A stretch of 64,000 nucleotides of DNA from an uncultured Rhizobiaceae group bacterium (GTDB lineage: Bacteria > Pseudomonadota > Alphaproteobacteria > Rhizobiales > Rhizobiaceae). The stretch spans positions 124,001 to 188,000 of the forward strand of contig CANMVS010000002.1 in assembly GCA_947501445.1 (NCBI GenBank). The letters are read 5' to 3'. The first letter of the stretch is position 1. Every line of letters starts with the position of its first letter. The notes under the pieces were generated by a model. It searched no databases. It had not been told where the DNA came from and was given only the letters and a program-made list of their open reading frames with translations. Shown one piece after another: positions 1 to 64,000 of the stretch. Position numbers and translations under genes: made by a program.

Positions 1-1
1 G

Positions 2-238
2 AATTGGGTCCTCGATGTCTGGATTTACGGTTCCACCAGAACCAGGGATGTTCAAACGAGCCGGATTAACCTGCCAACATTGATGAAAATCTTCACGGAT
101 GAAGCATGCGAAATTGTATGTGTTCCCGACAATCCGGTGTCCACATTTGAGCCTGAGATACCGTCACAGATCGCGTCAAAATTCAGTATCGTCAAAACCT
201 TGTATAAAAACCTGCCAGGTTTACCGGCAGTGGTTTAG
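2..238 (+). CDS. C-terminal end of an unidentified protein (partial)
   Basis: An open frame enters from the left edge in frame 2 and runs 78 codons to a TAG stop. The readable C-terminus starts NWVLDVWIYGSTRTRDVQ and ends LPGLPAVV. I recognise no catalytic motif, membrane segment or repeat in this tail. The gene lies on the same strand as the efflux adaptor that begins about 65 bases downstream, but the gap contains a T-rich stretch, so co-transcription cannot be asserted. Codon use looks like that of its neighbours. The start and most of the protein are outside the window. Confidence 0.55.
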   Translation, partial: NWVLDVWIYGSTRTRDVQTSRINLPTLMKIFTDEACEIVCVPDNPVSTFEPEIPSQIASKFSIVKTLYKNLPGLPAVV

Positions 239-303
239 CCTTGCTTTAAGCCCAATCTCTGTTAATTTTTTTCAACCTGCAATATTTGTTGAAAGGCAAT
301 AAT

Positions 304-1455
304 TTGTCACGTTTTTCTTACTGCCTTTTCGGATTTCTGATTTCACTGTTTTTCTATACTCAAAGTTACGCGCAAAAACAGACATCCATCAAACCTGTTG
401 TTACAGTGACCAAGGTTCAGTCACAGGCCATAGCCAACAACGAGACATTTACAGGTCGCGTTGAAGCGATTGACAAAGTTGATCTTATTGCCCGTGTGCC
501 GGGCTTTGTGGAAGCAATAAATTTCAAGGAAGGTGCCCCTGTTACCGCAAAAGATGTTCTTTTTCAGATAGAACCTGATGGCTATGAGGCCACGATCACC
601 CAGATCAAAGGCCAATTGGAATCGACGAAGGCGGCCAAAAAGCTGGCTGATATTGAGGTTACGCGTCAGCAGACCCTTTATGATAAAGGGACCGTCGCAC
701 AAAGCGTCCTCCAGCAAGCGCAGGCTGAACAGGGCAAGGTCGATGGACAGATGCAGGAACTTCAGGGAAAGTTGCAGGCGGCTGAACTTGATTTGTCCTA
801 TGCAAAAATCACAGCTCCATTTGATGGTCGGATTGGTCTGGTGGACGTCAGTATCGGCGCTTTTGTAGGCCCCGGTAATGGGGCCCTGGCCACCATTACA
901 AGCATTGATCCGATTTATGTTAAATTTCCGATTTCTGAGACGCGTGTGCTGAATTTTCGTGCTGCGCGTGCCGTCAATCCGGATGATCCACCCCTGGAAA
1001 TAAAAATCGTGCTGGCAAATGGTTCTGATTATTCTGAGACTGGAAAGGTGACCGTAATAGATACCGAAGTTCAGCCCGGTACCGACAGCATTTTTGTCAA
1101 AGCCAGTCTTGCCAATCACAACGCAATGTTGGTGGATGGACAGTTTGTAAAGGTCGAGGTTGTTGAAAATACGCAAAAGAAATCTTTGACGGTACCGGTT
1201 CAGGCGCTGCAAAAAGATCAGGCCGGGTATTTTGTCATGGTTGTTGGTGACGACAATAAAGTCAAGAAAACACCCGTCAAAGTCGGCCGTATTTCAGGGC
1301 TTGTCGCTGTCATTGACGACGGGCTGGTGGAAGGTCAGCAGGTGATCACCGAAGGATCGCAACGTGTCCATGACGGCGTCGAAGTGGATGCACAACCCAC
1401 CCAGGATACGAACTCTCCTGCCTCTGCAACGACTGCAAGCGGCGGCGGAGACTGA
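304..1455 (+). CDS. RND efflux periplasmic adaptor (membrane fusion protein)
   Basis: Periplasmic adaptor of a tripartite RND efflux pump, expected to bridge the inner-membrane permease to an outer-membrane channel. I prefer the TTG at 304 because GAAAGG lies 7 bases before it; an upstream TTG at 286 has no ribosome site. The 383-residue product begins with an export signal (hydrophobic residues about 6-20, cleavage near SYA-Q), then a barrel-sandwich half, a coiled-coil hairpin around residues 90-150 (Gln/Ala/Glu-rich) and beta-barrel and membrane-proximal domains typical of the AcrA/MexA class. There is no lipobox, so it is not a lipoprotein. The permease starts 3 bases after the stop, indicating one operon. 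No outer-membrane factor is encoded nearby, so a TolC-type channel must come from elsewhere. Confidence 0.9.
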
Positions 1456-1457
1456 AT

Positions 1458-4400
1458 ATGATTTCACAGCTGTTCATACGCCGGCCCCGATTGGCGCTGG
1501 TAATTTCCATTGTAATTACACTTGCAGGGTTGATCTCAATCACCCAGCTGCCGATTGAACAGCTTCCTGATATCGTTCCGCCACAGGTTCAGGTTTCGGC
1601 CTTTTACCCCGGTGCCGGGGCAGATGTGGTTGAAAGCACAGTCGCACAGCCGATCGAAGAACAAATCGTCGGCGTAAGCGATATGCTTTACATGAAATCC
1701 ACAAGCGGGTCTGACGGCAGTTACAGTTTACAGGTCACATTTGCGCCGGGAACAGACCCGGACATAAACGCGGTAAACGTGCAAAACCGCGTCAGTCTGG
1801 CTGAAAGCTCCCTGCCCGAAGAAGTGACACGTGCGGGTGTATCGACGAAGAAAAAATCTTCTGCGCTGTTGCAGGTCATTAATATTGTCTCGGACAATCC
1901 TGCGCATGATGTTTTGTTCCTGTCCAATTTCGCCACCATCAACGTTCTGGACAGCATCAAGCGCGTTGAAGGGGTTGGTGATGCCACCATTTTTGGCGCG
2001 CAGGATTATTCGATGCGTGTCTGGCTGGATGTCGACCGGATGACCAATCTCGAAATCGTACCCGATGATGTGATTGCAGCTCTTAATGCGCAGAATGTAC
2101 AGGCCGCGGTAGGCAGGATCGGCGCGCAGCCCATGACCCATGATCCGGAATTTCAGTTGAATATCTCAACACAGGGTCGATTGTCTTCGGTTGAAGAATT
2201 TGAACAAGTCGTGGTGCGTGCGAAAACCGATGGGTCATTCGTGCTCATCAAGGATATAGCAAGGGTTGAGCTGGGCGCAAAAACGCAGGACAGCTTTAGC
2301 AGCTACAATGGTCAGGCAACGGCAATGATTGGCGTTTATCTGGCGCCAGGGGCAAATGCACTGGCAACGAGCAAAGGGATAAGCAACGCATTGAACGCGG
2401 TACAGACCGGCTTCCCGCAAGGGATAAGCTGGGAAGTGCCCTATAACTCGGTGGCCTTTGTAAAGGCCTCGATTGACGAAGTTGTCAAAACCCTCTTTGA
2501 AGCATTTGCTTTGGTCGTCATTGTGGTTTTCCTGTTTTTGGGAAATTTCCGCATGGCCCTGATCCCACTGATTGCCGTTCCTGTTTCACTGGTTGGGGCA
2601 TTGGCCTTCATGCTGGCGCTTGGTTTTTCGTTAAACACAGTCACTTTGCTGGCGCTTGTTCTGGCCATTGGCATCGTGGTGGATGATTCAATCGTCGTTA
2701 TCGAAAACGTTGAAAAGGTGATGGACGAACAACCCGAGCTTTCTGTTGCCGATGCCACTGCCGAGGCGATGAAGCAGATCACAGCGCCCATTCTTGCGAT
2801 CACATTGGTCCTGCTGTCTGTCTTTGTTCCAGTCGCATTTGTGCCGGGAATTACGGGAACAATGTTTCAGCAATTCGCGGTCGCTGTTTCATTTTCAATG
2901 TTGATTTCGGCCCTGAACGCACTGACGCTCAGCCCGGCTCTTTGTGCCATGTTTCTGCGCCGGTCGGCTTCACCCAAAAAGGGTCCACTCGCCTGGGTAT
3001 CGCGTCAGATTGACAAGGCACGCGATGGCTATGCCTTTGTCGCATCCGGTATTGCAAGGCGGGCTGTTCTTGGGCTTGTATTTTTGGCGATTGCCCTGTT
3101 GGGAACCGGGGTTTTATTCAAAACCACCCCGTCCGGGTTTTTACCGACCGAAGACCAGGGGGCGTTTTTTGTTGAAATTGCTTTGCCGGAGGGAGCGTCT
3201 CTTAACCGCACAAGTCTTGTGGTGGACGATGTCTTCAAGATCCTCAAGGATACTCCAGGTGTAGAAAACGTCCAGACTGTTACCGGCTTCAGCTTTGTGG
3301 ATGGCCTGTCAAAATCCAATTCCGGGTTTGCTATTGCGCTGATGAAGCCTTTTGACGAACGCACTGATGCGGCACTGTCTGTTCAATCTGCCATTCGTCA
3401 TTCCCGGCGGCAATTTGCAACGCTGCGTGGCGGTGCCGCGATCCCGTTTAACCTGCCACCCATTATGGGTCTTGGCACAGGATCCGGGTTTGAATATCAG
3501 CTTCTGGATACGCAAGGCGGTGACGCGCTTGATCTGGGCGCAACGGCAAAAGGTTTTGTAACAGCCGCCAATTCTGATCCACGCCTGAGTGGCGTTTATA
3601 CAACTTTTTCAGCCAATACACCGCAGCTCAACCTCGATCTTGATCGCAAGAAGCTTCAGACACTTGGCGTTGATGTAAGTGAACTGTTTCGCGCCATGCA
3701 GGTGACACTGGGCGGCTACTATGTGAATGACATGAACCTTTTTGGTCGGTCCTGGCAGGTGAAGATACAGGCCGAGGACAACTATAGAGACCAGGTTAGC
3801 GACATATCCCGCATCCATGTACGCAATGCAGATGGTGACATGCTGCCCGTGCGTGCCGTTGCGGATGTAAATCTGGAGTTAGGGCCTCAATCGCTGGTGC
3901 GGTATAATAATTACCTCTCCGTCACAATTGCCGGTGGCCCTGCCCCCGGCATTTCTTCGGGCGAAGCAATTGAGGCAATGGACGCGGTTTCTTCCAAAAC
4001 CCTTCCCTCAGGCTATAGTTATGAATGGACAGGCACAGCGGCGCAGGAAATTGAAGCGGCTGGCAAAACCCCAATTGTTCTGGGTTTGGCGGTTCTGTTC
4101 GCCTATCTCTTTCTGGTGGCACTGTATGAAAGCTGGACCATTCCGGTGGCCGTGCTGCTTTCCGTCTCCTTCGGGGTCTGTGGCGCAATGATGGCTCTGC
4201 TGATCTCAGGATTGGCCAACAACCTTTATGCGCAAATCGGACTTGTCGTCCTGATTGCCCTTGCAGCAAAGAACGCCATCCTGATTGTTGAATTTGCGAT
4301 GGAGCGGCGGACAAGCGGGTTGAGTATCACTGAAGCCGCGATTGAGGGTGCACGTTCCCGGTTCCGGGCCGTGATGATGACCAGTTTTGCATTCATCGCC

Positions 4401-4583
4401 GGTCTCTACCCGCTTGTTGTTGCGGATGGGGCGTCAATGCTTGCCCGCAAGGGCGTCGGCGTTCCTGTTTTTGGTGGCATGATTGCTGCCTCCCTTGTTG
4501 GTATCTTTGTTATTCCAGCGCTCTATGTCATTGCCCAATGGGCGCGCGAAAAAGTGCACCATCTGGTTGGTGCAGAAAAATAA
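1458..4583 (+). CDS. RND multidrug efflux permease (HAE-1 type)
   Basis: Proton-driven inner-membrane transporter of the AcrB/MexB class, 1041 residues, the normal family length. Visible features are an N-terminal transmembrane helix followed by the sequence [19 protein letters not shown], the duplicated arrangement of one helix, a large periplasmic loop and a helix bundle, and a fourth-helix motif [14 protein letters not shown] carrying the paired aspartates of the proton relay. The second half has the matching [15 protein letters not shown] helix with the conserved lysine. It follows the adaptor gene by 3 bases, so the pair forms one pump. Substrate cannot be told from sequence. No regulator is adjacent. 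It is unrelated in detail to the second RND permease at 16.9-20.0 kb. Confidence 0.93.
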
Positions 4584-4720
4584 CCCAACCGGGCAAAACC
4601 GTTAGTTAAGGTGCTGCATTCAAGTCGGGTTTCCCTGGAAACAGCGGGTTCATTTCAAAGTGAGGCCAAACGCAAAACCTGCAGGAAGCAATCGTCTGCA
4701 TCAGGCCGACCCGATCAGGA

Positions 4721-4753
4721 AAACAAAAAAGGCCGCAATCGCTTGCGGCCTTT
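4721..4753 (-). terminator. Rho-independent terminator of trigger factor
   Basis: An 11-bp perfect stem (AAAGGCCGCAA / TTGCGGCCTTT) with a 4-base loop is followed, reading on the minus strand, by a T-rich run. It sits 25 bases beyond the trigger factor stop. Some use by the convergent RND operon is possible but its T-run is short in that direction. Confidence 0.8.
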
Positions 4754-4777
4754 GTGACATTTTGAATTTCGACAGGC

Positions 4778-6205
4778 CTATTCGGCGTCGACTTTCTTTT
4801 TGGCTGCGGCTTTCTTTTTTGGCGCAGCTTTCTTTTTTGCCGGTTTCTTTTCAGCTATTTTTTCTTCTTCTTCGTCGTCAGCCATCAGAACTTCCTTGCT
4901 GACAACTTCGTCCGTCACATCGGCTTCGGCGATGATATGGTCGATGACCTTCTCTTCAAAGATTGGTGCGCGAAGTTGAGCCACCGCATCGGGAGTCTGC
5001 TGGAAATACTCCATGATTTGCTGTTCCTGGCCAGGGTACTGACGCACCTGGTCATAAACAGCTTTCTGCATTTCCTCATCAGTGATGGTGATCTCGGCTT
5101 TTTCACCAATTTGCGATAGGACAAGACCAAGACGAACGCGGCGCTCTGCAAGCTTGCGGTAATCTTCGCGTGCTGCCTCTTCCGTGGTGTCTTCATCTTC
5201 GAAGGTTTTGCCAGCCTGCTCCAGATCACCGGTGATCTGGCCCCAGATGTTGTTGAACTCGACTTCGAGAAGACCTTCAGGTGTCTCAATTTTGTAATCT
5301 TCGTCAAGCGCATCCAGAATCTGGCGCTTGATTTTCTGACGGGTGAATTGACCGTACTGACTTTCGATCTGTTCGCGAACGACTTCACGCAACCGATCAG
5401 CCGATTCCAGCCCAAGAGTTTTGGCCAGTTCATCATCTATTGTCAGTTCACCGGGTGCGGCGACTTCCTTGACAGTGACGCTGAACGCGGCTTCTTTTCC
5501 TGCCAGATGAGCGGCCTGGTAATCTTCCGGGAACGTGACAGTGACGGTTTTCTCGTCGCCAGCCTTAGTGCCTTTCAGCTGCTCTTCAAAACCGGGGATG
5601 AAATTGCCGGATCCAAGAACCAGATTGGCATCATTGTCTGCGCCACCATCGAAGGGCTCGCCATCAATTTTACCAAGATAGTCCATGGTGATGCGGTCGC
5701 CGTCGGCTGCCTTGCCCTTTTTGGCTTCAAAAGTGCGTGCACTTTCGGCAATCTTGGCAACCTGTTCTTCAACTTCATCTTCGGCAATGTCGATCACCTG
5801 ACGGTGCAGCTTGAGCTTGCTGACATCACTGACTTCAATGGTCGGGATGACCTCATAGGATATGGAAAATTCAAAGTCTGCCTTGGCAGCCAGAATCTGA
5901 TCAGCTTCCGATTCGTCTTCTGTCATGGTGATCTGAGGACGTGTTGCTGACTTCTCACCGCGCTCGGACAGGATTTCCGTTGGCTTTTGGTTGATCATTT
6001 CATTGACCAGTTCGGCCATGATTGATTTGCCATACATCTTGCGCATGTGACCCATGGGCACTTTGCCCGGACGGAAGCCATTGAGCCGGACTTTGTCCTT
6101 CGCATCAACAAGCCGCTCATTCATCTGTGATTCCATGTCTTTTGCCGGGATCACAATCTTGATCTCGCGCTTCAGACCTTCAGACAATGTTTCTGTAACC
6201 TGCAT
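4778..6205 (-). CDS. tig: Trigger factor, ribosome-associated chaperone
   Basis: Ribosome-bound folding chaperone with peptidyl-prolyl isomerase activity, cytoplasmic, acting on nascent chains. The start at 6205 gives [15 protein letters not shown], the standard N-terminus, with GAAGG about 8 bases upstream; the longer in-frame extension has no family support. The ribosome-docking signature appears as GFRPGKVP near residue 45, an FKBP-type domain lies around residues 155-245 ([14 protein letters not shown]), and the C-terminal chaperone domain follows. The product is 475 residues. The last 40 residues are an acidic patch followed by a Lys/Ala-rich tail ([17 protein letters not shown]) that is not part of the folded core. 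It is a single-gene unit with its own terminator; clpP/clpX are not in view. Confidence 0.96.
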
Positions 6206-6628
6206 ATTCAAACCTTCAATCTCATAGCAACCGCATTCGCCCCTATCGGCTTTCAATACGGCACATTTCTGTCTGCCACAGGTGGCAATGACCAATCGCG
6301 GCGCCTATGCCCAGGCAAATCAGGCACCGCACCATTGAATTTATTGACTTTTTCTACTTTGCGCAGGCAAAACTCACGTGTTTAACCGCGCCTATAGCAG
6401 TTGCTGCCAACGGGCGTTCGCCGCGCAATAGCAAATTGGTTGCCTTGCCGCAACGCAAATCAAACAAAAGGCAGCAATCTGGCAATTTTTTGATTGTATT
6501 CCCCCTCATGGACGCAGCGACGATCCGATGGGCAATTTTGTCTCCGCGGTCCAGATCCAGTAGCGGGCTGTGACAAATTTCGGTCCTGTCTGGATTTTTT
6601 TCGTTCGATAGGCACTGGCAGTGCAAAA
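6206..6628. other. Intergenic region upstream of trigger factor
   Basis: About 420 bases between the trigger factor start and the end of the DeoR-type gene. It must hold the tig promoter. I see no convincing small gene, tRNA or strong terminator; open frames here are short and lack ribosome sites. Confidence 0.5.
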
Positions 6629-7384
6629 CTATGCCACATAGGTCCTGACATCCGCGCCGATGTATCGGGCAAGTGCTCCTGTTGGAGGCGCGTCGGTAAC
6701 AAGAATATCCACTTCACGAATGGATCCCAGTGAAATGAGGCCTGGTCTGTTAAACTTCGTGGCATCCACCGCGAGCAGCACCCTTGATGAACGATCCATT
6801 GCAGCCCTTACATTCATCACCTCCCAATGGTCGTCATCTCCCATAGTGCCGTTAGCTTCAATGCCGCTGACTGAAATGATCGACATGTCGAAGCGAAAAC
6901 GTTCAATGAATCTATTGCCCGAATCGCCAACCACACTGCCATCAATATGACGAACAAATCCGCCAGGCAGTCCGACAGTAAAATCAGCTCTGTCTTTCAA
7001 CAAGAACGCAGCGCCCAGACTGTAGGTGATAATTTTCAGGTCTTTGCGTGCCAATAGCGCTGCGGCAATGGCCTCACATGTTGTACCGGCATCGATAAAC
7101 AACGACGCTCCATCGGGCACAAGGTCTGCAACCTGTTGTGCGATTTTACGCTTCACATCGCTCAGATCGGAACGACGCCGGATATAATCCTCCAGTTCCA
7201 GTCCACCGACAAAAGCCGCACCACCATGGGTGCGCCTCAATTTGCCAATCTGATCCAGCTGGTAAATATCACGCCGTACCGTCTGTTCAGAGACACTCAG
7301 ACGGCACGCAAGAACCTCTATCGTTTCATAACCGGCATGTTTCAACAGCTCCAGAAGCTTTGCTTGCCGTGTGTTTTTGCTCAC
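6629..7384 (-). CDS. DeoR-family transcriptional regulator
   Basis: Sugar- or phosphate-metabolite-responsive repressor of the DeoR/GlpR family, 251 residues. Residues 1-58 form the winged helix-turn-helix with the family signature VSEQTVRRDIYQLDQIGKL followed by RTHGGA. Residues 75-235 are the DeoR C-terminal sensor fold, with the effector-binding DAGTT motif at about residues 97-101. It is divergent from the phosphodiesterase and HAD genes, which are its most likely targets, across a 250-bp gap containing a clear inverted repeat. Its ligand is unknown; GlpR-like members bind phosphorylated small molecules, which would fit neighbours that look like phosphate-ester hydrolases. Confidence 0.88.
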   Translation of the reverse strand: MSKNTRQAKLLELLKHAGYETIEVLACRLSVSEQTVRRDIYQLDQIGKLRRTHGGAAFVGGLELEDYIRRRSDLSDVKRKIAQQVADLVPDGASLFIDAGTTCEAIAAALLARKDLKIITYSLGAAFLLKDRADFTVGLPGGFVRHIDGSVVGDSGNRFIERFRFDMSIISVSGIEANGTMGDDDHWEVMNVRAAMDRSSRVLLAVDATKFNRPGLISLGSIREVDILVTDAPPTGALARYIGADVRTYVA

Positions 7385-7543
7385 GTCTACATCCCTACCC
7401 CGCCTGCAGCCCGATACAACAAACCCGATTCTTGCAAATCATGCACAGCAAATTGGCATAAACACCCTGGGCCAATCATCATATACATCATCACAGCCCT
7501 CTGTTTGGGCAGCAAGACAACAATCGTCAACAAATTCCCATCT

Positions 7544-7563
7544 TTTGTAAAATTAATTACAAA
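7544..7563. promoter_or_regulatory. Candidate operator between DeoR regulator and hydrolase genes
   Basis: A perfect 7-bp inverted repeat TTTGTAA / TTACAAA with a 6-base AT spacer lies in the divergent intergenic region, 72 bases before the phosphodiesterase start and 160 before the regulator start. Position and symmetry fit a repressor site, but binding by the adjacent DeoR protein is inference. Confidence 0.35.
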
Positions 7564-7634
7564 TTGCAGTCTTGAAGAATGACTGTTATGGCACAATCAT
7601 TCTGGTTCCATGGCAGATCGATGAGTGAGAAAAG

Positions 7635-8468
7635 ATGCAAAAGCTGCTGCTGATAATTCTTGATGGTGTGCCTTGGCACAATTGGCGAACTTTATTTGGG
7701 AATCTCGAAGGTTGGGTGGACAGCCAGGAAGCGCGCGTGTGGAAAATGCGCTCAGTCATTCCGTCGATATCAGCGTCGTGTTACGCGTCCATTCATACAG
7801 GTGTTGCACCAGCGGTTCATGGCTGCATCGGCAATCAAAACGTATTTCATCTGGGTATGCCAGATGTATTCTCGCAGATACGTTTGGCAAATGGTGTGAC
7901 AGGTGCGGTTACCCACTCGTACTGGTCAGAGCTTTTCAACCGGTCTCCGTTTGAACCGACCCGTGACATTGAGTATGACGAGCCGGAAAGCAGCACGATC
8001 AATCACGGACGGTTCCACACAATGACCGGCTATGGTCACGCCAATCAAATGACCCCTTGTGACGCGGATCTGTTTGCCACACTGACCATGCTGACTGAGC
8101 GATTTGATTTAAATTATGGTGTACTCCACAGCTGTACACTGGATAGCATGGGACACCGTTTTCAGCACGAATGCGAAGAAATGGATAAAGCATGCCAACG
8201 CGCCGATGAGCAGCTTGCCCGATATGTCTCGCGCTGGCGCGAAGCGGGCTATGAATTGCTGATAACCGCCGACCATGGGCAAAATGAGCGTGGACATCAT
8301 GGCGGCCGTGGGGCGGATCAACAGGATTTTGCAATCTACTATTTTGGCGACGCCCGCGGGCCGGAGCCGGATACGACGTTGCGACAAACTCAACTCGCCC
8401 CAACAATACTGAGCCGTCTGGGTGCACCAGTCGCCGTTACGATGAAAGACAACTCTTTCTTGAGTTAA
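7635..8468 (+). CDS. Alkaline-phosphatase-superfamily phosphodiesterase
   Basis: Metal-dependent hydrolase of the type I phosphodiesterase/nucleotide pyrophosphatase fold, 277 residues, with no signal peptide, so probably cytoplasmic. Metal-ligand motifs appear in the expected order: ILDGVPWH at residues 8-15, a nucleophile region SISASCYASIHTG near residue 48, TLDSMGH around residue 170, ITADHGQN around residue 213, and a following HH pair. It is short for the superfamily and lacks the large insertions of nucleotide pyrophosphatases. The HAD phosphatase starts 36 bases downstream, so the two probably act in sequence on one phosphate- or phosphonate-containing compound. The substrate cannot be assigned. 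It is probably regulated by the divergent DeoR protein. Confidence 0.82.
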   Translation: MQKLLLIILDGVPWHNWRTLFGNLEGWVDSQEARVWKMRSVIPSISASCYASIHTGVAPAVHGCIGNQNVFHLGMPDVFSQIRLANGVTGAVTHSYWSELFNRSPFEPTRDIEYDEPESSTINHGRFHTMTGYGHANQMTPCDADLFATLTMLTERFDLNYGVLHSCTLDSMGHRFQHECEEMDKACQRADEQLARYVSRWREAGYELLITADHGQNERGHHGGRGADQQDFAIYYFGDARGPEPDTTLRQTQLAPTILSRLGAPVAVTMKDNSFLS

Positions 8469-8504
8469 GTTGCCAACCCCAAAACCCGATGCGGCGAGAT
8501 ACCT

Positions 8505-9212
8505 ATGGAACAAACACCCTATAAAGCCATTCTGTTCGACAAGGACGGAACACTGTTTTCATTCACTCACACTTGGGCATTGTTCTGTGATCGCATGTTT
8601 GAGCGGCTGGCACCGGGAGACGATGTCCTTCAGGAGCAATTGGCACAGGTCTGCGGTTATGAGCGGACGGATCGAACCTTTGTGACGGGTTCTTTGATCG
8701 TCTGCGCCAGTGCACATGAGGTTAACACCGCATGGACACAGATTTTGCCGGATCATTCACTGGAGGATGTCGAGAGGCTTAACCTTGAATTACTCGCTGA
8801 TCTGCCGCTTGCACCAACATGTGACCTTCATGAAGCCCTGGGCAATTTAAAACGGCAGGGATTTGTGCTTGGTGTGGCCACGAATGACTATTACGCTGGT
8901 GCCCGCGAGCAGCTGGAAAAAGCCGACATATTGTCCCTGTTTGACTTTGTCTGCGGGTCAGACAGCGGCTATGGCAGCAAACCCGGCCCCGGTATGATTC
9001 ATGGATTTTGCGATGCGACCGACATAGACGCTGCGTGCGTGATTTTCGTCGGTGACAGCAAGCATGACATGGACTGCGGTGCCAATGCTGCAGTCGGTCT
9101 TTGTGTTGGCGTTCTGACCGGGCCAGCTGATGCAGCAGCATTGGGTGATGGAGCCGATGTAGTTCTCCCATCGATTGAAACACTGCCGGACTATCTGTCA
9201 GCACGCAATTAG
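8505..9212 (+). CDS. HAD-family phosphatase (phosphoglycolate-phosphatase-like)
   Basis: Haloacid-dehalogenase-fold phosphomonoesterase, 235 residues. All four motifs are visible: FDKDGTLF (nucleophile Asp and acid Asp), VATNDY with the motif II Thr, GSKPGPGM with the motif III Lys, and IFVGDSKHDM with the acidic motif IV. A helical cap occupies about residues 20-90, as in the phosphoglycolate phosphatase subclass. The preceding phosphodiesterase is 36 bases upstream. The TAG stop coincides with the first bases of a dispersed repeat, so the C-terminus may have been trimmed or fixed by that insertion. Substrate unknown. Confidence 0.85.
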   Translation: MEQTPYKAILFDKDGTLFSFTHTWALFCDRMFERLAPGDDVLQEQLAQVCGYERTDRTFVTGSLIVCASAHEVNTAWTQILPDHSLEDVERLNLELLADLPLAPTCDLHEALGNLKRQGFVLGVATNDYYAGAREQLEKADILSLFDFVCGSDSGYGSKPGPGMIHGFCDATDIDAACVIFVGDSKHDMDCGANAAVGLCVGVLTGPADAAALGDGADVVLPSIETLPDYLSARN

Positions 9213-9312
9213 ACCGTTTCACGTTTTGTCAGAAACGGGACAACGGTGTCGGCCCTTGATTTTGATGATGCATTCAGATTTTGCCAATTCCGCCAAAATC
9301 TGAATTACTCCA
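9210..9312 (+). repeat. Dispersed two-hairpin repeat, copy 1
   Basis: First of five copies. It reads from TAGACCGTTTCACG, through one hairpin (GTTTC...GAAAC), a linker with GGCCCTTGATTTTGATGATG, and a second hairpin (ATTCAGATTTTG...CAAAATCTGAAT). The TAG at its left edge is the stop codon of the HAD gene. The 135 bases between its right edge and the amidohydrolase stop hold a small GGAGC/GCTCC hairpin and a GGCTGAC/GTCAGCC inverted repeat without a T-run. Confidence 0.85.
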
Positions 9313-9448
9313 AGGAGCAATCTTCGCTCCAGCAAATAATTCAATTCATATAGAAAAAATTGCCCTATTTGGTTTGCAATACTTCTTAGGCTGACCAACC
9401 ACTGAAATGTGTCAGCCAAAGTCTTTAGCTTCATGGGTAACAACAAAT

Positions 9449-11500
9449 TCAGTCTGCCGGACGTTGATCCCATACGATACGCCCGTCAAATACCGTGAGC
9501 AGAACTTTCGTGTCGGCTATGTCCCAGATCGTGGCAACCTCCTGGGCCAGCGCTTCAATATCCTGATCGATCATTATCAGATCAGCTTTTTTGCCAACTT
9601 CGATGCTTCCCGTTTCATTTTCCTGCCCCATGGCGATGGCACCATTGATTGTGTAGGCAGCCAATAGATCATCGAGCGCCAAAACCTCATCAGCATTAAC
9701 TGCAACCACCTGTGTTGGTTCGTTGTCTTCCTGTGAAGTCGGGTTAACAGGCAGCAGATCGGCACGTATGAGCCCGGCTGCTATATTGGCGAACGGCTGT
9801 GGGGTTGGTTGATCAACAGGTGCATCGCTGCCTGCCGCCAGAATTCCACCCGCATCCCTGATGCTGCGGAACGGATAGACCCGCTCATGCCAGAGACCAT
9901 CGGGGTGATAAATCGCTTCAAGATCCAAAACGGATTTAACTTCGTTGATAAATGGAATGACAGTTGTGTCATATTCCCAAAAAGGCACAGCCCAGGAATA
10001 GGTCGGCGTCACAACAACGCCCATCTCACCAATGCGAGCCACGTCATCAGGTGCCACAAACTGGATATGAGCAAGATTATGAGCAAGACCACGCGTGCCG
10101 TTTTCTGCACGTGCTGCTTCAATTGCGTTCAATGCGACATGGACAGCTCTGTCACCCAGAGCATGCATGTGCACCGTAAATCCTTCCCGATCAAAAGCTG
10201 CAACGGCCCTATTCAATTCCGCAGGTGTAAACTCCAGTAATCCGTAGCGCTTCTTGCAGCGCATTGCAGCAAAACCATGTTGATCCTCAAATGACCTTGC
10301 GACTTCCCCGTCCTCATATCTGGACAGGTTGGCACGCACATCGTTGCAGATATCCCCGTCCAGATTGACATAACCAAGAACCTTGGAAGCGTCATCTATT
10401 ATGGGTTCAAGGTAAGGGTGCTGCATGGCGGCGGTCTGGGTCGGATATTCGACCACCCCATCAACAAACAGTTTAACCCCGTCAGCCTTGATATAAAGCG
10501 CGTTGGAAAAACGATCACGCATATCCCCGGCAGCGCTGAGCGCAGCATCAATGTCCACTGGTCGATCACGTCCGCCATAAAAATTGCTGTCGATGTGCGT
10601 ATTAAGACGCACACGAAAATCGAGCAGATTGTTCGCCTCCATATAGCTGTAAACATCCGCAAGAGTATCGGTTACCAGAGCATCCTGCGCTGAGGTAACG
10701 CCATTGGACGCCATCAGAGCGCGTAATTCACCCAGAACCGGTTTGAAATTTTCAACCTGAGCTTCAGGTGCAGCAATGATCACCTGAGCAAAATCCTTGG
10801 CTGTGCCATCGGGCTCACCATTGGAATCCACATTAAAATACTCGCCATAGGGCTTGTACTCATTCGCCAGTGAAGCGCCAGTCACCGCCACAGGCCTGTC
10901 ATCCTTGGGGTGGCGGGCACGCTGATAGGCAGCGCTATTGAAGCCAAATGCATGTCCGTCCGAGCCATCAAGCCGTATGGGCACCGTCCCGGATATCGCA
11001 TCAAGAGCCGCACGCACCGTCGGATAGGTCTCGGTCGTGCTCAGCAGTGAGGGTGGATTGAACGCCTTGCCAATCAGCCAGCCATCCTCATTCAGATCTG
11101 CAACGGCCAGACAAGCGCGCAATTTGGCCACTGTTTCGTCGAGATCAACCGATTTCCCCTCAAAATCACACTCATATTTCTCACCACCAAATTGCGGTGT
11201 CACATTATAAAGCGGATGGATATGGACATCGTGTAACCCCGGCAGAACAATCTGCCCGCCCGCGTCTATAACCTTGGTATCCGGGCCAACCAGATCGCTC
11301 AATCCGGCTTCATCGCCGACATAGACGATCATATTGTCGCGTATCGCAACTGATGACGCCCGGTTGCGCACAGTGTCCATTGTCAGAATATTTCCGTTGG
11401 AAATCACCAGATCAGCTGTTTGCGCCGATACGCCCGTGACCCAGCCCGATGCCAGGGCACCAAGACAACCGGCCATAATTTTGGAATTGAGGCAGAACAT
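9449..11500 (-). CDS. Exported amidohydrolase, YtcJ-like (Amidohydro_3)
   Basis: Metal-dependent hydrolase of the amidohydrolase superfamily, 683 residues from the ATG at 11500. That start gives an export signal (MFCLNSKIMAGCLGALASG with cleavage near VSA-Q) and has GGAG about 10 bases upstream; the longer frame adds 42 residues with no signal. The mature N-terminus ADLVISNGNILTMD and the following VIDAGGQIVLPGLHDVHIH with the HxH metal pair are diagnostic, as are the later HMHALGDRAV and AAGSDAPVD motifs. The C-terminus returns to the small beta-sandwich (GSIEVGKKADLIMID). Substrate is unknown for most of this subfamily. It is divergent from an XRE regulator starting 140 bases away. Confidence 0.88.
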   Translation of the reverse strand: MFCLNSKIMAGCLGALASGWVTGVSAQTADLVISNGNILTMDTVRNRASSVAIRDNMIVYVGDEAGLSDLVGPDTKVIDAGGQIVLPGLHDVHIHPLYNVTPQFGGEKYECDFEGKSVDLDETVAKLRACLAVADLNEDGWLIGKAFNPPSLLSTTETYPTVRAALDAISGTVPIRLDGSDGHAFGFNSAAYQRARHPKDDRPVAVTGASLANEYKPYGEYFNVDSNGEPDGTAKDFAQVIIAAPEAQVENFKPVLGELRALMASNGVTSAQDALVTDTLADVYSYMEANNLLDFRVRLNTHIDSNFYGGRDRPVDIDAALSAAGDMRDRFSNALYIKADGVKLFVDGVVEYPTQTAAMQHPYLEPIIDDASKVLGYVNLDGDICNDVRANLSRYEDGEVARSFEDQHGFAAMRCKKRYGLLEFTPAELNRAVAAFDREGFTVHMHALGDRAVHVALNAIEAARAENGTRGLAHNLAHIQFVAPDDVARIGEMGVVVTPTYSWAVPFWEYDTTVIPFINEVKSVLDLEAIYHPDGLWHERVYPFRSIRDAGGILAAGSDAPVDQPTPQPFANIAAGLIRADLLPVNPTSQEDNEPTQVVAVNADEVLALDDLLAAYTINGAIAMGQENETGSIEVGKKADLIMIDQDIEALAQEVATIWDIADTKVLLTVFDGRIVWDQRPAD

Positions 11501-11640
11501 CAACAATGTACTCCAGATTTGTTCAATCGATCGAATGAAATCTGGCAGGTGTCCGGTCACCCGGCAACCGGGGTGACAATTCATAATTGACGTGCATTGT
11601 GTCTTATCCGCGTCAATCAGCATCAAATTGGTGAATTCAC

Positions 11641-12405
11641 ATGTCGAACAACCATTTCGCAGAAAACCTTCGTCAATTGACCGGATACGGCAAATCGGTG
11701 TCAGATATCTGCCGCAAGGCCAAAGTTAACCGCACCCAATTCAACCGTTATCTCAGCGGCCAGTCCCTGCCATCCCTGCAAACATTGCGGCGGTTATGCG
11801 ATTTCTTCGGCGTTGATGAACAGGAAATTCTGCTTGCCCCGGATGCTTTCAGACAGATTATTCGCCTGCGTCCTCCACAGCTCACGCACAGCGAGGATCC
11901 GGCGATTGATTTCGCCCTGAAACTTTTTGCCGATCAAAAGGAAAGTGCCGCACTTCAGGGCTACTACCATGTCTATTTTCAGCCCGAGCCGAATGTGCCG
12001 CACATATACTGCAACCTGGCAAAACTGACCTGGACAGGACGCGGCCTGCTGATCAAGATTATCGAACGCCATCCGCAGGACGCCATAAACCTGCCCAAGA
12101 GGTTGAAATATGAAGGCATGGCATTCGTGCGGACCGGTAAATTATTTTGCCTTGTGCAGGAAACCAGATTGCGCAGCTCCACACTTTTTATTGCCCTGTC
12201 GCTTGGAGACTTTGACCAGCCTCAACTGTTGAACGGGGTGACCAGCGGCACAGAACCGGAAGGAGGCAACCAGATTACAAGTTTCAAATCAGTTTGGAGC
12301 TTTATTGGTAAACAACCCGATCTGCGCAATGCTTTGCATCAGTGCGGCTGTTTCGAGGCAAGCGAGATTGATTTGTCACCAGCCATACGTGCCGGCATTG
12401 TGTAG
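11641..12405 (+). CDS. XRE-type helix-turn-helix regulator
   Basis: DNA-binding protein of 254 residues. Residues 1-60 form a Cro/C1-type helix-turn-helix (VSDICRKAKVNRTQFNRYLSG, then LPSLQTLRRLCDFFGV). The remaining 190 residues are not a domain I can name; they are rich in beta-type stretches and contain no obvious metal or cofactor motif. Because it is transcribed away from the exported amidohydrolase across a 140-bp gap, control of that gene is plausible. No phage or toxin-antitoxin partner is next to it. Confidence 0.8.
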   Translation: MSNNHFAENLRQLTGYGKSVSDICRKAKVNRTQFNRYLSGQSLPSLQTLRRLCDFFGVDEQEILLAPDAFRQIIRLRPPQLTHSEDPAIDFALKLFADQKESAALQGYYHVYFQPEPNVPHIYCNLAKLTWTGRGLLIKIIERHPQDAINLPKRLKYEGMAFVRTGKLFCLVQETRLRSSTLFIALSLGDFDQPQLLNGVTSGTEPEGGNQITSFKSVWSFIGKQPDLRNALHQCGCFEASEIDLSPAIRAGIV

Positions 12406-12460
12406 ATATGGAGCAGATTCAATACTGCAAGTTTAGCAACAACCCCTTCGGCACGAGGGT

Positions 12461-12505
12461 GTCACCCATGTCTTGGGTACAATCTGTTACCTATGTCTCC
12501 GGGTC
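12461..12505. repeat. Short imperfect tandem repeat resembling an IS terminus
   Basis: Two imperfect 20-base units at a 25-base period share the pattern GTyACCyATGTCT followed by a GG-rich stretch. In my experience this wording is typical of the ends of IS481-type elements in alphaproteobacteria, but no transposase remains, so at most it is a remnant. It lies between the XRE gene and the tRNA-Leu gene. Confidence 0.3.
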
Positions 12506-12520
12506 GGACAAATTGTCAAA

Positions 12521-12605
12521 TGGTGCGGGTGGAGGGACTCGAACCCCCACGCCTCTCGGCGTCTGGACCTAAACCAGGTGCGTCTACCAATTCCGCCACA
12601 CCCGC
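12521..12605 (-). tRNA. tRNA-Leu (anticodon TAG)
   Basis: Read on the minus strand, an 85-base cloverleaf starts GCGGGTG and ends CACCCGC-A-CCA, giving a 7-bp acceptor stem and an encoded CCA. The D-arm region GGCGGAATTGGTAGACGC, an anticodon loop TTTAGGT with TAG central, a class II long variable arm (CGCCGAGAGGCG) and a T-arm with GGTTCGAGTCC are all present. The long variable arm and the A after the acceptor stem agree with a leucine tRNA. Confidence 0.97.
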
Positions 12606-12735
12606 ATCAAATAGAGCCGGACGTTTGCCACAGGGGCTCATGCTGGTCAAGCGAGATCTTGAAGAACTTCTGCCTTGTGTGAAAGTATCGCTCATTCAAT
12701 TGTTTCCCTGCGCATGACCGGGGCAAAACTGCTCC

Positions 12736-13158
12736 CTACGCGCCAATTCTAAAAACCCTGGCAGTGGCAAGCAGCGATCCGCAATGGATCGCCTCGCCAT
12801 TCCTCATGACCCAGATATCAGCCATTGCGGTCGAGATGGTCTTGCCAGCCTGCAGTATGCGGCCCTCTGCCCGCAGTGCATCGCCGTGCGCCTGATTGGT
12901 CACTTTGATGGTAAAGTCGAGCGTCGCAACAGAACATCCCTTCGGCGCCATGCTGGCACAGGCAGATACGGCCGCAACATCGCCTATTGCACCGATAATC
13001 GATGCGGGAAACAAATCGGGCGGTGATGAAAAGCGTTCGGCAAAGGGCATCGTCACAATGACCCGGCCAGGTTCAAAGGTAACCGGTTCAATACCCAGTT
13101 CCCGTACAAATGGCAGTTGCCTGAGAAAACCACCCATTTCATTTTTTTCAGATTCCAT
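12736..13158 (-). CDS. PaaI-like hotdog thioesterase
   Basis: Small acyl-CoA thioesterase of the hotdog fold, 140 residues from the ATG at 13158, where AAGGG sits about 8 bases upstream; a longer in-frame start adds 25 unsupported residues. Family features are the central helix region SSPPDLFPASIIGAIGDVAAVSAC and the beta-strand run CSVATLDFTIKVTNQAHGDALRAEGRI, followed by GKTISTAMADIWV. The substrate acyl group is unknown. It is divergent from a TetR regulator, a common arrangement for lipid or aromatic acyl-CoA genes, with about 100 bases between the starts. Confidence 0.82.
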   Translation of the reverse strand: MESEKNEMGGFLRQLPFVRELGIEPVTFEPGRVIVTMPFAERFSSPPDLFPASIIGAIGDVAAVSACASMAPKGCSVATLDFTIKVTNQAHGDALRAEGRILQAGKTISTAMADIWVMRNGEAIHCGSLLATARVFRIGA

Positions 13159-13234
13159 CGGTATCGCCCTTTTATTAAATTGTGCCACTCGTCGATCACT
13201 GCACAAATGACGCACCCGGGGATGGAAGTACATT

Positions 13235-13246
13235 TACTTGTCGGTA
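13235..13246. promoter_or_regulatory. Candidate TetR-type operator
   Basis: TAC-N6-GTA dyad (TACTTGTCGGTA) lies directly before the TetR gene and in the gap shared with the divergent thioesterase. This half-site pattern is common for AcrR/TetR repressors. Binding is not shown. Confidence 0.3.
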
Positions 13247-13258
13247 TACCCTTGCAGC

Positions 13259-13885
13259 ATGACAAACCGAGCAACAACGACGAAATCTCACATTCTCGAA
13301 TGCGCATGCAGCCTGTTTTATCGCCACGGGTTTGCCCGGGTCGGTGTTGATCAGATCGCCGAAGCGGCAGGCATAACCAAACGCACGCTTTACAATCATT
13401 TTCAAAGCAAGGACGCGCTTGCAGCGGCGGCCCTGGCTGTTCAAAATGAGTACATCCTTCATCAGGTCCAACTGTGGCAACTGGAAGAAGCCGCTGATCC
13501 GCGACAGATTTGCAAAATAATATTCGAGCAGTTGGTCAAATGGGTTGTGCAATCCGATTGGAAAGGCTCCGGATTTACCCGAATAACGATGGAGCTTGCC
13601 GAGTTGCCCGGTCACCCGGCAAGAAAGGCATCAAGCGATCACAAGGCTGCTCTGGAAGCGCTGCTGACACGCTATTTCGCATTGTCCGCAGCAACTGAGG
13701 CAACACAACTTGCCCGTCGGATCATCATTTTGATTGAAGGAGGCATGTCATTGGCATTAATTCATGCAGACCCGGAGTATCTGGTTGAAGCGGCAAAAAC
13801 TGCCGACTCCATGTTTGACAGTCCAGCAGCCATCCAGAGCCGACAACAGTCAGCAGGAGACATGGGATCAAGCCATGCAAAATAG
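13259..13885 (+). CDS. TetR/AcrR-family transcriptional regulator
   Basis: Ligand-responsive repressor, 208 residues from the ATG at 13259; a TTG at 13238 preceded by GGAAG 9 bases away would add 7 residues and cannot be excluded. Residues 8-55 form the TetR helix-turn-helix (FYRHGFARVGVDQIAEAAG, ITKRTLYNHFQSKDAL). The rest is the all-helical ligand and dimerisation domain, similar to regulators of the YcdC/AcuR type. It is divergent from a hotdog thioesterase, its probable target. The gene's 3' end is close to the promoter region of the first DUF1127 gene. Confidence 0.88.
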   Translation: MTNRATTTKSHILECACSLFYRHGFARVGVDQIAEAAGITKRTLYNHFQSKDALAAAALAVQNEYILHQVQLWQLEEAADPRQICKIIFEQLVKWVVQSDWKGSGFTRITMELAELPGHPARKASSDHKAALEALLTRYFALSAATEATQLARRIIILIEGGMSLALIHADPEYLVEAAKTADSMFDSPAAIQSRQQSAGDMGSSHAK

Positions 13886-13996
13886 TCATGCCTCCTATGC
13901 ATATATTGCGCTGCACAAATTCAATATCGATACCTATATTGTTTTCAGGACAACAACGCACTTGGCGAGGCCAAGGAATTCAATCGGTTTGAAATT

Positions 13997-14137
13997 ATGA
14001 ATATGATGCTTACATATAACAAATGGCGGTCTTATCACAAGACACGTGATGCTCTGCAGCGTCTGGGCGATCATGAGTTGAATGATTTGGGCATCAAACG
14101 CGACCAGATTGAATCCATCGCCCGTAAGGCGTTGTAA
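13997..14137 (+). CDS. DUF1127 small protein (CcaF1-like position)
   Basis: A 46-residue basic protein starting MNMMLTYNKWRSYHKTRDAL and containing the DUF1127 core (W-R-x-Y/H, L-x-x-L-x-D-x-E-L-x-D-L-G-I, R-x-x-I). Such proteins act as small RNA-binding or envelope/phosphate-response factors in alphaproteobacteria. There is no clear ribosome site; AAGGA lies 19 bases before the ATG, too far, so the start could be any of the ATGs at 13997, 14003 or 14006. Immediately downstream lies a three-hairpin RNA with anti-SD loops, the arrangement known for RSP_6037/CcaF1 and CcsR RNAs in Rhodobacter. The 13-base sequence CCAAGGAATTCAA occurs both just before and just after the gene. Confidence 0.85.
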   Translation: MNMMLTYNKWRSYHKTRDALQRLGDHELNDLGIKRDQIESIARKAL

Positions 14138-14157
14138 ACCAAGGAATTCAAAGTTTC

Positions 14158-14280
14158 GCCGGGGCATACTCCTCCTCCCAATGCCCCCGCGATTAGACTG
14201 ACAGCACTCCTCCTCCCAGCTGTCAGTCAAGCTAAATGACGCTCGCTGGACCTCCTCCCCCAGCGAGCGTTATTTTTTTG
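14158..14280 (+). ncRNA. Cuckoo/CcsR-type small RNA array: three hairpins with anti-SD loops
   Basis: Three consecutive stem-loops follow the DUF1127 stop. Hairpin 1 at 14161-14187 pairs GGGGCAT with ATGCCCC; hairpin 2 at 14196-14228 pairs GACTGACAGC with GCTGTCAGTC; hairpin 3 at 14239-14270 pairs ACGCTCGCTGG with its complement. Hairpins 1 and 2 share the identical 13-base loop ACTCCTCCTCCCA and hairpin 3 has ACCTCCTCCC. Stems differ in sequence while the CUCCUCC loops are kept, a sign of selection on the loops. This matches the cuckoo RNA family of alphaproteobacteria, stress-induced sRNAs processed from DUF1127 transcripts. The third hairpin ends in a T-run and serves as terminator. Confidence 0.85.
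14239..14279 (+). terminator. Terminator of the DUF1127-sRNA transcript
   Basis: An 11-bp stem (ACGCTCGCTGG / CCAGCGAGCGT) is followed by TATTTTTTT. It is also the third anti-SD hairpin of the RNA array. Confidence 0.88.
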
Positions 14281-14453
14281 GCTTATCAAACACGATCATA
14301 AGTGATCAATGCGGCCGACGATATCCAGCCCTTGCACAAACGCATGGCCATCTCGCAAATATTGCACCGCACAATATTATTAGAACACCCAACCGGGACA
14401 ATTAACAATGATGGCTCTCAGTAACCATCACCGAAACGAGAAGGATAAAAACA

Positions 14454-14597
14454 ATGGTTTCTCTAAAACAGTCTTTTCAGAATTGGCGCAGCTACCGAAA
14501 TACCTGTAATGAACTCTATCGCATGTCTGATCGCGATTTGAATGACATAGGTATTGCACGTGGCGACATTCCATTTGTTGCGCGTCATCGCTCGTGA
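14454..14597 (+). CDS. DUF1127 small protein
   Basis: A 47-residue protein starting MVSLKQSFQNWRSYRNTCNE, with the DUF1127 core MSDRDLNDIGIARGDI. AAGGAT lies 8 bases before the ATG, which fixes the start. It lacks the three-hairpin array of the preceding paralogue, but a simple hairpin follows. The gap to the first DUF1127 transcript is 175 bases and includes that transcript's terminator, so it is probably transcribed on its own. Confidence 0.82.
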   Translation: MVSLKQSFQNWRSYRNTCNELYRMSDRDLNDIGIARGDIPFVARHRS

Positions 14598-14621
14598 AAA
14601 GTCGGTAACCTGTACATCAAT

Positions 14622-14651
14622 CGCCTGCGAAACCCTTAAGCCTCGCAGGCG
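14622..14651 (+). terminator. Possible terminator after the second DUF1127 gene
   Basis: A 9-bp stem CGCCTGCGA / TCGCAGGCG with a 12-base loop is followed by TTCTGATT, a weak T-rich tail. It begins 25 bases after the stop. Confidence 0.45.
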
Positions 14652-14844
14652 TTCTGATTCCGGGAACAGCGGCACAAATCCACTATAATTTCGGTCGCCA
14701 AATTGACTATTCCGCCACCTCCCAATTGAGGCCGTGCACTGCAGAAATCGCATAGCAGGCCTGTGAAATTGGCGCTTACAAATTTGCCAATAAGGATTAC
14801 ATAGCAATCAACAGTTCAGCTTGAAAACAGGAAGGAGATTTACA

Positions 14845-14991
14845 ATGAATATCGTAAAAGACTACCAGAATTGGCGTAAGTACCGCCGTACAGTTAACCA
14901 GCTTCGCAGTCTGCCAGACAGCCTGCTGAGTGATATTGGCGTAAATCGTCATTCCATCAACGATTTCGCCCGTCAGGTTTCTGACAACTAA
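14845..14991 (+). CDS. DUF1127 small protein
   Basis: A 48-residue protein starting MNIVKDYQNWRKYRRTVNQL and containing LPDSLLSDIGVNRHSINDFA. The ribosome site is unusually strong, GGAAGGAGA about 8 bases before the ATG, which is perfectly complementary to CUCCUUCC-like anti-SD sequences and so a natural target for the upstream hairpin RNA. It is the third DUF1127 gene within one kilobase; the three proteins differ clearly, so this is an old duplication. About 250 bases separate it from the second copy; I see no other gene there. Confidence 0.82.
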   Translation: MNIVKDYQNWRKYRRTVNQLRSLPDSLLSDIGVNRHSINDFARQVSDN

Positions 14992-15093
14992 ATTCAGATC
15001 CAAGTTACCAAATCAGAGCGTTGTACCAGTTCCCGATGCGTATCCCTCGTGCGCGGAACATTGGTCAGCGCTCTTTTTGCATGCAAAATACTA

Positions 15094-15134
15094 GGGCCTG
15101 TGGACATTTGGGAATCCCAAATGTCCACAGGCCC
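15094..15134. mobile_element. 41-bp perfect palindrome made of two IS left ends
   Basis: A 20-base arm (GGGCCTGTGGACATTTGGGA), one central base and the exact reverse complement make a 41-bp element. The arm is identical to the first 20 bases of the complete IS at 22253, whereas the IS right end differs (GGGCCCGTGGACATTC). TA flanks both sides, like the TA duplication of the IS. It is a minimal derivative of the IS, either a deletion product of two head-to-head copies or a mobilised mini-element. Confidence 0.85.
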
Positions 15135-15720
15135 TACAACACATACCAGTTTATACGAAACGGTCACTAAAGCTGTTGGTCACACCTTGGGGAAATTCAT
15201 GCGGATCTGGTCGATACTCATACCCATTTTTATGGCAGGCGTGCTTGCCGGTTGCAGCGGCGAAGAGCAGGACGCCGAAATCGTCCCTGTCATCCGCCCG
15301 ATCAATGCCCTGACCGTCGAGTCGGTTGAGCTTGGCTTCCAGCGCAGCTATCCGGCCGAAGTGCTGCCCGCACGGGAAGTGGATCTGACCTTTCGCGTCT
15401 CCGGGCGGATCACGGAACTGCCATTCCATCCCGCCATGGGACTCACCCAGCCGACGTCGGCCGCCAATTCTTTCTTCAAGTTCGCCCAGCAGCGTATAAA
15501 ACAGGTCGAGATCAGAGTGAAGGTGCATGTTTCATCCAACCCGACGAAAGGCCGTTTGTCTGGCCTTGTCGGGATATCGCGTTTTCCAATTACCCCTTCA
15601 ATTGGTCAGTCGGATTGGAGATTTCTTTCGATTGAGCGCCAGCATTTTGCTATTTGGCGCCACATGGCCGGTTTGATTGACGGGCAATCATGTGCGTGGA
15701 GATCAGCGCCGTTTCTGTGA
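15135..15720 (+). pseudogene. Truncated inverted duplicate of the efflux adaptor 5' end, fused to unrelated sequence
   Basis: Bases 15135-15422 repeat, in inverted orientation, bases 21341-21054, which hold the ribosome site, lipoprotein signal and first 75 codons of the adaptor gene. I see one difference (a GCC to GTC change, Ala to Val). The ATG at 15199 would still make MRIWSILIPIFMAGVLAGC, the intact lipobox and the N-terminal domain up to GRITELP. Beyond the junction the frame runs 98 codons through unrelated DNA to a TAG at 15718-15720. The chimeric frame is probably not functional, but its translation and export signals are intact. It abuts the 41-bp IS-end palindrome. Confidence 0.85.
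15423..15528 (-). pseudogene. 5' fragment of a GIY-YIG-like protein gene
   Basis: On the minus strand an ATG at 15528 reads MHLHSDLDLFYTLLGELEER and continues IGGRRRLGESHGGMEW before being cut exactly at the boundary of the duplicated efflux fragment. From memory this wording resembles the start of a family of small GIY-YIG-containing proteins (FYxLLxxLExRxGGxRRLxxxxGxMxWPxRGVYFF). The catalytic GIY-YIG part is missing. The fragment suggests the duplication landed inside, or deleted most of, such a gene. Confidence 0.4.
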
Positions 15721-15750
15721 GTGCCGGTCAAACACACAGTGCTGCCCCAC

Positions 15751-16926
15751 TCAATTGGCCACCGTCAGGATGACGCTTTGTTGACCGCCCAAAATTGTGG
15801 ACGGAATGACCGTGAGGCCGCGATATATGTCACCGACAATCGCTTCGGCAGGATTGATGCCGCTTTGTGCCGAGAGTGTATTGCCCTCCTGCATGCCACG
15901 CCCGATCAGTTGAACAATGGCCGGGGAGTCGGCGAACTTGCTGTGATTGACATTGCTTTCGTCATTGATTTGGGAAACATCAATGACGTTGACACCCAGC
16001 TCCGCAAGACTTGTGGGGTCAGCAGCGCCAACACGGCTGACACCACCGGCAATACGCCGCGACCATGTCAGTGCCTTGTCGTCACCTGATACGAGAACAT
16101 AGAAGACGTCAGTTGCCCCTTCAAAATTGCGCAGCTGAGCCTTGAAGACATCAAAATCGATATCGGGGGCTGCCAGGACCACCCGGCGCAGGCGGCCCGT
16201 GGAGTCCAGATCAGTGCGCTTTTGCAGCTGGCCCATGGCCTCAAGAGTTACCAGGTTGCCCATGGAGTTAGCCACGACATCAAAGTGCTCGACATTGGCT
16301 CCCGAAATGATGACACCAAGTTCCTCAAGATGATCACGGGCCTGAAGCGCACTGTTGATGTCGTAGACATAGTCCAGGCGTTTGCCGCTGGATGCCCAGG
16401 AAAACAGCACCGGGACACCCTGGTAGCCGGTGTCATGAACGAACTGCGCCACGCGCAAGACAGCAGCGCTGAAATTGACATTGTAGCCATGGACGAAAAC
16501 CAGAATATCCTTGGACCCGATGCCGCGTTCTTGCAGGGAACCATTGAGACGCTCACGAAACGTGTTTGTACCCTCGTAGAGCTGTGGCTTGCCGACAACA
16601 AAATGCTTTTTCGGATCAGGTGTTCTGGATGGTGGCGTTTCGATCTGGCCCGTTTCATGGGATTGCGGAATAGCGACATCAATCTGACCGAGCGTCATCT
16701 GCGTCGACCGTTCCCCGGAAAAGAATTCCGTTGGATCTTCGGAACGCGCCCGGGTCGTCGCTATGAAGATGCGGTGCGTCGTGGCGCCACTCTCACTGGA
16801 GAGCGGCAAAACCGTCTCGCCAAGTCCGATAATATTGCTTTTCCCGCCGCCGCAGCCAGCAAGAATGGCGCACAGAATGCCCAAAATAAGCAGTCGAAAA
16901 CTCGACGGGTACACACGCAGATACAT
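15751..16926 (-). CDS. Lipoprotein alpha/beta hydrolase (DUF900)
   Basis: Membrane-anchored serine hydrolase, 391 residues. The N-terminus has a lipoprotein signal with lipobox ILAGC near residue 24, then a DUF900 domain. Hydrolase features include ILVFVHGYNVNFSAAVLRVA with the oxyanion-hole HG, VVANSMGNL with the nucleophile Ser, and VLAAPDIDFDVF following. The substrate is unknown; several relatives are annotated as esterases. It starts 32 bases downstream of the RND permease stop on the same strand, so it is probably the third gene of the adaptor-permease-hydrolase operon. Composition and codon use of this operon look more GC-rich than the flanks, in line with acquisition by transfer. Confidence 0.87.
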   Translation of the reverse strand: MYLRVYPSSFRLLILGILCAILAGCGGGKSNIIGLGETVLPLSSESGATTHRIFIATTRARSEDPTEFFSGERSTQMTLGQIDVAIPQSHETGQIETPPSRTPDPKKHFVVGKPQLYEGTNTFRERLNGSLQERGIGSKDILVFVHGYNVNFSAAVLRVAQFVHDTGYQGVPVLFSWASSGKRLDYVYDINSALQARDHLEELGVIISGANVEHFDVVANSMGNLVTLEAMGQLQKRTDLDSTGRLRRVVLAAPDIDFDVFKAQLRNFEGATDVFYVLVSGDDKALTWSRRIAGGVSRVGAADPTSLAELGVNVIDVSQINDESNVNHSKFADSPAIVQLIGRGMQEGNTLSAQSGINPAEAIVGDIYRGLTVIPSTILGGQQSVILTVAN

Positions 16927-16958
16927 AACTTTCTCACACGTTCAGGGCTTAAATCACC

Positions 16959-19900
16959 CTATGCGACTTCGTGACCACGCACGCGGAAGAAAGCCGCATA
17001 AAGTGTTGGCACGATCACCAGTGTCAGCACCGTTGCAAAGGACAGACCGCAAACGATGACAACCGCAAGGCTTTGGAAGAACGGGTCCCACAGCAGCGGC
17101 AGCACGCCGAGCACGGTTGTCAGCACGCCCAGCACCACCGGTCGTACGCGGCTGACGGCGGCATCGACGACGGCCGTCATGCGCGCCTTGCCCTCAGCGA
17201 TCTCCGCGTCGGTCTGGTCGATCAGCACGATGGCATTCTTGACCAGCATGCCGGTCAGGCTGAGAACACCCAACACCGCCATGAATTCAAGCGGTGTATC
17301 GGTCAGGATGAGCCCGTAGATTACACCGATAAATGCGAGCGGTACTGTCAGCCAGATAATGACCGGCTGACGGATCGAGTTGAACAGCAAAATGACGACA
17401 ATGATCATTGCGCCAAAGCCAAACGGCATGGTCGATGCCAGGCCTTCATTGGCTTCGAGGCTAGAGCCGTATTCACCCTTCCATTCAAACGTATAGCCAG
17501 GCGGCAGTTCGATTGCTTCGATGCCTGGGCGAATGCGCTCGAAGAGATCACCAGACAGAACACCCGGAGCCGGATCGGCCTGTGCAGTGATGGACAGCGA
17601 GCGATCAATGCGCCGCATGCGACCGTTCTCGAACACAACATCGAAGGCGTCGACCACCTGGCTGACCGGCACATATTTGCCGGTGACCGGACTGAACACC
17701 TGCACATTTGCCAGGTCGGCAACATCGTCGCGGTTGCCTTCCGTTGGCCGCATGATGATCCGCCGCAACTCATCGGCTTCACGGTAAAGGCCGATGGTAG
17801 AGCCGTCGAAATGCCCGGCTATGGCGGAGGAGATGTCATTTTGGGTCAGACCCAGGCGCTTGGCGTGGGATTCATTGATGCGCGGCCTTACCACACGGAC
17901 CATCTCGCGCCAATCATCCTTGATGCCGATAGCGCCCTCCTCGGCAAGGATCGCGTTGGCTTGACCGGCAAGGCTTCGCAAAATGGCAGGATCGGAGCCG
18001 CTGAAGCGGGCTTCGATTTTCGATCCGCCGCCGGGCCCAAGAACGAATTTCCAAGCCTTGGCCCGGGCGTCCGGATAATCCTGCTCGATATGATCGGCAA
18101 TGACCGGCAACAGCGAGTCAATGTCCCGGAAGTCGCTCACATCCACCAGGATCTGACCATAGGCAGGACTGGCGCTTTCGCTGCTATAGGTCAGCATGAA
18201 CCGCAAATGCCCGCCGCCGACAACGGCGTTGGTGCCGGTCACGCCGTCAAGGCCGCGCACCCAGGTGGCAATCTCGGTAACGTCTTCTGTCGTGCGATCG
18301 ATATCGGTGCCTTCGGGAAGGAAATAATCGACGACAAATTGCGCCCTGGTTGATGCCGGGAAGAAGCCGGGCGGTACGAGACTGAACAGGGAAATTGCGG
18401 AGGCCAGCGTGCCGACAACCAGCGCGATGGTGATCCAGCGAAACCGGATAGCCCGCTCGAGAAACCGCCGGTAGCCACGCAAAATAAAATGTTCGGTCGG
18501 CTCGGGCGCATTCTCGTCCACCGGCTTGGGTTTGAGAAGCAGTGTGCAGAAATACGGGGTGAGCCAGACTGCGACGAGCCACGAAAAGAGCAACGAAATC
18601 ATGATCGTCCAGAACAGCGAACCGGCATATTCGCCGGTATTGTCAGGCGAAAAGCCGATCGGCGAAAATGCCAGGAACCCGACGATCGTTCCGCCAAGCA
18701 AAGGCCATTTCGTCTGATTGACCACCGCCGAGGCTGCAGACGCGGTGCTTTCACCCTTTTGCACCCTGACCAGTGTTCCCTCAACCACAACGATGGCATT
18801 GTCGACCAGCATGCCGAGAGCAATAATCAGTGCGCCCAGCGAAATGCGCTGCATGTCGAGCCCGAACGCATACATGCCGAACAGGGTGCCGGCGACTGTG
18901 ACCAGCAGGATACCACCCATCAAAATGCCGGAGCGCAGGCCCATGAAGATCAGCAGCGTGCCGACGACGATAGCGAGCGCCAGGATAACATTGCCGACAA
19001 AATCATCGACCGATACCCGCACCGATTCTCCCTGATCGGAGATCGGCGTCACATCGATGCCGATGGGCCGTTCACTGAGCAGTTCGGTCATCCGCTCCTT
19101 CACGGCATCTCCCATGGTGACGACATTGCCACCAATGGAGTTGGAGACGCCGATGGCAACGGCGGGACGACCATCACGGAAAAAACGCTGGCTGACCGGT
19201 TCTTTCACGCCGCGCGACACCGTTGCGACATCGCGAAGCCGGTAGGTTCGGCCGTTTGACGAGTTGGCAATGACGAGATCGCCGATTGCATCAACCGAAC
19301 CGATTGCGGTTTCAGGCCGGATGGTCAGGCGCAGATCCCCGGCCCGTGCCGCGCCCGATGACGTGACCACATTCTGGCCCTCAAGCGCCTGTGCAACCTG
19401 GCTGGACGACAGGCCGAGACTGACCAGTCGCGCCGGCGAATATTCGACATAGATGACCTGTTGCGGCGCGCCTTGCAGGACAACTTTGGAAACACCTGAA
19501 ACCAGCACGAGCTGGCGCTGCAACGTCTTGGCATAATCGTTGAGTTGTGACAGCGAGTAGCCATCACCGGTTATCGCGAAATAGAGCGCATAGACATCGC
19601 CGAAATCATCATAGACGATCGCCGGTCCGGCATTGGGCGGCAGGCTGCTTTGGGTGTCGGAGATTTTGGCCCGCAATTGGGTAAATTTCTGGTGCAGCGC
19701 CGAACGATCCTTCGCTGCGGCTATGGTGAATTCAACCGTCACCTCCGAGAGCCCGATGGAGGAAACCGACTTGATCTCCTTCACCCCGGACAATTGCTGG
19801 ATGGCGTTTTCGACAATTTCGGTGACTTCCTCGGCCACGTCTTCAGCGCTTGCGCCCGTATAGGGTGTTATGATCTGAGCCTGTCGAATAACGAATTCCG

Positions 19901-20012
19901 GATCCTCGAAGCGCGGCAGGTTCTGGTAGGCATAATAGCCGGCCACCAGGATGAGGATTGTCATCAGCGCGCTGACGACGCGCTTTTCAATCGCGAAACG
20001 TGCGAGATCCAT
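16959..20012 (-). CDS. RND efflux permease
   Basis: Proton-driven inner-membrane transporter, 1017 residues. It begins MDLARFAIEKRVVSALMTIL and carries the expected halves: the fourth-helix motif ALGMLVDNAIVVVEG (one aspartate followed by Asn, unlike the DD pair of HAE-1 pumps) and, in the second half, LTGMLVKNAIVLIDQ. The DN variant is usual in the AcrB-like subgroup paired with lipoprotein adaptors. It lies 5 bases after the adaptor stop and 32 before the lipoprotein hydrolase, so the three form an operon. Long open frames on the opposite strand are a by-product of its composition. No outer-membrane channel is encoded nearby. Confidence 0.93.
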   Translation of the reverse strand: MDLARFAIEKRVVSALMTILILVAGYYAYQNLPRFEDPEFVIRQAQIITPYTGASAEDVAEEVTEIVENAIQQLSGVKEIKSVSSIGLSEVTVEFTIAAAKDRSALHQKFTQLRAKISDTQSSLPPNAGPAIVYDDFGDVYALYFAITGDGYSLSQLNDYAKTLQRQLVLVSGVSKVVLQGAPQQVIYVEYSPARLVSLGLSSSQVAQALEGQNVVTSSGAARAGDLRLTIRPETAIGSVDAIGDLVIANSSNGRTYRLRDVATVSRGVKEPVSQRFFRDGRPAVAIGVSNSIGGNVVTMGDAVKERMTELLSERPIGIDVTPISDQGESVRVSVDDFVGNVILALAIVVGTLLIFMGLRSGILMGGILLVTVAGTLFGMYAFGLDMQRISLGALIIALGMLVDNAIVVVEGTLVRVQKGESTASAASAVVNQTKWPLLGGTIVGFLAFSPIGFSPDNTGEYAGSLFWTIMISLLFSWLVAVWLTPYFCTLLLKPKPVDENAPEPTEHFILRGYRRFLERAIRFRWITIALVVGTLASAISLFSLVPPGFFPASTRAQFVVDYFLPEGTDIDRTTEDVTEIATWVRGLDGVTGTNAVVGGGHLRFMLTYSSESASPAYGQILVDVSDFRDIDSLLPVIADHIEQDYPDARAKAWKFVLGPGGGSKIEARFSGSDPAILRSLAGQANAILAEEGAIGIKDDWREMVRVVRPRINESHAKRLGLTQNDISSAIAGHFDGSTIGLYREADELRRIIMRPTEGNRDDVADLANVQVFSPVTGKYVPVSQVVDAFDVVFENGRMRRIDRSLSITAQADPAPGVLSGDLFERIRPGIEAIELPPGYTFEWKGEYGSSLEANEGLASTMPFGFGAMIIVVILLFNSIRQPVIIWLTVPLAFIGVIYGLILTDTPLEFMAVLGVLSLTGMLVKNAIVLIDQTDAEIAEGKARMTAVVDAAVSRVRPVVLGVLTTVLGVLPLLWDPFFQSLAVVIVCGLSFATVLTLVIVPTLYAAFFRVRGHEVA

Positions 20013-20017
20013 CGGGT

Positions 20018-21277
20018 TCAGTTCCCGTAATCGAGAACGGGGCGAACGACCATCCCGGGAAGCAATCGCGACAGCCCGGCAGTCGCGACAACATCACCCG
20101 GTGACAGGCCGCTGGAAATCTCGATATTTGCGCCACTGGCACCGGCGGTTTCGACGGGGCGCTTTTCAGTCGCATTGGACTCTGCCGTAACCACCCAAAC
20201 ATAGGGCGTGCCGTCGGCTTCTGAGACGACAGCCGTGACCGGAACGAGGATGACGCTGCCGCCATTGCCGTTTTCAGCGATATTAACGGTTCCCACCATG
20301 CCGGGCAGGATCGATGCATTGTCCGGCTGGGCGATGGAGACACGGCCACGATAGGTCTGGGTGGCGGAATCGGCCTGCGTGGTGAATTCAACCAGTTCGG
20401 CCGGCAGCAAAACTCCCGGCAGCGCATCGAGCGAGGCCGTCAGTTGTGCATCCCGCGAGACCGCCAGTTTGGCAACATCGGGGCCCGGCACATCAAAAAG
20501 AAGCTCCAGAGTTGCCAGTTCCTGCAGAAGAACGATCGATTCCTTCGCCTGAACATTGGTGAAATTGTCGACCAGACGCCGGGCGATGATCCCGTCAAAC
20601 GGGGCTCGAAGTGTCGTATCAGCCAAGTCGGCGCGCGCTGTTTCCAGCTGTGCATCGAGGCCCCTGATCACCGCCTCCTGCTGTTCGATATCCTCCGGTC
20701 GGGCACCTGACTCCCCCTTGTTGAGTTCTTCCTGGCTGACCCTGAGTTCGGCTTCCGCGACATCAAGGGCCGTTTCATCTGTATCCAACTTGACCTTGGA
20801 GACGACATCCTGCTCCAAAAGGGTCTTTGTGCGTTCTACCTGCTCACGGGCAGCGGTGACTTTGGACTGGGCGGCGGCGACAGAGGCCTTGAGCGCAGCG
20901 ATATCCTCGGTGCGTGAGCCGCTTTGCAGCGCTCGCAGCTGCGCTTCTGCCTGCGAGCGCTGGCTTTCCAGCTGATCGACAGCCGCCTTGTAGTCACGGG
21001 TTTCCAGCTGGGCAATCATGTCGCCCTGTTTGACCTCCATGGCGGCCCGAACCGGCAGTTCCGTGATCCGCCCGGAGACGCGAAAGGTCAGATCCACTTC
21101 CCGTGCGGGCAGCACTTCGGCCGGATAGCTGCGCTGGAAGCCAAGCTCAACCGACTCGACGGTCAGGGCATTGATCGGGCGGATGACAGGGGCGATTTCG
21201 GCGTCCTGCTCTTCGCCGCTGCAACCGGCAAGCACGCCTGCCATAAAAATGGGTATGAGTATCGACCAGATCCGCAT
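20018..21277 (-). CDS. RND efflux adaptor lipoprotein (HlyD/MFP family)
   Basis: Periplasmic adaptor of the second RND pump, 419 residues from the ATG at 21277, with GGGGA about 7 bases upstream. The start yields a lipoprotein signal MRIWSILIPIFMAGVLAGC. The barrel-sandwich motif near residue 70 (VSGRITELPVRAAMEVKQGD) is followed by a long coiled-coil hairpin (about residues 95-190) and beta-barrel domains ending with GDVVATAGLSRLLPGMVV. The permease follows 5 bases downstream. Its first 75 codons and leader are duplicated, inverted, at 15135-15422, so the leader region is a recent recombination substrate. Confidence 0.92.
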   Translation of the reverse strand: MRIWSILIPIFMAGVLAGCSGEEQDAEIAPVIRPINALTVESVELGFQRSYPAEVLPAREVDLTFRVSGRITELPVRAAMEVKQGDMIAQLETRDYKAAVDQLESQRSQAEAQLRALQSGSRTEDIAALKASVAAAQSKVTAAREQVERTKTLLEQDVVSKVKLDTDETALDVAEAELRVSQEELNKGESGARPEDIEQQEAVIRGLDAQLETARADLADTTLRAPFDGIIARRLVDNFTNVQAKESIVLLQELATLELLFDVPGPDVAKLAVSRDAQLTASLDALPGVLLPAELVEFTTQADSATQTYRGRVSIAQPDNASILPGMVGTVNIAENGNGGSVILVPVTAVVSEADGTPYVWVVTAESNATEKRPVETAGASGANIEISSGLSPGDVVATAGLSRLLPGMVVRPVLDYGN

Positions 21278-21381
21278 GAATTTCCCCAAGGTGTGACCAA
21301 CAGCTTTAGTGACCGTTTCGTATAAACTGGTATGTGTTGTAGCGAAAGGCAACCGCAATAGACCAGAAAAGGCGCGAAATC

Positions 21382-21813
21382 ATGTCGGTAGCAATGCAGA
21401 TCATCCTTGGAAGTTTTCTCTTGTTCATCTGCATCGCTATTCACATTTACGCCATGCTCAACGCGATCACCTATCTGCGGTATTTGAGGCACCGGCTGCA
21501 AGATATGAGGCGGATCCGGCTTTGGGCGACGGTTCTCGGCATAGCGCTCCTTGCGATCGTGGGTGCCAACACGATTGAGGTCTGGCTGTTCGCTATTTCG
21601 TTATTGACCCTGGGCGGGCTGCAGGATTTCGGCGACGCGATCTATTTTGCTCTCGTAACCTACACAACCCTGGGCTATGGCGATGTGGTGCTTGCCAAGG
21701 GCTATCGCATCTACGGCGCATTCGGCGCCGTGACCGGCCTTCTCGCTTTCGGTTTCTCAACCGCGTTCCTGCTCAGCCTGTTCAATAGACTTGTTCCGGC
21801 GGATGAGGACTAG
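21382..21813 (+). CDS. Small two-transmembrane potassium channel
   Basis: A 143-residue membrane protein of the two-pore-domain ion channel family (Ion_trans_2). Hydrophobic segments lie at about residues 5-30, 47-80 and 105-135, and the potassium selectivity filter TTLGYGD is at residues 95-101 in the pore loop. The basic stretch RYLRHRLQDMRRIR lies between the first two segments. No ligand-binding or RCK domain is present, so gating control is unknown. It is divergent from the efflux adaptor, 104 bases between starts. Channels of this small size with TTLGYGD are common orphan genes in marine alphaproteobacteria. Confidence 0.88.
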   Translation: MSVAMQIILGSFLLFICIAIHIYAMLNAITYLRYLRHRLQDMRRIRLWATVLGIALLAIVGANTIEVWLFAISLLTLGGLQDFGDAIYFALVTYTTLGYGDVVLAKGYRIYGAFGAVTGLLAFGFSTAFLLSLFNRLVPADED

Positions 21814-21829
21814 CTTCGCCAGGACACAG

Positions 21830-22165
21830 TCAGTAGGGCCAATAAAAAGCCCACAGAAAGATTGCTCCGATGGCGACGACAATATCGATAAGCGGCGATT
21901 TCGAAATCCATGGATGCAAACCAGATATGTTCGTCAGGGCAACTCTTGCGATGATCAAACCGGCTATGAATGCCAGCGGTGTCCAGTACCATGCAAAGGA
22001 AGCAAAACCCCACAGAACAAGGGAGATGACCAGCAGGGACGCGACGACACTCGATATCTCGCCCATCACGTTGCGGCGCGACTTTCCATAGTTGAACATT
22101 CCATGCAGAACGACCGAGCTGGTCAGTCCCAGGAAAATCACACATGCAAAAAGAATTAGTTTCAC
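21830..22165 (-). CDS. Small integral membrane protein, unknown
   Basis: A protein of about 111 residues with three or four hydrophobic segments (near the N-terminus, around residues 38-55, 58-78 and 92-108). The GTG at 22165 is preferred because GGGAG lies 5 bases before it; the GTG at 22171 would leave no room for a ribosome site. I recognise no family motif. It converges with the potassium channel gene, 16 bases apart, and lies inside the IS-bounded block. Its neighbours do not assign a role. Confidence 0.65.
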   Translation of the reverse strand: MKLILFACVIFLGLTSSVVLHGMFNYGKSRRNVMGEISSVVASLLVISLVLWGFASFAWYWTPLAFIAGLIIARVALTNISGLHPWISKSPLIDIVVAIGAIFLWAFYWPY

Positions 22166-22252
22166 GGTCACTCCCCAAGGTCGCTGAGTCTGAAGTGTAT
22201 GCGTGATTTTGGGATGTATCCAGATGGGAACAACAAAATGGGCTGAATACTA

Positions 22253-23095
22253 GGGCCTGTGGACATTTGGGATTCCCAAAACAGGAAAAATCTGATTCAA
22301 GCTCCCTTTTGAGGGAGTGAATTATGCGCGAAGAGCGTTTTGTCATCAACGATCGAAGCTGGGCTATCATAGAGCCGCTGGTTCCTGGCACTGCTCGCGA
22401 TTCTGGAGTTACTGCCAAGGATACGCGTCTTTTTTTGGAAGCTGTTTTATGGCGCGTGCGAGTTGGCGGTCCTTGGCGCGACCTTCCGCCAGGGTTTGGC
22501 GAATGGAATAGTGTCTTCCGTCGATTTCGCAGATGGGCTCAGGACGGTGTTTTTGAACGCCTTTTCAAGGCGGTATCCGATGATCCCGATTTTGAGTATG
22601 TGCTGATAGATGGAACGATTGTCAGTGTTCACCAAAAGGCAAGCGGCGCAAAAGGGGGACTCTCAATCAGGCCATCGGGCGCTCGAAAGGCGGATTAACA
22701 ACGAAAGTATTGGCCCTAACTGATGCCTTGGGTAATCTGGTTCGTTTTAAACTTCTGCCCGGCCAACGCAGCGAAATCACCGGTGCACCAGACCTCATCG
22801 ATGGCCTCACGTTCGATGCTTTGATGGGTGACAAGGCATTTGACGCTGATAATTTACGCCAATCCTTGCACGCTGGCGGCGCAACTGCGGTCATTCCCGC
22901 AAAGCGCAATCGTAAAGTCCATATTCCGCACGATAAGGAAGCTTACAAATGGTGGCACCTTATCGAAAACTACTTCAGTAAAATCAAAGAGTTCCGGGGC
23001 GTGAACACCAGATACGACAAAACCGATTCAAGTTACGAAGCAACTTGGAATTTGGCAGCAACCATCATAGCCCTGCGCTGAATGTCCACGGGCCC
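22253..23095 (+). mobile_element. IS5-family insertion sequence (IS427 group)
   Basis: A complete 843-bp element. The left end is GGGCCTGTGGACATT and the right end, reverse-complemented, is GGGCCCGTGGACATT: 15-bp inverted repeats with one mismatch. TA is duplicated on both sides inside CTAG sequences. One transposase is encoded in two overlapping frames, as is usual for the IS427 group. The right TA falls at the outer edge of dispersed repeat copy 2, so the IS inserted into that CTAG. The 41-bp palindrome at 15094 is derived from its left end. Confidence 0.93.
22324..23081 (+). CDS. IS5/IS427 transposase, two frames with -1 frameshift
   Basis: DDE transposase made by programmed -1 frameshifting. 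Frame A (22324-22698) has the N-terminal DUF4096-like domain and the first catalytic Asp in YVLIDGT. Frame B is open to the TAA/TGA region at 23081 and contains the second Asp (MGDKAFDAD) and the Glu in HLIENYFSKIKEFRGV. The frames meet at the slippery run AAAAGGGGG at 22650-22658, after which frame B reads NQAIGRSKGGLTTK. The fused product is about 252 residues. GGGAG lies 6-7 bases before the ATG. No inactivating mutation is seen, so the element may be active. Confidence 0.9.
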
Positions 23096-23200
23096 TAGAG
23101 CAATTCAGGTTTTGACGGAATCGGCAAAACCTGAATGCATCAACAAAATCGAAGGCCGACACCGTTGTCTCGTTTCTGACAAAACGTGAAACGGTCTAGA
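23096..23200 (-). repeat. Dispersed two-hairpin repeat, copy 2
   Basis: Complete copy in inverse orientation relative to copy 1, beginning TAGAGCAATTCAGG and ending ACGGTCTAGA. It contains the perfect 12-bp hairpin ATTCAGGTTTTG / CAAAACCTGAAT and the GTTTC/GAAAC hairpin. The IS element abuts its left edge and trmFO starts 84 bases to the right. Confidence 0.85.
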
Positions 23201-23283
23201 CGATCTGATTTCATGTGCAAAACAACGGCTAAACCGATGCGCATTTGATTGGACGCCTCGTCGGGAAATGTTAAAACCCTGGC

Positions 23284-24708
23284 ATGACAGATAACACAGC
23301 ACTTAAACCAATTCACATCATCGGTGGCGGCATGGCCGGCTCTGAAGCAGCGTGGCAGGCAGCCAATAACGGTGTACCCGTGATCCTTCACGAGATGCGC
23401 CCCATACGCGGTACGGATGCCCATCAAACGGACGGGCTGGCAGAGCTCGTATGTTCAAATTCCTTTCGTTCAGATGACCATCAGGCAAATGCCGTCGGTG
23501 TCCTGCACCAGGAAATGCGCCTGGCAAACTCCATCATAATCGGATGTGCCGACAAACATCAGGTTCCCGCCGGATCTGCACTGGCAGTTGATCGTGATGG
23601 TTTTTCCAATGCTGTGACCCATGCGCTGGAAAACCATCCACTGATCACCATCAGCCGCGAGGAAGTCTGCGGGCTTCCGCCAGAAAACTGGCATCAATCC
23701 ATAATCGCGACAGGCCCGCTAACCGCGCCTGATCTTGCCAGTGCCATTCAACAGGAAACCGGCGCGGAGTCGCTGGCCTTTTTCGATGCTATTGCACCTA
23801 TCCTGCATTTCGACAGCATCAATATGGACATCTGCTGGTTTCAGTCGCGCTATGACAAGGTTGGTCCGGGCGGTAACGGCAAGGATTACATCAACTGTCC
23901 TATGGATGAGCAGCAATATAATGCATTCATAGATGCCCTCATCGATGGCGAAAAGACCGAATTCAAACAGTGGGAAGGCACCCCCTATTTTGACGGATGC
24001 CTGCCGATTGAAATCATGGCTGAAAGAGGACGGGAGACACTGCGCCATGGCCCGATGAAACCGATGGGCCTGACCAATGTTCACAAACCCGATGAGAAAG
24101 CCTATGCAGTCGTGCAGTTGAGGCAGGACAATGCGCTGGCGACCCTGTTCAATATGGTCGGATTTCAAACCAAATTGAAGTATGGCGTCCAAAAGGAGAT
24201 TTTCCAGCTGATTCCAGGTTTGGAAAATGCAGAGTTTGCGCGTCTGGGTGGGCTTCACCGCAATACCTATATCAATTCTCCACAGCTGCTTGATAAAACG
24301 CTTCAATTGAAATCACGTCCGGGCTTGCGTTTTGCCGGTCAGATCACTGGCTGCGAAGGCTATGTGGAATCAGCCGCCATGGGCTTGCTGGCGGGGCGTT
24401 TTGCCTCAGCAGAAATATTGGGAACACCGTTCGCCTCGCCGCCTGCCACAACCGCATTTGGCGCTCTGCTGGGCCATATTACCGGCGGACATCTGACAGC
24501 AAACGATGAACCCGGGAAACGATCCTTCCAACCAATGAATGTCAATTTCGGCCTGTTTCCACCAATCGAGATCACCAAGCCCGAGGGCGTGAAGAGATTT
24601 CGGGGCAAGGAAAAATCCCTGGCAAAAAAACATGCAACCGCTGCGCGCGCACTGGCTGATTGCGAAGACTGGCTTAACGCAGGAGAAAGCACCATCGCTG
24701 CACAATAG
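23284..24708 (+). CDS. trmFO: TrmFO, folate-dependent tRNA(U54) methyltransferase
   Basis: Flavoprotein that methylates uridine 54 in the T-loop of tRNA using methylenetetrahydrofolate; cytoplasmic. The 474-residue product has the N-terminal FAD-binding [16 protein letters not shown] (residues 12-27), the family signature EMRP followed by [18 protein letters not shown], and the late flavin motif [19 protein letters not shown]. Length agrees with the family (about 440-480). It is absent from many proteobacteria that use TrmA, and present in most Hyphomicrobiales. The upstream gap contains the dispersed repeat; a crotonase gene follows 36 bases downstream on the same strand. Confidence 0.96.
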
Positions 24709-24744
24709 GTTGGCAGGTTCAACACACCTCACAGGATCAAAACC

Positions 24745-25581
24745 ATGGAATCAGGCTTCTTTCTTATCAATCGCCGCGGACCTGTTGCCCATCTGGCAAT
24801 GAATCGACCACAAAGGGCCAACGGCATGACGCCGCAATTCTGGACGGAATTGCCACGACTGCTGGCCGAACTGGAATTGGATGAGACGGTGCGCGCCGTT
24901 GTTCTGACCGGTGAGGGCAAGAATTTTACCGGCGGAATGGATTTAAGTGCATTTGGATCCATAACGGCGCTTTTAAAGGCGGAACCCGGTCGCGCTGCCC
25001 ATTCACTGCGCACGCTCATTTTACAGTTGCAGGACGCATTTACGGCCATAGAGAATGTACGTTTTCCAGTCATTGCTGCCATACATGGTGCCTGTATCGG
25101 TGGCGGTATCGATCTGATCAGTGCCTGTGACATGCGCCTGGCCAGCAGCGATGCCTATTTTTCCATTGAGGAAATCAATATTGGAATGGCCGCTGATGTG
25201 GGCACACTGCAAAGGCTGCCAAAACTGATTTCGCCTTCAATTGTTGCAGAACTTGCCTATACGGGGCGACGTTTCAACGCCGATGAAGCATTGAGTTTCG
25301 GGTTGCTCAGCCGGGTATGCAGTGGAAAAGACGAATTGATAAACGAGGCCTTTGCTCTCGCCACAGAAATAGCCGACAAATCACCCTTGGCAATTGCAGG
25401 GATAAAGCGAAATCTGGCCTATAGTCGAGACCACAGCGTCGCCGACGGCTTGGATTATATGGCCACCTGGAATGCCGGTATGTTGCGCGGGGATGATCTG
25501 ATGAAAGCAGTCCAGGCGAAAATGACCCAAAGCCAGGCCGTTTTTGATGACCTTCTGAAGCAGGCGTCCCTGCCGGGCTAG
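24745..25581 (+). CDS. Crotonase, dienoyl-CoA-isomerase-like
   Basis: Enoyl-CoA hydratase/isomerase superfamily, 278 residues. Beyond the general fold (GKNFTGGMDLS oxyanion hole and GACIGGGIDLISACDMRLAS), the segment IEEINIGMAADVGTLQRLPK and the later YSRDHSVADGLDYMATWN match the mammalian ECH1 type, which shifts double bonds in 3,5-dienoyl-CoA during beta-oxidation of unsaturated fatty acids. The acidic residues expected for that isomerisation (Glu in IEE and Asp in AADVG) are present. It is 36 bases downstream of trmFO, with no functional link obvious. The TAG stop forms part of CTAG at the edge of an adjacent palindromic element. Confidence 0.88.
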   Translation: MESGFFLINRRGPVAHLAMNRPQRANGMTPQFWTELPRLLAELELDETVRAVVLTGEGKNFTGGMDLSAFGSITALLKAEPGRAAHSLRTLILQLQDAFTAIENVRFPVIAAIHGACIGGGIDLISACDMRLASSDAYFSIEEINIGMAADVGTLQRLPKLISPSIVAELAYTGRRFNADEALSFGLLSRVCSGKDELINEAFALATEIADKSPLAIAGIKRNLAYSRDHSVADGLDYMATWNAGMLRGDDLMKAVQAKMTQSQAVFDDLLKQASLPG

Positions 25582-25650
25582 TGTCCTGAATCTGAAGTTC
25601 GTCACATTTTGCAGCATACTCACAGCGAACTTCAGATCCACCACACTAGG
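25577..25650. repeat. CTAG-bounded long imperfect palindrome
   Basis: Inner arms ATCTGAAGTTCG / CGAACTTCAGAT are perfect over 12 bases, and outer ends CTAGTGT / ACACTAG are also complementary, giving a 74-base fold-back element with a 24-base centre. The left CTAG includes the stop codon of the crotonase. It ends exactly where a half copy of the dispersed repeat begins. It looks like a miniature non-coding transposable element. Confidence 0.7.
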
Positions 25651-25703
25651 TGTTTGATGCATTCAGGCTTTGCCGATACCGTCAAAACCTGAATGTCTCT
25701 AAG
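25651..25703 (+). repeat. Dispersed repeat, copy 3 (half copy)
   Basis: Only the second hairpin region is kept, from TTTGATGCATTCAGG to ACCTGAATGTCTCTAA. The first hairpin is replaced by the CTAG-bounded palindrome. It overlaps the last codons of the minus-strand gene at 25699. Confidence 0.7.
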
Positions 25704-26166
25704 GCTCTTTTGGTGGAAGCATGTTTGCACACAGCCAAAGGGAGACTTCCGCAGCCTCTTGTATGCTACTGAAAACAAAAGGCTCATTTGCTTTGCTCTC
25801 ACCGACAAAGCGCAACTGAAGTATATTGTTGTCGGTACCCTGCTCCACGATGATGTCGTCGGGTTGCAACAATCTGGCAATGCTGTGGCTGCCAATCGTC
25901 CTGACCAATCCAACCGCACCATCTGCGCCCCGAACAAATGCCGCATCACGCGCAACCGTCAGCCGCACATCACGGACCGGCACATCAGGATAGGCTTGTG
26001 CAAAGGTGACAATGGCCGATCCTGTATCTTCAATCACCATAGTACTATCTGTACGCTGGCGGCGGGAAGACTTTCTGAATGCAAATGCCGCCAGCAGGAC
26101 GACGACGGCTGGGACAAGCCACCACATCCCTTCCCTGAACATGACACTGGATTCCGCCAACCACAT
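25699..26166 (-). CDS. Membrane-anchored protein, unknown
   Basis: A 155-residue protein with one hydrophobic segment at about residues 14-30 (MWWLVPAVVVLLAAFAF) followed by a basic stretch (RKSSRRQRTD), suggesting an N-terminal anchor with the C-terminal domain in the cytoplasm. The remainder (about residues 45-155) is a soluble alpha/beta-looking domain rich in valine and aspartate that I do not recognise. It converges with the crotonase and its stop lies within a dispersed-repeat half copy. Upstream, 33 bases away on the same strand, is the end of the GST gene, so they may share a transcript. Confidence 0.6.
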   Translation of the reverse strand: MWLAESSVMFREGMWWLVPAVVVLLAAFAFRKSSRRQRTDSTMVIEDTGSAIVTFAQAYPDVPVRDVRLTVARDAAFVRGADGAVGLVRTIGSHSIARLLQPDDIIVEQGTDNNILQLRFVGESKANEPFVFSSIQEAAEVSLWLCANMLPPKEP

Positions 26167-26199
26167 TGAATCACAATACCCCCGCGAGCCACCGCATTG

Positions 26200-26823
26200 T
26201 CACTGCTCACCGGTGCGTTCAACGGCGCGCTGAAACGCAGGTCGTGCCATCATCCGATCAATGTAGCGCTCCAGACCCGCGTGATTTTCAAGCTCGCCCA
26301 GGCGCTTTGCCATCGAAACAATATAGGCCAGACCAAAATCAGGTCCCTGAAGCCTGTCGCCAAGCATAAATGGCTTGTCTCCCAAAAATTCGCTCATGTA
26401 GTTGAGATGCAGGTTCAACTCACCATCTGTAAACTGGCTGATCAATGCAGGTTTTGGCTCCTTCTCACGAACAAGCAGCAATTTCATCAAAAGTGGCAGA
26501 AAGGCCGATCCCTCGGAATAATGCAGCCACTGGGTATATTGGGCATAGGCATACCGATCATCGCGCGATGGCGCCAGAACCCGGTCCTGGTCATAGGTGT
26601 CGATCAGATAGGACGTGATAGCGCCTGATTCAGCCAGCTTAAGAACACCATCCTCGATCACCGGAGACTTGCCAAGCGGATGCGCTTCTCCAAGATCCGC
26701 CTGAGCCCGCATTGTTTTGGGATCACGAAGATAAATTTTTAACTCGTAGTCGACACCAAGCTCCTCCAATAGCCAGACAGTGAACAACGGTCGACCTACA
26801 CGAAGATAATGAACGAGAATCAT
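26200..26823 (-). CDS. Glutathione S-transferase
   Basis: Cytosolic GST, 207 residues from the ATG at 26823. The thioredoxin-like N-terminal domain starts MILVHYLRVGRPLFTVWLL and has the cis-proline motif GKSPVIEDG and the glutathione-binding LAESGAI (Glu-Ser pair). The helical C-terminal domain covers about residues 85-200 and includes the N-capping GPDFGLAYI motif. A longer frame to 26883 has no ribosome site or family support. Class-specific substrate is unknown. It is followed on the same strand by the unknown membrane-anchored gene. Confidence 0.88.
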   Translation of the reverse strand: MILVHYLRVGRPLFTVWLLEELGVDYELKIYLRDPKTMRAQADLGEAHPLGKSPVIEDGVLKLAESGAITSYLIDTYDQDRVLAPSRDDRYAYAQYTQWLHYSEGSAFLPLLMKLLLVREKEPKPALISQFTDGELNLHLNYMSEFLGDKPFMLGDRLQGPDFGLAYIVSMAKRLGELENHAGLERYIDRMMARPAFQRAVERTGEQ

Positions 26824-27127
26824 TGAAAAAACCCAGATTGACGGAAACCGCATGGACCGCACCAGCAAAACAAACATCGACATTGTTCAAAAAATCACGG
26901 TCTCTTGAACATGACCTTTGTTTCATCCTGCCAACTTTAACCAACACAGTGATTATGAACTGTTTTACACAGTTGCAGCACTACGGGAAAGGTTTGTTTC
27001 CACAGCCCCTTCTGCTGCAGAAAACACAAATGCGCAGCAACCGATGCAAAATTTGAATGATCGGTTCAATTGCTCCATTGGAGACACCGCTTTCAGTTGC
27101 ATCGTATTGCATCACTGCTTTAGCAAG
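26824..27127. other. Gap between GST start and globin stop
   Basis: About 300 bases with no gene I can support. It holds the GST promoter and the 3' region of the globin gene; no strong hairpin with T-run was found. Confidence 0.4.
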
Positions 27128-27607
27128 TTAGTTTAATTGAACTTCGCTTTTACGCCTTACTGCCAAAAGTGCGATCCAGCGGATAATCCGGGTCCACCAT
27201 TTTGGATAGGCATAGCTGATCATGACCCGGGACAATACCGCATATACCCGTAGCCATATTTTCTCATCCTCCCTGGTAAACTGATCGCCCAAAACATCCC
27301 TGAATGTCTTCATCAATACAGGACCAACAACGAGGTAATCTGCCTCTTTGACGCCATAATGCACATGCCTGATCGCCAGTTTACTGACATAGGGCAGCAC
27401 GCTCGGTAAATCATCTATACCATCTACAAGAAATGAGATTGCTTCATCAAAGTGCCTTTCCTCACTTTTGAACAATGGTTTGAATTGAGGGTGAGCCTCA
27501 AACAGATTTTGATAAAAAAGCTCCGTCGCATGATCCACATTCGGCGACACAATATCCCATGTTCTTCTTACAGTACTTATCTCTTTTTTAGAAAACGCTC
27601 GAAGCAT
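27128..27607 (-). CDS. Single-domain bacterial globin
   Basis: Haem protein of the globin fold, 159 residues, with no reductase domain. The family pattern is clear: a helix A start with W17, F-x-P-L-F at the CD corner (residues 42-46), proximal His in the motif RHVHYGV (His81), then the G and H helices with W118 (EKIWLRVYAV). The C-terminal 25 residues are basic and aromatic (YPKWWTRIIRWIALLAVRRK), longer than usual and possibly membrane-associated. Such globins bind O2 or NO. It is divergent from the type III polyketide synthase across an AT-rich 92-bp gap. Confidence 0.88.
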   Translation of the reverse strand: MLRAFSKKEISTVRRTWDIVSPNVDHATELFYQNLFEAHPQFKPLFKSEERHFDEAISFLVDGIDDLPSVLPYVSKLAIRHVHYGVKEADYLVVGPVLMKTFRDVLGDQFTREDEKIWLRVYAVLSRVMISYAYPKWWTRIIRWIALLAVRRKSEVQLN

Positions 27608-27699
27608 ATTTTTGCTCTCATAAATATTGTATGACTATTTACTCTAAATATTTTATCGTATAATTCTAGTATTTTATAAAATCCAATTAATTATTACTG

Positions 27700-28764
27700 G
27701 TGAACACATTGAGTGTACGGTTGATAAGCGTATCTACGGCTGTACCCAGCGAAAAGCTGGCACAATCTGTTGTGTTGAATTGGGCGCGCCGAACTCTCGG
27801 GAGCAAACTCAATCAATTTGAGAGAATGGCTAAAGCATTTGAAAACGCCGGCATTGCCTCTCGTTATTCTATCGCAGACATATCCTGGTTCGAAACACCC
27901 AAATCCTGGCCGGAACGCAATGAAGTTTATCTGCAAGGCGCCACGCAACTTTTTGTCGAGGCTGGCGCACGTGCTCTGCGCGAGGCAAATTGGGCCGCCG
28001 ATGAGATTGATGCCGTTGTAACGGTGTCATCGACAGGAATCGCGACACCTACGCTGGAAGCCAGGGCGTTCGTTGAAATGGGATTTCGCGACGACATCAT
28101 GCGCATACCTGTATTTGGGTTGGGGTGCGCAGGAGGCGTTACTGGTCTTGCCATTGCACGCGATATTGCTGCAGCGACTCCGAACACCCGCGTTCTTCTT
28201 GTTGCTGTCGAGGCGTGCTCAGTTTCCTTTTGTGCAGGCACACCCAACAAGTCAGACATCATAGGATCTGCACTGTTTGGAGATGGAGCAGCGGCAGCCT
28301 GCGTAACAAGCGAGCATATCAGTCCCGGTTCTTCGGATATAATTATAGGAAAAGGAGCACAAAAAATCTGGCCCGATACACTGTCCATCATGGGCTGGGA
28401 CGTTGAAGAGGACAGCCTGGGCGTTGTCTTCGACAAATCGATACCCGCATTTACCCAACAGTACTTTTTTTCCGCTGTTACTGATGCATTGGCAAAAATG
28501 GGCAAACAGGTCGGTGAAATTGACCGGTTTGTTTGCCACCCCGGAGGTGCCAAGGTCCTGCAAGCAATTGAACAGTGTATGCAATTGCAACCGGGTATAC
28601 TGGAGGAAGAACGGAATGTCTTAAGTGACTATGGTAACATGTCCGCGCCAACTGTTTTATTTGTGTTGAAACAGGTCCTGGAAAATAATAATTCCGGAGA
28701 AATGCTCATGTGCTCTCTGGGCCCGGGGTTCACCGCATCCTTTTTACCGTTGGGAAGTGCTTAG
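27700..28764 (+). CDS. Type III polyketide synthase
   Basis: Chalcone/stilbene-synthase-type homodimeric enzyme, 354 residues, which condenses a starter acyl-CoA with malonyl-CoA. The catalytic triad is complete: Cys143 in FGLGCAGG, His280 in VCHPGG and Asn313 in DYGNMSAPT. The C-terminal GFTASFLPL resembles the family's GPG loop (GPGF). The start is a GTG at 27700 without a clear ribosome site. The stop touches the start of an ICMT-family methyltransferase, so the genes are translationally coupled. This pair is the usual arrangement for alkylpyrone or alkylresorcinol phenolic lipid synthesis, with the second enzyme O-methylating the product. Starter unit unknown. Confidence 0.93.
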   Translation: MNTLSVRLISVSTAVPSEKLAQSVVLNWARRTLGSKLNQFERMAKAFENAGIASRYSIADISWFETPKSWPERNEVYLQGATQLFVEAGARALREANWAADEIDAVVTVSSTGIATPTLEARAFVEMGFRDDIMRIPVFGLGCAGGVTGLAIARDIAAATPNTRVLLVAVEACSVSFCAGTPNKSDIIGSALFGDGAAAACVTSEHISPGSSDIIIGKGAQKIWPDTLSIMGWDVEEDSLGVVFDKSIPAFTQQYFFSAVTDALAKMGKQVGEIDRFVCHPGGAKVLQAIEQCMQLQPGILEEERNVLSDYGNMSAPTVLFVLKQVLENNNSGEMLMCSLGPGFTASFLPLGSA

Positions 28765-29262
28765 ATGACAATTTCCGCTCCGGCAGTGGTCCTGCTGTGT
28801 TTTCTTGTCGCACAGAGACTGTGCGAATTGGCCTTGTCCAATCGCAACACAAAAAAACTCATCGCGCGAGGCGCACAGGAATTTGGTGCAGAACATTACC
28901 CCTATATGGTCTGTTTACACGGTAGCTGGCTCATTGTGCTGGTGATTTTCGGCATAGGACAATCACTGTCTATCTGGTGGCTGACATTATTCGTTTTTCT
29001 GCAGTTTTTGAGGGTTTGGATCGTTTATAGTTTGGGTGAACGTTGGACAACACGCATAATCGTCTTGCGCGAGCCGCTCGTAACAAAGGGTCCCTTTGGA
29101 TGGCTCCGTCATCCAAATTATCTTCTGGTCATTGCCGAAATGTTGACGGTTCCAATGATTTTTGACCTGCCCTATGTCGCGGCAATATTTTCAGCTCTTA
29201 ATGCAGCCATGCTAACCATTCGGATTGGTGAAGAGGAAGCTGCCCTGGCGGAATTGAGATAA
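28765..29262 (+). CDS. ICMT-family membrane methyltransferase
   Basis: Integral-membrane SAM-dependent methyltransferase of the isoprenylcysteine carboxyl methyltransferase family, 165 residues. Hydrophobic segments are near residues 5-18, 48-65, 70-88 and 125-155. The conserved C-terminal signature appears as GPFGWLRHPNYLLVIAEM (about residues 109-126), followed by an RIGEEEAAL motif. The ATG is immediately after the stop of the type III PKS. In bacteria such proteins methylate phenolic polyketides, for example BpsB with BpsA in Bacillus; that role here is inference from linkage. Confidence 0.9.
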   Translation: MTISAPAVVLLCFLVAQRLCELALSNRNTKKLIARGAQEFGAEHYPYMVCLHGSWLIVLVIFGIGQSLSIWWLTLFVFLQFLRVWIVYSLGERWTTRIIVLREPLVTKGPFGWLRHPNYLLVIAEMLTVPMIFDLPYVAAIFSALNAAMLTIRIGEEEAALAELR

Positions 29263-29425
29263 TTTGGCAATCCCACTTTCTTCAACATCGTCCCGATTGG
29301 CAAGACAGACTTTGGACGCCGCATTACAGTCCGGTAGGATTAACCAAAGTCTTCTCAATGACATCCAATGCCAACCATCACATGAACACAGTTGAAAATC
29401 CTTTATTGCCCAATTGATGGACGAG

Positions 29426-30346
29426 CTACACCCCATGGGCATCACGCAAACACTGCAGCATTTTTTCAACCCGCCGTGATGCTTTGGGTACTTTGCGCAC
29501 AATCACTGCATGATCACTTTTGTAATGATAGATATCCGGTCGCAGCGCCCGCATTTCCCCTGATTTGATGAACCTGGTTGTAAAATGCTCCGGAAGAAAG
29601 CCGATGTGACCGCCGGACAACACCAGCATCGCCAGAGCTTCCTCATTGTTGACGATGGCGCGTCGTTTGAACTTCCATCCCTTGCTGGCAATCATATTGG
29701 CCGAATGGAATGGAAAGCCAGCGTATTTTTGCTTTTGCAACCGATCGAGCGTGATATCACTGTCGGCATGATCATAAAGGGAGTGGTATTTGCTGCAGTA
29801 CAAATACATATGCTCGTGATAAATCTCGTAGTATTCCAGATTATCCGACTTGCTGTGTAGCGGGACAATACCAAGCTGGTAGGCACCACTCAGAACACCG
29901 GTTTCAATCGTGTTGATCTGCTCCACATGCACCTCAAGTTCAACTTTTGGCGCCACCAACTCGAAAGCTCTGATGGCCTTTGGCAGTTTTGCATCCGGAT
30001 TGGTGATGCCTTTGTCAAAAAAGGCAATGGATAATCGTCCTGTCAGTTCCCTGTTGGTTTCATCCACTTTTGCCTGAAATTCATGAATGGCCGAGAATAA
30101 TTGCAGCGCGGCAGCATGAATACGCTCACCTTCTTCTGTCAGCTTGAAGCCAGCCGGACCCCGTAGACACAGTTTGCACCCAAGTCGAATTTCAAGGTCG
30201 GTCAGGTGCCTGCTGATCGTGGAGCGACCGATGTTCAATTCCAACTCGGCAGCCGAAACGCCCCCGCATGCAACAACCGCCCGAAAGACCCGTAACAACC
30301 TGAAATCAACGTCACTCAAGCGCTGAAGTATCGCTCTTTTAGCCAT
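29426..30346 (-). CDS. LysR-family transcriptional regulator
   Basis: LTTR of 306 residues. The N-terminal winged helix-turn-helix lies at residues 13-70 (FRLLRVFRAVVACGGVSAAE, then TISRHLTDLEIRLGC), followed by a linker helix and the periplasmic-binding-fold effector domain (about 95-300). It is divergent from the TRAP transporter genes across about 250 bases with a candidate site, so it probably controls that transporter in response to its substrate. It converges with the ICMT gene, 163 bases apart; that gap shows no terminator. Confidence 0.9.
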   Translation of the reverse strand: MAKRAILQRLSDVDFRLLRVFRAVVACGGVSAAELELNIGRSTISRHLTDLEIRLGCKLCLRGPAGFKLTEEGERIHAAALQLFSAIHEFQAKVDETNRELTGRLSIAFFDKGITNPDAKLPKAIRAFELVAPKVELEVHVEQINTIETGVLSGAYQLGIVPLHSKSDNLEYYEIYHEHMYLYCSKYHSLYDHADSDITLDRLQKQKYAGFPFHSANMIASKGWKFKRRAIVNNEEALAMLVLSGGHIGFLPEHFTTRFIKSGEMRALRPDIYHYKSDHAVIVRKVPKASRRVEKMLQCLRDAHGV

Positions 30347-30350
30347 GAAA

Positions 30351-30402
30351 ATGTTTCACAAATTGGAACTTTGCTGTTCAATATTTCCTATATCTGAAAC
30401 AT
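30351..30402. promoter_or_regulatory. Candidate regulatory inverted repeat upstream of LysR/TRAP genes
   Basis: ATGTTTCA at 30351-30358 and its complement TGAAACAT at 30395-30402 form a widely spaced dyad next to the LysR start, in the divergent promoter region. Spacing of 36 bases fits two contacts of an LTTR tetramer. Inference only. Confidence 0.3.
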
Positions 30403-30543
30403 TGTCCGTTTGATACTTTAAACCCAAGCCACGGAAACGTTCAGAAGTGTCACTGTAATGGCACCATACTTTTTCGACCACTGGCTATTGGGAGATAAGG
30501 CGATATGATTACCCATTGCCACTTGGCCCGATTTATCATCAGG

Positions 30544-30568
30544 CCCAGGAACAATGTGTGTTCCTGGG
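30544..30568 (+). promoter_or_regulatory. Leader hairpin before TRAP binding protein gene
   Basis: CCCAGGAACA and TGTTCCTGGG form a perfect 10-bp stem with a 5-base loop, ending 27 bases before the ATG of dctP. No T-run follows, so it is more likely an mRNA stability or regulatory element than a terminator. Confidence 0.4.
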
Positions 30569-30595
30569 CACGCCTATAACGCAGAGGAACTCAAA

Positions 30596-31612
30596 ATGAA
30601 ACATTTCTATAAGTTGTCTTCCGCCTTGATGCTTTCAGCAGCACTGACAGTGTCCGGCATATCTGGGGTGGCTGCAAAGAATTTCAAGATCGCAGTTGGT
30701 GACAGCGGCGGCAGCAGCCAGGAGGCAACAGGCCTTGGATTTAAAAAGGCTCTGGAGGAACTGTCCGGTGGAAAACACACTGCGACCCTGTTTCTGAACG
30801 GCCAGCTCGGCTCGGAGCAGGACACCGTAAATGAGGCAGCGATCGGCACGCTCGACATGTCGCTTCTCGCCATCAACAACGTCACACCATTTTCGCCAAC
30901 CGTCGGTGTTTTCACGCTGCCTTACGTAATCTTGAGCCTTGAAGATGCCGAAAAGCTGACACAGGGACCGATTGGTCAGGAATTGACTGAAAACACCATA
31001 AACGATGCCGGCGTCAGAATTATCGCCTGGACATATACGGGTTTCCGGGTCCTGACCAACTCCAAGAAACCGGTCAAGTCTGTTGCCGATCTGGAAGGCC
31101 TGGTGATCCGTGTTCCCAAAAACGAGATCATGATCGACACCTACAAATCATGGGGTATCAGCCCAACGCCCATGGCATGGTCTGAAACCTTCGCCGGTCT
31201 GCAGACCAAAGTTGTTGACGGTCAGGACAATCCCTACACCACCATCAATGCGATGAAATTCTACGAGGTACAGAAATATGTGACGAATATCCGTTACATA
31301 TTTTCAATTGAACCTTTGATTATTTCTGAACAGGTTTTCCAGGAATTGTCGGCCGCTGATCAGGAAATTATCCTGGAGGCCGGCAAGGCAGCAACGGCTG
31401 CATCAGCGGCATTCCTGCGGGAAAAGGAAGCTGAAATCAAAAACATTCTCATTGAAAAGGGAATGGAAATTTCAGATCCTGAAAACAATGAGGCAGAGTT
31501 CATTGAACTTGCAACAACAGCCGTGTGGCCAAAATTTTACGAAAGCATCGGCGGTGTTGAAAAACTGAACGCTGTTCTTGCTGAGATTGGCCGCGACCCC
31601 GTGTCGGAATAA
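30596..31612 (+). CDS. TRAP transporter substrate-binding protein (DctP)
   Basis: Periplasmic solute receptor of a TRAP transporter, 338 residues from the ATG at 30596 with AGAGGAA 7 bases upstream. The signal peptide has a basic start (MKHFYK), a hydrophobic core and cleavage near VAA-K (residue 26). The fold signature includes GQLGSEQDTVNEAAIGTLDM and the conserved GFRVLTNSKKPVKSVADLEG near residues 150-170, where the Arg binds a carboxylate, and GLQTKVVDGQDNPYTTI. It is the first gene of the operon dctP-dctQ-dctM-uspA. Substrate is a carboxylate-containing organic solute by analogy; its identity cannot be read. Confidence 0.93.
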   Translation: MKHFYKLSSALMLSAALTVSGISGVAAKNFKIAVGDSGGSSQEATGLGFKKALEELSGGKHTATLFLNGQLGSEQDTVNEAAIGTLDMSLLAINNVTPFSPTVGVFTLPYVILSLEDAEKLTQGPIGQELTENTINDAGVRIIAWTYTGFRVLTNSKKPVKSVADLEGLVIRVPKNEIMIDTYKSWGISPTPMAWSETFAGLQTKVVDGQDNPYTTINAMKFYEVQKYVTNIRYIFSIEPLIISEQVFQELSAADQEIILEAGKAATAASAAFLREKEAEIKNILIEKGMEISDPENNEAEFIELATTAVWPKFYESIGGVEKLNAVLAEIGRDPVSE

Positions 31613-31638
31613 TCACCACCAATCTGACAATTGCAGGG

Positions 31639-31653
31639 GACGCCTTCGGGCGT
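31639..31653 (+). promoter_or_regulatory. Intercistronic hairpin between dctP and dctQ
   Basis: ACGCC-TTCG-GGCGT with a stable tetraloop-like turn lies in the 70-base gap and is followed by TCTCTCT. Such hairpins often protect the abundant binding-protein mRNA and reduce downstream permease expression. Confidence 0.45.
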
Positions 31654-31681
31654 TCTCTCTCACAGGAGAAGGGACACGTTG

Positions 31682-32221
31682 ATGGGTAAATTTTGGGGAT
31701 TTGTCGACAATATAGAGAGCTACCTATGTCGAACTTTATTGGCGATTTTTGTGTGCCTGCTGTTCCTGCAGGTCATTGTTCGAACGCTGTTCTCATTCTC
31801 ATTTTCCTGGATTGAGGAACTCTCGATTTACATGTTCGTCTGGTTTGTATTTTTCGGCGCGAGCTATGCTGCAAAAATGGCGGCGCACAATCGGGTGACA
31901 TTTCAATTCAAGTTCCTGCCCGATGGCTACATTAAATATATTGAAGCCTTTGCTGATCTGTTCTGGTTGGCGTTCAATGTCATATTTGTCTACCTCTCCG
32001 TTGATTTCATTTTCAACAAAATGAACCGGTTTCAGTCCTCCCAGACTTTGGGTTTTCATTTGAGTTGGGTCTACATCGTCCTTCCAATCGCATTCACCCT
32101 GATGACGATACGTATTCTTCAGGTGAACTATAAGAAGATTATTCTCAAGGAAGACATGATCGATCCGGATGCCATCGACCTTGATGCGATCAAGGCCGAA
32201 ACCGATGCCATCAAAAACTAA
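31682..32221 (+). CDS. TRAP transporter small permease (DctQ)
   Basis: Four-helix small membrane subunit of the TRAP transporter, 179 residues from the ATG at 31682 (AAGGG about 8 bases upstream). Hydrophobic segments lie at about residues 18-38, 48-66 (with the family motif SWIEELSIYMFVWFVFFGA), 85-105 and 125-145. The C-terminus is acidic. It is between dctP and dctM in the same orientation, 23 bases before dctM. It stabilises the large permease and takes part in the Na+-coupled cycle, as known for the family. Confidence 0.92.
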   Translation: MGKFWGFVDNIESYLCRTLLAIFVCLLFLQVIVRTLFSFSFSWIEELSIYMFVWFVFFGASYAAKMAAHNRVTFQFKFLPDGYIKYIEAFADLFWLAFNVIFVYLSVDFIFNKMNRFQSSQTLGFHLSWVYIVLPIAFTLMTIRILQVNYKKIILKEDMIDPDAIDLDAIKAETDAIKN

Positions 32222-32244
32222 TCCCAAAGGTAGGAATTCTTAAA

Positions 32245-33585
32245 ATGGAAACCGAAATCATTGCTATTCTGTTTGGGTCGTTTTTGCTTCTGTTGCTCAT
32301 TGGTGCGCCAATTACAGTCGCCCTCGGTGTCTCGACCCTCATCTCGTTCCTTTATCTCGGTGACAATCCGATCAAATTTGTTCAGATCGCCTTCACTTCC
32401 GTTGGCTCGTTCCCGCTAATGGCCCTGCCCGCATTCATATTGGCCGGTGCACTGATGGAATCGGCAGGCCTGTCGCGACGGCTTATCAACGTCGCGGAGA
32501 GTTTCGCCGGACCGTTCACGGGTGGCATGTCTGCTGCAACGGTTGTTGCCTGTCTGTTTTTCGGCGCCATTTCCGGCTCGGGTCCGGCAACAACAGCGGC
32601 TGTTGGCATGCTGATGATCCCGGCGATGATCCAGCGCGGCTATGGCAAGGGCTTTTCGTCCGCTGTCACAGCATCTGCCGGTGGCCTGGGGATTGTCATT
32701 CCACCATCCATTCCGCTGATCATTTTCGGGATCGCCGCACTTGGCATGCCACCGCCACCCGCCGCTGTTGAAGCCCACGGTGTATTTCAAACCGTATCCA
32801 TTCCAAAATTGTTTATCGCGGGCTTCCTGCCAGCTTTCCTCATTGCCGGAAGCTTGCTGATCATGAATTATATTCTCGCAAAGAAAAACAATTACAGGGG
32901 AACCACTGAAGGTTGGTCTGCAAGGGAAATCTGGTGCGAACTCTATCGCGGCTTTTGGGCGTTGATGGCGCCGGTGGTGATATTGGGCGGCATTTACTCC
33001 GGCTTCTTTACGCCGACAGAAGCAGCCATTGTTGCAATTTTCTATACGTTGATTGTCGGCACATTCATCTACCGCGAAATGTCGTGGGAGAAGCTGTTTA
33101 CTGCCCTTGAAACAACAACCTGGCTCACCGGTCGCGTGCTGTTGATCATGTTCACGGCCACCGTATTTGGCCGATTGCTGGTGGAAAATCAAATCCCTGC
33201 CGTTATCGCCAGCGGGATGCTGTCCTTTACCGACAACATCTATATTATCTGGGCGTTGATGATTTTCTTCCTGCTGTTTGTCGGCATGTTCATGGAAACA
33301 CTGGCTACGATCCTGATCCTCGTGCCGGTCATGCTGCCGGTGGCCTATAGTGTCGGCATCGATCCCATACACTTTGGTGTGGTCATGATATGTACCCTTG
33401 GTATTGGGTTTCAGACACCACCTCTTGGGGAGAACCTGTTCATTGCATCGGGAATTTCAAAGATATCCATCGAGGAAATTTCCCTGCGCGCCCTGCCATT
33501 TGCTTTCATCAATACGATTGCAATATTTGTGATTGCGTTTGTTCCGCAAATTTCGCTCTGGCTTCCACGCCTGCTTGGCTATTGA
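32245..33585 (+). CDS. TRAP transporter large permease (DctM)
   Basis: Sodium-coupled transport subunit of the TRAP system, 446 residues with about 12 hydrophobic segments, as usual. Signatures are MALPAFILAGALMESAG near residue 60, FFGAISGSGPATTAAVG near 110 and SAGGLGIVIPPSIPLIIFG near 145; in the second half the related LETLATILILVPVMLPVA and GIGFQTPPLGENLF. It follows dctQ and precedes a universal stress protein by 27 bases. There are no catabolic genes in this operon, so the imported solute is used elsewhere in metabolism or as an osmolyte. Confidence 0.94.
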   Translation: METEIIAILFGSFLLLLLIGAPITVALGVSTLISFLYLGDNPIKFVQIAFTSVGSFPLMALPAFILAGALMESAGLSRRLINVAESFAGPFTGGMSAATVVACLFFGAISGSGPATTAAVGMLMIPAMIQRGYGKGFSSAVTASAGGLGIVIPPSIPLIIFGIAALGMPPPPAAVEAHGVFQTVSIPKLFIAGFLPAFLIAGSLLIMNYILAKKNNYRGTTEGWSAREIWCELYRGFWALMAPVVILGGIYSGFFTPTEAAIVAIFYTLIVGTFIYREMSWEKLFTALETTTWLTGRVLLIMFTATVFGRLLVENQIPAVIASGMLSFTDNIYIIWALMIFFLLFVGMFMETLATILILVPVMLPVAYSVGIDPIHFGVVMICTLGIGFQTPPLGENLFIASGISKISIEEISLRALPFAFINTIAIFVIAFVPQISLWLPRLLGY

Positions 33586-33612
33586 TCAGTCACAACCAGA
33601 AGGTTTTCGAAA

Positions 33613-34107
33613 ATGAAACCAACAGTAACCCATATCCTGTTCACGACTGATCTGTCGAAAAACTCAACCTATGCCCTTCGCCATGCCGCCAGCATGGCGA
33701 AGGTGACCAACGCCAAGCTGCATGTACTGCACGTCATGGAGCCTCTCAGTGAGGACGCGCGCATTACCATACAAATGTTCGTCCAGGACAAATCCTCCCG
33801 CCAGGATGCGCTTAACATGCGCAAACGACACACCAAAGAAGTCCTGGCCGAACGACAGAAGAACTTTTGGGCAGCCCTGCCGAAGGAGGATCAGTCCATT
33901 CGTGATCAGGTTGCCTCGATCGAAGTTGTCGAGGGACATGCCGCAGAGGTTATATTGCGCCGGTCAAAAGAATTGGGTTGCGACCTCATCGTGCTTGGCG
34001 CGCATGACCACGGGTTTTCGCATACATTTCTTGGCTCCGTAGCCAAAAGAGTATTACGCCGGGCGAGTGTTCCGACGTTGATTGTTCCCTATAACGATGA
34101 CGATTGA
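33613..34107 (+). CDS. Universal stress protein (UspA), TRAP-associated
   Basis: Single UspA domain, 164 residues. It begins with a beta strand and THILFTTDLSKNSTYALRHA, with a central LHVLHVMEPL and the C-terminal DLIVLGAHDHGFSHTFLGSV followed by SVPTLIVPY; the nucleotide-binding glycines are partly kept. As the fourth gene after dctPQM it resembles TeaD, the ATP-binding UspA that modulates the TeaABC ectoine TRAP transporter in Halomonas; a similar regulatory role here is inference. The stop codon is inside a perfect 9-bp inverted repeat (GATTGATCA / TGATCAATC). Confidence 0.9.
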   Translation: MKPTVTHILFTTDLSKNSTYALRHAASMAKVTNAKLHVLHVMEPLSEDARITIQMFVQDKSSRQDALNMRKRHTKEVLAERQKNFWAALPKEDQSIRDQVASIEVVEGHAAEVILRRSKELGCDLIVLGAHDHGFSHTFLGSVAKRVLRRASVPTLIVPYNDDD

Positions 34108-34214
34108 TCAGTTTTGATCAATCAAGCACCTTGGCCCATGCCACATTGGCAACGCCAAGTGACTATTCGGACGCGGGTGTTCCAAATCCGATATCTCCGC
34201 GATTGGGGCAATAA

Positions 34215-35072
34215 TCACAATTGCCCCTTGCGCGCAGCAGACCAGAACCGCCACTGTCTGCGCCATTGGGCAATCGCCAAGGGCGTTTCATGAATTGACG
34301 CCCCAAGTTTTTCTGCTTTGCCCAATACCATTTCAATCGTTGCGGCCGGAAGAAACGCCGCGAAGCTGGACTGGCTGATATTGTCCGATTGCAATCGAGC
34401 CAGCTTCAAATGCTCGCGACCAAGTGCAATAAAACCCCTCAGCGCCTGATCAATCATTGCCTTGTCACGACCATTCAGGAAACCATCGCGATCCAGACCT
34501 ACGGCCCCTAAAAGATCGCCTGGTATATAAACCTGCCCCCTGGACCGATGTATTGGCATCAACAGCAGGCACCCGGCCACCAGTTGAGCAACACCCGCGT
34601 GTCCTGCGGCATCCGCGGTCCTGGTGCTATTGCCGCCATCAAGGACGCGGCAACACAGCTGAATCAGGCTTGATGCCGTTTCCCCGGCATAGCCTTCAAA
34701 GGCGCTGCGGTCTGGCATGGGATCATCATAAAGATCAAACTGCCGTGCCTCGATCATATTCAGGAAGGGTGCCATGGGCAGGTCATGGATATGAATGGTT
34801 TCAAGGAGCGCATCGGCGATCGGGTTGGCCTTCGCATCGCCGTGTGGTGTTCCGCTGAGCGTATCGCGCCACCACTGCAGGCGCACCTCACCCATCATGG
34901 GTTCACTTACCAGTTCGCGAATGCGGGCAAGTTCAAGATTGAAGGCATAAATTGATGCTATGGCACCGCGCATCGGTTCAGGTGTCAATAAAGCACACAA
35001 ATAGCGGTCCTTGTCACCATCGTGCAAGGCCGCCAGACACATGTCAAAGGATTGTTTGTGATCACTGGTCAA
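34215..35072 (-). CDS. Squalene/phytoene-synthase-family protein, NDUFAF6-like
   Basis: All-helical isoprenoid-synthase fold, 285 residues. Conserved parts are the region AIASIYAFNLELARIREL and EVRLQWWRDTLSG, but both Asp-rich metal-binding motifs of true synthases are absent: the first position reads ELARI and the second reads DAAGHAGVAQLVAG. This fits the NDUFAF6 (C8orf38) branch, a complex I assembly factor, rather than an active squalene synthase. It follows, 15 bases downstream, an Mth938/NDUFAF3-like gene in the secDF operon, a gene neighbourhood conserved in alphaproteobacteria. No other carotenoid or hopanoid gene is in the window. Confidence 0.82.
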   Translation of the reverse strand: MTSDHKQSFDMCLAALHDGDKDRYLCALLTPEPMRGAIASIYAFNLELARIRELVSEPMMGEVRLQWWRDTLSGTPHGDAKANPIADALLETIHIHDLPMAPFLNMIEARQFDLYDDPMPDRSAFEGYAGETASSLIQLCCRVLDGGNSTRTADAAGHAGVAQLVAGCLLLMPIHRSRGQVYIPGDLLGAVGLDRDGFLNGRDKAMIDQALRGFIALGREHLKLARLQSDNISQSSFAAFLPAATIEMVLGKAEKLGASIHETPLAIAQWRRQWRFWSAARKGQL

Positions 35073-35087
35073 GTGAACGCACCGCTC

Positions 35088-35474
35088 TTATACGGCGATA
35101 AGTGCAGCGGCAACGGCGCGTTGCTCTGCCAGCATGACATTATAGGTACGCACCGCTGCGCCCGTGCTCATCGGATCTGAGATGATACCGGCTTCACGCA
35201 GGGTCGATTTTAACGGCTGAGGAAGCAGGCGAATTTCGAGGCCGGTCCCAACCAGCAGGACTTCAATATCCCTGGCATCGGCAAGCACACGCGCCAGGAG
35301 TGTTGCATTCAATTCGCTTTCAGGTGTCACCTCCCATCCGTAGATACCGGACGGAAGACACAGGATCGATCCGCGATGGGACATATCCGCGAATCGAAAC
35401 CCACCATTGCCATAGGCATCGATGGGTGCCCGATCCGGAAAATGCGCATCACGAATCTCAATCCCCTTGGGCAT
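35088..35474 (-). CDS. Mth938-like protein (DUF498), NDUFAF3 homologue
   Basis: Small alpha/beta protein of 128 residues with the family motifs GNGGFRFADMSHRGSILCLP near residues 22-41, ARDIEVLLVGTGLEIRLLP around 67-85 and the C-terminal STGAAVRTYNVMLAEQRAVAAAL. The mitochondrial homologue NDUFAF3 is a complex I assembly factor. It is 2 bases downstream of secDF and upstream of the NDUFAF6-like gene, suggesting a joint role in assembling membrane respiratory complexes. No catalytic activity is known for the family. Confidence 0.88.
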   Translation of the reverse strand: MPKGIEIRDAHFPDRAPIDAYGNGGFRFADMSHRGSILCLPSGIYGWEVTPESELNATLLARVLADARDIEVLLVGTGLEIRLLPQPLKSTLREAGIISDPMSTGAAVRTYNVMLAEQRAVAAALIAV

Positions 35475-35476
35475 GA

Positions 35477-38044
35477 TCAGCTCTGCACAACACCAGGTGC
35501 TGCATCATCCTTTTTGTTTTCGTCCTTGCCAATGCCGACGCGAAAAGTGTCGCCGCGCAATTTGAACAAAATGAGCACGGGTGCCGCTATGAAGATGGAC
35601 GAGAACGTACCGACGACAACACCAAAGATCATTGCGAAGGTAAACGACTGGATGACTTCACCACCAAAGATGTAGAGCGCCAGCAGGGCCAGCAATGTGG
35701 TCACGGAGGTCAGGACCGTACGTGACAACATTTGGTTGATGGACAGATCAAGCAGATCCGGCAGCGGCATTTTCTTGAACCGCCTGAGATTCTCTCGGAC
35801 GCGGTCATAAACCACCACCGTATCATTAAGCGAGTAACCCACAATTGTCAGAACGGCCGCGATACTGGAGAGATTAAACTCCACCCCCGTCACCACAAAC
35901 ATGCCTATGGTCAGCACCACGTCATTGACGGTGGCAATGATCGCTCCAAGGGCAAATTGCCATTCAAAACGGAACCAGATGTAGATCAAAATGGCGAAGA
36001 GTGAGGCAAGGACAGCAATTGTGCCCGCACGCGCCAGCTCACCTGACACGGTTGGTCCAACGGCCTCCACACGACGTATCGTATAGTCAGCCTCAAGATC
36101 AGACCGCACCTTGTTGATGACGGTTTGTTCGGCATTGTCGCCGGAATCCTGTGCCTGCACCCGGATAAGAACTTCCGTTGGTGAACCAAACTCCTGAACC
36201 TGTATGTCGCCAAGATTGAGTTCCGACAGCCGGTCACGTATGTCGCCAACATCAGCGGGGCCGCTTTTCGACTGTATTTCAATGATGGAACCACCCTTGA
36301 AGTCGATACCGTAATTCATGCCAATCGTCGCAAATAGCACAAGCGACGCCAGAGCTGCGGCTGCGGAGAACAGGAATGTCACCCGGCGCAACCACATGAA
36401 CTTGTAGTGTGTATTGTTGAATAGGTTGGTGAGCAAACCACGCGGCAGGTTTTTCGGACGGCGGCGACGCACCCATTCAGCGATCATCCAGCGGGTTACC
36501 GTAAAGGCGGTAAAGACCGTTGTGAGAATACCAATGGCAAGTGTGATAGCAAAGCCGCGAACCGGCCCCGAACCGAGATAGAACAGGATAACGGCTGCAA
36601 TCAATGTGGTGACATTGGCATCAAGAATTGTGCTGAATGCACGTTTGAAGCCCGCGTCAATTGACTGTATCAGCGATCGGCCGCCTCGCCTTTCTTCCTT
36701 GATACGCTCGTAAATAAGCACATTGGAGTCCACCGCCATACCGACGGTGAGGACAATACCCGCAATACCCGGAAGGGTCAGCGTTGCACCAATGACCGTC
36801 AGCAGCGCAATGATCATGATCACGTTGAAGATCAGCGCCAGATTGGCGATAATGCCAAGGAACCCATAGGCCACGAATATAAAGGCAACGACCAGTATAG
36901 CACCAATTATGCCTGCCAATTCACCGGCGGCAATCGAGTCTGCCCCCAGTCCTGGACCAACGGTGCGTTCTTCAATCACCGTCCATGTGGCTGGAAGTGA
37001 TCCTGCCCGCAATAAAATGGCCAGATCATTGGCGGTATCAACGGTAAAGTTACCGGAAATCTGGCCGGTGCCGCCCAGAATAGGCTCATTGATAACCGGT
37101 GCAGATATCACTTCATTGTCGAGAATGATTGCAAATGGCCTGCCAACATTTTGCTGGGTGGCCTGACCGAACCGTTGCGCGCCATTCGTATCGAAACGGA
37201 AGGTAATGATGGGTTCATTCGTGCGCTGATCAAACCCCGGCTGTGCATCCACCAGCGCATCCCCGGACACCAGTATGCGCCTTTGAATGAGGTAGGGAAT
37301 CGGCGGATCATCGCTTGAATAGAGAATTTCTGAAGTCACCGGTGGGCGACCATTGATTGCTTCTTCAACCGACATGGTTGAATCAACCATGCGAAAGGTC
37401 AGTTTTGCCGTCTGATTGAGAAGTTCTTTCAGCCGCTCAGGATCATCAAACCCCGGAACCTGTACCAGAATGCGATCGTCACCCTGACGCTGAATGACGG
37501 GTTCGGTCGTACCTAGCTCATCAATACGGTTTCGAAACACTTCAATCGATTGGGCAACAGCAGATGTAACCCGGTGATTAATACCCTCTGGCGTAAGGGT
37601 CAGCTGAAGAAGACCCGGCTGCGGTTCTTCAAGTACAGCTTCGCGGATGGTTCCACCGGTTAATAGGCCAGCGCTGACCAGTTCCGTCAGGCCTGTCAAA
37701 GCCTCTTTCGCGCGATCGACATTTGCGGAATCGCGAATGCGCACCTGTGCAACAAGACCCTTGCCGGACAGACCGGTATATCCAATGCCCTCCTCGCGCA
37801 GCAGACGACGCATGTCGTCCACCAGCGTTTCGAGGCGCTCCTGCTCAATGTCCTGTCGCTCAACCTGCAACAGAATGTGAGAACCACCCTGCAGGTCCAA
37901 CCCCAGGGTAAGCTGTTTTTTTGGCATCCAATCGGGAAGCGCAGCCAATTGGTTTTGCGAAAGGATGTTCGGTACCGCAAAAATCACACTGGCCAGAATG
38001 GCCATCCAGATCAGCGTGGTTTTCCAGCGGGAAAAATACAGCAT
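35477..38044 (-). CDS. secDF: Protein translocase subunit SecDF (fused)
   Basis: Fusion of SecD and SecF in one chain of 855 residues, the form common in this order. The SecD half has an N-terminal helix, the large P1 head (GLDLQGGSHILLQVE near residue 48) and helices with AGIVLTVGMAVDSNVLIYERI; the SecF half begins near residue 550 and repeats the pattern (GIDFKGGSIIEI, later LTIVGYSLNDTVVVYDRVREN). The protein uses the proton gradient to help SecYEG release exported proteins. yajC is upstream, 77 bases away, and the Mth938-like gene follows at 2 bases. Confidence 0.96.
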   Translation of the reverse strand: MLYFSRWKTTLIWMAILASVIFAVPNILSQNQLAALPDWMPKKQLTLGLDLQGGSHILLQVERQDIEQERLETLVDDMRRLLREEGIGYTGLSGKGLVAQVRIRDSANVDRAKEALTGLTELVSAGLLTGGTIREAVLEEPQPGLLQLTLTPEGINHRVTSAVAQSIEVFRNRIDELGTTEPVIQRQGDDRILVQVPGFDDPERLKELLNQTAKLTFRMVDSTMSVEEAINGRPPVTSEILYSSDDPPIPYLIQRRILVSGDALVDAQPGFDQRTNEPIITFRFDTNGAQRFGQATQQNVGRPFAIILDNEVISAPVINEPILGGTGQISGNFTVDTANDLAILLRAGSLPATWTVIEERTVGPGLGADSIAAGELAGIIGAILVVAFIFVAYGFLGIIANLALIFNVIMIIALLTVIGATLTLPGIAGIVLTVGMAVDSNVLIYERIKEERRGGRSLIQSIDAGFKRAFSTILDANVTTLIAAVILFYLGSGPVRGFAITLAIGILTTVFTAFTVTRWMIAEWVRRRRPKNLPRGLLTNLFNNTHYKFMWLRRVTFLFSAAAALASLVLFATIGMNYGIDFKGGSIIEIQSKSGPADVGDIRDRLSELNLGDIQVQEFGSPTEVLIRVQAQDSGDNAEQTVINKVRSDLEADYTIRRVEAVGPTVSGELARAGTIAVLASLFAILIYIWFRFEWQFALGAIIATVNDVVLTIGMFVVTGVEFNLSSIAAVLTIVGYSLNDTVVVYDRVRENLRRFKKMPLPDLLDLSINQMLSRTVLTSVTTLLALLALYIFGGEVIQSFTFAMIFGVVVGTFSSIFIAAPVLILFKLRGDTFRVGIGKDENKKDDAAPGVVQS

Positions 38045-38121
38045 GTTGTTCTCAGTTCGTTGCGCGGGGAAAGACGTTCACATGAGCCATCAGATAACGA
38101 CGACTCCAGCAGGAGTGTAAC

Positions 38122-38460
38122 CTACTTGCTTTTCGCCGTTTCCTTTACAGGTTCGCCCTTCACTTTAACGTCAGCAAGCATGGAGCGAACAACTTTCACT
38201 TTGAGGCCATCGGCAATTTCGACTTCAACTTCGTTGTCATCGATAACCTTGGTCACTTTGCCGGAAATGCCGCCACCTGTGATGACCTGATCGCCACGCC
38301 GGACATTGTTGAGCATTTCCTGCCGTTTTTTCGCCTGTGTGCGTTGCGGGCGAATGATAAGAAAATACATGATCACAAAGATCAGAATGAACGGCATAAC
38401 CGAGACAAGCATTTCGCTTCCGCCACCGAGGGACTGGGCATATGCAGGTGTTACGAACAT
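38122..38460 (-). CDS. yajC: Preprotein translocase subunit YajC
   Basis: Small inner-membrane partner of SecDF, 112 residues. One transmembrane segment lies at about residues 19-39 (LVSVMPFILIFVIMYFLIIR), followed immediately by the family motif RPQRTQAKKRQEML, and by a short SH3-like basic domain with GDQVITGGGISGKVTKV. Directly upstream of secDF on the same strand. Its start region is divergent from the ATP-binding protein gene across about 185 bases. Confidence 0.95.
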   Translation of the reverse strand: MFVTPAYAQSLGGGSEMLVSVMPFILIFVIMYFLIIRPQRTQAKKRQEMLNNVRRGDQVITGGGISGKVTKVIDDNEVEVEIADGLKVKVVRSMLADVKVKGEPVKETAKSK

Positions 38461-38644
38461 TTATAGAGCTCCTTTAGGGAAACAATCGCCTAGTGTTAAT
38501 GAAGGCGGTTGGAACCGGCCTTTTGCTGAGCGAGATATAGTGTCACGAGCGGTAATGCAACTGTGCAGGTGAATACATGCCCCTTTTCGTATCGAAGCCA
38601 TCGTGCTACCGCACATTTTGTGCCTGGCAATTGAGGAAATGATC

Positions 38645-39520
38645 GTGAAAGAAGCTTTGCTGCAGAACCTGCTGGAAGAAGTCAAACGGCTGACAATAGC
38701 TGTTGAATCACTTTCGGGGCCCAAACAGGCTGAAAATGACCTGGGGACCGCAGATTGCTTCATCTGGGAGCCGCAAACCGGATATCTCCAGCCTGTCAAA
38801 AAGCCCAATCGGGTTGATATCAGCCTCATTCGCGGCGTCGACCGGGTCCGTGACATTCTTCACGACAATACGCAGCGTTTTGCTGACGGCCTGCCTGCCA
38901 ATAACGTGCTGTTGTGGGGCGCACGCGGGATGGGCAAATCATCGCTGGTAAAAGCAACGCACGCGGACATCGTCTCAACGCAGCAAAAGTCTGCCAACCC
39001 GCTCAAACTGATTGAAATTCACCGTGAGGACATAGACAGCCTTCCGCGTCTCATGACCCTGCTACGGGAGCAGAGCGAGCGCTTTATCCTCTTTTGCGAT
39101 GATCTGTCTTTTGACCATGACGACACCACCTATAAATCACTCAAGGCTGCTCTTGAGGGTGGCCTCGAGGGTCGGGCTGAAAACGTTGTGTTTTACGCAA
39201 CGTCCAATCGTCGCCACCTGCTGCCGCGGGACATGATGGAGAATGAACGCTCAACCGCCATCAACCCGTCTGAAGCCGTGGAAGAAAAAGTATCCCTGTC
39301 AGATCGCTTCGGCCTATGGCTGGGGTTCCACAAATGCAGCCAGGACGAATATCTGGAAATGGTTTGTGCCTATGCGAAACACTTTGATATTGAGCTGGAT
39401 GCGGCATCCCTGCGCGCGCAGGCGCTTGAATGGTCAACAACACGCGGGGCCAGATCCGGACGTGTCGCATGGCAATTCATTCAGGACCTGGGTGGCCGTA
39501 TGGGGAAGAAATTCCACTGA
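38645..39520 (+). CDS. DUF815 AAA-type ATP-binding protein
   Basis: AAA+ ATPase-like protein, 291 residues from a GTG at 38645, where GAGG lies 8 bases upstream; ATG 38639 and GTG 38603 are in frame but worse placed. Walker A is LLWGARGMGKSSLVKA, Walker B is FILFCDDLSFD, and sensor 1 is FYATSNRRHLL. Function of DUF815 proteins is unknown. It is divergent from yajC, an arrangement that recurs in related genomes. It ends before a bidirectional terminator shared with the convergent LytM gene. Confidence 0.9.
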   Translation: MKEALLQNLLEEVKRLTIAVESLSGPKQAENDLGTADCFIWEPQTGYLQPVKKPNRVDISLIRGVDRVRDILHDNTQRFADGLPANNVLLWGARGMGKSSLVKATHADIVSTQQKSANPLKLIEIHREDIDSLPRLMTLLREQSERFILFCDDLSFDHDDTTYKSLKAALEGGLEGRAENVVFYATSNRRHLLPRDMMENERSTAINPSEAVEEKVSLSDRFGLWLGFHKCSQDEYLEMVCAYAKHFDIELDAASLRAQALEWSTTRGARSGRVAWQFIQDLGGRMGKKFH

Positions 39521-39630
39521 AAATTCATAGCCGAAAAGATCACTAATTCTCTTTATTCAATTGTATTAATGTGGTTTTTCTATATTCCACCACCACAGCC
39601 GAGGTAGCATGAATGCTATCCGAAAACGAA

Positions 39631-39667
39631 AAAACCGGACCTGCTGGGAACGTGCGGGTCCGGTTTT
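39631..39667. terminator. Bidirectional terminator
   Basis: AAAACCGGACC and GGTCCGGTTTT form an 11-bp stem with A-run and T-run on either side, serving both the DUF815 gene and the convergent M23 gene. A second small hairpin TAGCAT-GA-ATGCTA lies just before it. Confidence 0.85.
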
Positions 39668-39688
39668 TCTTTGGAGACTGGAGAGCCC

Positions 39689-41401
39689 CTATTCCAAAAA
39701 TGTAATGGGATTGACCGGTTTTGCATCCTTGCGGATTTCAAAATGTAATTTCGGACGGTTTGCATTTCCGCTCATGCCGGAAAGAGCAACGACCTGACCA
39801 CGGCTGACGTTGTCACCGCGCTCAACAATCAATTCGCTGGCATGTCCATAGACGCTCACCAGACCATTGTCGTGGCGTACCAGGACCGTATTGCCGTATT
39901 CCTTGAGGCCACTGCCTGCATAGATGACAATGCCATTTTCCGCGGCTTTGACCGGTGTACCCTGCGGCAGTGAAATGTCGATGCCATCATTTCTGGAGCC
40001 ATCTTCAACGCTGCCAAAACCGTTCATGACCTGCCCCCGGGCTGGCCAGCGCAATTTGCTGATACCGGTTGCTTTTGGCGCATTTGCCTTTACCGCGGAT
40101 TTGGCCGCGACCGTTGCGCCATTGTCAGCCGGTTTTACCTTTGCCGCATTGCCTGCAGCTTCACTGGCTCGCTTTGAATTTTTCGCAACACTGGCCGTTC
40201 GCACCTGATCGACATTGTCGGAGGGCGACGGGATCGTCAGTTTTTGACCGATTCGGATTTTCGAATCTGTCAGACCATTGGCGCGTTTGAGCGAATCGAC
40301 ACTAACCCCTGACCGCGATGCAATCCGGCTCAGTGAATCACCCGACTGAACGCTATAGACACCCGCCCGCTTGGCGGCAGGTGCGACAACGCTCTCTTGC
40401 GCTTTTACAGGTGTTGCAGTCGCAGGCTTTGCAACCGCTGTCAGTTGTCTGGTCTGGTTTGCCACTGGCACGACTGCGGCCTGACGCTTCGGTGCTGGTG
40501 TTGGCAGCGGAACATTGGCCGTACGCGCTGCCCCCTGGTAGCCGACACTGGCACGTGAAGCTCGTGTTTTGGGATTATTGTCCGGTGCTGAGACGGGCGT
40601 CTTTCGGCTGTAGACATAGGTCGGAATAACAACGACCTGTCCCGCATCCACCTTGGATGGATCCGAAATACCATTGGCTTTCATGATCTCTTTGGCCGGA
40701 ACACCATAACGACGCGACAGATTGTACAGCGTTTCACCAGGCCCAATCGTAACGCGTGTCCCACCAGCGGCGCTCCATCCATCTGATTTTGCTCCAGAGC
40801 GGGCAGGCGTCGGCGCTGTTGGCGTCGAACCGGTGACGATCGTATCGGGCGCTGAAGCACTGGTACTAAGATTTGTCGGCTTTGGAGCCAGACTCACTGT
40901 CCGCACAGCCTTGGGCTGTTGTGCAGCCACGGAACGGCTCGCTGCAACAGGTGTCGCAATACTTTGAACGGGCACAGGTGCGAGTTCAATTTCCGGTTTG
41001 ATTGGCTGAACAGGTGGTGCATGGCGCAGCGGCTGGCGCGAAACCGGTTGCGCCACTGCCGATTGATAGGTGCTTTGGGGTTGCGCCGGATAGGGCTGAG
41101 ATGCCGCATTTGCCACATATACCGGTGTGTTCGGTGTGTTTTGCCGGGGCACTGACCCGGTAATTGTATTGTCATAGACTGGCGCAGATTGCGCGCTGAC
41201 ATCGCCAGGATAGGTTTGAGTGGGCGCCTGCCGCGGGGCAGAAGCGACCGTAGACCCGCCCACAGCGTTAGGCACGGTCCCGGTGAACAACCCATCCTGA
41301 AATCGGCTTGCGTCGGAACTGCAGCCCGCCGCCAAACTGGCAAGACAAACCGCACCGGCTAATCGGTAGGAACTTTTGGAAAATGATTTGATACGCATCA
41401 T
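39689..41401 (-). CDS. LysM/LytM lipoprotein, DipM/NlpD-like, degenerate peptidase
   Basis: Envelope lipoprotein of 570 residues. A signal ending in the lipobox LAAGC (about residue 26) is followed by a long Pro/Ala/Thr linker, LysM 1 (about residues 214-258, TIGPGETLYNLSRRYGVPA), LysM 2 (about 345-392, YSVQSGDSLSRIASRSGVSV) and a C-terminal M23 domain (about 445-570). The first zinc ligand, normally the His of HxGIDI, is Asn here (RNDGIDISLPQG), and the HxH ligand pair reads KLHFEI, so peptidase activity is unlikely. Such degenerate LytM factors activate amidases at division. It follows pcm on the minus strand with a 299-bp gap. Confidence 0.9.
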   Translation of the reverse strand: MMRIKSFSKSSYRLAGAVCLASLAAGCSSDASRFQDGLFTGTVPNAVGGSTVASAPRQAPTQTYPGDVSAQSAPVYDNTITGSVPRQNTPNTPVYVANAASQPYPAQPQSTYQSAVAQPVSRQPLRHAPPVQPIKPEIELAPVPVQSIATPVAASRSVAAQQPKAVRTVSLAPKPTNLSTSASAPDTIVTGSTPTAPTPARSGAKSDGWSAAGGTRVTIGPGETLYNLSRRYGVPAKEIMKANGISDPSKVDAGQVVVIPTYVYSRKTPVSAPDNNPKTRASRASVGYQGAARTANVPLPTPAPKRQAAVVPVANQTRQLTAVAKPATATPVKAQESVVAPAAKRAGVYSVQSGDSLSRIASRSGVSVDSLKRANGLTDSKIRIGQKLTIPSPSDNVDQVRTASVAKNSKRASEAAGNAAKVKPADNGATVAAKSAVKANAPKATGISKLRWPARGQVMNGFGSVEDGSRNDGIDISLPQGTPVKAAENGIVIYAGSGLKEYGNTVLVRHDNGLVSVYGHASELIVERGDNVSRGQVVALSGMSGNANRPKLHFEIRKDAKPVNPITFLE

Positions 41402-41700
41402 ACAGGCTCACATACGCGATACAACATATGTGAATTTAACCGCGTTAAGGTTACTGGCCCGTTAAGCAATCCGTTTTTATTGTGAATTGCCAATATTCGG
41501 TGTTTTCAAATCAATGCAAAGTACCGGTAACACTGACCATAAGCGTTATATTTTTTTGGCTTCGCTTTTCTGCAGATTTGCAAAAACATGGCCAAATCCG
41601 GTTATTTCAACCAAAACAGCAATGGCCTATCACCAACTTTGTAAATTTCTGCAACGGTCCAGCGACGCGCCAGCCGTCGCGATCCTTGTCCTGTGACAAT
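41402..41700. other. Gap between pcm stop and LytM gene
   Basis: About 300 bases with AT-rich stretches; presumably the LytM gene's promoter. I see no gene, tRNA or strong terminator. Confidence 0.4.
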
Positions 41701-42354
41701 TCACAAAACAGCAGCAACACCGGGTAAAAGTGGCTGGAAGCGGACGGTCATCAGGTCTTCACGTTCAAACCGACTTCCAATCTTTGTCAGCCGAACCAGT
41801 GTCTGTGGTGTGCCGACATCACCCAAAGCGGCAATCATCTGCCCACCGGAAACCAACCTTTCGGCAAATGAACGTGGCATTTCACTAAAGGCTGAAGTTA
41901 CGAGAATACGATCAAACGTCCCCTCACCTGATGTGGGCTGTTGGCCATCTGCTGTAATGACAACGATGTTGGAAAGACCCAGATGGGTAAAACGCTGCGC
42001 CGCCAGCTGGCTCAAGGTTTTGTAACGATCAACCGTAACAACCCGTTCTACAATGCGGGACATCACCGCAGCGGTAAAGCCGGACCCGGTGCCAATTTCC
42101 AGAACCCTTTGACCAGGCGCCAATCCGAGCAGATGCAGCATGCGAAGGCTTTGATCAACACCTTCCATGGATTCCCCGCAATCAATGGGGATCGTGCGTG
42201 TTGAATAGGCAGCATCCATAAAAGCGGTCGGCGTAAACAGGCTGCGGGATGTCTGTTCCGCAGCCTTCAGCAAGACCTTGTCGGATATCCCCTCAGCTCG
42301 AAGCCTGAGGGCAAGCGCAGCAAATCCTTCACGCTCTGACATTCGGCTGTTCAA
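41701..42354 (-). CDS. pcm: Protein-L-isoaspartate O-methyltransferase
   Basis: SAM-dependent repair enzyme that methylates isoaspartyl residues, 217 residues. Conserved parts are [27 protein letters not shown], where the SAM-binding GTGSG loop is complete, [18 protein letters not shown] and the family's [14 protein letters not shown] near residue 145. Length is normal. The start overlaps the end of surE by 4 bases (ATGA), the classical surE-pcm coupling. Confidence 0.92.
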
Positions 42355-43115
42355 GCAAGCGCCTCCGCAATGCTCTGTTGTATCGCATAGTCCGTCAGGT
42401 CAAGTTTCAGCGGCGTAACAGAGATTTTTCTTTCAGACATTGCAGCCAGATCGGTCCCGGCCTTGATATCATGCGTGCGGTGTGAAAACCGTAGCCAGTA
42501 GTAGGGAAAACCCCGGCCATCTTCACGCCGTTCAATGTCGATCCCATGCACAAGTTTACCCTGCGTCGTTACAACGGTTCCCGCAACGTCATCTGGCCCA
42601 CAGCTTGGAAAATTGACATTGATGAATGTTCCGGCAGGCAGGTCCAGCGTCACAAGTTTTTCCAGCAGTGGCGGTGCCAGCACCTCTGCGGTCTCCCAGG
42701 GCACGACACGCCCTTCCGACCAGTTATATCCCTGACTGAGGGCTATGGACCGAATACCCAGCATCGTGCCTTCTATCGCACCCGCAACGGTGCCGGAATA
42801 GGTCACACCATCGGCGATATTCACACCGGAGTTCACGCCCGACAAAATGAGATCCGGCGGCGTGTCGAGCACATCGCGCACCGCCATAATGACACAATCT
42901 GTCGGTGTTCCGCGCAGCGCGAAATGCTTGGGAGACAGTTCACGAAGTCTCAGCGGCTCGGACAGTGTCAATGAATGCGCCAGTCCGCTCTGATCAGTTT
43001 CTGGTGCGACAACCCAGATATCATCGGAGATTGTGCGCGCAATACGTTCCAGTACCGCCAATCCCTCCGCATGAATGCCATCGTCATTGGTCAGTAATAT
43101 GCGCATTGTCGCCAT
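42351..43115 (-). CDS. surE: 5'/3'-nucleotidase SurE
   Basis: Metal-dependent nucleoside monophosphatase, 254 residues. The N-terminal signature [16 protein letters not shown] holds the metal-binding Asp pair, and later motifs are [30 protein letters not shown] and SIALSQG. The ATG at 43115 has AGGAG only 3 bases away; the next ATG at 43106 gives the family's usual N-terminus, so the start is uncertain by three residues. It is upstream of pcm, overlapping by 4 bases, and 23 bases after serS. Confidence 0.94.
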
Positions 43116-43138
43116 TTACTCCTGCTTCATTACCAGAT

Positions 43139-44422
43139 CTATCTGATCTGTTCGATACGCGTCAGTCCACCCATGTAAGGCAGCAAAACGTCCGGAACTG
43201 TTACCGATCCATCTTCATTGAGGTAATTTTCCATCACCGCAATGAGTGCCCGACCAAGAGCCACACCGGACCCATTTAATGTATGGACGAACTGTATACC
43301 CTTTTCGCCCGTTTTTCGGTAGCGGGCCTGCATACGCCGCGCCTGAAAATCACCGCAGACAGAACAGGATGAAATTTCCCGGTAACTCTCCTGCCCCGGC
43401 AGCCAGACCTCAAGGTCGTAGGTTTTGCGGGCACCAAACCCCATGTCGCCCGAACACAATGTCATAACCCGATAGTGCAATCCAAGACGTTTAAGTACCT
43501 CTTCGGCACAGGCGGTCATGCGCTCATGCTCGTCAATCGAGCTTTCCTGATCGGTGATCGACACCAGCTCCACCTTGTTGAACTGATGCTGGCGCAGCAT
43601 GCCGCGTGTGTCGCGACCTGCCGATCCGGCTTCCGAACGAAAACATGGGGTGAGCGCTGTAAATCGAAGCGGAAGTTCGTCATGATCCAGAATTTCCTCG
43701 CGCACCAGGTTCGTCAGCGGTACCTCCGCCGTCGGGATCATCCAGCGGCCATCCGTTGTGCGAAAAAGATCCTCCGCAAATTTTGGCAATTGACTGGTTC
43801 CAAAAAGTGCTTCATCGCGCACCAGCAATGGCGGAACAACTTCTGTGTAGCCATGTTCACCCGTATGCAGATCAAGCATGAACTGACCCAGCGCGCGCTC
43901 AAGACGTGCCAGTTGCCCTTTCAACACCACAAAACGGCTTCCCGCTATGCGTGACGCTGCCTCAAAATCCATCTGCCCCAACGCTTCGCCAATATCAAAG
44001 TGCTCCAGGGCCTTATGATTCCATCCGGGTTTTTGACCATATATGCGGGTTTCAATATTGTCGGATTCATCTGTGCCGGACGGCACATCGTCAAATGGAA
44101 CATTGGGTATTGCTGCCAGAATCCCATCCAGCTGCGCATCGAGTGCCCGCACCTCGTCTTCGCTCGTCTGCAGCGCCTGCTTGATCTGAGCAACTTCCGC
44201 TTTCAACCGGTCAGCGGTCTCCACGTCCTTGCGCCCCATTGCGGCACCAATTTCCTTGGATGCACCATTTCGGCGGGCTTGCATGTCCTGCATTTGCTGC
44301 ACATGGGAGCGCCGCCGCTCATCCAGATCCACCAGCCCTTTGCCCAGCGGTTCGGCGCCGCGCTTTTCAAGTGCGGCATCCAACGCATCGGCGTTTTCGC
44401 GTATCCATTTGATGTCAAGCAT
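43139..44422 (-). CDS. serS: Seryl-tRNA synthetase
   Basis: Class II synthetase charging tRNA-Ser, 427 residues. The N-terminal long antiparallel coiled-coil arm covers about residues 30-105 ([40 protein letters not shown]). The catalytic domain shows motif 2 [17 protein letters not shown] and motif 3 [19 protein letters not shown]. The complete start matches the family [18 protein letters not shown]. Followed by surE on the same strand, with tatC upstream 80 bases away; this tat-serS-surE-pcm order is conserved in alphaproteobacteria. Confidence 0.97.
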
Positions 44423-44502
44423 ACTCGTCGTCCATTTGCAAAGTGGCAGCCCACTATTGCGCGTTGGTCAAAGAGCGGACAATCAGCGACAGAATTTACT
44501 GC

Positions 44503-45348
44503 CTATGGGGTTGTTCCTTCCGAAGGATCATCCTCGTCCCCGGAGGGTGCATCGGCATCATCCGCGGCTTTGTTTTCGGCACGTCTTCGTTCAACGATTC
44601 GGGCTGCGTAGATAGCAATCTCGTAGAGAAGGATAGTGGGAAGTGCAAGACCGATCTGGCTCGCGGGATCGGGGGGTGTCAAAATTGCTGCAGCAACAAA
44701 GGCGGCAACAATGGCATATTTGCGTTTATCAGCCAGCCCTTTGGACGTGACAAGGCCAGCGCGTGCAAGAAGTGTCGTAACGACCGGCAACTGAAAGACC
44801 AGACCAAAGGCAAAAATCAACGTCATGATCAGGTCGAGATATTCTGACACTTTCGGTAACAGTTCAATCGCAACCTGACCGCCATCTGCAGGCTGTTCCA
44901 TCGCCAGAAAGAACCACAGGACCATTGGCGTAAAAAACAGATAGACCAGAGCGCCACCAAGAAGAAACAATAGTGGTGAGGCAATCAGAAACGGTAAAAA
45001 CGCCGAACGCTCATTCTTGTAGAGGCCTGGTGCCACGAATTTATAAATCTGCGCCGCGATCATCGGAAAGGCTATAACAAGGCCACCAAACATGGCGACC
45101 TTGAGCTGTGTGAAGAAAAATTCCTGCGGGGCTGTATAAATGAGTTCGATCTGCCGGCCTTCCAGACCGGCCCATTCAACCGCCCAGACAAATGGTATTA
45201 CCAGTAGATTGAAAAGCTGTTTGGCAAAGAAGAAACAAACCAGAAAAGCAATAAAAAAACCGCCAACAGCCCACAGGAGCCTTTGTCGCAACTCAATGAG
45301 ATGGGCCAGCAATGGTTGGGCCGTATCATTCAGATCTTCTGACGTCAC
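44503..45348 (-). CDS. tatC: Twin-arginine translocase subunit TatC
   Basis: Six-helix core of the Tat protein export complex that binds twin-arginine signal peptides, 281 residues. It opens LNDTAQPLLAHLIELRQRLLW, the conserved HLxELR motif, and includes YTAPQEFFFTQLKVAMFGG and PVLVY-like segments with the FAFGLVFQLPVV helix. The C-terminal 35 residues are acidic and longer than the minimum. Its start overlaps tatB by 4 bases. tatB and tatA lie upstream in the same operon. Confidence 0.96.
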   Translation of the reverse strand: MTSEDLNDTAQPLLAHLIELRQRLLWAVGGFFIAFLVCFFFAKQLFNLLVIPFVWAVEWAGLEGRQIELIYTAPQEFFFTQLKVAMFGGLVIAFPMIAAQIYKFVAPGLYKNERSAFLPFLIASPLLFLLGGALVYLFFTPMVLWFFLAMEQPADGGQVAIELLPKVSEYLDLIMTLIFAFGLVFQLPVVTTLLARAGLVTSKGLADKRKYAIVAAFVAAAILTPPDPASQIGLALPTILLYEIAIYAARIVERRRAENKAADDADAPSGDEDDPSEGTTP

Positions 45349-46052
45349 GCGGCGTCTCCACTCGATTTAGCTGATTTCGCTGCGGCCGGTTTGCGCGTTG
45401 TCGATGGTTTGCGCTTTGGCGTTGCAGTTGTTTTTTGACTGGCTGCAGGCGACGACGGTTTGCGTGTAGCTGCTGCCGGCTTTCTGGTCGCAGGTTTCTT
45501 CGCTGCAGTGGATTTTGCAGCCGGTGCCATTACCGCTGTTGCCTTTACCGCTGTTGCCTTTGCGGCTGCCGTTTTCGCTGCTGTTTTTTTCGTTGCTGGT
45601 TTTTTTACGGCCGCCTTGCGGGCGGCAGGTTTTGCCTTTGGCTTCACCGCTGCTGCACCGGTTGTATTCCCAGGCTTTTTCGGGGTTTTCGATTCCGCCG
45701 CTGTTGTCTCCAGCGCAGTTTCTGTCTCTTTGATGGTGTCCTTCGTCTCGGTCATGACCTTATCAAGATCAGACTTGATTTCATTGCCAACATCTTTGAG
45801 TGGATCGACAACATCCTTGAGAATGTTTCTGGGATTGAGTTTTTGTGCTTCAGACATCAAATCCTTGACATCACCAAGCTCTGCCTCTTTCAAAACATCA
45901 TCAAATTGACTTCGAAATTCACCGGCCATGGATCTGAGTTTGCGGGTACTGCGTCCAAATGTACGCAGCATCGCCGGCAGGTCTTTCGGCCCGACGACGA
46001 TAACCAGTACAAGAGCAACGACCAGAAGTTCCGGCCAGCCAAGATCCAACAT
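45345..46052 (-). CDS. tatB: Sec-independent translocase TatB
   Basis: Single-span membrane subunit, 235 residues from the ATG at 46052. The N-terminus MLDLGWPELLVVALVLVIVV, followed by GPKDLPAMLRTFGRSTRKLR, is typical. After the amphipathic helix and a Asp/Glu/Lys linker comes an unusual tail of about 95 residues made of Lys/Ala/Thr/Pro repeats (AVKKPATKKTAAKTAAAKAT), resembling histone H1, which makes the protein about 60 residues longer than most TatB. tatC follows with a 4-base overlap; tatA lies 77 bases upstream. Confidence 0.94.
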   Translation of the reverse strand: MLDLGWPELLVVALVLVIVVGPKDLPAMLRTFGRSTRKLRSMAGEFRSQFDDVLKEAELGDVKDLMSEAQKLNPRNILKDVVDPLKDVGNEIKSDLDKVMTETKDTIKETETALETTAAESKTPKKPGNTTGAAAVKPKAKPAARKAAVKKPATKKTAAKTAAAKATAVKATAVMAPAAKSTAAKKPATRKPAAATRKPSSPAASQKTTATPKRKPSTTRKPAAAKSAKSSGDAA

Positions 46053-46129
46053 AAAATTGCCTCCCCGCAGCAACTGCTACGGTAAACATACGTGTGAAGA
46101 ATGCAGATTAGATGGCCAGTGCGGCCCTA

Positions 46130-46330
46130 TCAGCTGTCTTTTTTCTTTTCTTCTGCATCGTGCTCAACCGTTTTAGAGGTATCTGCCGACTCTTCATCGC
46201 CCATTCCCTTGCGGAAATTCTTGATACCTTTTGCCACGTCACCCATGAGTTCGGGTATCTTGCCGCGACCAAAGAGCAAAAGCACAACGACCAATACGAT
46301 CAACCAGTGCCAAATGCTAAAACTTCCCAT
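46130..46330 (-). CDS. tatA: Twin-arginine translocase TatA
   Basis: Pore-forming Tat subunit, 66 residues. The sequence [20 protein letters not shown], followed by [20 protein letters not shown], shows the helix, the hinge FGRGKIPEL and the amphipathic helix. The acidic tail ends in KKKDS. It is the first gene of tatABC here; upstream lies an ABC-ATPase gene whose stop is 45 bases away, which does not belong to the usual tat cluster. Confidence 0.95.
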
Positions 46331-46375
46331 TCTTGCGTCTCCCTGACGGTCTATTTTCCTAGATGTAGGTTGTTT

Positions 46376-47467
46376 CTACCTACTTTCAAATATCATTATG
46401 TCATGCTCGTTAACGTAAAGCGTCACGTCGCGCAATCCAGACTTCAGTTGACCTGCCCGAATTCGTGCCTGAATAACCTGTTCGGTACCGGGAACTGCAA
46501 GTCCCAATTGCTCCACGACGCCAAGAAAACGTCTGAATACAACGCGTGCAGGAATGTTTCCTCCGGTTTCACGAACATCAACACTGGGCAGGCGAATCGC
46601 TGCAGAGACACGCATGCCTTCCTGCATCGCGCCCGCACTGAAATGACCGAGTGGCGTTTCGACATTGCCAGCCTGTACGATGGATTCAAACACATTCAAT
46701 TCTGAAAAGAATGCCGCCGTAAACAGATCACTTGGCCGAAAATAAAGATCCTCGGCAGTGCCCAATTGAACCAGTGCGCCATCTTTTAACAGGGCAATGC
46801 GGTCAGCCATGCGCATGGCCTCTTCAGCATCATGCGTTACCATCAGCGCTGTAGCCCTGGTTTCACGCAATATAGCCAGGGTTTCGTCGCGCACAGTATC
46901 CTTTAGCCGCGAATCCAATCCCGAAAACGGCTCGTCCATCAACAGGACCGACGGCCGTGGTGACAAGGCGCGTGCCAATGCAACGCGCTGTTGTTCCCCG
47001 CCGGACAGCGCATGCGGGTACTGATCGGCATAGTGAGACAGTCCAACGCGCTCCAGGGCGACCATGGCTTCTTTACGTGATTCCGGTTCAGAAAGAGCGT
47101 TCAATCCAAAACGAACATTCTCAAAGACGCTCATATGCGGAAACAGCGCAAAGTCCTGAAACATAAGCCCAACGCCCCGTTGCTCCGGGGGAACAAAAAT
47201 ACCTGGACCGGATATTTCCTGATTATTTAACAGAATGCGGCCCTGTCGCGGCGCTTCCAGGCCAGCGGCAAGGCGCAGCAACGTCGTTTTGCCGGAACCT
47301 GAGGGACCAAGAAGGCACAAAACTTCTCCGGGCGCCGCAGTTAATGAAACCTCGGAAAGCGTTGGTTGACCGTGATAGTCGTGGCTGATGTTATCAAAAG
47401 CCAGTTCAGCTGCAAAAGTGACGCCTGCGCTGGTTTGCGGGCGATATTGGGCGGAAGCTGGGGTCAC
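46376..47467 (-). CDS. ABC transporter ATP-binding protein, FbpC/PotA-like, orphan
   Basis: ATPase subunit of an importer, 363 residues. Walker A is LLGPSGSGKTTLLRL, the Q-loop is GLMFQDFALFPHM, the signature is LSGGEQQRVALARAL and Walker B with catalytic Glu is VLLMDEPFSGLD; the H-loop is VTHDAEEAM. The 110-residue C-terminal extension is a TOBE-like domain, as in FbpC-type ferric-ion ATPases. No permease or binding protein gene is nearby, so its partners must be elsewhere. It sits between tatA and scpB, normally adjacent genes in related genomes, which suggests a gene insertion. Confidence 0.88.
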   Translation of the reverse strand: MTPASAQYRPQTSAGVTFAAELAFDNISHDYHGQPTLSEVSLTAAPGEVLCLLGPSGSGKTTLLRLAAGLEAPRQGRILLNNQEISGPGIFVPPEQRGVGLMFQDFALFPHMSVFENVRFGLNALSEPESRKEAMVALERVGLSHYADQYPHALSGGEQQRVALARALSPRPSVLLMDEPFSGLDSRLKDTVRDETLAILRETRATALMVTHDAEEAMRMADRIALLKDGALVQLGTAEDLYFRPSDLFTAAFFSELNVFESIVQAGNVETPLGHFSAGAMQEGMRVSAAIRLPSVDVRETGGNIPARVVFRRFLGVVEQLGLAVPGTEQVIQARIRAGQLKSGLRDVTLYVNEHDIMIFESR

Positions 47468-47537
47468 GGGTACTTTCTAACTCATCTCTTGATACAATGC
47501 AGGTCTTGATACCATACAGGGCGGCCCTGCAAACCTA

Positions 47538-48272
47538 CTACTCGTCTTCTTCACCCATCGGTGTCAAGAGCCCCAACTCTTCCAGATCCATATCGGTAAT
47601 TGGATCTTCATCATCACCCAGCTCATCATTGGCTGGCGGCATGGGAACCTGAAAATTGCTTGGAATGCGCGATGACAGCAAGCCCGCCCCCTTCAACTCG
47701 TCCATACCGGGAAGGTCGCGCAACTCCTCAAGGCCGAAATGATCAAGAAATTCAACAGTTGTACCGTAGGTTACGGGTCTTCCGGGCGTCCGGCGGCGAC
47801 CGCGCATTTTGATCCAGCCCGACTCCAGCAAAACGTCAAGCGTGCCACGTGATGTCGCAACGCCGCGAATTTCTTCAATTTCCGCCCGCGTCACCGCCTG
47901 ATGGTAAGCGATGATTGACAGTACTTCCAGGGCTGCCCGCGACAGTTTGCGCACATCGGTCTGATCACGATGAATGAGAAAAGACAGATCCGCGGCCGTA
48001 CGAAAGGCCCAATTGGCATCAACGCGCAACAGGTTCACCCCGCGCAGACTGTAAAATCCGGCAAGGCGTTTCATCACCATTCTGACATTGGTGCCGTCCG
48101 GCAGTTTTTCAGCAATGATACGTTCGGGCACCGGCTCGGCAGAAGCAAAAACGATAGCCTCTGCAATTCTCTCCGCTTCGTGCAGGGCGCGAATTGCTTC
48201 TTCACTTGTTTCATCCGAGACGCGGGCATCGTCTTCGAAAGCCACAATCTGTGCCTGGGTACTTTCAGACAT
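47538..48272 (-). CDS. scpB: Segregation and condensation protein B
   Basis: Winged-helix subunit of the Smc-ScpAB condensin complex, 244 residues from the ATG at 48272 (AGGAGG upstream). Core motifs are LHEAERIAEAIVFASAEPVP, LLRVDANWAFRTAADLSFLI and the second winged helix ALEVLSIIAYHQAVTRAEIEEIRGV, then LDVLLESGWI and RRTPGRPVTYGTT. The C-terminal 60 residues are acidic and variable. The start overlaps the end of scpA by 8 bases, so the two are coupled. Confidence 0.95.
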   Translation of the reverse strand: MSESTQAQIVAFEDDARVSDETSEEAIRALHEAERIAEAIVFASAEPVPERIIAEKLPDGTNVRMVMKRLAGFYSLRGVNLLRVDANWAFRTAADLSFLIHRDQTDVRKLSRAALEVLSIIAYHQAVTRAEIEEIRGVATSRGTLDVLLESGWIKMRGRRRTPGRPVTYGTTVEFLDHFGLEELRDLPGMDELKGAGLLSSRIPSNFQVPMPPANDELGDDEDPITDMDLEELGLLTPMGEEDE

Positions 48273-49134
48273 TCGTCGCATCCTCCTGCACACCATTGTC
48301 GGTTGCAACCTGTTGACCGGATCTCAAATATATTGGCGCGAAAGGCAGTTCCTGGCGTATTTCCAGTCGCCCTTCCCTCACCATTTCAAGCGAAGCAGCA
48401 AATGAACTGGCAATGGCTGTTGCACGTTCTTCCGGATCACTGAGGTAGCGGATCAGAAAATGGTCGAGCGATGTCCAGTCTTTCAATGTTCCCATCATCC
48501 GCTGCAAAATGACCCGTGCCTCACCAAGCGACCACACTCTTCTTCGACTGATGGTCACCTGTGTCGTTGCTTCGCGCTGGCGCATGCCCGCATAGGAACT
48601 CAAAAGATCATACAGCGTCGCGTCAAACTCGGATTTACGCTCGACAATCACATGTTCCGGGTCACCACGGGCAAAGACATCGCGGCCAAGACGGTTGCGA
48701 TTGACAAGCCGTGTTGCCGCATCACGCATAGCCTCCAGCCGTTTCAGTCGAAAGGCCAGCTGCGCAGCCAGTTCTTCACCGGTTGGTTCGTCGCTGTCAT
48801 TCTTCTGCGGGATAAGGAGTTTCGACTTTAAAAATGCCAGCCATGCCGCCATGACAAGATAATCGGCCGCCAGCTCCAGGCGTACGCGACGCGCATTGTC
48901 GATGAACACCAGATATTGCTCAACAAGTGCAAGAACGGAAATACGAGCAAGATCAACTTTCTGATTTCGCGCCAGGTGCAACAGAAGATCAAGCGGTCCT
49001 TCAAAGCCGTCTATGTCAATGACAAGTGCTGGTTCGCTGACCCCGCGCTCAGATGGTTTCACATCTTCCCACAGCTGATCCATTGGTGCCTTTGCCACCT
49101 TCGTAATCTGCTGTTTTTGCAGCGCATTGGCCAT
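48265..49134 (-). CDS. scpA: Segregation and condensation protein A
   Basis: Kleisin subunit of Smc-ScpAB, 289 residues from the ATG at 49134. The N-terminal FEGPLDLLLHLARNQKVDLA motif binds Smc and the C-terminal winged helix covers about residues 215-275. An in-frame ATG at 49155 would add 7 residues at the nagZ junction. Downstream scpB overlaps by 8 bases, nagZ ends 21 bases upstream. Confidence 0.95.
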   Translation of the reverse strand: MANALQKQQITKVAKAPMDQLWEDVKPSERGVSEPALVIDIDGFEGPLDLLLHLARNQKVDLARISVLALVEQYLVFIDNARRVRLELAADYLVMAAWLAFLKSKLLIPQKNDSDEPTGEELAAQLAFRLKRLEAMRDAATRLVNRNRLGRDVFARGDPEHVIVERKSEFDATLYDLLSSYAGMRQREATTQVTISRRRVWSLGEARVILQRMMGTLKDWTSLDHFLIRYLSDPEERATAIASSFAASLEMVREGRLEIRQELPFAPIYLRSGQQVATDNGVQEDATNV

Positions 49135-49155
49135 AAAAACCAAGCCTTCCCTCAA

Positions 49156-50184
49156 TCAACCAGTCGGTACAAATTGCTCAGTCAATTCCGTAAATTCTTC
49201 ACGAAGCGCCTGTTCTTCAATCAGGTCGGCGGGAGCAAATCTGGACATCACCATTCGCGCACGTTCTGCCGCCGCACCATTCAACACAGGTGTGTGCGCA
49301 CTAATCGCATTCATTTCCGGTAAATCACCGTTGCAGTGTAGAATTACATCGCATCCCGCCGCAAAAATTGCACGGGTCTTTGTGGGGAAATCCCCAGAAA
49401 GTGCTTTCATGGACACATCGTCAGACATGAGCAATCCGTCAAACCCAATTTCACCTCGAATAATCTGCTCTATGACCTGTTTCGAAGATGTGGCGGGGGC
49501 ATGAGGGTCAATGTGCGAAAATACGATATGGGCGGTCATTGCCATCGGTGCCGTATTCAAGGCCCGGAACGGAACAAAATCCTTTTCGCGCAAAGCAGCG
49601 ATGGGTTCATCCACCAGGGGAAGTGCAAGATGAGAATCAACGGTGGCACGACCGTGCCCCGGCATATGTTTGATGACGGGCAATACGCCGCCTGCCGTCA
49701 ATCCCGCCGCAGCCTCCGCGCCCAGACTGGAAACCGTTGCGGGGTCAAGACTATAGGCTCTGTTTCCTATCGCATCATGGCCGTCCAGCGACGGGACATC
49801 CAGAACAGGAAGACAATCGACATTGATGCCAAATTGCATCAGATCGTGGGCGTGAAGGCGGCCCTGAAGCCATGCGGCCCGCAACCCGTTTTTCCTGTTT
49901 TCATCATGGATAGTGCCGATCACCCGCGCAGCGGGATAACGCGCGACCAATGGCGGCTTGATGCGTTGAACACGCCCGCCCTCCTGGTCGATCAGGACCG
50001 GGGCATCCGGTCGGCCCAAGCATGCGCGCAGGTCCGCAACCAGATCCCGGATCTGGTTCGCCTCGGATATATTGCGTGCAAACAGGATAAAACCCCAAGG
50101 ACGCTCGGCCCGGAAAAAGGCACGTTCGTCATCAGTCAGCTCCAATCCGCCGCATCCAAGGATCATCGCTTTTGATTCGTTCAT
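49156..50184 (-). CDS. nagZ: Beta-N-acetylhexosaminidase (NagZ)
   Basis: Glycoside hydrolase family 3 enzyme that removes GlcNAc from anhydro-muropeptides in peptidoglycan recycling, cytoplasmic, 342 residues from the ATG at 50184. The active-site motif KHMPGHGRATVDSH contains the catalytic His/Asp dyad, and SDDVSMKALSG contains the nucleophile Asp. The N-terminal MNESKAMILGCGGLEL matches the family. It is followed by scpA in the operon scpB-scpA-nagZ and preceded by a SPOR gene. Confidence 0.95.
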   Translation of the reverse strand: MNESKAMILGCGGLELTDDERAFFRAERPWGFILFARNISEANQIRDLVADLRACLGRPDAPVLIDQEGGRVQRIKPPLVARYPAARVIGTIHDENRKNGLRAAWLQGRLHAHDLMQFGINVDCLPVLDVPSLDGHDAIGNRAYSLDPATVSSLGAEAAAGLTAGGVLPVIKHMPGHGRATVDSHLALPLVDEPIAALREKDFVPFRALNTAPMAMTAHIVFSHIDPHAPATSSKQVIEQIIRGEIGFDGLLMSDDVSMKALSGDFPTKTRAIFAAGCDVILHCNGDLPEMNAISAHTPVLNGAAAERARMVMSRFAPADLIEEQALREEFTELTEQFVPTG

Positions 50185-50205
50185 GACAGAATCATACACC
50201 GCAAA

Positions 50206-50237
50206 TTAATAAAGGACAGCCTGCTGCAAGGCTGCCC
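50206..50237 (-). terminator. Possible terminator between SPOR gene and nagZ
   Basis: On the minus strand GGGCAGCCT pairs with AGGCTGTCC (one G-U pair) across a short loop and is followed by TTTATTAATTT. The T-run is interrupted, so read-through is likely. Confidence 0.45.
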
Positions 50238-50289
50238 CATTCATTTGTTGTTGTTTCCAACCAAAATGCACTCAGTGGATTATATGAGC

Positions 50290-52914
50290 CTATTTGGCCA
50301 CAAAACAGCTACCACCCGCCGCTTTGTAGCGTGTGCACAGCGAATTGGCATCGGCTTTCGATCCGGCGGGGATACGCACGCGGTAGAAAATACCGCGATC
50401 AGGAATGTCGGCCCGCTGATAGTCAACACCCCTGTTGCCGATAATGGACGCATATTTCTGCGACAGGTCCTGGTAGGACTGTCTTGCACCCGCTTCAGAC
50501 GGCTGGGAAGCAATCTGCACTACATAGCCACCCGGATTTGCGGATGGCGTGCTTCCGGCCAGATTGCCTCTGTCAGTAACCGCTTCAACAATATTGACCG
50601 GTTGCGTGGCTGGTCTTGTCGACGGGACCGGCGCATTGATTGTTGTGCGCAGATCAGTACCACCAGAATTGACAGCTGCCACTTGCGTATCGCGCGCCGC
50701 ACCGGCGGCAGTTTCATCAACCGGCTTTTGATTTGGAAGCGGTAAAGCACCGGATTCATTGATATTATCTTCAATTGGCGGCAATGCAGCGGCCTGCTGC
50801 GTCGCCTCTGGCTGTATGGCAGTATTTGCACCGGTTGCTGAAGCACCGGCATCGGTCCCGGCACTTGGTGCCAAAGCGACGATTGGTGTTTCGACCGTGC
50901 CAGCGGCAGAAGCATTAGTGTCATTTGCGGTATTGGTGGTCGGCGTCAGGGTTGACGTGTTATTCGCCGCACTGAGCTCAGTTGTCGCCGGTGCCGGATC
51001 TTCACGCGCGACCAGCGTGCCGTCTGGCTTGACAATCAGTGTTCGCACCCGACGCGGAGCAATACTGTTTGCCTGCGCATCACTGGCTGTAGGGGCAGGA
51101 TCAAGTGAATTGCCTGCTGTTAGCCGTTCTTCTGATTTTGCCGTCGCATCGACCCCATTGGAGCGCCCTTCCAGTGGCAGCGTATCAGGGTCAAGAGTGC
51201 GTTGAACAACATCAACGGGTTCTTCAGTTGTTGTAACCAGATTCTGTTCCTGATTGCCCGAAGACTGTGTCCCGGCAACCTTGTCATAAACCGCAAGATC
51301 CTGATTGGGCACGGTTTTTCCGCCCGGATTATCCGGTTTGACTTTTACCGGATCACTATCAGCGGCAATTACCCGTGGTCCGTCAGCTGAACCGTCACTG
51401 CCAAGGCTGGCATTCCAAAGATAAAATCCGCCTCCGCCGACAACCGCTATGCCAAGCACGACGGCTGCAGCCACAAGCCCTCTGCGCCCAGAACCGCCGC
51501 CATCATCTGCCGCCAGTTCATCAAAGGTTGGAGGGACCAGATCATCAGCCGCGAAATTATCCTCTTCAGGAAAACTGTCCTGCTCCTGCACATAGTCATC
51601 AGAACCATCAACATAGGGCTCTGCCTCATCTGCGTAGGTCGATTGTTCATCTTCCACAGACAGGTTGCTGAATTCATCGTCAAGATCAGCAGTTACCTGC
51701 TCATCATCAGATACGTAGTTTTCCTGTGCACTCTCATCGTATTCATTTTCAGAAAAAGAGGCTGTATTCTCAGCGTAGACCGATCCGTTTTCAACCGAAC
51801 CCGGTGAATAGGTCTCCTGATAGGCACCCGCAGCGGCATACTGCGGCTCACTGAGCGTTTCCAGCTCATCTTCCAGCATCAAACCAAAATCATCAGTGGC
51901 AGTCACCGGTGCTTTGCTTTCCGGCTGGTACTGCGGCACGTCGATCTCAGCCATCGCCTCTGGCGTCGTGTCTGAATCAGATATTTCCGCCGGATCGAAT
52001 GCGAATTCAGCCAGGGGCGGCAATTTGTCGGCTGCCTCTGCCTCGACACTTTCCATTTCCGCCATCAAAGCGGCCGTCATGTCGCCATCGTCAAGCAATG
52101 GTTCATCAGGAATGGCTGCATCAATATCCTGCTGCACACGCTCAAAAGCGTCTGCCAGCTGATTGCTTTCCGCAATGGCGGCGACAGGCTGGGAAATCGC
52201 ATCCTGCGCATCCGGTTCAGATGTAACGGGGTGCGTGGTTACGGGCTCAGATACTGCCGGTTCACGAGCAAATGGCTCGGCTGATTGAGATACAGGCTCT
52301 GGTACATATGCCGGTGCTGGTTCGGGCACATAGGCGGGCTCAGGCTCATAAGTCGACGTCGATTGCGGTGCAGCAACCGGTGCCGGTTCAGGCACATAGG
52401 TTTGCACGGGCTCCGGCTCATAGGCTTGCTCGGGCTCAGGCTGATAGGCTGCTGGCGCCGGCTCGGGTGCATGGGCGGGCGCAGGCTCTACACGTCTGCT
52501 ACCGCCTTCCAGCGCGGAAAACGCCGCCTGCAACTCTGCCTCAAGGCTTGTTATGTCACTTGAACTGGTGGTTTCTGCCAGCGGCCAATCTTCAGACGGC
52601 TGGATATCCAGTGGTTCTGTAGGCAATAGTGGTTCCGGCTCAACAGGCGAAGCGGGTATTGGTGCGGTGGATTCTGCATGCAAGGTCGGTTCTGGTTCAC
52701 CTGCCACACCGATATCCGCGACATCTATCTCAAGCTCCCGCATGAGCTCCGCTTCCATATCAAAACCGGCATCAGAATCGGAAGCCAATTCTTCATTCAG
52801 CTTTTGCTGATCATCATCAAAACCAACGATTCGTGCCAGTTCGGCCAACGGATCATCATCCTTGAGATCCGGGTCCGTCCGCTGACGTGTTTCAAAATTT
52901 CGATTGTCGGCCAT
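50290..52914 (-). CDS. SPOR-domain envelope protein
   Basis: Large inner-membrane protein of 874 residues. The cytoplasmic N-terminal part of about 470 residues is acidic and low-complexity, with a stretch of PEP-type repeats (YEPEPxxxYVPEPAP) around residues 150-225. A transmembrane helix follows the basic GRRGLVAAAVVLGIAVVGG (about residue 480). The periplasmic part has a long Ala/Thr/Asn linker and a C-terminal SPOR domain (about residues 795-874; GGYVVQIASQPSEAGARQSY) that binds denuded glycan strands at division sites. It follows argS and precedes nagZ, as in related Hyphomicrobiales. Confidence 0.93.
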   Translation of the reverse strand: MADNRNFETRQRTDPDLKDDDPLAELARIVGFDDDQQKLNEELASDSDAGFDMEAELMRELEIDVADIGVAGEPEPTLHAESTAPIPASPVEPEPLLPTEPLDIQPSEDWPLAETTSSSDITSLEAELQAAFSALEGGSRRVEPAPAHAPEPAPAAYQPEPEQAYEPEPVQTYVPEPAPVAAPQSTSTYEPEPAYVPEPAPAYVPEPVSQSAEPFAREPAVSEPVTTHPVTSEPDAQDAISQPVAAIAESNQLADAFERVQQDIDAAIPDEPLLDDGDMTAALMAEMESVEAEAADKLPPLAEFAFDPAEISDSDTTPEAMAEIDVPQYQPESKAPVTATDDFGLMLEDELETLSEPQYAAAGAYQETYSPGSVENGSVYAENTASFSENEYDESAQENYVSDDEQVTADLDDEFSNLSVEDEQSTYADEAEPYVDGSDDYVQEQDSFPEEDNFAADDLVPPTFDELAADDGGGSGRRGLVAAAVVLGIAVVGGGGFYLWNASLGSDGSADGPRVIAADSDPVKVKPDNPGGKTVPNQDLAVYDKVAGTQSSGNQEQNLVTTTEEPVDVVQRTLDPDTLPLEGRSNGVDATAKSEERLTAGNSLDPAPTASDAQANSIAPRRVRTLIVKPDGTLVAREDPAPATTELSAANNTSTLTPTTNTANDTNASAAGTVETPIVALAPSAGTDAGASATGANTAIQPEATQQAAALPPIEDNINESGALPLPNQKPVDETAAGAARDTQVAAVNSGGTDLRTTINAPVPSTRPATQPVNIVEAVTDRGNLAGSTPSANPGGYVVQIASQPSEAGARQSYQDLSQKYASIIGNRGVDYQRADIPDRGIFYRVRIPAGSKADANSLCTRYKAAGGSCFVAK

Positions 52915-52977
52915 ACTGTCCACTCATGTGCATAGAACAATTCTATTTGCCAGTACATTGTGGGCAAAAGGTGACAC

Positions 52978-54738
52978 TCAGCGCATCTCCAACGGTGCGT
53001 CCGTTCCCGCAATTGACAAACCCGATTTCAATACGGCAGCAACTGCTCGTACCAAACCCAGCCTGGCCATGCTCAATTCTGGCTTCTTATTGTTAATAAA
53101 CCGTAATTCCTTTGATTCTTTACCTTTATTCCAATGGGAATGAAACGTGCCGGCAAGATCATACAGATAGAAAACGACTCTGTGAGGCTCCTGCGTTGCT
53201 GCCGCACTTTCCACAATTCTTGGAAATTCTGCAAGCTTTGCCACAAGTTGTATTTCACTCTCATCACAAATGTGATCGTGAACAGCCGTTGAATAGTTGA
53301 CTGATTCGAGATCAAGTCCCTCAAACGCCTCGACTGCCTGACGAAAAACGGAGTGACAGCGTGCATGGGCATATTGCACATAAAAAACGGGATTGTCTTT
53401 TGACTGATCCGTTACTTTGGCAAAATCAAAATCCAGCGGCTCTGAGCTCTTTCTGTACAACATCATGAAACGAACCGGATCGCGACCAACCTCGTCAACC
53501 ACCTCACGCAGCGTTACGAAATCTCCCGACCGCTTTGACATGCGAACCGGCTGGCCGTCCCGATAGAGTTTGACCATCTGACACAAAAGGACGGTCAATG
53601 TCGACTTGCCCTCCGACACAGCTTTTGCAACGGCCTCGAGGCGCTTCACATAGCCACCATGATCGGCCCCCAGAATGTAAACCATCTCCTTGTAGCCACG
53701 TTCGAACTTGTCGTAGAAATAGGCGACATCAGCAGCAAAATAGGTGTAACTGCCATCTGATTTTATCAACGGCCGATCGATATCATCGCCAACATCCGTG
53801 GATTTGAACAGTGTCTGCTCACGGTCTTCCCAGTCCTCAGGCAACTTGCCCTTGGGCGGTGGTAGCTTACCCTTGTAGATATGCCCCTTGAACGTCAGAT
53901 CATTAATCGCTTCGCGAATGATCTTTGCGCCATCGGCATGTAACTGGCGTTCGGAATAAAAAACATCATGCACAACGTTAAGAGATGCCAGATCATCGCG
54001 GATCATGGCCATCATCGCATCAATGGCACGCTCCTTGATAATCGGCAGCCATTCGTCTTCACTCATGCCGCGCAATTTGGTTCCAAATTCGTCTACCAGC
54101 GCCTGACCAACAGGCACCAGGTAATCTCCCGGATACAGACCTGCAGGAATTTCAGCAATGGTTTCACCAAGAGCCTCACGGTAACGAAGAAACACTGAAC
54201 GGGCCAAAACATCGATCTGCGAACCGGCATCATTGATGTAATATTCCTTGGTGACCTCAAATCCGGAAAAAGATAGCAGATTGGCCAGAGAATCGCCGAC
54301 CACGGCGCCCCGACAATGCCCGACATGCATGGGACCGGTGGGGTTCGCCGATACGTATTCGACATTGACCTTTGATCCGGCTCCCATATCGCTTCGGCCA
54401 TATTGGTCGCCCGCATCAATCATCGCAGCCAGGGTCCGTTGCCAATAGGATTTTGACAATTTCAGATTGATAAATCCCGGACCGGCAACGGTAATATCTT
54501 CAATATCGCTGTCTTCACGCAGAACATCGCTTATCAGTTGTGCCAAAGCGCGCGGGTTGGAGCCAAGCGGCTTGGCCAGCACCATCGCTGCATTGGTTGC
54601 AACATCACCATGTGACGCATCACGCGGCGGCTCAACCGCAACGCGCTCAAAACTGATGTCATCCTGGTTTGCCTTGATAACATCCAGGGATTTAAGCGCA
54701 TTAACAACGCGCCCTTCAAAGTCTTTGAAAAGATTCAT
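52978..54738 (-). CDS. argS: Arginyl-tRNA synthetase
   Basis: Class I synthetase charging tRNA-Arg, 586 residues from the ATG at 54738, which gives the usual [19 protein letters not shown]; an in-frame ATG at 54747 adds three residues. The N-terminal tRNA-binding domain precedes the HIGH-type motif [20 protein letters not shown]. The KMSKS-type loop reads [12 protein letters not shown] and the anticodon-binding domain ends [13 protein letters not shown]. It lies between the SPOR gene and dgt on the same strand. Confidence 0.96.
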
Positions 54739-54806
54739 GTCTTCCATCCGGGAAATGCCGCCCTTACCGTCATATGATCAGGCAATCGGCAAGATTTGGG
54801 CGGTGA

Positions 54807-56021
54807 CTACCGCAAATCGGGTGTGTGGTCAAACAATGTGCGGTGCTGTTTCACCGCGAATGTATCGGTCATGCCAGCCAGATAATCACCAACCCGTCGC
54901 GCTGTTGCTCCGGCACCAAGTCCTTCAATCCCCCTGGCCCAGTCCCCACCCATGCACGACGGGTCCGCCATATAGGCACCAAACAGGTCCTCCACAATTT
55001 TTGCAGCCTGTTCGCGTACCCGCATGACGTCCGGGTGGCGATACATGTTCTTGTAGAGAAAAGCCTTGATGGTTTGATCGGCACCAAGCATATGTGGTGA
55101 AAACGTTGCAACCGGCGCCCTCGCCCACCGGATGTCATCAGCACTTTGCGGTTCGATTTCCGCCACGCATTTTTGAGCAACACCAATAACATCCTCAACC
55201 ATGAGCGTAATTTGCTGTCTCATTATTTCGTGAATCATCCTGCTTTCATCGAGCCCTGGATATTGCTCATGCGCCTTGCTCAACAGATCCTTGAGAAACG
55301 GCACCTCTTCGAGCATTTCCAGCGTCAGTAAACCACTGCGCAGTCCGTCGTCGATATCATGCGTATTATAGGCAATATCATCCGCGATGGCTGCAACCTG
55401 TGCTTCCAGACTGGCAAAGCTTGAAAGTTGCAGGTCCTGTTGCGCGCAATAATCCGCAATCGGTTGCGGAACAGGTCCCTTTAGTCCCTGACCGGACATA
55501 TCGGTCAATGGGCCGTTGTGTTTGACCAGCCCTTCCAGGCTTTCCCAGGTCAAATTCAGACCATCAAAACCTGGATAGCGCCGTTCCAGTGCCGTCACGA
55601 TGCGCAAAGACTGCGCATTGTGATCGAACCCACCATGCCCCTTTAGCAATGCATTCAATGCATCTTCACCGGTATGGCCAAACGGCGTGTGACCAAAGTC
55701 ATGAACAAGAGCGACACCTTCGGCCAGATCCTCATCCAGTTTAAGTGCCCGGGCCAGCGCTCTGGCAATCTGCGCCACCTCGATTGTATGGGTAAGTCGC
55801 GTACGAAAATGGTCACCCTCATGGGCAACAAATACCTGTGTTTTGTGTTTTAACCGGCGAAATGCGGTTGTATGGATGATTCGATCCCTGTCCCGCTGGA
55901 ACTCGGAGCGCGTTCTACTTGACTTTTCAGCATAAAGACGCCCTCTGCTGCCTGCCGGGTCACTTGCCCAGGGCGCACGTTCACCGGTTCCAAAGCCCAA
56001 TGCGCTTTCATCAACCATCAT
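54807..56021 (-). CDS. dgt: dGTP triphosphohydrolase-like HD protein
   Basis: Metal-dependent dNTP triphosphohydrolase of the type 2 dGTPase family, 404 residues. Conserved segments are the N-terminal [31 protein letters not shown], then [16 protein letters not shown] and the HD motif [19 protein letters not shown]; the [19 protein letters not shown] motif completes the active site. It degrades dNTPs to limit pool size. It is upstream of argS on the minus strand and divergent from erpA, with 104 bases between the starts. Confidence 0.95.
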
Positions 56022-56124
56022 TGTTCCGCCTTCCCCGTTGACGCGGCCTGTCGTTGTTCATACCTATAGGATAACAATTATCAATCACAATCTCTCCGGG
56101 CCTTGAACCCGGTATGGAGGTTCT

Positions 56125-56460
56125 ATGACGCAGAAAAATGAAGTTACCCTTTCTGATGCCGCGGCAAATCGAATTGCAGCTATTCTTGCATCAGAATCCA
56201 ATAAATCAGCCCTTCGCGTTTCAGTTGAAGGCGGCGGCTGTTCCGGATTCTCCTACAAATTCGATCTCACTGACGATCCGGATGATGGCGACCTGATTCT
56301 TGAAAAAGGCAATGCCCGTGTGCTGATTGACTCTTTGTCTCTTGTCTATATGGGCGGGTCGGAAATTGATTTTGTCGACAACCTGCTTGGGCAGTCCTTT
56401 CAAATCAACAATCCCAATGCCGTGGCATCGTGCGGCTGCGGAACAAGTTTCACCATCTAA
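56125..56460 (+). CDS. erpA: Iron-sulfur cluster insertion protein ErpA/IscA-type
   Basis: A-type Fe-S carrier, 111 residues. Three ligand cysteines are in place: Cys39 (EGGGCSGFSYKF) and Cys103 and Cys105 (SCGCGTSFTI). The ATG has GGAGG 5-6 bases upstream (TATGGAGGTTCT). Length and the N-terminus are normal. ErpA and IscA cannot be fully separated by eye; the position next to dgt and xthA agrees with erpA in Hyphomicrobiales. Confidence 0.9.
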   Translation: MTQKNEVTLSDAAANRIAAILASESNKSALRVSVEGGGCSGFSYKFDLTDDPDDGDLILEKGNARVLIDSLSLVYMGGSEIDFVDNLLGQSFQINNPNAVASCGCGTSFTI

Positions 56461-56498
56461 CAGCTGTCGGCAATCAACGGACCGTGGACCATTCGCAC

Positions 56499-57302
56499 AT
56501 GAAAATAGCCAGTTGGAATATCAACGGGATCAAGGCACGCATCGAAAACCTGGTGAGCTGGCTTGAGGAAAGTCAGCCGGATGTCGCCTGTCTTCAGGAA
56601 ATCAAATCGGTGGACGAAAACTTCCCGCGTGAATCCATCGAAGCGCTTGGCTATCACGTTGAAACACATGGTCAAAAGGGCTTCAACGGCGTTGCGCTGT
56701 TGTCAAAACAACAACCTGATGAAGTCAATCGTGGATTGCCCATGCTGTCTGGCAGCGACGAACCGGATCCGCAGGCACGTTTCATTGAGGGCGTTTACTC
56801 TGTCAAAGGCGGCGTTGTGCGCGTTGTTTCGCTCTATCTGCCCAATGGCAACCCGGTCGATACGGAAAAATTTCCCTATAAGATTGATTGGATGAACCGA
56901 CTGGAACAATGGGCCACAGATCGATTGGCTCTTGAGGAGCCACTTGTATTGGCCGGCGATTATAACGTCATCCCCGAACCCTATGATTGTCGTGACCCCA
57001 AAATATGGGAGGACGATGCCCTCTACCGCAGTGAAACACGCTCGGCACTCAGGCGATTGGAAAACCTCGGGTTTACCGAAACAATCCGCAATGTGACCGA
57101 TGCTGACAAAATCTATAGTTTCTGGGATTATCAGGCTGGCGCCTGGCCAAAAAACAACGGAATACGGATTGACCATCTCATGCTGTCACCGGAAGCCGCT
57201 GACCGGCTGTCATCTGCAGATATTGAAAAACACGTGCGTGGCTGGGAAAAACCCTCCGACCATGTACCGGTCATCGTCAATCTGAATTTTGAAGCCGCAT
57301 AG
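56499..57302 (+). CDS. xthA: Exodeoxyribonuclease III
   Basis: AP endonuclease/3'-5' exonuclease of base-excision repair, 267 residues from the ATG at 56499, which gives MKIASWNINGIKARIENLVS. Active-site motifs are the metal-binding Glu in CLQEIKSV, the Asp/Asn pair in VLAGDYNVIP, YSFWDYQAGAWPKNNGIRIDHLMLS and the terminal SDHVPV with catalytic Asp-His. It starts 38 bases after erpA on the same strand. Confidence 0.95.
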   Translation: MKIASWNINGIKARIENLVSWLEESQPDVACLQEIKSVDENFPRESIEALGYHVETHGQKGFNGVALLSKQQPDEVNRGLPMLSGSDEPDPQARFIEGVYSVKGGVVRVVSLYLPNGNPVDTEKFPYKIDWMNRLEQWATDRLALEEPLVLAGDYNVIPEPYDCRDPKIWEDDALYRSETRSALRRLENLGFTETIRNVTDADKIYSFWDYQAGAWPKNNGIRIDHLMLSPEAADRLSSADIEKHVRGWEKPSDHVPVIVNLNFEAA

Positions 57303-57368
57303 GTGCTACAACAGGCATGAAACCACGGGTCGCTTGCGAATAGCAGCAATTGCGTGCATCATGGATGC

Positions 57369-57689
57369 ATGACCCTACGACACCACTTGAGCAATGCTGT
57401 CGGATGTTTGTTGCCACGACAGCCCATCAAATCTGCAGTTGCAGCCGTCTTCCTGCTGTCAGGCCTGATGGCAGCACCGGCTATGGCGGGACAAGGAAAA
57501 GACTGCAGTTGCCTTGCGAATGGTCAGCGCGTTGAAACCGGCAAGCTTTTTTGCATTCGAACCGCATCCGGAAAACAGTTTCTCGCACGGTGTGAATGGG
57601 TATTGAACAATACCTCATGGAAGCGCTTGCAGGACGGCTGCCCAAGTGCCACGAATATGACCGTGGTACCGGATTTCCCAACACTGTAA
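57369..57689 (+). CDS. Small secreted cysteine-containing protein, unknown
   Basis: About 106 residues from the ATG at 57369; a GTG at 57354 would add five. Residues about 18-40 form an export signal (IKSAVAAVFLLSGLMAAPA, cleavage near AMA-G). The mature part is about 65 residues and has five cysteines (CSC, C, C, C) and a KTGKLFC-like segment, suggesting a disulfide-linked periplasmic or secreted protein. I do not recognise the family. It is 67 bases downstream of xthA on the same strand, separated from exoR (convergent) by dispersed repeat copy 4. Confidence 0.6.
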   Translation: MTLRHHLSNAVGCLLPRQPIKSAVAAVFLLSGLMAAPAMAGQGKDCSCLANGQRVETGKLFCIRTASGKQFLARCEWVLNNTSWKRLQDGCPSATNMTVVPDFPTL

Positions 57690-57757
57690 TCGCCTATTAC
57701 CAATCACACTACCGAGCGGGCGGATATTGATATGCCCGTATTTCAGATCACGGCCCT

Positions 57758-57860
57758 TGAGAAATTCAGGTTTTGATAGAATCAGCAAAACCTGGATGCG
57801 TCAACAAGATCAAAGGCTGACACTGTTGTCCCGGTTCTGACAAAACGTGAAACAGTCTAA
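57758..57860 (-). repeat. Dispersed two-hairpin repeat, copy 4
   Basis: Copy in the same orientation as copy 2, starting TGAGAAATTCAGG and ending ACAGTCTAATTC. The AATTCAGGTTTTG hairpin arm is kept with one mismatch (CAAAACCTGGAT). Its right edge supplies the TAG stop codon (57857-57859) of exoR, read on the minus strand. Confidence 0.82.
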
Positions 57861-58657
57861 TTCGCGCCCTTGCTCAACATGTTCTGCGCCAGTGACATGG
57901 CAGTACGCCGGTCAGCCTCATCGGCAACAGAAAAGGCCTGTTCCTGAATCGTTTGTATCCATCCGCGCTCATGTGCCTTGGCCCGTTCAAGTGCAACAGT
58001 CATATAGGCCAGACCACGCACGGTGTGCCCTTCCTGGAAAATGGTATCGCCAAACAGGGCGGAAGCCCCCGGGTGGCCGGCTTTTCGGGCACGATTCAAC
58101 CATTTCTTGGCCTGACGAAGGTCGCGTTTGCCACCCTCACCCAATAGCACCATACGCCCCAGCTGAAACTGGGCCTCAGGGATACCAAATGCCGAGGCTG
58201 CCTGAAAATACAACTGCCTTGACTGGGCCAGATCCGGTTTTAACGGACTGTCGGGAATGCCGCGTCTGTAATAAGAGGCCAAGGACACCAGCGCATTGAC
58301 AAAATACCCCGTCTCGCTTGATCCGGGTTCAACACCGTCCCGCGCAATACGGTCGTAAATTTTGAAGGCCTCATAGTCGTCCTCAATGACGCCATCGCCA
58401 GCCGCGTACATATTCGCCAATGCCCACCGCGCACCGCGATGGCCCTGCTCGGCGGCATGACGATAGGCTTCGACAGCATCATCCTTCTTGCCGCTTTTGT
58501 AGGCAGAAAAGCCGAATTTGAAAAGAACGCGCGGGGCCGATTTTTCCGTAACCCCCGCATCAACATCAAATGCATAGGCCACCGATCCGGTCGAACCGGC
58601 AGCGAAGGTCAGAACACAGGCAAAAAGCGGTCCGGCTGTTAACTTAGATATCTGCAT
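57857..58657 (-). CDS. exoR: ExoR, periplasmic Sel1-repeat negative regulator
   Basis: Exported regulator that in rhizobia binds and restrains the ExoS sensor, controlling exopolysaccharide and motility. From the ATG at 58657 it is 266 residues, close to S. meliloti ExoR (268). Signal peptide cleavage is near AYA-F, then Sel1-like repeats ([55 protein letters not shown]) and a C-terminus [13 protein letters not shown] close to the family. A GTG at 58681 is an alternative start. The start overlaps the end of ilvD by 14 bases, suggesting coupling to ilvD translation; the stop codon is within repeat copy 4. Confidence 0.9.
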
Positions 58658-60368
58658 AACACTGTTTTTCTTTCGCCCCACCTGGGTGTGTCACCGCCCC
58701 CTTCTGCGCGGTGCCCACCGTCTGGGCATATTTCCACAAGACGCCGGATGTGTAATCAGTCTCACGTGGCTGCCAGGCCTTGCGTCGTTCAGCCAGCTCT
58801 TCATCCGTGAGTTTCACATTGATCGATCCTTCAACAGCATCGATCTCTATAATGTCCCCGTCTTTAAGAAGTCCAATCGGACCACCAACAGCTGCCTCCG
58901 GTCCCACATGGCCAATACAAAATCCGCGTGTCGCCCCGGAGAAACGTCCATCTGTGATAAGCGCGATCTTGTCACCCATGCCCTGACCATAGAGCGCAGC
59001 AGTCGTAGAAAGCATCTCGCGCATGCCCGGACCACCCTTTGGTCCCTCATAGCGGATCACCAGAACTTCACCTTCCTTGTATTCACGCCCCGATACGGCC
59101 GCGAAACATTCTTCTTCAGAATCAAAACAACGTGCCGGACCGGAAAAAACCTGATTGTCCATTCCGGCAACCTTCACGATTGCACCTTCAGGGGCCAGAT
59201 TCCCCTTAAGACCAACAACACCGCCTGTGGGTGTAATCGGACTGCTGGCAGGGCGAACAACATCCTGCTCGTCATTCCAAGGCACATATTCCATATTTTC
59301 GGCAATTGTGCGGCCGGTAACAGTCTGGCAGTCGCCGTGCAGGTACCCGCCATCCAGCAGAGACTTCATCAGCAATGGAATGCCGCCTGCCTCAAACATA
59401 TCCTTGGCGACATATTTACCGCCCGGTTTCAGATCAGCCACATAGGGCGTTTTCTTGAAAATTTCGGCGACATCAAAAAGGTCAAATTCAATGCCGCATT
59501 CATGCGCAATTGCAGGAAGGTGCAAGGCCGCATTGGTCGAGCCACCAGATGCGGCAACCACGGCTGCGGCATTTTCCAGTGCCTTGCGTGTCACGATATC
59601 TCTGGGGCGAATATTGCGCGCGATCAGTTCCATGACTTTTTCACCGGAAGCGTAGCAAAAACGATCGCGCAATTCGTAAGGAGCCGGCGCGCCACATGAA
59701 TAGGGCAATGCCAGGCCAATCGCTTCTGCCACCGTCGCCATTGTATTGGCGGTAAATTGTGCACCGCAAGATCCGGCGGACGGGCAGGCAACCTGTTCAA
59801 TTTCAGCCAGATCATCATCCGACATATCACCAACGGAATGCTGGCCAACAGCCTCAAAAACATCCTGAACTGTAATCTGGCGGCCACGGAAATTGCCTGG
59901 CAGAATAGAACCACCATAGATGAATATTGAAGGCACGTTCAACCGAACCATGGACATCATCATGCCCGGCAGCGATTTATCACAGCCGGCAAGTCCAACG
60001 AGCGCATCATAGCAATGGCCGCGCATGGTTAATTCGACCGAATCGGCAATCACGTCACGCGAGACCAATGAGGATTTCATCCCCTGGTGCCCCATGGCGA
60101 TACCGTCTGTCACCGTGATCGTGCAGAATTCGCGAGGCGTACCATGGGCTGCTGCAACGCCCTTTTTGACAACCTGGGCCTGGCGCATCAGCGAGATATT
60201 ACACGGCGCAGCCTCGTTCCAGCAACTGGCAACACCCACGAGCGGCTGGTTAATTTCCTTGGAAGAAAGCCCCATTGCATAAAGATATGAGCGGTGTGGC
60301 GCCCGGGCAGAACCGACAGTCGTATGGCGACTTGGTAGTTTTGATTTGTCGATTGCTTTAACGTCCAT
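58644..60368 (-). CDS. ilvD: Dihydroxy-acid dehydratase
   Basis: Fe-S enzyme of branched-chain amino acid synthesis that dehydrates 2,3-dihydroxy-isovalerate and -methylvalerate, 574 residues from the ATG at 60368 (GAGGAT upstream). Cluster cysteines appear in [12 protein letters not shown] and [18 protein letters not shown], and the N-terminus has SYLYAMGL and [11 protein letters not shown]. Family length is about 560-615, so it is complete. exoR begins inside its last codons on the same strand. A longer frame to 60422 has no support. Confidence 0.96.
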
Positions 60369-60545
60369 GAGGATCCTCAGATGCATAGTGTGAACAGATA
60401 AACATCGTGCCCATCCGTGCACGAGACGGATGCGCCCGGTTTGTGGCGGTAAATTGGCAACGCCTGATGTCTGGCGTCATAGCAAATGTTTGCACAAAAT
60501 GTGTTGCGATTCCGTCACATATTTGGATCAGAATGAAAATTAGTA

Positions 60546-60585
60546 AAAAAAAGGGGGTTCAGACCGTTATCTGAACCCCCTTTTT
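60546..60585 (-). terminator. Rho-independent terminator of valS
   Basis: AAAAGGGGGTTCAGA pairs with TCTGAACCCCCTTTTT around a short loop; on the minus strand a T-run follows. It lies 28 bases past the valS stop. The A-run on the other side makes it partly bidirectional. Confidence 0.88.
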
Positions 60586-60612
60586 GCCATTTGTTCTATT
60601 GCTGATTGAAAG

Positions 60613-63399
60613 TCAGCCAGCCTCTACAACACGCTTTAATGCGGCCTCAAGCCTGGTTTTTTGCTCTTCCAGCGTGGTCAACTTTTGTCTCTCAGCTGCA
60701 ACAATGTCCGGGCGGGCATTGGCTACAAATTTTTCATTCTGCAATTTCCCGGAAATTTTATCGACATCAGCTGAAATTTTGCCCAGCGCCTTTTCGAGCC
60801 TGGCCGATTCGGCAGCAACATCAATTAATGCGCCCAATGGCAGACAATAGGTGGCCTCGCCGACAATAACCTGCGCGCATCCCTTGGGCACCTCCTGTTC
60901 AAGCACAATGTCTTCAACACGGGCAAGCTGTTTAATAGCAGGATCATGGCGAAGCAGCCGCACACAGGTATCATCCGCCGCCCCCACGACCACCAGCGGT
61001 GCACGGGCAGACGGTGGTACATTCATCTCGGCACGCGCAGAACGCAAGCCCGACACCAATTCAATCAACCAGTTGATCTCACCGGCAGCATCTTCATCCA
61101 GATATCCCGGTTTTGGCCATTCCGCGTGACACAGAAGTGTGGCCTTGCCCAATTGCTGCCCCCAAAGTTCTTCCGTCATATAGGGCATGAAAGGATGCAA
61201 CAGCCGATAAATCGCATCCAGCACATAGGCTGCACAGCCCTGTGCCTCTTTTTTTGCCGCCTCATCTTCGCCGTTGAATATCGGTTTCAGCAACTCCAGA
61301 TACCAGTCACAGAACTGGTTCCAGACAAAGCGGTAAGCTGCCGCCGATGCGTCGTTAAAACGATAGTTTTCAATGCCGTTGGTGACATCGTGAATGGTTC
61401 GTGCCAGCTCCGTCAAAATCCAGCGGTTGACCGTGAGCTTTGCGTTCAGCGGGTCAAAATCACTTTGAACCGCCACACCATTCATTTCGGCAAATCGGGT
61501 GGCATTCCACAGCTTGGTGCCAAAATTTCGGTAACCGGCAATACGTTGCGGATCAAGTTTAACATCGCGTCCCTGTGCCGCCATGATGGCCAGTGTAAAA
61601 CGCAAGGCATCGGCGCCATATTCATCCATCAATTCAATGGGGTCGATGACATTACCTTTTGATTTTGACATTTTCGCACCGTTTTTGTCACGCACAAGCG
61701 CGTGCACATAAACGGTATGAAACGGCTCAATGGGCTTGCCGTCATCGTTCTTCATGAAATGCAGCCCCATCATCATCATTCTGGCCACCCAGAAGAATAT
61801 GATGTCAAAGCCGGTGACGAGAACATCCGTCTGATAGTATTTGTCCAGCTCCGGTGTCTTGTCCGGCCATCCCAATGTGGAAAATGGCCACAGGGCCGAC
61901 GAGAACCACGTATCCAACACATCCTCATCACGCGTCAGCTCGCTCGGGCTGCCATAATGTGCCAGTGCGGCTGCCTTTGCCTCGTCCTCGGAACGTTCGA
62001 CAAAAATATGTCCATCAGGACCATACCAGGCAGGAATCTGGTGCCCCCACCACAGTTGGCGGGAAATGCACCAGGGCTGGATGTTTTCCATCCACTCAAA
62101 GTAGGTCTTTTCCCAATTCTTTGGCACGAAATTGGTTCGCCCCGCGCGCACTGATGCAATCGCAGGCTCGGCAAGTACCTGCGCATTTACATACCACTGA
62201 TCGGTAAGATACGGCTCAATAGGAACACCGCCCCGGTCACCGTGTGGCACCATGTGCTTGTGATCTTCAGTCTTTTCCAACAGGCCAAGCGTCTCCATCC
62301 GGGCGACGATTGCTTTGCGCACCGCAAACCGCTCAAGACTGTCATAGGCATCAATGGTCTGTTTCAGCTGGGCACTGTCTTCAACCCCTTCAACGAAATC
62401 CTCATTGCCCTTGAGGGTAATATGTCCGTCTCGAGTCATAATATTGACGGCCCGCAATCCGGCACGCTTGCCGACTTCAAAATCATTGAAATCATGGGCC
62501 GGCGTCATTTTCACAGCGCCAGTGCCGGCCTCAGGGTCCGGATATTCATCCGCAACAATGGGTATACGGCGCCCAACCAGGGGAAGGACGACGTGTTTGC
62601 CGACCAATTGTGCATAACGCGGGTCTTCAGGGTGCACAGCAACACCTGTATCACCAAGCATTGTTTCGGGACGGGTCGTGGCTACAACCAGATAATCCCT
62701 GGTTTCCCATTGCGTCACATTGCCGTCCTCATCGAAGGCAACCGGATGGTCGTAATGCAGACCCGCTTCAAGCGGGTAGCGGAAATACCATAAATTCCCG
62801 TTGGTCTCCACCTGCTCAACTTCCAGATCAGAGATCGCAGTCAGCAATTTGGGATCCCAGTTTACCAGGCGTTTGTCCTTGTAAATCAAGCCTTCCCTGA
62901 ACAGGCTGACAAACACTTCCAGGACAGCCTTGGACAGACCCTCGTCCATGGTGAACCGCTCTCGTGACCAGTCACACGATGCACCCAAACGACGTAACTG
63001 GTTGAAGATGGCTCCGCCGGATTCGGCTTTCCAGTCCCATATTTTTTCTATAAATTTCTCACGCCCCATGTCACGGCGGTGTTGCTGAACTTCCATCAAC
63101 TGACGTTCAACAACCATCTGGGTCGCAATTCCGGCGTGATCCATGCCCGGTTGCCACAATACGTTTTTGCCACGCATCCGCTCGAAGCGCACCAGTATAT
63201 CCTGAAGGGTATTGTTCAGCGCGTGCCCCATGTGCAGAGACCCCGTCACATTGGGTGGCGGGATAACAATGCAATAGGGATCGGCACCTTCTTTGGCTCC
63301 GGCTCCGGCCTTGAATGCGCCGGCGTCTTCCCAGCGTTTGGCAATCTTTGGCTCGCTCTCGGCAGCGTTATAGTTCTTTTCAAGCATTTGATCAGCCAT
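60613..63399 (-). CDS. valS: Valyl-tRNA synthetase
   Basis: Class I synthetase charging tRNA-Val, with an editing domain, 928 residues. The HIGH-type motif is PPPNVTGSLHMGHALN (residues 48-62); the KMSKS loop is GAKMSKSKGNVIDP. The CP1 editing region lies between, and the C-terminal coiled coil that binds tRNA is visible in the last 70 residues (ARLEKALGKISADVDKISGK). The N-terminus MADQMLEKNYNAAESEPKIA is normal. The terminator follows; popZ lies upstream on the same strand across 323 bases. Confidence 0.97.
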   Translation of the reverse strand: MADQMLEKNYNAAESEPKIAKRWEDAGAFKAGAGAKEGADPYCIVIPPPNVTGSLHMGHALNNTLQDILVRFERMRGKNVLWQPGMDHAGIATQMVVERQLMEVQQHRRDMGREKFIEKIWDWKAESGGAIFNQLRRLGASCDWSRERFTMDEGLSKAVLEVFVSLFREGLIYKDKRLVNWDPKLLTAISDLEVEQVETNGNLWYFRYPLEAGLHYDHPVAFDEDGNVTQWETRDYLVVATTRPETMLGDTGVAVHPEDPRYAQLVGKHVVLPLVGRRIPIVADEYPDPEAGTGAVKMTPAHDFNDFEVGKRAGLRAVNIMTRDGHITLKGNEDFVEGVEDSAQLKQTIDAYDSLERFAVRKAIVARMETLGLLEKTEDHKHMVPHGDRGGVPIEPYLTDQWYVNAQVLAEPAIASVRAGRTNFVPKNWEKTYFEWMENIQPWCISRQLWWGHQIPAWYGPDGHIFVERSEDEAKAAALAHYGSPSELTRDEDVLDTWFSSALWPFSTLGWPDKTPELDKYYQTDVLVTGFDIIFFWVARMMMMGLHFMKNDDGKPIEPFHTVYVHALVRDKNGAKMSKSKGNVIDPIELMDEYGADALRFTLAIMAAQGRDVKLDPQRIAGYRNFGTKLWNATRFAEMNGVAVQSDFDPLNAKLTVNRWILTELARTIHDVTNGIENYRFNDASAAAYRFVWNQFCDWYLELLKPIFNGEDEAAKKEAQGCAAYVLDAIYRLLHPFMPYMTEELWGQQLGKATLLCHAEWPKPGYLDEDAAGEINWLIELVSGLRSARAEMNVPPSARAPLVVVGAADDTCVRLLRHDPAIKQLARVEDIVLEQEVPKGCAQVIVGEATYCLPLGALIDVAAESARLEKALGKISADVDKISGKLQNEKFVANARPDIVAAERQKLTTLEEQKTRLEAALKRVVEAG

Positions 63400-63520
63400 A
63401 AATGAGGGATTGTTGCAGTGGGTGTACCCTCACAGCCATTGCCGTTCAAGTCCAATTCCCCGTCGATCGTTTCAGCTCTGCGGTTTGCTTTACCACACGT
63501 CGGCTGTGGTCCCTGCCCCA

Positions 63521-63625
63521 TTAGACCGTTTCATTTATTGGCAGAAACGGGACAACGGGATCGGCCTTTGATTTTTTTGATGCATTCAAGTTTTGCCTAT
63601 TCCGTCAAAACCTGAGTTGCTCCAG
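63521..63625 (+). repeat. Dispersed two-hairpin repeat, copy 5
   Basis: Same orientation as copy 1, from TTAGACCGTTTCATT to ACCTGAGTTGCTCCAG. The first hairpin has diverged (TTTATTGGCAG) and the second is partly degraded. It lies in the 323-bp gap between the valS start and the popZ stop; the rest of that gap shows no gene, only a weak imperfect stem near 63672-63695. Confidence 0.8.
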
Positions 63626-63722
63626 TGAAGGGGGAAGACAAAGACAAGACCCCTTCAATTGAATTCCATCTAAGGCGGCACCTTCCTTTGTGTCGCCACA
63701 GGCAGATATTTATCAGAAACAA

Positions 63723-64000
63723 TCAGCTGCCGCGGGCGACACGCTCAATTTCTTCACGAACCAGACGTTCAACCATTGTAGGCAAATTGTCATCCAGCCA
63801 TTGCTGCAACATTGGCCGCAACATCTCTTCCGCAATTTCATCAAATGAGCGCACTGGCCCATTGACGACAGCCTGGTTCAAATTGCCAAATGATGCGGCG
63901 ACCTTCGCGCCAGCCTCAGCAGAGATGAGTGGCTGCCGGTCTTCTTTTGCAGCACCTTCGTCTCCAATATCCGCTCGATCCGGCACGCCAGATACGTCCC
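63723..64000 (-). CDS. popZ: PopZ/DUF2497 polar organising protein (C-terminal part)
   Basis: The open frame enters from the right edge and runs 92 codons to the stop at 63723. The C-terminal sequence (FDEIAEEMLRPMLQQWLDDN, then LPTMVERLVREEIERVARGS) is the diagnostic DUF2497/PopZ helix, which forms polar condensates and recruits chromosome-partition and cell-cycle proteins in alphaproteobacteria. The acidic low-complexity N-terminal part is outside the window. Position upstream of valS is typical for Hyphomicrobiales. Confidence 0.88.
   Translation of the reverse strand, partial: DVSGVPDRADIGDEGAAKEDRQPLISAEAGAKVAASFGNLNQAVVNGPVRSFDEIAEEMLRPMLQQWLDDNLPTMVERLVREEIERVARGS

Follow-up and report, generated by a model that had tools for sequence, protein, structure and literature searches.

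The three-hairpin RNA

The DNA analysed here, a stretch of 64,000 nucleotides referred to as the window, carries three DUF1127 genes on the plus strand, each identified by a match to PF06568; the first lies at 13997..14137 (46 aa, E 2.4e-13), the second at 14454..14597 (47 aa, E 5.7e-15) and the third, which has a ribosome site at 14830-14838, at 14845..14991 (48 aa from its ATG, E 1.7e-11). Nine DUF1127 matches were found in this genome. Directly behind the first gene, with a gap of 13 bases between its stop codon (gene end 14137) and the RNA start, the plus strand from 14151 to 14275 scores 123.9 bits against the Rfam family RF02344 (ar14), whose cut-off is 58.8, and covers the entire model (positions 1-123 of 123). 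An earlier note on this locus had placed the array behind a DUF1127 gene, and the PF06568 match just upstream bears this out. The RNA is an ar14 (NfeR1-type) small RNA, a family already described, of which NfeR1 of Sinorhizobium meliloti has been studied best; many Rhizobiales are reported to have such RNAs, built of three hairpins whose loops each carry an aSD motif (PMC7143759).

Three adjacent hairpins are predicted in 14151-14280, at 14156..14192, 14196..14228 and, including a T run, 14234..14279 (all on the plus strand), with a folding energy of -61.4 kcal/mol against a shuffle mean of -26.7 (z -9.95; 0 of 200 shuffles folded as low). Every loop presents CCTCCTCCC, at 14171-14179, 14209-14217 and 14251-14259; these are the sole copies in the 64 kb (three on the plus strand, none on the minus), and the window contains the triple-motif pattern a single time, while none of 100 shuffles contains it. 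The three-hairpin array with a common loop motif is confirmed, well beyond chance, and two details of its description also hold, namely that loops 1 and 2 are identical over 13 bases (ACTCCTCCTCCCA, at 14168-14180 and 14206-14218) and that the three stems differ in sequence. Its bounds, first given as 14158-14280, were off by a few bases compared to the Rfam match at 14151-14275. Hairpin 3, with the T run to 14279, is probably the transcription terminator; a terminator scan of the plus strand, which is limited to loops of 8, did not list it, its loop being 10.

Conservation was assessed in 30 ar14 loci, comprising the window and the best-scoring locus from each of 29 relatives, a choice which biases the set to close matches. 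All three CCTCCTCCC motifs are invariant in 30/30 of these loci. In hairpins 2 and 3, to which the covariation count applies because the RNAalifold consensus was without hairpin 1, the paired cells amount to 97.6%, and both sides are altered in 22 of the 25 pairs across the 30 loci, a level reached by 0 of 500 shuffles and lost when the partners were slid. A covariance search and loop conservation in relatives had been named beforehand among the tests that could refute the array, and both came out in its favour, for ar14.

Invariant loops on variable stems also fit a multivalent binding site, so that the loops may serve mainly as a sponge, for example for DUF1127 protein, rather than for pairing with mRNAs, and RNA binding is reported for CcaF1, which is a DUF1127 protein (PMC10253847). 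Such protein titration is nevertheless quite unlikely, as silencing of an mRNA reporter by NfeR1, described for ntrB, was lost on mutating its three loops (PMC10746234).

DUF1127 genes and the distribution of ar14

The genome survey covered 121 genomes, that of the window and 120 relatives. ar14 was matched at E <= 0.001 in 88 of these and above the cut-off in 72, and the window's own family has a match in 72 of 73 genomes. DUF1127 is present in 86 of the 88 genomes with ar14 compared to 25 of the 33 without it (Fisher p 0.0004, kinship ignored). Strict dependence of ar14 on DUF1127 was rejected because two genomes, G051 and G088, have ar14 without DUF1127; the ar14 match in G088 is weak. At the level of the 30 loci, a DUF1127 gene lies inside the fetched 3.1 kb in 26 and directly upstream of the RNA in 13, and it is absent from the fetched 3.1 kb of the other four (L012, L017, L030 and L032). 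The RNA might be read as no more than the tail of the DUF1127 mRNA, serving to stabilise or terminate it and inactive in trans, given that it begins so soon after the stop codon and closes with a hairpin and T run. This is very unlikely: a terminator does not need an invariant motif in three loops, these four loci have the RNA without the gene in the 3.1 kb fetched, and in the same-genus genome G004 the RNA is found directly behind its own promoter.

A search of named genomes with triple-CTCCTCCC patterns gave at least 120 stretches in at least 80 loci, and the counts that follow hold among the matches listed. By title, 61 of the listed loci are alphaproteobacterial and 19 are not, with L081 (Pseudomonadota) counted among the 61 and L150 (an unplaced bacterium) among the 19. 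Of the 61 alphaproteobacterial loci listed, 32 have DUF1127 no more than 1 kb from the array, compared to 0 of the 19 others; the 32 is an underestimate because the locus edge is less than 1 kb from the array in 19 of the 61. The distance from the end of the DUF1127 reading frame to the first loop is at most 65 bases in 15 of the 61. The 19 other loci listed are mostly tandem or simple repeats by eye, none of them forms an ar14-like trio of adjacent hairpins, and in some, such as L104 (a Streptomyces), the majority of motifs are unpaired. When the ar14 model was run on 15 of the at least 80 loci, its cut-off of 58.8 bits was passed, barely (59.2 to 67.7 bits), by six of the ten loci with Rhodobacteraceae names, the other four falling below it, and also by the single Labrenzia locus, by none of three Devosia loci and not by one unplaced locus. 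The genera of these ten loci are presumed to belong to Rhodobacteraceae.

This genome has three copies of ar14, that in the window and two on another contig, at C11:188493-188615 (75.9 bits) and C11:188930-189054 (70.8 bits). The alignment shows changed loop motifs in the last of these (L003 1501-1625, minus strand) despite its score, and this copy may be losing its function or shifting to other targets. A second ar14 is present at the corresponding place in G006 and in the C11 cassette of this genome, and is absent in the window. Here the second cassette (14361-14700) begins with a second copy of the promoter box described below (14361..14374, plus strand), followed by CAACCG at the position expected for the -10 and by the second DUF1127 gene, which is intact; there is no second ar14. 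This cassette seems to have decayed, and DUF1127-ar14 cassettes seem to duplicate and decay.

Some other features of the neighbouring sequence were recorded. A 13-base exact direct repeat, CCAAGGAATTCAA, lies on both sides of the first DUF1127 gene (13971-13983 and 14139-14151), and the same-genus genomes G002 (L029) and G003 (L021) have a leader that is similar by eye and an ar14 with no DUF1127 gene directly before it. At 15092-15136 a perfect inverted repeat, with arms of 22 bases separated by a single base, adjoins an ORF resembling a cut-short lipoprotein or adaptor gene, and is perhaps, at a guess from the sequence, what is left of an insertion element.

The third DUF1127 gene has as its ribosome site GGAAGGAGA, which occupies 14830-14838 and precedes the ATG at 14845; this site had been proposed as a natural target of the loops. 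It does pair well with them, as only 6 (loop 1), 8 (loop 2) and 12 (loop 3) of 399 start regions are as strong, these being mechanical ORFs taken with their first start codon, many of which are not genes; of 4000 random 20-mers, 49 were as strong for loop 1 and 119 for loop 3. The pairing is not specific, however, and is equally strong for the ribosome, with 2 of the 399 start regions as strong against the 16S anti-SD tail. Specific targeting of the third DUF1127 mRNA was rejected on this ranking; the site near 14830 is simply a strong ribosome site, with the gene as no more than a possible target.

A conserved promoter motif ahead of the first DUF1127 gene

A composite element, ATTGCRCTGCACAA-N15-CTATAT, is found ahead of the first DUF1127 gene and is common to the upstream regions of relatives. 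In the window it consists of an exact match to the conserved box ATTGCGCTGCACAA (13905..13918, plus strand) and, 15 bases past it, the -10 box CTATAT (13934..13939, plus strand). Upstream lies an LsrB-like site, TGCA-N6-GCAT with one mismatch (TGCAAAATAGTCAT), at 13876..13889 on the plus strand; this is -70 to -57 when counted from an assumed start at 13946, seven bases past the -10. In the promoter of NfeR1 the reported LsrB site spans -72 to -57 (PMC10746234).

The composite pattern was written after viewing nine loci together with the copy on C11. When one mismatch is allowed, 32 matches are found, spread over 19 of the 121 genomes, and a reversed control has 0. Of these matches, 28 precede ar14 or DUF1127 (25 by script, each within 170 bases, and one in G001 and two in G004 by comparison of coordinates); the remaining four (L201, L207, L219 and L222) have neither behind them, and from their similar sequences look like one conserved stretch. 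Among the 14 matches in genomes outside those used for writing the pattern, 13 have ar14 or DUF1127 behind them. In support of the LsrB-like site, the sequence GCCATGC, with up to one mismatch, occurs in 19 of 26 related promoters, where shuffles gave a mean of 1.6 and at most 6. A generic sigma-70 scan was no better than shuffles (3 sites against 2.3), though it marked the CTATAT at 13934.

The same promoter is found in front of either partner. Three ar14 copies of G004 begin about ten bases after its -10, and in the window and in G005 it stands ahead of a DUF1127 gene instead of ar14. Five of the six ar14 matches of G004 are clustered with DUF1127 genes (G004:C26:227407-229061), three of them directly behind near-identical promoters. 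With up to three mismatches and within 500 bases upstream, the composite is present in 15 of the 30 ar14 loci, that of L035 at the far end, compared to at most 5 in shuffles; as the other 15 are without it, other genera use other promoters.

A promoter of the RNA's own directly before it, as in NfeR1, was considered and none was seen: the 20 bases ahead of 14151 contain no sequence within one mismatch of CTATAT. Of the 13 loci with DUF1127 directly upstream, 12 likewise have no such box in the last 20 bases, the exception being L033; this absence is weak evidence because 14 of the 17 other loci are also without one.

The factor reported to act on NfeR1, LsrB, is called VtlR in Brucella (PMC11975290). 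In Brucella melitensis VtlR is reported to activate AbcR2 together with three DUF1127 genes (PMC12595884), and in Agrobacterium abcR1 and a small-protein gene (PMC7486931); the VtlR motif reported in Brucella has 15 bases. AbcR (ar15, RF02345) resembles ar14 as an alphaproteobacterial RNA with anti-SD motifs under LsrB/VtlR control, but constitutes a separate Rfam family and has its own locus in this genome (C8:161754-161876, 53.6 bits), where no LysR gene was noted by eye among the ORFs of at least 150 codons beside it (L225). We infer that LsrB/VtlR would control the promoter of the first DUF1127 gene and that the RNA would be cut from the DUF1127 mRNA. As no paper joining NfeR1 with DUF1127 or with CcsR was found among the open-licence papers searched, the promoter common to DUF1127 and ar14 may be unreported, yet it is close to published work.

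Relation to NfeR1 and CcsR and a proposed mode of action

A cuckoo/CcsR array is defined as a row of two to four neighbouring hairpins that each carry CCUCCUCCC, and the window has three; it equally shows the ar14 pattern of three hairpins with CCUCCUCCC unpaired in every loop and variable stems. The array had been called cuckoo/CcsR-type, and what prompted that name stands, namely the repeated CCUCCUCCC loops and a position behind DUF1127 like that of CcsR behind ccaF1. The nearest named family is, however, ar14/NfeR1 in place of cuckoo/CcsR, and the promoter appears similar to that of LsrB-controlled NfeR1 rather than to the RpoHI/RpoHII type. NfeR1 presumably belongs, by its likeness, to the family of the S. 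meliloti RNAs SmelA075 and SmelA099, and RS0680a of Rhodobacter is taken here to be the later-named CcsR. A 2011 paper put SmelA075 and SmelA099, which have three or four hairpins, in one family and likened RS0680a, a two-hairpin unit (section 2.7), to a shorter version of it (PMC3927594); the window RNA is a three-hairpin unit.

NfeR1 (Smr14C2) of Sinorhizobium meliloti is matched here in the full-length model, in the three CCUCCUCCC-loop hairpins, in the several copies per genome and in a promoter that has CTATAT and, at much the same distance, an LsrB-like site. It differs in that NfeR1 is reported with its own promoter (PMC10746234, PMC7143759), whereas here the promoter is ~245 bases upstream with the DUF1127 gene between. 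CcsR1-4/ccaF1 of Rhodobacter sphaeroides (CIN1 locus, cuckoo family), compared by description only, likewise has anti-SD loops directly behind DUF1127, but four RNAs and an RpoHI/RpoHII promoter are reported there (PMC10253847), against one three-hairpin unit and an NfeR1-type promoter here. The same paper, citing Reinkensmeier and Giegerich 2015, describes CIN1 as CcsR-like RNAs linked to DUF1127 genes (PMC10253847). The RNA itself is not new, its kind being published, as is the link of CcsR-like RNAs to DUF1127 genes.

That the RNA is instead a CcsR-like stress RNA, transcribed from a heat-shock promoter of the RpoH type, processed to smaller fragments and active during oxidative or heat stress, would agree with the likeness in loops and in place behind a DUF1127 gene, and with the passing of the ar14 model by six of the ten listed loci with Rhodobacteraceae names. 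It is unlikely, as the conserved promoter appears to be of the NfeR1 type and the three hairpins make up one full-length ar14 unit.

The reading that we prefer, to which we give a probability of roughly 0.7 taken as a whole, is that of a trans-acting ar14 small RNA made together with a DUF1127 gene. An LsrB/VtlR-type promoter at ~13876-13939 would drive one transcript of roughly 330 bases, in which a short leader is followed by the first DUF1127 gene and then by the RNA in the place of the 3' UTR, and which ends after hairpin 3. The RNA of ~125 bases would be released by cleavage, probably by RNase E, as with CcsR, which is reported to be freed from the ccaF1 3' UTR with RNase E (PMC8625941). 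Any one of the three equivalent loops could then block translation of several mRNAs by pairing with their ribosome binding sites; for NfeR1, silencing via the loops, activation by LsrB and Hfq independence are described (PMC10746234). Of this scheme, the sequence analysis shows the family, structure, conservation and position of the RNA and a conserved promoter motif, and the start site, regulator, co-transcription, processing, termination and targets are inferred.

This arrangement ties together NfeR1 of rhizobia and CcaF1-CcsR of Rhodobacter, which have been studied separately, and within the window's family one promoter motif is common to DUF1127 genes and ar14. Whether NfeR1 has a chaperone is termed an open question in PMC10746234, and the neighbouring DUF1127 protein is a concrete candidate for the chaperone of an NfeR1-type RNA. 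It is conceivable, though doubtful, that ar14, an Hfq-independent RNA, has its dedicated partner, a chaperone or maturation factor, in the DUF1127 protein from the same transcript. If so, the LsrB-driven DUF1127-ar14 cassettes would be a self-contained regulatory unit, which duplicates and decays as a whole.
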